From positions 1 through 27,764 of the IMG/VR virus record IMGVR_UViG_3300032093_000675: a stretch of DNA of 27,764 nt; one strand, given 5' to 3'. Made by a program: the position numbers and the translations under genes. The notes below the pieces were generated by a model, which ran no database searches, was not told where the DNA came from, and saw nothing but the letters and a program-made list of their open reading frames with translations. The stretch comes from a virus. Shown here in pieces: positions 1 through 27,764 of the stretch (the stretch's first letter is position 1; each line of letters starts with the position of its first letter).

Positions 1-335
1 GAACCACTTATACCACTTGTTCCAGAAGAACCACTTATACCACTTGTTCCAGAAGAACCACTTATACCACTTGTTCCAGAAGAACCACTTATACCACTTG
101 TTCCAGAAGAACCAGAAATGCCACTCGTTCCAGAAGAACCAGAAATACCACTCGTTCCAGAAGAACCAGAAATACCACTAGTACCACTAGTGCCACTCGT
201 CCCAGCTATTCCAGAAGTACCACCAGATATTTGTAAAATTTCATTTCTTAACGTTCTAAGATTTACAGCATCTTTATCGTATTTCGGGTCAGCCAAATTA
301 ACTCCTCTACCATTTCTGAAGTCTATTTGTGACAT
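1..335 (-). CDS. Collagen-like tail fibre protein, 3' end cut off by window edge
   Basis: The start codon is at 333-335 on the minus strand and the frame stays open to the window edge, so only about 111 N-terminal residues are visible. The first ~39 residues (MSQIDFRNGRGVNLADPKYD...) form a non-repetitive head. From there on the protein is Gly-X-Y triplets (GTS, GIS, GSS), with glycine at every third position, as in collagen-like phage fibre shafts that form trimeric triple helices. There is no proline, so any stability must come from the Thr/Ser-rich triplets. It is the last visible gene of the minus-strand tail operon and starts 13 nt after the stop of the SHAEG fibre gene, which supports a tail-fibre or virion-decoration role. 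The specific function is unknown and the C-terminal receptor-binding part is outside the window. Confidence 0.8.
   Translation of the reverse strand, partial: MSQIDFRNGRGVNLADPKYDKDAVNLRTLRNEILQISGGTSGIAGTSGTSGTSGISGSSGTSGISGSSGTSGISGSSGTSGISGSSGTSGISGSSGTSGISGSSGTSGISG
4..165. repeat. 27-bp tandem repeat encoding GSSGTSGIS
   Basis: Four base-identical 27-bp units run from 4 to 111 and two variant units from 112 to 165; the array continues off the left edge. Each unit has three 9-bp sub-blocks and encodes nine residues as three Gly-X-Y triplets on the minus strand. The identical units suggest recent expansion by slippage, so copy number probably varies between relatives. Confidence 0.95.
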
Positions 336-348
336 TTTCTAAATCTAA

Positions 349-2211
349 TTATTTAAATAAAATTCTAACTATTCCGTAATTACCGTCATATGCTTTAGCA
401 TTTTCTAATACATAATAATCTGTTCCATTTATAGCCATACCGTTTGAGTCAACACTAACCTTATCACCAATTATCTGTTCAGATGTTCTAACATATAATT
501 TGCCCAATAAACCTATAGGAGACCATTCTTTTCTGTCTTTTCTTGGAGTATAATTTTGTGTATGGTCATAAAGTGGATTTACTCTTTTTATATATTCAGT
601 CCTTAAATAAGTTTTACCAGATAAATCTCCATTATAAAGATTTCCTAAAATATTTGTTGGACTTGGAATTTCTGTATAAACATTTCTATTTATATCTTCA
701 TAAATTTCTAATTTATTTTCTCCAACCTTATAAACATCATATTTATCTTTTATAAATCTTCCCCACTCATCTTTAACAAAAGTGTTAGTCCACTTTAATG
801 AAGCAGAATCACCAACTATAGCAGGATTTGCAGAAACAACACCAACAACAGAAGAATTTCCTATTTCAATTTTATCATTAATTAAAGAAACAAAATAACC
901 AACTCTATCCTCATTCAATAAATTTCCATCATTCCACTCAAAATATTCAGCATAATCGGCAGGACCTAAATTGCTATTTCCATCCCAATACCCAGAGCCA
1001 TCAGTAAATTCAAAAATAATTGTATTATTAGATGGGTTAGGTCCTCCTGGAGTAGCGCCCATAGTAAAAGTATAAGCAGAAGTTGATTGAGCACCAGCAC
1101 CAGCCAACAAAGTATTACCATAACCATCTGTATAGTTGTCTCTTCCTCCTAAAATTACAGAATAATCACTATCTTTTATTTCATTTAAATAACCTCCCAA
1201 TATAGCAGAATAGATTGAAGAACCAAGAAGAGGAGTTGCGTTTATTAAATTATATCTTCCTCCTAATATTACCGAAAAACTAGTATCAATATTAGCGAAA
1301 AATGTGCCTCCATTTAATCTATTATTTGCGCCAACAAAAACTCCTGTAGAATAAGAAAGTGCTTCATTTGAAACACCACCAATAACGCTTGAAAACCCAT
1401 TTGCAGCAACATTAAGAGTTCCTCCTAAAATACTTTCACCATCAGTCGGACCAAGAAAGCTTTTATTATCAATTCTATTTTCACGCCCACCTATTATTGC
1501 GCTATACTCTGTTTCACCAGTACTTTCACTGCTTAATATAAAAGAATTTTGTTCATAAGATATATTATTACTTCCTCCTACAAAAGATTGATTGCCATAA
1601 ACTATATTATTATAACCTTGAGCGTGAGAATCTAATCCTATTGCAGTATTAAATCTACCTTCAACATGTGAAGATGTTCCAGAAGCTATATTGTTAAGAC
1701 CTTCAGCATGTGATTGAGCACCATATGCAGTATTTTGTCTACCTTCAGCATGAGACCTTGTCCCTATAGCCTCATTGTCAAACCCTTCAGCATGTGAATA
1801 AGAACCATATGCCGTATTTAATCTACCTTCAGCATGTGAAGCATCTCCAGAAGCAACTGTCAATTGTCCTTCAGCATGTGAAGCTGTACCTATAGCACCA
1901 GTTTGTTGCCCTTCAGCATGTGAATAATCTCCTGAAGCATAAGTTAAATATCCTTCCGTAAAAGAAGCTAAACCATCAGATAATGTAGTTAAACCAAATG
2001 CCTGAGAATAATTAGTTAATGCAGACACCGAAAAGCCTGCTGCAAGAGAATAATCTCCATTTGCAAAAATGTCAGAACCATTATTTGAAATTAAAGATTG
2101 AGAACCTGTACCACCAGACCACAATCCTGTTGTTGCTGAAAAAGCATCATTTATTTTTATTCTACCTTGTTCGATAGTGTCACTACTAAGTATTAATTCA
2201 TAAACTGGCAT
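349..2211 (-). CDS. Tail fibre/appendage protein with SHAEG head repeats and Peptidase_G2-like C-terminus
   Basis: This 620-residue protein has three parts. Residues 97-199 hold eight copies of S-H-A-E-G (the last two are SHVEG and SHAQG) at an exact 14-residue period, the head-repeat pattern of trimeric YadA/hemagglutinin-type adhesins. Residues ~236-360 hold looser repeats of the type V/A-I-L-G-G-x-x-N. From ~400 a C-terminal domain begins with DYAEYFEW (419-426), then GVVSANPAIVGD and W-T-N...D-x-W-G, which resembles the Peptidase_G2 autoproteolytic (intramolecular chaperone) domain of phage fibres and spikes. Family knowledge says such domains help fold a trimer and then cut themselves off. 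It lies between two other fibre/tail genes, so a trimeric host-recognition fibre is likely. The family assignment is from recognised motifs, not a search. Confidence 0.82.
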   Translation of the reverse strand: MPVYELILSSDTIEQGRIKINDAFSATTGLWSGGTGSQSLISNNGSDIFANGDYSLAAGFSVSALTNYSQAFGLTTLSDGLASFTEGYLTYASGDYSHAEGQQTGAIGTASHAEGQLTVASGDASHAEGRLNTAYGSYSHAEGFDNEAIGTRSHAEGRQNTAYGAQSHAEGLNNIASGTSSHVEGRFNTAIGLDSHAQGYNNIVYGNQSFVGGSNNISYEQNSFILSSESTGETEYSAIIGGRENRIDNKSFLGPTDGESILGGTLNVAANGFSSVIGGVSNEALSYSTGVFVGANNRLNGGTFFANIDTSFSVILGGRYNLINATPLLGSSIYSAILGGYLNEIKDSDYSVILGGRDNYTDGYGNTLLAGAGAQSTSAYTFTMGATPGGPNPSNNTIIFEFTDGSGYWDGNSNLGPADYAEYFEWNDGNLLNEDRVGYFVSLINDKIEIGNSSVVGVVSANPAIVGDSASLKWTNTFVKDEWGRFIKDKYDVYKVGENKLEIYEDINRNVYTEIPSPTNILGNLYNGDLSGKTYLRTEYIKRVNPLYDHTQNYTPRKDRKEWSPIGLLGKLYVRTSEQIIGDKVSVDSNGMAINGTDYYVLENAKAYDGNYGIVRILFK

Positions 2212-2224
2212 AATTTTCTATTTT

Positions 2225-2233
2225 TAATAAATA
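2225..2233 (-). promoter_or_regulatory. TATTTATTA motif upstream of the SHAEG fibre gene
   Basis: The minus strand reads TATTTATTA, ending 13 nt before the start codon at 2211, in an 88-nt gap inside the tail operon. It may be an internal promoter of the recurrent TATTTATNN family. Confidence 0.35.
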
Positions 2234-2299
2234 TTAATCTCTATTTTATTTTGTTAATTATTTTAATATAATTTATATTTTAAGTCAAAAATGTAAACA

Positions 2300-3814
2300 T
2301 TATATAAACAATTGACCTCCTACATCTCCAAATGTTGTAGTTGTGCTACCCCATCTCAATATAATTGTAAAGTCTGCATCTGTTAAGTCTTGGTCTACAT
2401 TAATTGTATGATAAGTAGTTTCATAAAGTGGATGCGAAACTTCGACAACAAGAAGGCCTCCTTTAATATCGTTAACTGTATAATTACCATTAGAATCAGT
2501 TAATGCTGAGAATGAAGTTCCTGCACCTCCACCTAATGGCTCAAATACACCACCTTGTATTATGTTTTCATAAGGAGCATCAACTCCAAGTTCAACATCT
2601 GCAGTCGTACTAAGAACTATAAATTTAATTGTAGCACCAGAAACTGGACTTCCGTATAATTGGTCTTGGAATATAGTACCAGACACATCATAAATACCAT
2701 CAGTTGCAGTAAATGCCTGTTCTGCTCTACCCCAAGTTGTTACATTTTGTTTTACGCCAAAAACATTTATAATTTCTTTAGTATTACCTATTCTATAAAT
2801 AAAGAAAGCATCTGGTGATAAAGGTGTTGAGAAAGTTCTTATAAATTCTGGGTCTCCTTCTTGTTTTGGTATATTAAATATTGTTCCACCTGTAAAAGTT
2901 ACATCTGACAAATCATAACTAACTTGAAGTTTATAATAATCTCCATCAGAAACATTATTAAAACTGAATATTGGAGAAAATGTATCTAAACTACCAATTA
3001 CAGTTGGCGCATCATTTATTACATCTATATTAGGCTTTTGTGGAGCTACAAAATAAGTAAACAATCTACCATTAATAGTAAGTCCAGAAAATTTACCTTT
3101 ATTTATAACATCACTATCTTTACTTGTTTCTAATAAAAAGTCTCCAACACTAAAACCAGATAATGTATTTGCGCTAGTTGTTAATCCAGTCAAAGTTAAG
3201 TCAACAACAGTACCAGCACTTATAGTTTGATATGCACCTAAAGTTTTATCTCTAGGTTGAATAAATTCAAATCTTGTATCAACAAAATATTGATTTTTAT
3301 CTACTAATAAAGGTTGAGCAAAATCATCTATTGGTTTTACAATTTCTGGAAGTGTATATGTGTATGTTGGTAATGTTAATGTTGAACCAGTATCATAAAG
3401 AGTAACTAAAGGAGAATTTAAATAATTATTTATAGTTTCTTTATTTGCAGTAGTCGCAGAGCCAGTTATTATTTCATCACCATCTTCATCTAAATTATTT
3501 AATACATATGAATAGTCTTCAAAATCAACCCTATAAACATCATATATAACTCTTGTTATTGCACTAAATGAAGAAGTGTTTGCTGTATATGTGTAATATA
3601 AATTTTTTAAATTATTGATATTTACAGAAACTCCATCTATAGTTTGTTCATAATAATTTTTTGTAGCACCAACCAAAGTATATAATGGAACATTAAATAT
3701 TGTAGGCTCTACTTGCTGCTCTCCTATAAATGGTATATTATTTTGAATAAAAACTTGAGATATACCATCATTTTCTCCAACAGTTCTAGCTATTATTTCT
3801 TTATTTATACTCAT
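2300..3814 (-). CDS. Putative tail/baseplate protein with C-terminal CarboxypepD_reg-like domain
   Basis: I do not recognise the first ~370 residues of this 504-residue protein; they are rich in Thr, Ser and beta-strand-like sequence, as expected of a structural protein. The C-terminal ~110 residues (from DVSGTIFQDQLYGSPVSGATI through TDSNGNYTVNDIKGG to VSHPLYETTYHTINV) match the pattern of carboxypeptidase-regulatory-like (transthyretin/Ig-like) beta-sandwich domains, which often decorate Bacteroidota and phage surface proteins. The gene begins 3 nt after the stop of the upstream 834-residue tail gene, so the two are surely cotranscribed. A role as tail or baseplate appendage, possibly binding carbohydrate, is inferred from position and domain. 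Confidence 0.65.
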   Translation of the reverse strand: MSINKEIIARTVGENDGISQVFIQNNIPFIGEQQVEPTIFNVPLYTLVGATKNYYEQTIDGVSVNINNLKNLYYTYTANTSSFSAITRVIYDVYRVDFEDYSYVLNNLDEDGDEIITGSATTANKETINNYLNSPLVTLYDTGSTLTLPTYTYTLPEIVKPIDDFAQPLLVDKNQYFVDTRFEFIQPRDKTLGAYQTISAGTVVDLTLTGLTTSANTLSGFSVGDFLLETSKDSDVINKGKFSGLTINGRLFTYFVAPQKPNIDVINDAPTVIGSLDTFSPIFSFNNVSDGDYYKLQVSYDLSDVTFTGGTIFNIPKQEGDPEFIRTFSTPLSPDAFFIYRIGNTKEIINVFGVKQNVTTWGRAEQAFTATDGIYDVSGTIFQDQLYGSPVSGATIKFIVLSTTADVELGVDAPYENIIQGGVFEPLGGGAGTSFSALTDSNGNYTVNDIKGGLLVVEVSHPLYETTYHTINVDQDLTDADFTIILRWGSTTTTFGDVGGQLFI

Positions 3815-3817
3815 AAA

Positions 3818-6322
3818 TTATTCTGGATAAACTATTGGCGTTAAGTTACTTACAGGTTGAATGTAAGGAGTTTCATTTGTAGTTTCTTCATAAACACTAG
3901 TATTTGAATTAATCAAATTAGAATTAGGTGATATATTTGTACTTAATATAACCTCAAAATTTGAAACGTCAATATTTGATTGAGGATTTTCTGGAATATT
4001 CACACTAAAATTAGTAGCATTTATTACAGGGTCATAATTATTGGATAAACTAGTTGTAAAATTTACTAAATTTATTGTAGGTTCAAACACTGGAGGAAGT
4101 TCTACTTGAAACTCAGACCCATCATTTATACCAGGTCTATAAACAAACCTATGTCTATTAAATTCATGATTTCCATAAGTTGTTCCATAATTATTGAATA
4201 TAGTAGTAGCTGGTATTAAAAATGGTACAAATTCTTGAAAATTCCTCTCTAGTAAACCTAAAAATTTCTCTAATTTTCTAAATGTTAATCTATTTGACTC
4301 TTGATTGTTGGTCCAAAGCATATAAGTTATATAGATTTTTTTCAAATCTCTATAAGTATTTGTTGTACCTTGCTGCCAACCATCAGTTTTTCTGTTTCTA
4401 GGATTTACATTAGAAGTATATATAAAATCTAGCCATTGATGTATTGTCATGGCACTCATATTAGCAGGCACAACAGTATCTATGTCTTCAACTTGCCATT
4501 CAAAAGGAACTGTTAATGCACTAAATGCAATACTTGTTGTACCCCAATTCCACCATCCATAACCCAACTCATACCAATCCATAACATCGCATTCAATAGC
4601 TCTTGATGGTCTAAGGTCAACATTAGCTTCTTTTGAGTTTACTATTGCTCTAGTGTCTCCAGTATGAGATTTAATATTATCAACTCTTTTAGTTGGGTCA
4701 TAATCTGCTCCTAAAGCATCTATAAAAGCTTGTCCATTACCTCTTCCTGGGCCTCCTATTTGAAAAATCTCAAATTCTACATCAGGGTAACCGTCTCCAG
4801 TTTCACTGTCTTCATCTCCAAGAATATCTTGAAAAGTAATTGTAGGTCCAGTATCTTCTGATGGTAAATTTTCTATTTCAGCATTTGGTAAAGTCGCCAA
4901 AGCTTCTGATGCCATATTTCTTTTTACATCATAAACAAATTCTTCTAAATTAAATAAACATTCTGGCGCTCCTAATAATTTAAAAATAAAACTTATAGCA
5001 TCTCTAGTTCCTTTCTTTTTATAAAGCCAAACTAAATTTACCATTATTCTTCTCCACAATTCTAAATTATACTCTTCATAAGGCTTACCTACTGAATCGA
5101 ATTCTCCAGAAAGATAATCTAATACATTTTCAGAAGTGAATGCGTTTGGTAACTTTGCTCCAAGTAAGTTTGCTAATCTTGAAATAAATTTATTTGGAAC
5201 GCTTTCAGAGCCATCGTAACTAATAGAATGAGCATAAGCTAAACCGTCTATGTAATTTTTTATTTTATCAAATTCTGTAGCATATACTGTTGTTAATTTT
5301 CTGTATATTTTATCGTCAGAATCTAAATCTATAAAATTTTCTGGGAGCATTGTTCTAACCATTATGTTAGTTTTCTCTTCATCAATGCTTCTTGCTGCGT
5401 TTAATAAATCTTCAGCATATTCTTCAAAATCAGAACCGTAACTATCTGGAGCAAATCCATCAATATTTCTAGGCCAAGTAAATTTTATCCTTTCGAATGT
5501 ATCAGTATCTGGGTCTGGAACCAAAAAAGTACCATCATTTAAAAGGTGATTTTCTAAGCTTGATATAGTTTTTTTGTATTGTCCATATCTTTCTCTTGAT
5601 GGCCTTATATATAAAGGATAATTAAAAGTTGTAGCAGTAGTTGATTCTGCAGGTAATAAAATGCCTTCAACTTCAAATTCTAGATAATTATTTAAAGAAT
5701 AATTGTAACTCCTTATTTTATGTATTGTATTAAAAAAGGTGTCACCAGTTGTTAAATCTTGTGAATTGCCACTTAATTGTATCTCGAAAGAATCTGTTTC
5801 ATTATATAAATCAAATTGAGCTTCAGATTGTTCACTCCTCCCAGATACATAAATTATTTCACCTTGATTTGTTATTGAAGAAAACGCTACCTTAAATGTT
5901 GAAAAGTTTTGTACTAAATCGTGAGAATAATCATATATTGTAATTCCACTATTTATTGATTTAGATAAAAAGGCATAAGGAAAGTTATCTACTATTTTAT
6001 TAATTGCATTTGCAACTTGAGTATAAAACGAACCAAAATAAGCATAACTTGTTGCATCTTCAGATTTTAAATTTAATTCATTTTCTTTTGTATTAATTAT
6101 TTTAATAATATCAAAATTATTTGAATTAGAATTTTGTATTGTAGAATAAGGGCCGTAAGATAAATAGGCATTTTCTGAATTAATAAAATCAGAATCAACA
6201 CTTCTGTCAATTCTAAAATTACCAAACGTAAAAACAGAATCCGCTTGAGTTGCAGCAAATCTTATATCTTGACCAGGAGTAGGTCTTATATCTAAAGTTG
6301 TTCCACTATTTATTGGCTCCAT
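3818..6322 (-). CDS. Putative baseplate/tail protein with gpI-like segment
   Basis: This 834-residue protein is the first gene of the minus-strand tail operon. The middle (residues ~325-470) contains TVYATEFDKIKNYIDGLAYA and then NLELWRRIMVNLVWLYKKKG with TRDAISFIFKLLGAPEC. That order (a helical segment, then L-W-R-R-I...N-L...K-x-K-G-T-R-x-A-I...G) is the pattern I associate with P2 gpI-like and other phage baseplate/tail proteins. The last ~90 residues are a repetitive Asn/Thr/Ser/Pro-rich tail with recurring N-F-T/S motifs, perhaps a flexible linker or attachment site. A baseplate wedge-type role is inferred; assignment to one named family is uncertain. The 168-nt region to its right is a divergent promoter region shared with the gene at 6491. 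Confidence 0.6.
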   Translation of the reverse strand: MEPINSGTTLDIRPTPGQDIRFAATQADSVFTFGNFRIDRSVDSDFINSENAYLSYGPYSTIQNSNSNNFDIIKIINTKENELNLKSEDATSYAYFGSFYTQVANAINKIVDNFPYAFLSKSINSGITIYDYSHDLVQNFSTFKVAFSSITNQGEIIYVSGRSEQSEAQFDLYNETDSFEIQLSGNSQDLTTGDTFFNTIHKIRSYNYSLNNYLEFEVEGILLPAESTTATTFNYPLYIRPSRERYGQYKKTISSLENHLLNDGTFLVPDPDTDTFERIKFTWPRNIDGFAPDSYGSDFEEYAEDLLNAARSIDEEKTNIMVRTMLPENFIDLDSDDKIYRKLTTVYATEFDKIKNYIDGLAYAHSISYDGSESVPNKFISRLANLLGAKLPNAFTSENVLDYLSGEFDSVGKPYEEYNLELWRRIMVNLVWLYKKKGTRDAISFIFKLLGAPECLFNLEEFVYDVKRNMASEALATLPNAEIENLPSEDTGPTITFQDILGDEDSETGDGYPDVEFEIFQIGGPGRGNGQAFIDALGADYDPTKRVDNIKSHTGDTRAIVNSKEANVDLRPSRAIECDVMDWYELGYGWWNWGTTSIAFSALTVPFEWQVEDIDTVVPANMSAMTIHQWLDFIYTSNVNPRNRKTDGWQQGTTNTYRDLKKIYITYMLWTNNQESNRLTFRKLEKFLGLLERNFQEFVPFLIPATTIFNNYGTTYGNHEFNRHRFVYRPGINDGSEFQVELPPVFEPTINLVNFTTSLSNNYDPVINATNFSVNIPENPQSNIDVSNFEVILSTNISPNSNLINSNTSVYEETTNETPYIQPVSNLTPIVYPE

Positions 6323-6338
6323 TTATACTTTTATTTAA

Positions 6339-6347
6339 TGATAAATA
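6339..6347 (-). promoter_or_regulatory. TATTTATCA motif upstream of the minus-strand tail operon
   Basis: The minus strand reads TATTTATCA, ending 16 nt before the start at 6322. It lies in the 168-nt divergent region between the two tail blocks, the only other visible structure being a weak AT-rich inverted repeat at 6427-6448. Confidence 0.4.
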
Positions 6348-6490
6348 TTTAGGCAAAAAAACTTACATAAAATTATTTCTATTTTTTTTTATTTTATATT
6401 TATTTCTAAGGGATAAAAAATAATTCAAAAGTTTACTTTAAAACTTTTTTTATTATATTATAAAAAAATCCTAAAAAGAGTAAATAGAAA

Positions 6491-8539
6491 ATGGGATATA
6501 TTTTAAATGAACCAAAAACTTTTATAAACATTAAACTTACTGATGTTGGTAGAAGACAATTGTCTCTTGGTAACCTAAGATTTGTTAATGCTGTCTTTTC
6601 AGATAGAGAAATAGATTATTCTATTGATAGAAATGAAAACTATAGTATATCTAACAATAGAATTTTGTCGCCAACAGAAGCTCAACCTTCTATAATTGCA
6701 AATTTTGACGGAACTAATCCGCTTCCTTTAGCTGGTAACCAAGTTGTTTCTGCAAAACAAATTTCAACTGGAGCAACAGAAAGCTATGGGTTTTTTACTG
6801 GAACAACAATAAGTACAGCATCTACTGCTTATGATGTAACAAAAATTTTAGGAGTAAATTCAGTAACATATAGTTCTTCATCAATAAACGGAGGAAATGT
6901 TATAACTTTAGATAATGGAATAGGTTCTTATTATCCAAATGCTGGAGATTTGGTTTATATTCCTTGGGAGCCAATACAAAATAGTGGTAAAACATATTCA
7001 GGAGATATTTTATTGTCTGGAAATCCTACAGTTGGATTATGGTATAGAGTAACAACGGCAACAAGCGGTATGACTGGAGAAATATCATTAGATAGACCAA
7101 TACCAGATTTTGGCGGCGAATCTACATCTCAAGTTATAAATACATATTTTTATCCTTACAATGGGCCAGAATCATATTATGGTACAGCATCTACTGTAAA
7201 TCCTATGCTATGGAACATGAATATAGTAAGAACTAGTTCAGTAGAAGGTACGCCATTATCAGTTAGTGGCTATACATCTTATGGTTCAATACAATATAAT
7301 GGAACAAAAAAATATTTAGGTTTTGTTGATGATTATACAAAAATAGGAATTCTACATTACACAAATGAGTTCACAGGAAATACTTATGCAGAACAATTGT
7401 TGGAAAAGACTATCAGAATAGATATTCCAAATATAATGTGGCATAATATTTCTGCAGATAATGGTCAAGGTCTGTCTTATGGCGTAACTCTTTATGATAT
7501 ATATGGAACTACACAAATAGATTCAGCGGCTTCAACAACTTTTAGAGAGTTAAGAGATGGTACGACAAGTACAAGTAAAGTTGTAGGTAGAGTATATCAT
7601 AAACTAAAACTAATAGTTATAACAGACCCAGAGTTGTTAACTGTTATGTCTTATAAATCAAATAGAAATTATACATTACCTGCATTACAAATAAATAGTT
7701 CTAGTGTACCAAAATATCCTTTGAGCACATCAGAAGCAACAGGTCTTTTAAAATCTGGGAAAACTTATTTTGTTACATATATAACAGAAAGTGATAGTAC
7801 TTATACTTCTGGGTCAACTTTTGGATATCCAAAAGGATTACATTGTGGTTATGTTCAAAAATTAAATGGAGAAACTGATGACCAGGGAAATCCACAATAT
7901 TTGGCTGCAGCATTTCCAACAAATGGTTTTCCATACTTAAGAAACAGTGTAAATATGGATTCAACTTCGGCCTATTCTGGAACTGGTTGGAATGCTAATA
8001 AAGTTCAATTGTTAGTTTCTGAACAAACAGATTTAACGGCTGGAGAATTATTTAGCCTATCTGATGTTCCTTCTTATGAATGGAAGCTAATTTCTAATGT
8101 TGTTGGTAATGGAATTTATACTGGTGATACAACTGATTTGACTATAGACCCTAGCAAATTAAATTCATATCAATTTATAGTTTCACAAGAAGATTATGAT
8201 AGTGGAACAACATATGTTCTTGACAATATATTTACAGACAATAACGATTCTAGTATTACTGGATTAACTTTTGGAAACGAATCTTTCTTTTTTGGAAATG
8301 TAAAAGCAGATATTTTGGCCGTAACTTACAAAACTGTTATAACAACTTTTGCGCAAAACGATTCTCTTAATTCATCTTTAAATGAATCTTTCGATTCAAA
8401 CTTAGATAACAACACTTATATATCAGAAGTTGGAGTTTTAGATGGCGATGGAAATTTAGTAGCAATAGGAAAACCAACATATCCAATCAAGAAAAATGAA
8501 GGAAGATTTTTAACTTTCCAATTACAAATTGATTTTTAA
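6491..8539 (+). CDS. Putative tail fibre/appendage protein (LTDxGRRQL family)
   Basis: This 682-residue protein starts MGYILNEPKTFINIKLTDVG, followed by RRQLSLGNLRFVNAVFSDRE and IDYSIDR. The LT-D/E-x-G-R-x-x-L element recurs near the start of the next gene's product (8572-9258), so the two probably share an N-terminal attachment domain. The last ~45 residues (YISEVGVLDGDGNLVAIGKP...) resemble the E-x-G-L/V-x-x-x-x-G-x-L-x-A-x-x-K element common in phage tail-fibre proteins (DUF3751-like), and the same element ends the product of 9702-10856. The body is Thr/Ser/Gly/Tyr-rich and probably beta-structured. It is the first gene of a four-gene plus-strand block. A virion structural role is likely; the exact part is unknown. 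Confidence 0.6.
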   Translation: MGYILNEPKTFINIKLTDVGRRQLSLGNLRFVNAVFSDREIDYSIDRNENYSISNNRILSPTEAQPSIIANFDGTNPLPLAGNQVVSAKQISTGATESYGFFTGTTISTASTAYDVTKILGVNSVTYSSSSINGGNVITLDNGIGSYYPNAGDLVYIPWEPIQNSGKTYSGDILLSGNPTVGLWYRVTTATSGMTGEISLDRPIPDFGGESTSQVINTYFYPYNGPESYYGTASTVNPMLWNMNIVRTSSVEGTPLSVSGYTSYGSIQYNGTKKYLGFVDDYTKIGILHYTNEFTGNTYAEQLLEKTIRIDIPNIMWHNISADNGQGLSYGVTLYDIYGTTQIDSAASTTFRELRDGTTSTSKVVGRVYHKLKLIVITDPELLTVMSYKSNRNYTLPALQINSSSVPKYPLSTSEATGLLKSGKTYFVTYITESDSTYTSGSTFGYPKGLHCGYVQKLNGETDDQGNPQYLAAAFPTNGFPYLRNSVNMDSTSAYSGTGWNANKVQLLVSEQTDLTAGELFSLSDVPSYEWKLISNVVGNGIYTGDTTDLTIDPSKLNSYQFIVSQEDYDSGTTYVLDNIFTDNNDSSITGLTFGNESFFFGNVKADILAVTYKTVITTFAQNDSLNSSLNESFDSNLDNNTYISEVGVLDGDGNLVAIGKPTYPIKKNEGRFLTFQLQIDF

Positions 8540-8571
8540 AAATAATTATATATAAATAAATAAAATAAAAT

Positions 8572-9258
8572 ATGGGAGCAATAACTTCAGGTGATACAGT
8601 TACAGCTAGAGCTTATTTGACAGAAATGGGCAGAAAATATCTTTTTCAAGATGAAAATAATCCTAGATTTGTAGAATTGTCAGACGGAACAAAGATAGAT
8701 AGGTTAAAAATTGAAAGATTTTCTCTTGGAGACCCTGATATTAATTATAAACTTCCTGATAGATTACAATCAGGAGAAATTCCAGATTTATCTGGTGAAA
8801 ATGAAAATAATATAACTGGCGCTAAAGGAAGAACTTTAAATTGTTTAGTTTCTCCATCAGAATCAGTATTAGGAACTGGTGATGACACTCTTGAATATAT
8901 AACAAGCCAAGAAAATATAGTTATAGATTTAAATAAAGATTTAAGTAAAATACCAACGGTAATAACTCAAGAGCTAATAACTTTACTAAATGATGAACCA
9001 ACTTTAGAATCAACTTATGAATTGATGCCTAAAAATTTTGGTGAAAATGTAGTTAAAGATAATCAGTTAGTAATAAATCTAAGAGAAGCTACAACGACTA
9101 GACCTGGTTATAGAATGAGAATTTTTTATCCAACAATTGAAGATGACCACAATAAAGTTACTATACAGTTTGAAAGAGCTACAGTTAAAACAACATCTTT
9201 AAAAACATACAAACAAATAGCATCTCAAATAAGCAATGCTGAATTAGGAAGTAAATAA
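8572..9258 (+). CDS. Putative phage structural protein, LTEMGRKYL N-terminus
   Basis: I do not recognise this 228-residue protein by name. Its N-terminus (ARAYLTEMGRKYLF, then FSLGDPDINYKLPDRL) parallels that of the preceding 682-residue protein (LTDVGRRQL..., FSDREIDYSIDR) in motif order, which argues for a shared fold or common ancestor. There is no signal peptide, membrane segment or enzyme motif. An AT-only leader containing TATAAATA lies just upstream. The position between two probable appendage genes supports a tail/virion role. Confidence 0.5.
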   Translation: MGAITSGDTVTARAYLTEMGRKYLFQDENNPRFVELSDGTKIDRLKIERFSLGDPDINYKLPDRLQSGEIPDLSGENENNITGAKGRTLNCLVSPSESVLGTGDDTLEYITSQENIVIDLNKDLSKIPTVITQELITLLNDEPTLESTYELMPKNFGENVVKDNQLVINLREATTTRPGYRMRIFYPTIEDDHNKVTIQFERATVKTTSLKTYKQIASQISNAELGSK

Positions 9259-9276
9259 TAAAAAAATTAAAAAAAA

Positions 9277-9690
9277 ATGGCAAAGAAAAACGTATATCCA
9301 TCAAGGCAAATATCGCCAGATTTTAGTAAAACACCTTTAACTGGAAGGCTTGGTCCAAAACCAGTTGATTTGCCGCCTTTAGAGGCTGCTATAAATGCTC
9401 AAAATCAGGATGTAGAATATAATGATTGGCAAGTAATGGATGTTTTTGATGAAGGTTTAAGACAAGCTTTAATAAATTGGATTAATACAACAAAAGAAGG
9501 TGTTGTTGTTACAAATCCAACTGGCTCTACAAGAAGTAAAACAATAAATTTCCAATTTTACGGAAATCCTTCAAAAGACATAATAGGAGCTGGTGAGGTA
9601 GGAAAATTTGAACTTAAATTTCAATATACTAGAAGAATTGTACAGCCTATTTCTACTTCTTCTGGTGACAATAATTTATTAACAAGATAA
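9277..9690 (+). CDS. Hypothetical protein in tail gene block
   Basis: This 137-residue protein is not recognised. The N-terminus is basic and Pro-rich (MAKKNVYPSRQISPDFSKTP); the middle has an aromatic, acidic stretch (DWQVMDVFDEGLRQALINWI); the C-terminal half looks like beta strands (KTINFQFYG...KFELKFQYTRRI). It starts 18 nt after the previous gene and ends 11 nt before the next, so it belongs to the same operon. A small structural protein such as a tail connector or fibre-attachment factor is plausible but not shown by the sequence. Confidence 0.5.
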   Translation: MAKKNVYPSRQISPDFSKTPLTGRLGPKPVDLPPLEAAINAQNQDVEYNDWQVMDVFDEGLRQALINWINTTKEGVVVTNPTGSTRSKTINFQFYGNPSKDIIGAGEVGKFELKFQYTRRIVQPISTSSGDNNLLTR

Positions 9691-9701
9691 AATAAAATAA
9701 G

Positions 9702-10856
9702 ATGATTGTAGATACAAGATTTACAAAAAAAGTTGATTCGTATGTTGCTTTACAGAGAGAAACGGCAAGAATTAAGAGCATTTCAGAAAGTGAAATAAAA
9801 TATACTCTATGTGATAGAAGTGACTTGACTAATAATAAAGGTAATTATTTTATGTCATTTAATTTACCTTATAAGTCTTCAAAACTTCCAACAACTAGCG
9901 ATTTGTCAAAAACATTCCCAGAATTACAACAACTAAATGTTGACCAAATTGTAATAGTGCCAATACCAGGGTCAGAATATGGCGAATTTATAGATGGTAG
10001 AACTATAACAATGACAGTTCCAGTTTCTGGAAGCACTACACTTGGACAGTTGTCTGGTGTTACATTAGTTTCAAGTACATATACTGCAACTAAGCCTCTT
10101 AAATCAGAATCAAATATGTTACTTGGAGATAATATAGTATTTCTTTTCTCTGACGACATAAATAAGCCATATAGTGGACAGACAAGAAATGAATTGGGCG
10201 ACGCAGTTGATAATTCAAATAATGCTTCTTGGAACCCAACTGGTGAATATTATGATAGACCTGGAGCAATTTCTTATATAGAAGTTCAAGATTTTTATAA
10301 CACAGACCAAAGAAATAATCCAAATTATGCAGTTTCTGTGGCGGCTGGGTATCCAGACAATAGAGACGGATATAATTATGATATTCCTTGCGGTTTTGCA
10401 ATATTAGATAAAGGTTATATTGTAATAACGCATCCACAAATAGTAAACAACATACCTTGGGATTCTGGATTTACTCAATCTGGTTCTGCTTATGTTGACG
10501 ATTTTAATGTTGGAAGTAAAACTAATATTTATTTTACTGGACAAAGTTTAGCAGACATTTCTTCTGAAGGTTCAATATTATCCTTTAAAGAATTAGATAC
10601 TTCTTTCAAAATGACATCTGTCTGTATAGCTTTACCTCAAGAATTTTTTATTTCAAACAACCCAACATGGGATAAAGAAAAAGCTATATCTCAATTAAAT
10701 AGCGAAGAAGGATTAGCAAATTATGATGATATATATATAACTGAAATAGGTTTATATAATGCGTTTGGAGAACTTATAGCATTTGCTAAATTAAGCGAAC
10801 CAGTTCTAAAAACTTATGTTAATGCAATTACTTTTGAGATAAATCTTGAAATGTAA
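9702..10856 (+). CDS. Putative tail fibre-type protein with C-terminal EIGLY motif
   Basis: This 384-residue protein is the last gene of the 6491-10856 block. Its final ~40 residues (DDIYITEIGLYNAFGELIAF, then AKLSEPVLKTYVNAITFEINLE) carry the E-I-G-L-Y-x-x-x-G-x-L-I-A-x-A-K element seen in phage tail-fibre/collar proteins and shared with the end of the 6491-8539 product. The N-terminus (MIVDTRFTKKVDSYVALQRE) is charged and helical; the centre is Tyr/Asn/Gly-rich and probably beta-structured. A clear intrinsic terminator follows the stop codon by ~20 nt. A virion appendage role is inferred. Confidence 0.55.
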   Translation: MIVDTRFTKKVDSYVALQRETARIKSISESEIKYTLCDRSDLTNNKGNYFMSFNLPYKSSKLPTTSDLSKTFPELQQLNVDQIVIVPIPGSEYGEFIDGRTITMTVPVSGSTTLGQLSGVTLVSSTYTATKPLKSESNMLLGDNIVFLFSDDINKPYSGQTRNELGDAVDNSNNASWNPTGEYYDRPGAISYIEVQDFYNTDQRNNPNYAVSVAAGYPDNRDGYNYDIPCGFAILDKGYIVITHPQIVNNIPWDSGFTQSGSAYVDDFNVGSKTNIYFTGQSLADISSEGSILSFKELDTSFKMTSVCIALPQEFFISNNPTWDKEKAISQLNSEEGLANYDDIYITEIGLYNAFGELIAFAKLSEPVLKTYVNAITFEINLEM

Positions 10857-10877
10857 ATTATCTTGTTTTCATTTAAT

Positions 10878-10906
10878 AATCCCATCAAATTTTGGTGGGA
10901 TTTTTT
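10878..10906 (+). terminator. Intrinsic terminator after the plus-strand tail block
   Basis: A 9-bp stem (AATCCCATC with GGTGGGATT, one G-T pair) closes a 7-nt AT loop and is followed by a T-rich run. It lies 20 nt after the stop codon of the fibre-type gene and separates the structural block from the recombination/replication genes. Confidence 0.85.
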
Positions 10907-10952
10907 ATTTACTTTTATTTTTATTATTTTATATTTTAACAAAAAATAATAT

Positions 10953-11522
10953 ATGACATTAGGACTAGATATATCAACAACTGTAATAGGAATAGCATTA
11001 TTTAATAATGAAAATAAATTGTGTAATTTAGAATATATAAAATTTAAACCAAAAACAACTTTATTTGAAAGGTTAGATGATTTTGTTAAGCATATAGAAA
11101 CATTATCTGAAGCTATTGGCTTAGAAGAGGGGGAAAATAAAATTAAACATATATCAATAGAAGAACCTTTGAAAAAATTTAAAGGAAAATTTTCTGATTC
11201 AGATACAATACAAAAATTAACAATGATGAATGCTATGGTTAGCGGCTATCTTTATAGAAAGTTTAAAACAGAACCTAGATATTATAATGTTAATACAGCA
11301 AGAAAGTCAGCGTTTCCAGATTTAGTAATTCCACAAAGCGCACCTAATAAAAAATATTTGGTTTGGGAAAAAGTTGTTGAAAAAGAACCACAAATAAATT
11401 GGAAATATTCAAAGTCTACACATAAATTAATTCAAGAAAATTTTGATATGAGCGATGCTTATGTTGTTGGAATTTGTGATATAAACATGAGAGAAAAAAC
11501 TAATCAAAATTTAAATAAATAA
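10953..11522 (+). CDS. RuvC-like Holliday junction resolvase
   Basis: This 189-residue protein has the RNase H-fold pattern of RuvC-type junction resolvases. The first strand is LGLDISTTVIGIALF with catalytic D5 or D6. A second acidic strand is HISIEEPL (E70/E71). The C-terminal helix FDMSDAYVVG (acidic residues 165 and 168) supplies the last metal ligands. In large phages such enzymes resolve branched replication and recombination DNA before packaging. It is followed by primase and Mre11-Rad50 genes, consistent with a recombination-dependent replication module. The length is close to the family norm. I give no gene symbol because bacterial RuvC and phage RuvC-like proteins diverge widely. 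Confidence 0.85.
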   Translation: MTLGLDISTTVIGIALFNNENKLCNLEYIKFKPKTTLFERLDDFVKHIETLSEAIGLEEGENKIKHISIEEPLKKFKGKFSDSDTIQKLTMMNAMVSGYLYRKFKTEPRYYNVNTARKSAFPDLVIPQSAPNKKYLVWEKVVEKEPQINWKYSKSTHKLIQENFDMSDAYVVGICDINMREKTNQNLNK

Positions 11523-11545
11523 TTTTATTAATAGTTTTTTTTTGC

Positions 11546-11553
11546 TATATTTG
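11546..11553 (+). promoter_or_regulatory. Possible Bacteroidota -7 element (TATATTTG)
   Basis: TATATTTG fits the TAnnTTTG -7 consensus and lies 19 nt before the TTG start of the primase gene. No TTG-type -33 element is visible at the usual spacing, so this is a weak candidate. Confidence 0.35.
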
Positions 11554-11572
11554 CTAGCTATAAAATATAGCC

Positions 11573-12622
11573 TTGGATAATAAAAAAGAAAATATATTAT
11601 TTTTATTAAATAAAATATTGGGAAGTCCCAAAAAAAGTGGTGACTTAAACGAATATGAATTTAATTGTAAAAGTAAAGTTTGCAGAAATGATGTAGACAA
11701 GTATAATTTAGCTTTTAACTCTAAAAATAATATATTTCATTGTTGGAAGTGTAGATACAAAGGAAATGTCAATAAATTGATTTCCGAATATGGGAGTCAA
11801 GATGATATTCTTAAAATTAACACAATCCTCCCAGCAACAAAGTCATATAAAACAGAAAAGAAAGACGAGTTTTATAATGACATGATTACATGTTCGCTTC
11901 CTGCTGAATACAAGCCTCTTTGGAAGAGGGAAAACACAAAATTTTATAATGATGCAATAAAATATGCAACTTTAGAAAGAGGGTTAAGCTTAGAGCTTAT
12001 AAAAAAATACAGAATAGGCTATACTGAAGATAAGGGAAAAATGAGGTATAGATTAATTATACCTTCTTATAATTCTTATGGGCAAATTAATTATTACGTA
12101 GGACGCTCTTACTATAATACATTTAAACCAAATTATTTAGGTCCACCAAAAGAAGAAGTTGCAAGAACAGAAATTATTTTTAATGTAAAAAATATAAATT
12201 TCGATATACCAGTCGTATTAGTTGAAGGAGCATTTGATATGTTTCCTTTGTATAATGCAATTCCAATGTTAGGCAAAGAGCCAGCAAGTGTTATAATAGA
12301 AAAGCTTATAGAACATAATTCTAGAGTAATTTTATGTTTGGATGAAGACGCTCTATATGATAGTATAGTTATTTATAATAAGCTAACTTCTCTTGGTTTA
12401 GAGGTATATTTCGTCGAAGTTATGGGAGATATAGATGAATATAATAAAAAATACGGCAAAAATTCTACTATTGAATTGTTAAAAATTTGCAGAAATTTAA
12501 ATTTTCAAGAATTGTTTAAAGAATTTGCTCAACAAAATATTGACAAGATAAATGAAGATGTTGTTGATGAAAAAAAGATAAAAGAAAATTGGGAAAACCT
12601 AAAAAAGCAAAATAGTTTATGA
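11573..12622 (+). CDS. DnaG-type DNA primase with zinc ribbon and TOPRIM domain
   Basis: This 349-residue protein makes RNA primers for lagging-strand synthesis. An N-terminal zinc-binding motif is formed by C32, C37, C57 and C60 (CKSKVC ... FHCWKC). The TOPRIM catalytic core follows: VVLVEGAFD (E218), CLDEDA (256-260) and GDIDEYNKKYG near 285, the E...DxD pattern of DnaG-type primases. The start must be TTG at 11573: the frame is closed by a stop at 11561, and the next in-frame ATG lies far inside, which would remove the zinc ribbon. It is shorter than bacterial DnaG (~600 aa) and lacks a helicase domain, as in many phage primases. It overlaps the next gene by 4 nt (ATGA). Confidence 0.88.
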   Translation: MDNKKENILFLLNKILGSPKKSGDLNEYEFNCKSKVCRNDVDKYNLAFNSKNNIFHCWKCRYKGNVNKLISEYGSQDDILKINTILPATKSYKTEKKDEFYNDMITCSLPAEYKPLWKRENTKFYNDAIKYATLERGLSLELIKKYRIGYTEDKGKMRYRLIIPSYNSYGQINYYVGRSYYNTFKPNYLGPPKEEVARTEIIFNVKNINFDIPVVLVEGAFDMFPLYNAIPMLGKEPASVIIEKLIEHNSRVILCLDEDALYDSIVIYNKLTSLGLEVYFVEVMGDIDEYNKKYGKNSTIELLKICRNLNFQELFKEFAQQNIDKINEDVVDEKKIKENWENLKKQNSL

Positions 12623-15600
12623 AAAATAATGATATTATAGCACAACTTTCTGATATACACATAAGATATGGAAGTAGACACGATGAATACAAAACTGTAT
12701 TTCAAAGAACTATAAATGACTTAAAAGAAATTAAGCCAAGAAGAATTTCTATAACTGGTGATGTTTTTCATATAAAAATTACATTATCACCAAAAGCAAT
12801 TCAATTAGCTGGATGGTTTTTAAAGGAATTATCTAAGATAGCACCAGTGGACATTATATTAGGTAATCATGATTTAAATTTACAGTCTCTTGACCAAGGC
12901 AATTCTATAGAGCCAATAATTGATTTAATAAGCGATGGTTATATTGTTGAAAAAAACGCTAAAGAAATGCCAAAACATGAAGGTGTTGGTCATGGAGTTT
13001 ATTTTTATTTACATAGTGGATTTTATGAAGTAGAGGAGAATATAGTTTATGGTGTTTATTCTTGTTTGGACGATGAAATATTAACTTTATCAAAGAAAGA
13101 ACAAAAGAAAAAATATATAGCATTATATCATGGGCCAGTTTATGGTTGTAGGGGTGATAACGGTTATGAATTAAAAGGAGAAGGATTAATGAATTTGTCT
13201 TCTTTTAATAATTTTGATATAGTAATGTTGGGAGACATTCATGAACATCAATTTTTTAAAACAAAAAATTCAACTGTAGACAATGTTGCTTATCCTGGAA
13301 GTTTGATTCAACAAGGGTTTGGAGAATCTTTAGAGAAAGGTTATATAACTTGGAATCTAAAAAACAATTCTTTTGAGAGAAGATTTATTGAAAATGATTA
13401 TGGGTTTTCAAAAATTTACATATCTAGAGGAGAAATAGTAGAAGAAAGAATTGAAGAATTAAAAGTGTCAAATGACCCAAAAAAGACAAAAGTTGAAGTT
13501 GTTTGGGAATGTTTTGAAGAAGATTATTCTTTAGAAAAAGAAAGACAAATAGAAAAGTTAATAAAAAATAAATATGGCTGTCAAACAATAAGTGTTGATA
13601 GTAAATTTATAGGCAAAAATGATGAAATTAATGGATTAGATATAGATGATTCAACGGATTATTCTAATTCTGAAGAGTTTGAAAAATTATTAAAAGAATT
13701 CGTTGAAAGTAGCGACTATGAAAATGTTGAAGAAGTTATTGAGTTGGCTAAAAATATAGACAAAGAATTAAACTATTCTTCAATAAAAGGGAAAAAATGG
13801 TTTCTCGATAAGTTAGTCGTTTGGAACTTGTTTAGCTTTCCAAATAAACAAATTGAATTTGACTTTAATAATCTAAATGGTATAACTGGTATTTTTGGTA
13901 AAAACTTCAATGGGAAAACTAATTTAATAAGAGCATTTATTTGGATAGCATATAGAAAAATACTTGGAGATGGAGAATCTAATAAGTTGGTAAATATGTA
14001 TACAGGAAGCGATACTGCTGGTGGTAGAATATATTTGACTATTGACTCTCAAAGATATTATATCGAAAGAACGATAAAAGTTAAAACGAAAAAAGATGGA
14101 ACAAGTGATGTTTCTTATGGTGTTGAATATAAAAAAGAAATAAAAAAAGAAGATGGTATTATTAAGTGGGAAAATGTTGATTCAGAAAAAGCCGCTACAG
14201 AAAAGAAGGAAAAAAGCAATATAATAGTAGAATCTATAGGTACTTTTGAAGATTTTACAAAGACAGTACTTCAAGCGCAGGGTGGAGAAGGAAACTTTTT
14301 AGATATGAGTCAACAACCTAAAAATGATTTAATAAATAAATATTTAGGTCTTGAAATTTTTAGGGACAGATATGAATATGCTAAAAAAATATTTAACGAT
14401 ATTAAGTCTAGACAAAAAGTTTTAGGAAATCCAAAAGATATAGAAGAAGAAATAGAATCGCAAAATAAATCAATAAAGGAAAATCAAGATTTAATAGAGT
14501 CCTATCAAAAAGAAAAAATAGAAGTAGAAAAAGAGCTAGACATTAATGAAAGTAGGATTTTAGAATTAACAAAAAAAATAATAAAAGTAGAAGGAACCAC
14601 TTATAAAGATAAAGAAAGTGCACAAAAAGCAATAAAAGTATTAGAAGAAAACAATTCAACCTTAAACAAAGAAATAGGTGAACTTGAAGAATGGCTATCT
14701 AAAAACTTTAAAAAAGAACTCCCAGATAATGGCGGTTTAAATTACTCTGAAATAGAGAAAAAACTATCTTCAGAAAGATTACTTTTTGATTCAAATAAAA
14801 ACGAATATGTAACTTTAGAAAAGTGGATTAAAGATAATCCTAAAAAAGAAGAGAAAGATGTTGAAGCTATAAGTAAAAAGATTAACGACATAGAAAATGC
14901 AATAACTTCATTAAAAGATAAATTATTAATTTCAAAAGGAAAAAAATGTCCTACTTGTGGTAATGTTGAGCAAGCAGCGAATCCAGATTTAGAAAAAAAA
15001 TGTACAGATGACATAAAAAGAGGTGAAGAAGCATTAAAGTTAGAGAAAGATAATTTGGTTATAGCAAAAAATGTGCAAACTCATAATTCTAATTATGACA
15101 AAAATGAAGTAAAGTTAGGCTCACTAAAAAATGTCTTACAAGAAAAAAAGATTTTGATAGAAGAACTTAAAAGACAGCTTGAGATTTCTAATAGTATAGA
15201 AGAGATAAAAAAACATAATTTAAATGTAGAAACAAATAGTATAAAACTAGAAGGAAACAGGAAAAAAGTTATTTCAAATGAATCAGAAATAGAAAAAATA
15301 AATAAAGAAATAAAAATAATAGATTCAAATCAATCTTCTATAATTGAAAACAACAAAATAAACGAAGAAATTAAAGGATATGAATTTGAAAAGAAAGGAT
15401 GTAAATTAAGACTTAATCAATTAAATGAAAAATTAACTGATTCAAAAAGTTCTATAAAAGTTTCCGAAAACAACATAGATAACTTTAATGAAAAACTTAA
15501 CTCCATAAAGAGTGCAGAAGAGGCTTATGGTAAGTATGCAATCTATTTGCAAGCAGTACATAGAGATGGGATACCAGCTAGAATAATTAGAAAAAAGTTG

Positions 15601-16062
15601 CCTTTAATAAATCAAAAGATAAATTCAATCTTAAGGGATTTGGTTGATTTTAAAATTGAATTAACAATAAAACCAAATGGAGATATTAAAGAGTTTTTCT
15701 ATTTTAATTCTATGGAAAAAGATGCTCTACCAATGTCTATGGGTTCTGGGGCGCAAAAGTTTATAGGAAGTGTTGCAATTAGAGATTCTTTGCACTTTGT
15801 GAGCTCATTAACAAAACCATCTCTTTGCATAATAGATGAAGGCTTTGGCTCTTTGGATGATGACCTATCGATGGCAATGCATTCTGTTTTTTCTTATTTA
15901 AGAGGTAAATATAGAAACACTTGGATTATTACTCATAAAAATGAAATTAAAGACTTTGTAGATAATATAATACAAGTATCAAAAAGTAAAAAAGGATTAA
16001 CTGAAGAACAGTTATTGGAAAATCCAAATGCTGGAGTTTCCGTATTTGATGTTCAAAATTAA
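12619..16062 (+). CDS. Single-chain Mre11-Rad50 (SbcD-SbcC; T4 gp47-gp46 type) recombination nuclease
   Basis: This 1147-residue protein joins two enzymes that are usually separate. Residues ~1-260 are an Mre11/SbcD-type phosphoesterase: SDIH (D12, H14), TGDVFH (47-51), LGNHD (81-85), H171 and GDIHEH (205-210), which bind the two catalytic metals. A linker of acidic sequence (~340-390) leads into a Rad50/SbcC ATPase: Walker A GKNFNGKT (427-434), long coiled coils with a zinc hook CPTCG at 777-781, ABC signature MSMGSGAQKF (1039-1048), Walker B CIIDEGFGSLDD (D1073, E1074) and ITHKNE. It should resect or trim DNA ends during phage recombination and replication. The start overlaps the primase stop by 4 nt, so the two are translationally coupled. 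Confidence 0.92.
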   Translation: MKNNDIIAQLSDIHIRYGSRHDEYKTVFQRTINDLKEIKPRRISITGDVFHIKITLSPKAIQLAGWFLKELSKIAPVDIILGNHDLNLQSLDQGNSIEPIIDLISDGYIVEKNAKEMPKHEGVGHGVYFYLHSGFYEVEENIVYGVYSCLDDEILTLSKKEQKKKYIALYHGPVYGCRGDNGYELKGEGLMNLSSFNNFDIVMLGDIHEHQFFKTKNSTVDNVAYPGSLIQQGFGESLEKGYITWNLKNNSFERRFIENDYGFSKIYISRGEIVEERIEELKVSNDPKKTKVEVVWECFEEDYSLEKERQIEKLIKNKYGCQTISVDSKFIGKNDEINGLDIDDSTDYSNSEEFEKLLKEFVESSDYENVEEVIELAKNIDKELNYSSIKGKKWFLDKLVVWNLFSFPNKQIEFDFNNLNGITGIFGKNFNGKTNLIRAFIWIAYRKILGDGESNKLVNMYTGSDTAGGRIYLTIDSQRYYIERTIKVKTKKDGTSDVSYGVEYKKEIKKEDGIIKWENVDSEKAATEKKEKSNIIVESIGTFEDFTKTVLQAQGGEGNFLDMSQQPKNDLINKYLGLEIFRDRYEYAKKIFNDIKSRQKVLGNPKDIEEEIESQNKSIKENQDLIESYQKEKIEVEKELDINESRILELTKKIIKVEGTTYKDKESAQKAIKVLEENNSTLNKEIGELEEWLSKNFKKELPDNGGLNYSEIEKKLSSERLLFDSNKNEYVTLEKWIKDNPKKEEKDVEAISKKINDIENAITSLKDKLLISKGKKCPTCGNVEQAANPDLEKKCTDDIKRGEEALKLEKDNLVIAKNVQTHNSNYDKNEVKLGSLKNVLQEKKILIEELKRQLEISNSIEEIKKHNLNVETNSIKLEGNRKKVISNESEIEKINKEIKIIDSNQSSIIENNKINEEIKGYEFEKKGCKLRLNQLNEKLTDSKSSIKVSENNIDNFNEKLNSIKSAEEAYGKYAIYLQAVHRDGIPARIIRKKLPLINQKINSILRDLVDFKIELTIKPNGDIKEFFYFNSMEKDALPMSMGSGAQKFIGSVAIRDSLHFVSSLTKPSLCIIDEGFGSLDDDLSMAMHSVFSYLRGKYRNTWIITHKNEIKDFVDNIIQVSKSKKGLTEEQLLENPNAGVSVFDVQN

Positions 16063-16706
16063 TCTAATTCAGAATCATTATCTGGGATTGGGGGCACATT
16101 TTCTTCATTGTCTCCAATTCTAGTTTCTGGATTTTTATAAGGCTGCTCTAAGTCTCTTTCATTTTTTTCAACAAACCTAGTAACTTTAGCTTTTCTCTCT
16201 TCTTCTTTTTGATTATTAATAAATTCTTGCTGATATTTCTTAGCTTTTGTAGAATTGAAATTTACCTCAACAGAACTCATTCCTTTGTCGTTGGCATTAT
16301 AATCACTAGGAACAAAATCAAAAAAATTACCAGTAAACCACATTCCTTTTATATTGTCAGCCTTAAAAAGTCTCCATTCGTTTTTTGCTTCAGCACTACG
16401 AATACCAGTTTCTAAAGCTTTTGATTCAGATTGACCAAGTTTATGAATCGCTCTAATAACCCTATTCCCAGCATGAGAAAGACCCATAGCAACAGGATAA
16501 ATTATCCTATATTTCCCAGAAGGAGCTTTCATTTTGTCTCCTTTATATAAAATCCCAACTTCTCTTCCTTGCAAGATTGCTTGAGTCATTAAATCCATGT
16601 TAAAAACTTCTCTTTCTGAACTGCCAGAAAAAGGGTCATTATCAGCTTCATTAATTAAACCTGCTAATTCTTTTAATCTTTTTTTATAAGACTCTGATAA
16701 CAACAT
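16059..16706 (-). CDS. Tagged accessory protein with WYL-like domain
   Basis: This 215-residue protein starts with the recurring tag MLLSESYKKRLKELAGLINE followed by A21; I18-N19-E20|A21 fits the prohead-protease consensus of T4-like phages. Residues ~40-122 (AILQGREVGILYKG, GKYRIIYPVAMGLSHAGNRV, EWRLFKADNIKGM) follow the strand order of WYL domains: a Y-x-x-x-x-x-x-R-x-I-x-P strand pair, then a W-R-x-F-x-x-D-x-I strand. WYL domains act as ligand or nucleic-acid sensing modules. The C-terminal ~60 residues are charged and Pro/Asn-rich and probably disordered. The start codon shares 1 nt with the stop of the upstream gene (TAATG), so it is coupled to it. Packaging in the head is a hypothesis. 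Confidence 0.6.
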   Translation of the reverse strand: MLLSESYKKRLKELAGLINEADNDPFSGSSEREVFNMDLMTQAILQGREVGILYKGDKMKAPSGKYRIIYPVAMGLSHAGNRVIRAIHKLGQSESKALETGIRSAEAKNEWRLFKADNIKGMWFTGNFFDFVPSDYNANDKGMSSVEVNFNSTKAKKYQQEFINNQKEEERKAKVTRFVEKNERDLEQPYKNPETRIGDNEENVPPIPDNDSELD

Positions 16707-17743
16707 TATTTTTTATTTGATTTTCTTTTTTTGTCTTTTGAGGCCTTTGCTTTTTTCCATAAATCAGAATCAGCTTTTCTTGAACCGCCAGAACCAGTAA
16801 TAAAACTATTAACTCTACCCATAGCCCATTGATTTTGAGCCACACCAGGCCTATGTCCAGTTCTCCAAGCTGCCATTCCTCTATTATAAACTTGTTTTAA
16901 AATATAATAAGGTATACCAGATGCTTTTGATTTGTTTTTTAATCCTTTATTGTTTTTAGAGCTTGATTCTTCCATCAAGTCGTTATATTGATTTGAAAAA
17001 TCTAAATCTTCACCAAACATTTTTTTGTAAGCCTTAGTAGCTTCACTTTCTTTTGTTTTTTGGCCTTTATCAGCCTGCCATTGTTTGGTATATGCTTCAG
17101 GGTCAGAATGATGTTTGTCAGCAAATTTATCAATTTCTTTTTTCATTTGAGACCTTTTTTCTGCAGATTTAGCAGTCAAATATTTTCCTGGAACTTTCCT
17201 TCCCTTTTTTGTTCTTGAGCTTTTTCCTCTTTTTTCTAAAAATAATTGTAAAGTTTCAGAAATTATAGTTTGAATGTTTTCTTCATCTTCTAAATTGGTC
17301 TTATAAATTTCTAACTCTAATTCATCAGAACCTTTTATTAATCTATGAAATCTTTCAGATTCTATAAAAATTGGATTATCTGGCGTAATTTCAATTGGCA
17401 ACTCATCATCAAACTGAAATTTCCAATCAGTTTCATGCAAAGGAAATATTATTCTATCTTCTTTGTCTCTATGCCATACAAGTTCATTTTCATTAATATT
17501 GTTTGAAAATGTTCTATAAACTAAATTTCCGTCAACATCTTCTTTATAAGGCTTATCAATAACAACATTAAAATAAATAGAATTTATTGATGCATCATCT
17601 TCTATTCCCATCTCATTTGAATGAGTTAAAAATTTAATAGCCAACTCTTCATCTCCATTTTCTACAGCTTTTGCCGCAGCCCTATTGTATGTTGACTTAA
17701 AAAGTTCGCTTATAATTGACCTTATATATTCTTTTTCTTCCAT
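16706..17743 (-). CDS. Cupin-like plus DUF5824-like fusion protein
   Basis: I prefer the ATG at 17743 (345 residues) over an in-frame ATG 24 nt upstream, since it avoids overlap with the preceding gene and puts a short amphipathic helix (MEEKEYIRSIISELFKS) at the N-terminus. Residues ~85-150 (NELVWHRDKEDRIIFPL, then DWKFQFDDELPIEITPD, then ERFHRLIKG) look like a small cupin beta-barrel with histidines at conserved positions. A lysine-rich linker follows. Residues ~276-332 (GIPYYILKQVYNRGMAAWRT, then GHRPGVAQNQWAMGRVNSFI, then GGSRKADSDLW) match the DUF5824 pattern known from uncultured and marine phages; its function is unknown. The C-terminus is a strongly basic tail. Binding DNA or an internal head component would be consistent with the charge. 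Confidence 0.65.
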   Translation of the reverse strand: MEEKEYIRSIISELFKSTYNRAAAKAVENGDEELAIKFLTHSNEMGIEDDASINSIYFNVVIDKPYKEDVDGNLVYRTFSNNINENELVWHRDKEDRIIFPLHETDWKFQFDDELPIEITPDNPIFIESERFHRLIKGSDELELEIYKTNLEDEENIQTIISETLQLFLEKRGKSSRTKKGRKVPGKYLTAKSAEKRSQMKKEIDKFADKHHSDPEAYTKQWQADKGQKTKESEATKAYKKMFGEDLDFSNQYNDLMEESSSKNNKGLKNKSKASGIPYYILKQVYNRGMAAWRTGHRPGVAQNQWAMGRVNSFITGSGGSRKADSDLWKKAKASKDKKRKSNKK

Positions 17744-17747
17744 AATT

Positions 17748-18371
17748 TTACCACCATGTTCCACCACCAGACAAACCTAAAGACTTTGCATATCTAGGAA
17801 GTCTACAAGCCCAATATCCTGGTTTTGTTTTGTCATTTTTTTGTTCACAATTATGTCTATCAGCAAATCTCTTTCTAGCTTTTGGGTCTCTAAGTTTAAC
17901 AGCTAAATTGCCGCCGCCAGATTTTGCCCCAAAAGACACTTTCATTATTTTTTTTGTTTTTGGATTTCTTACATAAACATAAAATTTCTTAGAACCACCT
18001 CTTTTAGGTTTTCCTAATTGAACTTTTTTTCCTTTATATTCTGCTTCATTAATATCTTCTTCATATTCTTCAAATGGTAAATCTAAAGATACCATTCTGC
18101 CTTCGTACAAAGCTCTCTCTCCAGCGTCAGTTTTTACTATTTCTTCATCATCTTCACAAAGAACAATTAAATTGTCATTGTGTAATTCTCTTATTTCATT
18201 TATTAAATCTAAATGTTTTTCAGAACCGTATCTAAATGCTGTATTTGAAAGGCTTAAATTGTTATCTAGGTGATAGCACAATTCTTCACTAATAATGTCT
18301 CTTGATTCTTTAAGAATCATAATTTCGTTTAATTCACATTCAAGAGTTTCTCTAATTAATTCTCTAAGCAT
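17748..18371 (-). CDS. DUF5872-like protein with N-terminal amphipathic tag
   Basis: This 207-residue protein has two parts. The N-terminal ~105 residues begin MLRELIRETLECELNEIM, an amphipathic helix of the sort that starts several genes here, and are strongly acidic. The C-terminal ~95 residues (EYKGKKVQLGKPKRGGSKKF, VRNPKTKKIMKVSFG, RHNCEQK...GYWACRLPRYAKSL) match DUF5872, a small basic domain widespread in environmental phages, with conserved R-H-N-C and Y-W-x-C motifs. I107-N108-E109|A110 lies exactly at the junction and fits a T4-type prohead-protease site, so an acidic propeptide could be removed from a basic mature domain. That processing is inference. It is the first gene of a three-gene minus-strand operon. 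Confidence 0.65.
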   Translation of the reverse strand: MLRELIRETLECELNEIMILKESRDIISEELCYHLDNNLSLSNTAFRYGSEKHLDLINEIRELHNDNLIVLCEDDEEIVKTDAGERALYEGRMVSLDLPFEEYEEDINEAEYKGKKVQLGKPKRGGSKKFYVYVRNPKTKKIMKVSFGAKSGGGNLAVKLRDPKARKRFADRHNCEQKNDKTKPGYWACRLPRYAKSLGLSGGGTWW

Positions 18372-18392
18372 ATTTTAGTGTTTATTAATCTT

Positions 18393-18401
18393 TTATAAAT
18401 A
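18393..18401 (-). promoter_or_regulatory. TATTTATAA motif upstream of DUF5872-like gene
   Basis: On the minus strand this reads TATTTATAA and ends 21 nt before the start codon at 18371. It is one of seven TATTTATNN sites at similar positions in the window and is a candidate phage promoter -10 element. Confidence 0.4.
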
Positions 18402-18402
18402 G

Positions 18403-18434
18403 TTTTGTTTTTTGTTTTTAAAACACTACTTTTG
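18403..18434 (+). promoter_or_regulatory. Bacteroidota-type promoter (TTTTG, 19 nt, TACTTTTG)
   Basis: TTTTG at 18403-18407 and TACTTTTG at 18427-18434 are separated by 19 nt, fitting the Bacteroidota sigma-A pattern (-33 TTTG, -7 TAnnTTTG). The nuclease gene starts 11 nt downstream, so its leader would be very short. This suggests an early or host-polymerase-read gene. Confidence 0.6.
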
Positions 18435-18445
18435 CATATTATATT

Positions 18446-19327
18446 ATGTATAAAAAAGAAAAAATTAAAATAAGTTATTCTCATTATTCTTTATATAAAG
18501 AATGTGGGCATAGATATTTACTGGAAAGTATATTAAATGTTCAGGAAAGCATACCAACAATAAATTCATGTTTTGGAGATGCAATTCATTCTGTATTACA
18601 AAAAAGTTTTGAGCATGAATTTAATGAAGAAGAAAGAATAAAAGAGTTTGAATTTATTTTTAGACAAAAATGTTTTAATAAACTAAAAGGCCTCCCAGAT
18701 TACAATAATGTAGAAGAATTTTTAGAACAAGGAAAAGAGATATTAAAATTAATACCTACTGAAAAATTGTCTAAAAAATACATATATATAGGGGCAGAAT
18801 ATACAATAAATGAGAAATTATATAAAAATTATTGTTTTGTTGGATTTATAGATTTAATTCTTAAGAACAAGAAAACAAAAAAATATATTATAATAGACTG
18901 GAAAACTTCAACATATGAATGGGATATAGAAAATAAAAAAGAAGACAAGGTCCTTTTAACTCAAATGAAATTTTATAAATATTTCTATAGCAAACAAAAA
19001 GGAATACCATTGGAAGAAATAGAATGTAAATATGTTATATTGAGTAGGTTTAAAGAAAAAAACAATCATAATGCAGGCTTTGGAAAATTACAAAATGTTG
19101 AAATAGAAACTGACGAAAAAGAACTTGAAGAATGCTTAGAAGATTTGGCAAAAGTTACAAGAGATATATTTATCAGAAAAGTTTTCAATAAAGCAAAACT
19201 TAGCAATAATAAAAAATCTTGTATTTATTGTCCATTTAAGGATAATATAAATTTATGTAACAACAAAAAAGAAGATTTTGACAATTTCATTAAAAGGATT
19301 AACGAAGGAAGCCCTTCCAGTTCATAG
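18446..19327 (+). CDS. Cas4/RecB-like PD-(D/E)XK nuclease with Fe-S-type cysteines
   Basis: This 293-residue protein has the motif order of RecB/Cas4-family nucleases: SYSHYSLYKEC (C20), GDAIHSV (H48), a strand with E118, GFIDLIL (D136), IIDWKT (D151, K153) and Q173-x3-Y177. A C-terminal cluster C259-x2-C262-x8-C271 together with C20 gives the four cysteines that hold a 4Fe-4S cluster in Cas4 and AddB-type enzymes. Family members cut or resect DNA ends. No cas1, cas2 or CRISPR array is present, so a CRISPR role is not supported; phage recombination or host DNA degradation is more likely. Its tail overlaps the convergent zinc-ribbon gene by 29 nt. Confidence 0.8.
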   Translation: MYKKEKIKISYSHYSLYKECGHRYLLESILNVQESIPTINSCFGDAIHSVLQKSFEHEFNEEERIKEFEFIFRQKCFNKLKGLPDYNNVEEFLEQGKEILKLIPTEKLSKKYIYIGAEYTINEKLYKNYCFVGFIDLILKNKKTKKYIIIDWKTSTYEWDIENKKEDKVLLTQMKFYKYFYSKQKGIPLEEIECKYVILSRFKEKNNHNAGFGKLQNVEIETDEKELEECLEDLAKVTRDIFIRKVFNKAKLSNNKKSCIYCPFKDNINLCNNKKEDFDNFIKRINEGSPSSS

Positions 19328-19790
19328 ATTTCTTTATTTTTTTATATTTTTTATCTATATCCTTTATTTCCTCTTTGTTTAAGTCGTTTTCGTCAGACAT
19401 TTCATCATTATTATCTGAATATGAAACTGGGTTTTTTAAATCATATTCTTCCTCTCCATAGAACTTTCCATTTTCTGGGTCATATTCATAACTAAAGTCT
19501 TTTGAATTAAACTTTTGATTAAACATATCAATGTAAACGTTAGACATGGGGACTACATCACTAGGGCCTGGACCAATATTTTCATTTACTAATTTACCAT
19601 ATTTTTTTATCATCCAATTTTTTAAATCTTCAATTCTGAACTTTTCTTTTTCAGAATCATAGCCACAAACATGACAAAGATGTGGGTCAGCATCTCCTTT
19701 CTCCTTTTGCCAACTGTGATAACAGTTGTCGCACACTATTAGTCCAGAAAGTTTTGCTATTCTATTTTTATATTCTTCACTTAAAAACAT
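19299..19790 (-). CDS. Tagged zinc-ribbon protein
   Basis: This 163-residue protein begins with the tag MFLSEEYKNRIAKLSGLI and passes straight into a zinc ribbon, C20-x2-C23-x15-C39-x2-C42 (VCDNCYHSW ... HLCHVCGYD), a form I associate with environmental phage proteins (C-x-x-C-x-x-S-W...D-P-x-x-C-H-x-C-G-Y-D). The rest is charged with no recognisable domain and ends in a Lys-rich segment. No protease-like site follows the tag here. Start and upstream stop share 1 nt (TAATG), so it is coupled to the 126-residue gene, which carries the same tag. A nucleic-acid or protein-binding role is possible. Confidence 0.6.
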   Translation of the reverse strand: MFLSEEYKNRIAKLSGLIVCDNCYHSWQKEKGDADPHLCHVCGYDSEKEKFRIEDLKNWMIKKYGKLVNENIGPGPSDVVPMSNVYIDMFNQKFNSKDFSYEYDPENGKFYGEEEYDLKNPVSYSDNNDEMSDENDLNKEEIKDIDKKYKKIKKSMNWKGFLR

Positions 19791-20152
19791 TACTTTATTT
19801 TTATAATTATAGAATCGCCATCAATTTTTATTTTAAAATCAGAAGGAGATAGGTTTTCGTAATAAGATTTATATATTTTTAAAATATCTTTTTTATAATT
19901 TAAGTTTTGTGAAGTCTCATTTTTTTTGGGTTTTTCAGATTTTTCCCATTTTACTATATTTCCTTTTTTTGAATTTTTATAAAAATCAACTTCGTCAGTA
20001 AATAACCATTTTTTTTCACCTTTTTTTCTTTTATAAAAAACATCTCCACCAATATCTCTTAGTTGATATTCATATTCATTTTTATTTGAAGATTCTTCAA
20101 TTAATCCTGATAGAAATTTGAGTCTTTTTTTGTACGATTCTGATAAATTCAT
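19790..20152 (-). CDS. Small tagged protein of unknown function
   Basis: I choose the ATG at 20152 (120 residues) because it gives MNLSESYKKRLKFLSGLIEE, aligning with the tags of the genes at 16706 and 19790; an in-frame ATG 18 nt upstream would add six residues. After the tag (I-E-E|S fits the protease-like pattern) comes a Lys/Tyr-rich body, RDIGGDVFYKRKKGEKKWLF, and a predicted C-terminal beta strand (DFKIKIDGDSIIIKIK). I do not recognise a family. The tag and operon position link it to the other proposed cargo proteins. Confidence 0.55.
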   Translation of the reverse strand: MNLSESYKKRLKFLSGLIEESSNKNEYEYQLRDIGGDVFYKRKKGEKKWLFTDEVDFYKNSKKGNIVKWEKSEKPKKNETSQNLNYKKDILKIYKSYYENLSPSDFKIKIDGDSIIIKIK

Positions 20153-20173
20153 ACTATTTAAATAAGTCATTTA

Positions 20174-20182
20174 ATATAAATA
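20174..20182 (-). promoter_or_regulatory. TATTTATAT motif upstream of the tagged 120-residue gene
   Basis: The minus strand reads TATTTATAT, ending 21 nt before the preferred start at 20152. It fits the recurrent TATTTATNN candidate promoter element. Confidence 0.35.
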
Positions 20183-20228
20183 TTAATAAACTTTACTTTT
20201 AGTTTGTTTTGTTTAAATTGTTATATCA

Positions 20229-20531
20229 ATGCACACAAGAAAAGAAATATTAAAAAACCAAAAAGAATTTGGTTATGAGATAAAAAAATGGTTATTAAAT
20301 GATTTTAATAACTCTAAAAATGATTTATTGGAAATAGAAACTTATGATGAGGAAATCCAAAAAGAAATAAATAAACTAAGCAGTAAATTTAAAAAAACAA
20401 ATCCAGAAAAAGATATTAAAAAATTCTTTATAAACGAAAATAATATTTATCCCAAATACTATGCTTGGTGGGATGAAATAACAGAAAAAGTAGAAATATA
20501 TTTATATGAAAGCAAACAGAAAGAACACTAA
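20229..20531 (+). CDS. Small charged hypothetical protein
   Basis: This 100-residue protein is not recognised. It is Lys/Glu/Asn-rich and predicted helical in the first two thirds (MHTRKEILKNQKEFGYEIKK), with an aromatic patch near the end (NIYPKYYAWWDEITEKVEIY). It is the first gene of a five-gene plus-strand run leading to the endolysin and overlaps the next gene by 26 nt. Confidence 0.45.
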   Translation: MHTRKEILKNQKEFGYEIKKWLLNDFNNSKNDLLEIETYDEEIQKEINKLSSKFKKTNPEKDIKKFFINENNIYPKYYAWWDEITEKVEIYLYESKQKEH

Positions 20532-20841
20532 AGAGGTATTAATAGATTTGTCGTATCACGGCTCAATAAATGAATTCGAGGAATTTTACGGTTTCTCAGT
20601 CAAGTATCAAGATTTAGAACAGCAGAGTTACATTGAATTTAAGGAAATAATGTTCGAAAGCATTAATGATAAAATAAAATTCAGAAAATATGGCAGAATA
20701 GGCGATATACTTACTATAAAGGCTGAAATGTACGAAAATGAAATAGAAAAGTTTGAAGAATTGATACAAAATAATAAGATTAGAACTATTTATGATTGGA
20801 TAGTTAAAGACATTACAATAATAAAAGAAGATTATGAGTGA
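20506..20841 (+). CDS. Small hypothetical protein
   Basis: This 111-residue protein is not recognised. It is acidic and Phe/Tyr/Ile-rich, with alternating charged and hydrophobic residues suggesting an alpha/beta fold (EVLIDLSYHGSINEFEEFYG, RIGDILTIKAEMYENEIEKF). It overlaps the upstream gene by 26 nt and the downstream gene by 8 nt, so it is part of the operon. The first ATG may not be the real one. Confidence 0.45.
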   Translation: MKANRKNTKEVLIDLSYHGSINEFEEFYGFSVKYQDLEQQSYIEFKEIMFESINDKIKFRKYGRIGDILTIKAEMYENEIEKFEELIQNNKIRTIYDWIVKDITIIKEDYE

Positions 20842-21538
20842 TAAAGGAAGTTCAAAAAAAGAAATGCTTGAAAGGTTTGAGAAGATGGGAATACCTGTTC
20901 CGCTAAAGCCAATTCAATCACCACAAGCGCCAATAAAAAATCCAGAAATGGCCAGCAAAATGGACCAGATAAGAAATGGTGCATTAAAAGGCAATTTTCA
21001 ATCTTTCATTGAAAAATCAGAAAACGTTTCTCATACACCATCAAATATGCCAGTGCCAAAACCTTCTAACAATTCAAGTAATGCGACAAAGTCAGCGCCT
21101 AAGTTAGAATCTTTTGCACCAAAAAATTCACAAGCAAAAATGTATGAAGATATGTTGTTTGGCGATAATCAAAGTTCAACAAGTAATTATACACAAAGTC
21201 ATTCTGAAGTGTCTGATTTTGGCCCTTCAAACGTTGACACTAGAGCAAGGCTTCAACAAAGATTACACGAAAGACAAAATGAATTACAGAATGAAAATTT
21301 TAATTACAGCAAAGAAGGTATAGGCCTAACTCTTACCGAAGCAGAACTTAATGAAAGAATTAGTGAAATAGCAAGAGATATCTCTAAAGAAATGATAAAG
21401 AAAGTTTTATTAGAATTTTCTAAAAAAGAAGGAGGCATAATAGTTGAATCTAATAACGTTAAAAAGGCTGAGATTGTTGGAAAAAATAAAGTAAAAATAG
21501 GAGGAAGAATATATACACTAAAGCCAATAGCAGAATGA
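20834..21538 (+). CDS. Hypothetical protein with disordered N-terminal half
   Basis: This 234-residue protein is not recognised. The first ~120 residues are Pro/Ser/Asn/Lys-rich and low in hydrophobics, probably disordered (PVPLKPIQSPQAPIKNPEMA, PVPKPSNNSSNATKSAPKLE). Residues ~140-195 form a predicted helix or short coiled coil (RARLQQRLHERQNELQNE; TEAELNERISEIARDISKEM). The last ~40 residues look like two or three beta strands (KAEIVGKNKVKIGGRIYTLK). I-V-E|S in GGIIVESNN fits a prohead-protease-like site near the C-terminus. A scaffold, head-internal or adaptor protein would fit this architecture, but nothing proves it. Confidence 0.5.
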   Translation: MSDKGSSKKEMLERFEKMGIPVPLKPIQSPQAPIKNPEMASKMDQIRNGALKGNFQSFIEKSENVSHTPSNMPVPKPSNNSSNATKSAPKLESFAPKNSQAKMYEDMLFGDNQSSTSNYTQSHSEVSDFGPSNVDTRARLQQRLHERQNELQNENFNYSKEGIGLTLTEAELNERISEIARDISKEMIKKVLLEFSKKEGGIIVESNNVKKAEIVGKNKVKIGGRIYTLKPIAE

Positions 21539-21948
21539 TAGAAAGCAATTATAAAATAGATACTGGATTTACAAAAAAAGATAATGCTTTTGTAAATGCA
21601 GAAATAAACTATAAAGACGACTTTACTAATGATAAGTATTTTTTAAATGGAGTTATTGAAGAAAATAAAATTCATTTTAATGTAGAAAAAAATAAAAAAA
21701 TCATAAACAAAATAGTCTTTAATAAAGATGCTAAAGATTTTTCCAAAAAATTACTTGAATGTTCTAAAGATTATGATTTTGTTGAAGATTTTAACAAAAA
21801 ACATTTAAATAACTTTTGTGAAGAAATAAATTTATTTTTAGAAAAAACTAATTCATCAATGATTTCTAAAGGCAAAATTTATGAAGGCTACAAAAGTAAA
21901 ATGATGGGAATGGCTGGAATAAAGAAAATAAATGAAAACTTAAGATAA
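21535..21948 (+). CDS. Hypothetical protein with C-terminal tag-like segment
   Basis: This 137-residue protein overlaps its upstream neighbour by 4 nt (ATGA) and shares 1 nt with the endolysin start (TAATG). The body is Lys/Asn/Phe-rich with no recognised family. The last 22 residues, YEGYKSKMMGMAGIKKINEN then LR, resemble the N-terminal tag of other genes (E-S-Y-K-K-R-L-K-E-L-A-G-L-I-N-E): Y-K-x-K/R-(L/M)-x-x-(L/M)-A-G-I...I-N-E. It appears to carry the tag at the opposite end. Position before the endolysin suggests a virion or lysis-linked role, but none is demonstrable. Confidence 0.5.
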   Translation: MIESNYKIDTGFTKKDNAFVNAEINYKDDFTNDKYFLNGVIEENKIHFNVEKNKKIINKIVFNKDAKDFSKKLLECSKDYDFVEDFNKKHLNNFCEEINLFLEKTNSSMISKGKIYEGYKSKMMGMAGIKKINENLR

Positions 21949-22793
21949 TGTTAATACAAAAAGGAGCTAAAGGACCACATGTAACAAAGATTCAAAAAGC
22001 GCTTGATGCAGCTGGATTTTGGACATACGGTAAATTTACTGAGATTTACGGTCCAGTTACAGAAGAGGCTGTAGAAAAATTTCAAGAAGCAAAAGGGCTT
22101 ACCATAGATGGTGAAGTTGGAGCTAAAACTCTAGCAGCACTTGGCATAACAATAAATGAAAGTGTAGATTTGCCAGATGCTGACACAAGTGAAGAAACAA
22201 AATATAAGAATGTAACAATAAAAGGCTCAAACTTCCCAGACAAACCTATAAAAGAAAATTTAAAAGTTAACCTTTCAAAAGAAATGTTAAATGAATATTT
22301 GCCAGCATTAGAAAAGGCTATGGGGAACGAACCTAAAGGATTTAAGCTTTTAGTTACTATAATGGCTCACAAAGAAGGGTTTTTTAACGGTTCGAGGTCT
22401 TATAGAACAAATAATCCAGGAAATATAGGAAATACAGATTCTGGAGCAAATAAGAAAAATACAACATTGATTGATGGGATTCTTTTGCAAAAAAATTACA
22501 TTTCTAAAATAGCGGAAGGAAAAAATAGTTCCTACCCATTAGGTAAAAAGAAAATAATAAAACCTTACTATAGTCCAGAAATAGCAAAGAATGCAAAAAG
22601 CTATGGAATGAGCCCTTATGTTCCTGGATATGAATTTGTATTTACTGGACAACTTGACCAATTTGTAAAAATTTATTCTACTGGAGCTCGTTCTGGTAAT
22701 GGTTATTTATCAATGATAATATCATATTTCAATCAGAATGGAATTAAAATTAGTGCCGAAAGTAAAATTCAAGATATAATTAAAATAAATTAA
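21948..22793 (+). CDS. Endolysin-like peptidoglycan hydrolase with N-terminal PG-binding domain
   Basis: This 281-residue protein has an N-terminal PG_binding_1-type domain (residues 1-67: IQKGAKGPHVTKIQKALDAA, YGPVTEEAVEKFQEAKGL, DGEVGAKTLAALGI) and a C-terminal lysozyme/transglycosylase-like domain (~105-281). That domain contains MAHKEGF (E143, probable catalytic acid) and YRTNNPGNIG (N-N-P-G-N-I, common in phage muramidase-like domains), then YVPGYEFVFTGQLDQFVKIY. It should cut peptidoglycan for host lysis or, if virion-borne, for entry. There is no signal peptide, so it would need a holin or virion delivery. The linker between domains contains I-N-E|S (69-72), the same protease-like sequence seen in the tagged proteins. 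Confidence 0.78.
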   Translation: MLIQKGAKGPHVTKIQKALDAAGFWTYGKFTEIYGPVTEEAVEKFQEAKGLTIDGEVGAKTLAALGITINESVDLPDADTSEETKYKNVTIKGSNFPDKPIKENLKVNLSKEMLNEYLPALEKAMGNEPKGFKLLVTIMAHKEGFFNGSRSYRTNNPGNIGNTDSGANKKNTTLIDGILLQKNYISKIAEGKNSSYPLGKKKIIKPYYSPEIAKNAKSYGMSPYVPGYEFVFTGQLDQFVKIYSTGARSGNGYLSMIISYFNQNGIKISAESKIQDIIKIN

Positions 22794-22794
22794 T

Positions 22795-23391
22795 ATGTAC
22801 ACAAGAGAACAAATAGAAGCTGCAGCAAAATCAAAAGGATATGTTTGGTTTGAAGATAACAAAAACAAGGGTTATGATGTAAATATAGTTGGTGTAAGAA
22901 ATAAGGCAACTGGTGATAAAGTAACTAATGTTTTTGATGATTGGATTACTATATCATATAAAGAAAATGGTGAATGGAAATTCTTTTGTTGGAATGCAAC
23001 AACAGACCCTGGAAAAAAGGGTGTAATGGAATTTCACAACAAAAAAGGAGTCGCTAGATTAGTACCAAATCAGTATAGAGGTGTATGGAGTGTAGATAAG
23101 CATCAAGGTAAATATGATGCCCTTTGTCAAAGAAAGGGAAATGTAAACGTTTGGAGAGACTCAGATAAAGACTTAATATTTGAAAATATGCTTGTTGATA
23201 CTGGAATGTTTGGAATAAACATACATAAAGCAGGACAAGATTCTACATGGGTAGAAAATTGGAGCGAAGGTTGTCAAGTATTTAAGAGAGTTAAAGATTT
23301 TGATGTTTTTATGTCAATTTGTAAAAAAGCAGCTAAAATACATGGCAATTCTTTTAGTTACACATTACTAGAATCTACTGATATAAAATAA
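22795..23391 (+). CDS. YkuD-like (L,D-transpeptidase fold) murein-active protein
   Basis: This 198-residue protein starts 1 nt after the endolysin stop codon. Its C-terminal core GINIHKAG (H144), then VENWSEGCQVF (S157, C160), matches the spaced His...S-x-G-C pattern of YkuD-type L,D-transpeptidases, with an S-E-G-C-Q form instead of the usual S-H-G-C. In phages such proteins are thought to act on the peptide stems of peptidoglycan as carboxypeptidases or endopeptidases. The neighbouring endolysin supports a joint lysis role. An L-L-E|S sequence lies near the C-terminus, possibly by chance. The assignment is from the motif alone. Confidence 0.6.
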   Translation: MYTREQIEAAAKSKGYVWFEDNKNKGYDVNIVGVRNKATGDKVTNVFDDWITISYKENGEWKFFCWNATTDPGKKGVMEFHNKKGVARLVPNQYRGVWSVDKHQGKYDALCQRKGNVNVWRDSDKDLIFENMLVDTGMFGINIHKAGQDSTWVENWSEGCQVFKRVKDFDVFMSICKKAAKIHGNSFSYTLLESTDIK

Positions 23392-23415
23392 ATTTAACAA
23401 TTCTTTTTTGTTACA

Positions 23416-23424
23416 TATTTATAA
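23416..23424 (+). promoter_or_regulatory. TATTTATAA motif upstream of the 68-residue gene
   Basis: TATTTATAA ends 18 nt before the ATG at 23443. It is the same element as at 26877 and at several minus-strand starts, and a candidate phage promoter. Confidence 0.4.
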
Positions 23425-23442
23425 TATATTAAAAGCTTTAAG

Positions 23443-23649
23443 ATGACTAGAAAAGAATTGGAACAATTGATAGACAGTGAAGTTTCTAAAATTTTTTCTG
23501 ACATGGTTTCAAAAGAGCCCCAATCAGATAAAAATAACGAATTGTCTCAAGATAGTCAAACTAATATAAATAAAATTGCTAATTTAACAGAAGAGGAATT
23601 GGATGACATTTTATTTTATGGAGGAAAAAGACCTTTAGATGAAGAATAA
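23443..23649 (+). CDS. Small acidic hypothetical protein
   Basis: This 68-residue protein is not recognised. The first ~20 residues (MTRKELEQLIDSEVSKIFSD) form an amphipathic helix resembling the MKxTKxQLKxxI tag of the genes at 24636 and 24880, and the rest is acidic and probably disordered, ending near the next gene. It begins a two-gene unit with its own upstream motif and a terminator at 24162. Confidence 0.5.
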   Translation: MTRKELEQLIDSEVSKIFSDMVSKEPQSDKNNELSQDSQTNINKIANLTEEELDDILFYGGKRPLDEE

Positions 23650-23665
23650 TTTAAAAAAATAATTG

Positions 23666-24157
23666 ATGACAGCACAAATTACTCAAGCGGAAATAAATGA
23701 ATTAAAAAAACAATTCGACGACAAAATAGGAAATAACTATTCTGTTGTTTTTGATAAAGATGAAGAAGGTCGAGATAATTTTAAAATTTATAAAGGTCAA
23801 AGTGGAGAAGATGCACTTTGGTCTGGTTCTGTAATTTTAGAACAAGATTACTATATTAAGTGGGAATTTTCATTAAAAAATGGGCCAAAAGTTACTAAGG
23901 CAACGTTTAAAATAAATGATTCAAATAAAGATATAATATCTACAATTTTCGATTTGTACAATATTTGGTCAGATAATTTATCTAAATATGTTAGAAGTTC
24001 AGAAGAAAATAATAATTCAGAAGAAATTACATCAACTGACGCTGAATTAGATGTTACTGCTGGACAAGAAACAATAGCTGAATCAAGAAGTTTTTCTGGA
24101 AGAAAAAGATTGATTGATTCAAGTGGAGATAGAATGAAAAAATTAGCTGGTCTATAA
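23666..24157 (+). CDS. Hypothetical protein ending in an RMKKLAGL tag
   Basis: I prefer the ATG at 23666 over an adjacent TTG 3 nt upstream (163 residues). The N-terminal ~110 residues look like a small alpha/beta domain (NYSVVFDKDEEGRDNFKIYK, WSGSVILEQDYYIKWEFSLK) that I do not recognise. An acidic linker follows. The C-terminus IAESRSFSGRKRLIDSSGDR then MKKLAGL ends in R-M-K-K-L-A-G-L, resembling the K-R-L-K-E-L-A-G-L part of the N-terminal tags elsewhere. I-A-E|S just before it fits the protease-like pattern, so the tail may be a removable sorting signal. The gene is followed directly by a terminator. Confidence 0.52.
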   Translation: MTAQITQAEINELKKQFDDKIGNNYSVVFDKDEEGRDNFKIYKGQSGEDALWSGSVILEQDYYIKWEFSLKNGPKVTKATFKINDSNKDIISTIFDLYNIWSDNLSKYVRSSEENNNSEEITSTDAELDVTAGQETIAESRSFSGRKRLIDSSGDRMKKLAGL

Positions 24158-24161
24158 AAAC

Positions 24162-24190
24162 AAAAAAGCCTCTGTAAAGAGGCTTTTTTT
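24162..24190. terminator. Bidirectional intrinsic terminator
   Basis: The inverted repeat AAAAAAGCCTCT / AGAGGCTTTTTTT with a GTAA loop has T-runs on both strands. It sits between convergent genes (stop at 24157 and stop at 24205) and should end transcription from both sides. Confidence 0.9.
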
Positions 24191-24204
24191 ATTTGTGTAT
24201 ATAA

Positions 24205-24636
24205 TTAATTTTTTATAATCTTCCAACTTTGTAATTCGTTTGTTTCATAAGGTAAATTTGTTTTTCTATAAATTGAGAATTTAAAAGTTTTACCTTTATC
24301 TAAACTGTCATCACCTTGAATTTTTACATAATCACCCTCTTCTATCTTTTGGCTTTCAGCAGCATCTACAACTTTAAATAAGTCATCTAACTGTCTTTCA
24401 ATTTTTATGGTAACTCCATCAAAATTTAAAATTACAGTTTCTCCTGGTTTGCTATCAAAAATACTTTCTTTTTCTTCAACTTCTTCTTTTGGAGAAACTT
24501 CAAAATCTTCATTTTCATTAAGTTGTTTTAATTCTTGATTTATTTTATCAAGTCTTTGTTTTAAAATAAAAGATTTAGAATGTCTTTCTACAGATTCTTT
24601 TATTATATCTTTCAATTGTTGCTTAGTTAATTTCAT
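24205..24636 (-). CDS. Small tagged protein (MKLTKQQLKDIIKE type)
   Basis: This 143-residue protein begins MKLTKQQLKDIIKESVERHS. The tag aligns with MKITKSQLKELIKEEIKK of the neighbouring gene, a short N-terminal peptide I know from many unrelated environmental-phage proteins. I-K-E|S (12-15) fits a T4-type prohead-protease site. A predicted coiled coil (LKQRLDKINQELKQLNE) and a beta-rich C-terminal half (ETVILNFDGVTIKIERQLDD, DYVKIQGDDSLDKGKTFKFS) follow, possibly an SH3-like or other small barrel. No family is recognised. Confidence 0.55.
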   Translation of the reverse strand: MKLTKQQLKDIIKESVERHSKSFILKQRLDKINQELKQLNENEDFEVSPKEEVEEKESIFDSKPGETVILNFDGVTIKIERQLDDLFKVVDAAESQKIEEGDYVKIQGDDSLDKGKTFKFSIYRKTNLPYETNELQSWKIIKN

Positions 24637-24643
24637 TTTGTTA

Positions 24644-24880
24644 TTATTTATATTTCTCCAATTCTATTTCAACCATTTTCATAATTTCTTCCTTTATAAA
24701 CTCATCAGATAAATAACCGTCTTCACCTTGATTCTTAGGAGTTTCTTCTTTTATTTTTTTAATCAATTCTTCTATTGGTTCTTGAGCCATATATAAAGGA
24801 TAATAAAAATATTCATTTAGTTGAATTTTTTTAATTTCCTCCTTTATAAGTTCTTTGAGTTGTGATTTAGTTATTTTCAT
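24644..24880 (-). CDS. Small tagged protein (MKITKSQLKELIKEE type)
   Basis: I choose the ATG at 24880 (78 residues), since it starts precisely at the tag MKITKSQLKELIKEEIKK; an in-frame ATG at 24898 would add six residues. The rest is short and acidic (EEPIEELIKKIKEETPK, DEFIKEEIMKMVEIELEKYK) and helical. It lies 7 nt upstream of the other gene with the same tag. Function unknown. Confidence 0.5.
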   Translation of the reverse strand: MKITKSQLKELIKEEIKKIQLNEYFYYPLYMAQEPIEELIKKIKEETPKNQGEDGYLSDEFIKEEIMKMVEIELEKYK

Positions 24881-24907
24881 TAGTTTTATTTTAAACATTA
24901 TTTATAA

Positions 24908-24916
24908 TAATAAATA
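24908..24916 (-). promoter_or_regulatory. TATTTATTA motif upstream of the tagged gene pair
   Basis: The minus strand reads TATTTATTA, ending 27 nt before the preferred start at 24880. Same candidate promoter family as the other TATTTATNN sites. Confidence 0.35.
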
Positions 24917-24954
24917 TTAGGTTTTTTTTATTTTTTGATTTATATTGCAAGATT

Positions 24955-26850
24955 ATGGATGATAATAAGGTTATAATAACGAAGTTAAAGTCAAATTACA
25001 AATTAGAGTATAATTACAGGAAAAGTCTAAGCGATTTTATAAAATCCTTCCCAGAAGACCAAAGACAAATAAAGATGGACTTTATGCAAAGACCTGATGG
25101 AAGTGGTTATGAAAGTTGGTATAGAGTAGTTTCCGAAGGCTATATAGGTAAAGTAATAGGCTTTATTAAGGATAATGGTATACCTTTTAAGTTCACAAAC
25201 TTAACAAATGAAGAAGTTGAGGAATTAAGGATGAAGTTCATAAAAAGACAAGAATCTTTAATGAAATCTTTATCTATGAAGTCTGAAAATATAGATGTTT
25301 CTGGTATTGATTTTTCCTTCATGAAAATAGAACCATATGAATATCAAAAACAGGCTGCAGTTTTTTTTGACACTTGTAATGGTAGAGCCTTACTTGGAGA
25401 CCAGCCAGGAGTAGGAAAAACAAATTCTGCAATGACATATGCGGCTTGGAAAAAAAAGAAAACGTTAATAATCTGTCCAGCAAACTTAAGGCTTAATTGG
25501 AGAAGTGAAATTTTAAAATTTACACATGAAAAAGCTTTTGTCTATAAATGGAAACCAACAAAAAAGTCTGGTAAAATAAATTATATTAAAGAAGAAAGTT
25601 TGTTTGATATAATAGGATATGATTCTTTAGGCTCATATATAACGATTGAAATGTCACACACATGTAAGAATGTCTTTTGTGGCTGGAAAGAAAGGAATGA
25701 TAAAAAAAGATACAAAGATAAGACTTGTCCTAAATGTGGAGTTAGAAATATGGTAACTTCAAGGGCAACAAAAAATATAACCTTTACAAATGACTCTGAA
25801 GGAATAACAATAAATCCAAAAGATTATGAAATTTTAATAATGGATGAAGCTCATTATATAAAAAATGATTCTGCAGATAGGACTAAGTTGGTAAAGAAAA
25901 ATTTTAAAGATATACCACATAGAATTTTACTTACTGGTACAGCGATAAAAAGTAGACCATACGAGTTTTTCTCTTTATTAAACTTCTTATATCCAGAGGA
26001 ATGGTCAAATTCACACGCTTTTGGTGTAAAGTATTGTGCGGCTGAAAAAAATAATTTTGGATGGGATTATAATGGTGCTTCTAATCTGGAAGAGTTGTTT
26101 GAAAAAATTTCTCCTTATTTCTTAAGAAGACTTAAAAAGGATATTTTAAAACATCTCCCAGAAAAAACATATACAGCAATTCCAATAGAATTAAATGAAA
26201 TAGAATTAAGGGAATATAATAAAATAAAGAAAGGAATAAAAGAAGAACATCAATCCGATAAACCAGGTGAAGATAATAGAATGAATCATTTAACCAGAAT
26301 TCAAAAGTTAAAACATTTTACGTCTGAAATAAAAATGAAAAGAGCTTTTGATTTTATACAAGATATTATAGATGGAGATGAAAAAGTTGTTGTATTCACA
26401 CAATATAAAGATATATCTTATAAAGTTGCAGAAAGATTTGGTGATGCTGCTGTAGTTTTTAATGGAGATATTAATTCAAACAAAAAAGACGAAGCTGTTG
26501 AAAAGTTTATGAATGATGAAAAAACTAAAGTATTCTCTGGAACTATAGGAGCGGCTGGTGTAGGAATTACTTTAACTTCTGCAAGTATATCTATATTTAT
26601 TGACCAACCATGGACAAGTGCAGATAGAGAACAAGCAGAAGATAGAATACATAGAGCTTCATCAAAGGCGGATAAGGTGCAAATTATAAGACTTATTTGT
26701 CAAGATACAATAGATGAAGATATAGATAGAATGTTAAATCACAAATCTTCAATTTTATCTAAAGTGCTTGATGGAACTGAATTTGAGCAAAAAGTTGAAG
26801 TTAAAGATGAAAGTATTTTTAGCGATTTATTAAAGACTTTATATGATTAA
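24955..26850 (+). CDS. SNF2-family (SF2) DNA helicase/translocase with zinc insertion
   Basis: This 631-residue ATPase has the full SNF2 motif set. Motif I is GDQPGVGKT (148-156), Ia is LIICPANLRLNW (171-182), II is MDEAH (296-300), III is LLTGTA (325-330), V is GAAGVGITLTSA (532-543) and VI is QAEDRIHR (560-567). Between Ia and II an insertion carries C237-x4-C242-x15-C258-x2-C261, a likely zinc ribbon. Such enzymes translocate on duplex DNA without classic strand separation; phage members are proposed to help replication fork handling, recombination or transcription. Typical SNF2 motif I reads D-E-M-G-L-G-K-T; this one has D-Q-P-G-V-G-K-T, still a valid P-loop. The gene stands alone after a divergent promoter region. 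Confidence 0.9.
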   Translation: MDDNKVIITKLKSNYKLEYNYRKSLSDFIKSFPEDQRQIKMDFMQRPDGSGYESWYRVVSEGYIGKVIGFIKDNGIPFKFTNLTNEEVEELRMKFIKRQESLMKSLSMKSENIDVSGIDFSFMKIEPYEYQKQAAVFFDTCNGRALLGDQPGVGKTNSAMTYAAWKKKKTLIICPANLRLNWRSEILKFTHEKAFVYKWKPTKKSGKINYIKEESLFDIIGYDSLGSYITIEMSHTCKNVFCGWKERNDKKRYKDKTCPKCGVRNMVTSRATKNITFTNDSEGITINPKDYEILIMDEAHYIKNDSADRTKLVKKNFKDIPHRILLTGTAIKSRPYEFFSLLNFLYPEEWSNSHAFGVKYCAAEKNNFGWDYNGASNLEELFEKISPYFLRRLKKDILKHLPEKTYTAIPIELNEIELREYNKIKKGIKEEHQSDKPGEDNRMNHLTRIQKLKHFTSEIKMKRAFDFIQDIIDGDEKVVVFTQYKDISYKVAERFGDAAVVFNGDINSNKKDEAVEKFMNDEKTKVFSGTIGAAGVGITLTSASISIFIDQPWTSADREQAEDRIHRASSKADKVQIIRLICQDTIDEDIDRMLNHKSSILSKVLDGTEFEQKVEVKDESIFSDLLKTLYD

Positions 26851-26876
26851 ACTTTACTTTTTTGTTTTTTTCTCTA

Positions 26877-26885
26877 TATTTATAA
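26877..26885 (+). promoter_or_regulatory. TATTTATAA motif upstream of the holin-like gene
   Basis: TATTTATAA ends 22 nt before the ATG at 26908, as at 23416. Candidate phage promoter. Confidence 0.4.
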
Positions 26886-26907
26886 TAAGTAATTTAAAAG
26901 AAATATT

Positions 26908-27069
26908 ATGAATAAAGAAAAAGTTTTAGGAATTATTCGTCACACACTTACTTTCGTTGGTGGTTTTTTAGTGATGAAAGGTTTAGTGGATGAAACACTA
27001 GTTACTGAAGTAGTTGGTGGTGTAGTTGCTTTGGTTGGTACTGTTTGGTCAGTTATCGTAAAAGATTAA
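26908..27069 (+). CDS. Holin-like small membrane protein
   Basis: This 53-residue peptide reads MNKEKVLGIIRHTLTFVGGF, a short linker (LVMKGLVDETL), then VTEVVGGVVALVGTVWSVIV and KD. It has two hydrophobic segments separated by a polar turn, the pattern of short two-helix phage holins, and resembles Pam3_gp28-type putative holins (I-R-x-x-L-T-x-x-G-G...K-G-x-x-D-E...V-G-x-V-W-S). It could form lesions in the inner membrane that let the endolysin at 21948 reach the murein. It is separated from that lysin by ~4 kb and has its own upstream promoter-like motif. Confidence 0.72.
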   Translation: MNKEKVLGIIRHTLTFVGGFLVMKGLVDETLVTEVVGGVVALVGTVWSVIVKD

Positions 27070-27075
27070 TAAAAT

Positions 27076-27150
27076 ATGAAAAAAATTAACTCAATATCAA
27101 TAGCTAAAAGGATAAGAAGAAATTCTTGTTCAAGCCTAGATATTGTGTAA
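27076..27150 (+). CDS. Possible 24-residue leader or spurious micropeptide
   Basis: An ATG 6 nt after the holin stop opens a 24-residue basic frame (MKKINSISIAKRIRRNSCSS, LDIV) ending 20 nt before a terminator. The spacing fits a cotranscribed micropeptide, but there is no similarity to anything I recognise, and short frames like this arise by chance. Confidence 0.25.
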   Translation: MKKINSISIAKRIRRNSCSSLDIV

Positions 27151-27170
27151 ATTTTAATAATTAAAACACT

Positions 27171-27207
27171 AAAGGGTCTGGGCAGAATTGTCTAGACCTT
27201 TTTTTTT
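27171..27207 (+). terminator. Intrinsic terminator after the holin-like gene
   Basis: A stem between AAAGGGTCT (27171-27179) and AGACCTTTT (27194-27202) with a 14-nt loop is followed by an unbroken run of T. It should end the helicase/holin transcripts before the tRNA region. Confidence 0.8.
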
Positions 27208-27222
27208 GTCACAATTATTGAC

Positions 27223-27230
27223 TATTTTTG
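27223..27230 (+). promoter_or_regulatory. -7 promoter element (TATTTTTG) before tRNA-Ile
   Basis: TATTTTTG fits TAnnTTTG and lies 13 nt before the tRNA-Ile 5' end. A TTTG ends at 27208, giving a 14-nt spacing that is short for Bacteroidota, so the -33 part is uncertain. Confidence 0.45.
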
Positions 27231-27243
27231 TGAAAGAAACAAT

Positions 27244-27315
27244 ACTCTAGTAGCTCAGTGGTCAGAGCATCATACTTATAATATGAAGGTGAGGGTTCAA
27301 TTCCCTTCTAGAGTA
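27244..27315 (+). tRNA. tRNA-Ile(UAU)
   Basis: A complete cloverleaf can be drawn. The acceptor stem ACTCTAG pairs with CTAGAGT, with discriminator A. T8 A9 is followed by D-stem GCTC/GAGC. The anticodon stem TCATA/TATGA has loop CTTATAA, giving anticodon TAT. The T-stem GAGGG/CCCTT (one G-T pair) has loop TTCAATT. CCA is not encoded. It would read AUA, an isoleucine codon used very often in this AT-rich genome. Confidence 0.9.
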
Positions 27316-27339
27316 CAAAAATAAAAAATTAATTTTTTT

Positions 27340-27369
27340 TTGTTTTATTGTAATAAAGTTTTACATTTG
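27340..27369 (+). promoter_or_regulatory. Bacteroidota-type promoter (TTTG, 19 nt, TACATTTG) before tRNA-Arg
   Basis: A TTTG ending at 27342 and TACATTTG at 27362-27369 are 19 nt apart, the same spacing as the promoter at 18403. Transcription would start near 27375, about 35 nt before tRNA-Arg. Confidence 0.6.
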
Positions 27370-27410
27370 TCGTTACAATAAACAATGAAAGTTCTTTGAA
27401 AGATTAAAAT

Positions 27411-27484
27411 GCACCCATAGCTCAGCTGAATAGAGCAATTCACTTCTAATGAATAGGTCCCAGGTTTGAATCCTGGTGGGTGTA
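27411..27484 (+). tRNA. tRNA-Arg(UCU)
   Basis: The acceptor stem GCACCCA pairs with TGGGTGT (one G-T pair), with discriminator A. D-stem is GCTC/GAGC. Anticodon stem ATTCA/TGAAT has loop CTTCTAA, giving anticodon TCT. The T-arm is CCAGG-TTTGAAT-CCTGG. CCA is not encoded. It would read AGA, the main arginine codon in the genes of this window. Confidence 0.92.
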
Positions 27485-27487
27485 CAA

Positions 27488-27542
27488 TAAATTTTAGGAG
27501 CACCTGTACTAGGGAAATTAACATTGTTCCCCCTAAAATTTA
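27488..27542 (+). ncRNA. Structured hairpin element between tRNA genes
   Basis: An 11-bp outer stem (TAAATTTTAGG / CCTAAAATTTA) encloses an inner hairpin GGGAA/TTCCC with a 10-nt loop, plus 13 unpaired nt on one side. It is too short for a tRNA and lacks a T-run directly after it, so it is not a standard terminator. It could be a processing signal or degraded tRNA. Confidence 0.4.
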
Positions 27543-27547
27543 AAAAA

Positions 27548-27637
27548 TTCAATGAGGAAAGTTATCTTGTTTGGCAAGGACGTACAGGAGGGTGAGTTTA
27601 ATGTTGACTCTTTAGGGTTCGAATCCCACCATTGAAT
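27548..27637 (+). ncRNA. tRNA-like element with abnormal anticodon region
   Basis: Seven to eleven base pairs (core TTCAATG/CATTGAA) close a ~90-nt element whose 3' part has a typical T-loop context, GGGTTCGAATCCC. The length suits a class II tRNA. However the T-stem has only three sure pairs, and no 5-bp anticodon stem with a U33-containing 7-nt loop can be drawn. It may be a divergent or decayed tRNA, or a tRNA-like RNA. Confidence 0.4.
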
Positions 27638-27647
27638 TTTAATATAT

Positions 27648-27731
27648 GGTATAGTAAAATAGCTAGCAAACCTGGGGCAAGGGCAGTAATGTACGTCTGA
27701 CTTGTCGGTGGTTCGATTCCACCCTATACCA
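27648..27731 (+). ncRNA. tRNA-like element with perfect acceptor and T arms but no anticodon arm
   Basis: The acceptor stem GGTATAG/CTATACC, T8 A9, discriminator A and T-arm GGTGG-TTCGATT-CCACC are all perfect. Total length 84 nt fits a class II tRNA. The 50 nt in between do not form a standard D-stem or a 5-bp/7-nt anticodon arm; GGCAAG can instead pair with CTTGTC. The function and amino acid are unknown. Confidence 0.45.
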
Positions 27732-27764
27732 CAAGAATGATATATAGAGTCGCTTATTTATGAT

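Follow-up and report, generated by a model that had tools for sequence, protein, structure and literature searches.

The window is a stretch of 27,764 nucleotides of viral DNA that lies, reverse-complemented, within a 68.8-kb IMG/VR contig, IMGVR_UViG_3300042691_049879 (G001). Its left part encodes an SbcC-like nuclease and proteins of the tail-appendage type, and its right part a series of small genes carrying the terminal peptides described here, together with a PD-(D/E)XK nuclease, a helicase and two tRNAs. The same neighborhood is present in a 232-kb relative (G009), in which a T4-type prohead protease and a portal protein are also encoded. According to the original prediction, several otherwise unrelated proteins of this region begin with short shared peptides that look like sorting signals. 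All of the peptides that it quoted were found where it had placed them; the one at 23443 is on the plus strand, and the others are on the minus strand. They belong to two families, with the consensus SESYKxRLKxLAGLI (tag 1) and MKITKxxLKxIIKEE (tag 2). The copies in the window, with the C-terminal copies of tag 1, are as follows:

16653..16706, minus strand: tag 1, N-terminal, MLLSESYKKRLKELAGLI; start of ORF 16059-16706, with LINE and then A next
16059..16706, minus strand: the corresponding tagged protein, 215 aa; putatively WYL-like body (model plus Foldseek, homolog alignment)
19737..19790, minus strand: tag 1, N-terminal, MFLSEEYKNRIAKLSGLI; zinc-ribbon protein 19299-19790, no [LI]xE directly behind the tag
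20099..20152, minus strand: tag 1, N-terminal, MNLSESYKKRLKFLSGLI; protein 19790-20152, with LIEE and then S next
21883..21945, plus strand: tag 1, C-terminal, EGYKSKMMGMAGIKKINENLR; protein 21535-21948, kept in relatives
24119..24154, plus strand: tag 1, C-terminal, SSGDRMKKLAGL; protein 23663-24157, kept in relatives
24595..24636, minus strand: tag 2, N-terminal, MKLTKQQLKDIIKE, then S; protein 24205-24636
24839..24880, minus strand: tag 2, N-terminal, MKITKSQLKELIKE, then E; protein 24644-24880
23443..23490, plus strand: tag 2-like N-terminus, MTRKELEQLIDSEVSK; protein 23443-23649, score 40 against the 24644 product
18330..18371, minus strand: divergent tag 2-like N-terminus, MLRELIRETLECEL; protein 17748-18371, assigned from a tagged ortholog in L142
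17702..17743, minus strand: weak tag 2-like N-terminus, MEEKEYIRSIISEL; protein 16706-17743, borderline score 34

Two of these tags start at a methionine inside a longer ORF, i.e., MNLSESYKKRLKFLSGLI at 20152 within ORF 19790-20170, and MKITKSQLKELIKE at 24880 within ORF 24644-24898. The 23663-24157 product ends in ...DRMKKLAGL, orthologs of 23443-23649 have N-termini such as MNKKELKDLIDLEVSK, and the 16706-17743 product is a DUF5824 protein (E = 1.2e-18). Looser helices had been proposed for three further genes: the one at 23443 stood, the one at 17743 was borderline, and the one at 18371 is accepted only through its L142 ortholog. The view of the tags as N-terminal was too narrow, tag 1 being C-terminal twice in the window. 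G001 carries further tagged genes beyond those originally quoted, and a GH24 lysozyme encoded there has a C-terminal tag 1, ending in SESYKLRLKTLAGIL. Several of the tagged genes are adjacent to one another.

Two Families of Tags on Unrelated Proteins

When the 82 N-termini of G001 were compared all against all, 25 pairs scored 35 or more, against a mean of 0.56 and a maximum of 3 in 200 shuffles. Nearly all of these pairs fell into two clusters. The top pairs for tag 1 involved the products of 16059, 19299 and 19790 and of two more genes, and those for tag 2 the products of 24205 and 24644 and of three more genes; the second family proposed for the starts at 24636 and 24880 thus forms a cluster of its own. 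As had been claimed, the bodies behind the tags appear unrelated: those in G001 gave no mutual BLAST match at E ≤ 1, and the whole 16059 product, compared with the window, matched besides itself only through residues 1-24, at 20081-20152.

Matches to the tag 1 core cluster at the ends of proteins: eight were terminal and one interior both in G001 (P = 1e-4) and in G009 (P = 2e-5). Three classical T4-like genomes had no tag 1 core at protein ends. Neither PHROGs nor Pfam recognized the tags as a family, and a short-peptide tblastn search with the tags against a phage collection, which probably had too little statistical power, returned no matches. In the literature searched, we found no mention of the tag strings, and no virion proteomics for Flavobacterium phage immuto, Microcystis phage Mel-JY01 or any tagged protein.

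The Tags Are Modular and Conserved as Peptides

A DNA pattern for tag 2, fixed over residues 1-16 only, matched at least 119 stretches in IMG/VR, while a codon-permuted control matched none. From these matches 210 distinct tag 2 proteins were recovered, and those of comparable length fell into 160 body clusters, consistent with the attachment to many unrelated domains that had originally been proposed as a check. In an alignment of 138 tag 2 proteins the consensus was limited to approximately the first 22 residues; a pattern search biases the apparent conservation of the tag positions, but not that of residues past 16. Single genomes contained up to 11 exact tag 2 copies, and none with the reversed pattern. 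The tag 1 pattern matched 46 IMG/VR stretches, nearly all of them N- or C-terminal.

Differences among the tag copies within G025 numbered 289 at third codon positions, compared with 92 and 104 at the other two; within G018 the figures were 124, compared with 39 and 30. Third codon positions thus account for most of the differences among the copies of a genome, and the tag peptide itself is therefore under selection.

Orthologous bodies swap tags. In most relatives tag 1 precedes the 16059 body, whereas the homolog in G009, a longer protein, starts with MNIRNIIRETF. The 17748 body starts with MLRELIRETL in the window, with MRKFISEIL in its neighbors and, in L142, with the tag 2 sequence MKITEAKLKQIIKEET. 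In L243 the C-terminal portion of the 19299 product follows MKEIRKIIREVL, and one protein in G009 has tag 2 at its start and tag 1 at its end.

In AlphaFold models of the products of 16059 and 19790, the tag forms a short helix, which is followed by a disordered linker and then by the body, with pLDDT below 50 over residues 16-29 of the former and 25-29 of the latter. In homolog alignments of both products the linker between tag and body is variable, and the 12 aligned homologs of the 16059 product retain tag, variable linker and body. Since the models part the tag helix from the body in this way, a tag embedded in one contiguous fold, the outcome named beforehand as contrary to the prediction, was not seen.

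The Tag 1 Core Forms the C-Terminus of a Scaffold Family

In a T4-related branch with a T4-type prohead protease, the tag 1 core is also present on the scaffold, as a C-terminal R[MWI]xxLAG[IL]. This core closes the gene that lies between those for the prohead protease and the MCP in G009, G039, G041, G042, G043, immuto, Mel-JY01, G019 and G025. In G009, where this is the position of T4 gene 22, the protein ends in VARMKLLAGINKTLNS. C-termini at the scaffold position in other members of the branch, and in one further phage, are:

G039: KRMKKLAGIL
G041: RRRMRMLAGIVKPINE
G042: SRMKQLAGIETLKS
Flavobacterium phage immuto: SRWQKLAGIIK
Microcystis phage Mel-JY01: ERMKKLAGIVK
G025: DRWAVLAGIGK
G019: TRWQLLAGLKQK
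Rhodothermus phage RM378 (gene before the capsid protein): ERIKRLAGL

Nine of these proteins align as one family that is best conserved towards the C-terminus, in a C-terminal block. Their identity as scaffolds was assigned via gene position and family rather than a named profile; T4 gp22 matches phrog_237, whereas the scaffolds of the tag branch do not. The scaffolds of T4, HTVC008M, G010, G012 and G016 were without the tag 1 core motif. Among IMG/VR proteins, 70 distinct ones end exactly in RMKxLAG[LIV] and form nine clusters, of which the largest (36 members) is scaffold-like and the other eight bear no resemblance to the scaffold. Scaffolds whose C-terminal tails bind coat protein are known from tailed phages; in the present branch it is the tag 1 core with which the scaffold ends, and this tail is also found on unrelated cargo.

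With a profile of the cargo tags, the tails of the G039 and G043 scaffolds scored beyond all shuffles, whereas those of G041, G042 and immuto were not significant. In the opposite direction, a profile of the scaffold tails gave no significant match to the tags of the window (best P = 0.31), so that what tag 1 and the scaffold tail share is a short core only. The likeness could equally well have arisen by imitation of the scaffold tail, by convergence on one docking site or by common descent.

A Prohead Protease Motif Closes Most Tags

The T4 prohead protease, gp21, cleaves after L/I-X-E (PMC9026906). Of 155 tag 2 representatives, 53% have an [LI]xE beginning at residue 19 or 20, a region outside the search pattern, compared with 1.5% per position further on; conservation ends at this motif, and the next residue is most often G or A. 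Among 40 candidate N-terminal copies of tag 1, the motif lies directly behind the tag in 65%, against a background of 2.2%. About one third of N-terminal tag 1 copies (the zinc-ribbon family included) and nearly half of tag 2 copies are without it at the expected place. Stronger enrichment had been expected ahead of C-terminal tags than was observed, a preceding [LI]xE being weakly enriched there (51% of clusters versus 24%).

The prohead protease family PF03420 was present in 14 of 15 tag 2 contigs, compared with 5 of 15 tRNA-bearing controls, all contigs being of at least 80 kb. A T4-type prohead protease is encoded in G007 as well as G009, and genes of the tag 2 type adjoin the protease gene, several of them lying between protease and scaffold in LR756508. 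Co-occurrence with such a protease, proposed originally as a check, thus held for tag 2. For tag 1 it is less certain, several long contigs having no detectable copy. These include G034, G036 and G038 (all >150 kb, although they may be fragments), in which PF03420 was not detected even with a lineage-specific profile. In G001, which is an incomplete contig, no prohead protease was found.

Tagged Cargo Proteins

Most of the tagged proteins are without a known domain, the few Pfam matches including a J-domain and leucine-rich repeats on tag 2 proteins. One tag 1 cargo is an ADP-ribosyltransferase of the ART-PolyVal type (E = 5e-15), and other tagged cargo includes GH24 lysozymes, a PAP2 (lipid) phosphatase and a DUF5661 protein, one region of which may be a nucleotidyltransferase. 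For the modeled body of the 16059 product, the best Foldseek matches were the WYL proteins PafBC, CapW, DriD and BrxR, at E values of 0.007-0.12 with none below 0.001, and this product had no Pfam WYL match.

T4 Alt is an ADP-ribosyltransferase that is packaged and injected, and injection has also been predicted for related domains in an account of phage polyvalent proteins (J Bacteriol 2017, PMC5512222). As in our set, that class contains the ART-PolyVal domain, and it is predicted to be packaged and injected; it is defined, however, by multi-domain architecture, and is not known to share a short targeting peptide. A role of the tagged cargo in host takeover or counter-defence is plausible.

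Discussion

Internal proteins of T4 shed propeptides of 10-19 residues that target them to the core (PMC9026906), and fusion to such a capsid-targeting sequence (CTS) brings foreign proteins into T4 heads (PMC9026906, PMC9958956). Like our tags, the CTSs of IPI, IPII, IPIII and Alt are short N-terminal peptides on unrelated proteins, closed by an L/I-X-E protease site, and the N-terminus of IPI, MKTFKEFTSTTTPVSTITEA, has the same layout. Likeness in sequence was not found in a comparison with IPI: its score against tag 1 was reached in 69 of 500 shuffles, and that against tag 2 in 363 of 500. What is new relative to the CTS principle is that two tag families stand side by side, that tag 2 is spread over about 160 body clusters, and that the tag 1 core is common to scaffold and cargo and usable at either terminus, the scaffold tail being its apparent model. 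In the giant Salmonella phage SPN3US, head proteins also have N-terminal propeptides that are cut by a T4-related protease and have been proposed to act in prohead targeting (PMC5694885). These, however, are mostly longer than 100 residues, with a cut that follows A-X-E (PMC10052503), and they do not form a short modular label shared by many unrelated bodies.

Given the likeness of tag 1 to the scaffold tail and the cut-site ends of both families, the tags are most likely marks for packing into the head. We put at about three in four the probability that they serve a T4-related phage lineage as capsid-targeting propeptides, acting like the T4 CTS. The original proposal of head targeting in the manner of T4 therefore finds support in the scaffold core, the [LI]xE motif, the protease, the approximately 160 bodies and the detached tags in the models, but not in any sequence likeness to IPI. 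Whereas these features were observed, we infer that tagged proteins bind the core, are cleaved, occur in virions and are injected, and we likewise infer what the cargo does. During infection, proteins with either tag would bind to the assembling prohead core. Tag 1 would do so by mimicking the tail with which the core scaffold (the protein at the gp22 position) ends, and replacing that tail at its contact surface, while tag 2 resembles the short helical N-termini of other proteins of the head cluster. The T4-type prohead protease, once active, would cut behind the [LI]xE with which most tags end, freeing mature cargo inside the head, to be injected with the DNA. With less assurance, though on balance we favor it, a label copied from the scaffold tail and usable at either protein end, together with an MKITK-type label, would load many unrelated proteins into phage heads, making much of the head-packed and probably injected proteome readable from sequence.

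How certain proteins localize in the T4 core has been described as still mysterious (PMC9958956), and a cargo label matching the scaffold tail would be a direct, testable answer. The carriers, i.e., the phage of the window and many relatives, are known mostly from environmental sequence, and dozens of their unrelated proteins are labeled. A cultured carrier is Flavobacterium phage immuto, in which, besides the tagged scaffold, the products of 25061-25456 and 111675-112139 have an N-terminal tag 1, with cleavage expected right behind GIITE. If our reading is correct, much of the packed proteome could be read off for an environmentally common branch of T4-related phages, and injected takeover and counter-defence proteins could be listed for phages that have never been cultured.

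The tags might instead be docking peptides for some other complex (tail or baseplate, replication or membrane), the scaffold merely sharing the docking partner. A tail or membrane role would suit the C-terminally tagged GH24 lysozyme and the PAP2 phosphatase, and the three long tag 1 contigs in which no protease was detected would also fit. We regard this as unlikely, because the scaffold that ends in the tag 1 core adjoins the protease and MCP genes, because the [LI]xE closing the tags is the motif of the prohead protease itself, and because genes of the tag 2 type adjoin that protease.

Much less probable is that the shared N-termini result from events at the DNA level, such as duplication, start-codon context or recombination hot spots, rather than from the function of a peptide. 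The adjacency of several tagged genes would be expected from duplication, but conservation that ends at a protease motif, and the presence of tag 1 at C-termini too, would not; duplication without selection was rejected in view of the preponderance of third-position differences among the copies in G025 and G018. We give the least credence of all to the tags being the opening helix of some common folded domain, or relics of a LAGLIDADG homing element. The latter idea draws on the similarity of the string LAGLI to LAGLIDADG and on two matches of the LAGLIDSDG or RGLMDSDG type in G009; both of these, however, are interior and lie in untagged genes, and we rejected this origin. Against a shared folded domain, a linker that varies between homologs, and is modeled with pLDDT below 50, parts the tag from the body.

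Tag 2-Like N-Termini in Head Regions and in the Window

The following protein was found in phages carrying tag 2 (MKITKxxLKxIIKEE), a short terminal peptide read as a head-targeting label:

Contigs L246-L256: conserved protein, about 133-153 aa long, encoded 1-3 genes downstream of the prohead protease

Its N-terminus is a tag 2-like helix (e.g., MKKAELKKALKPLVKECIKEVLFEDG), and its C-terminal end is often near W (WKDLI, WAKLAF). This protein may be a second core protein, one that could have served as the model for tag 2. In LR756508, a 484-kb uncultured phage, tag 2-type genes occur in succession at 160462-162783, within the head cluster, where they are flanked by the protease and the scaffold.

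Two window genes have divergent or weak tag 2-like N-termini. The C-terminal domain encoded by 17748-18371 (RHNCEQKNDKTKPGYWACRLP) is also present in Flavobacterium, Methylophilales and Pelagibacter phages. For 16706-17743, the DUF5824 region has a match at the end of a PHROG named cytidyltransferase. Their products are possibly a further class of cargo (tagged protein) or head protein.

Fragment-Built Short ORFs in the Parent Contig

G001, the 68.8-kb parent contig, carries:

25232-26342, minus strand, outside the window: conserved run of short ORFs

The run is also present in L339, L340, L341 and L344; no such fragment-built run was found in the 232-kb relative G009. The run is made up of short pieces, in scrambled order, that resemble the relative's major capsid protein, at residues about 70-107 (E about 1e-12) and 274-335 (about 1e-16). 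By eye, likeness to the prohead protease and tail sheath was also seen among the fragments, between which a Y-K-[RK]-x-L-L-I-E-[KT]-Y motif recurs. Perhaps these ORFs encode decoy or dominant-negative peptides.

A Tail Appendage-Type Gene

The window also contains:

349-2211, minus strand: gene whose product has a Peptidase_G2 intramolecular-chaperone autoproteolytic domain

This domain is typical of tail appendages.
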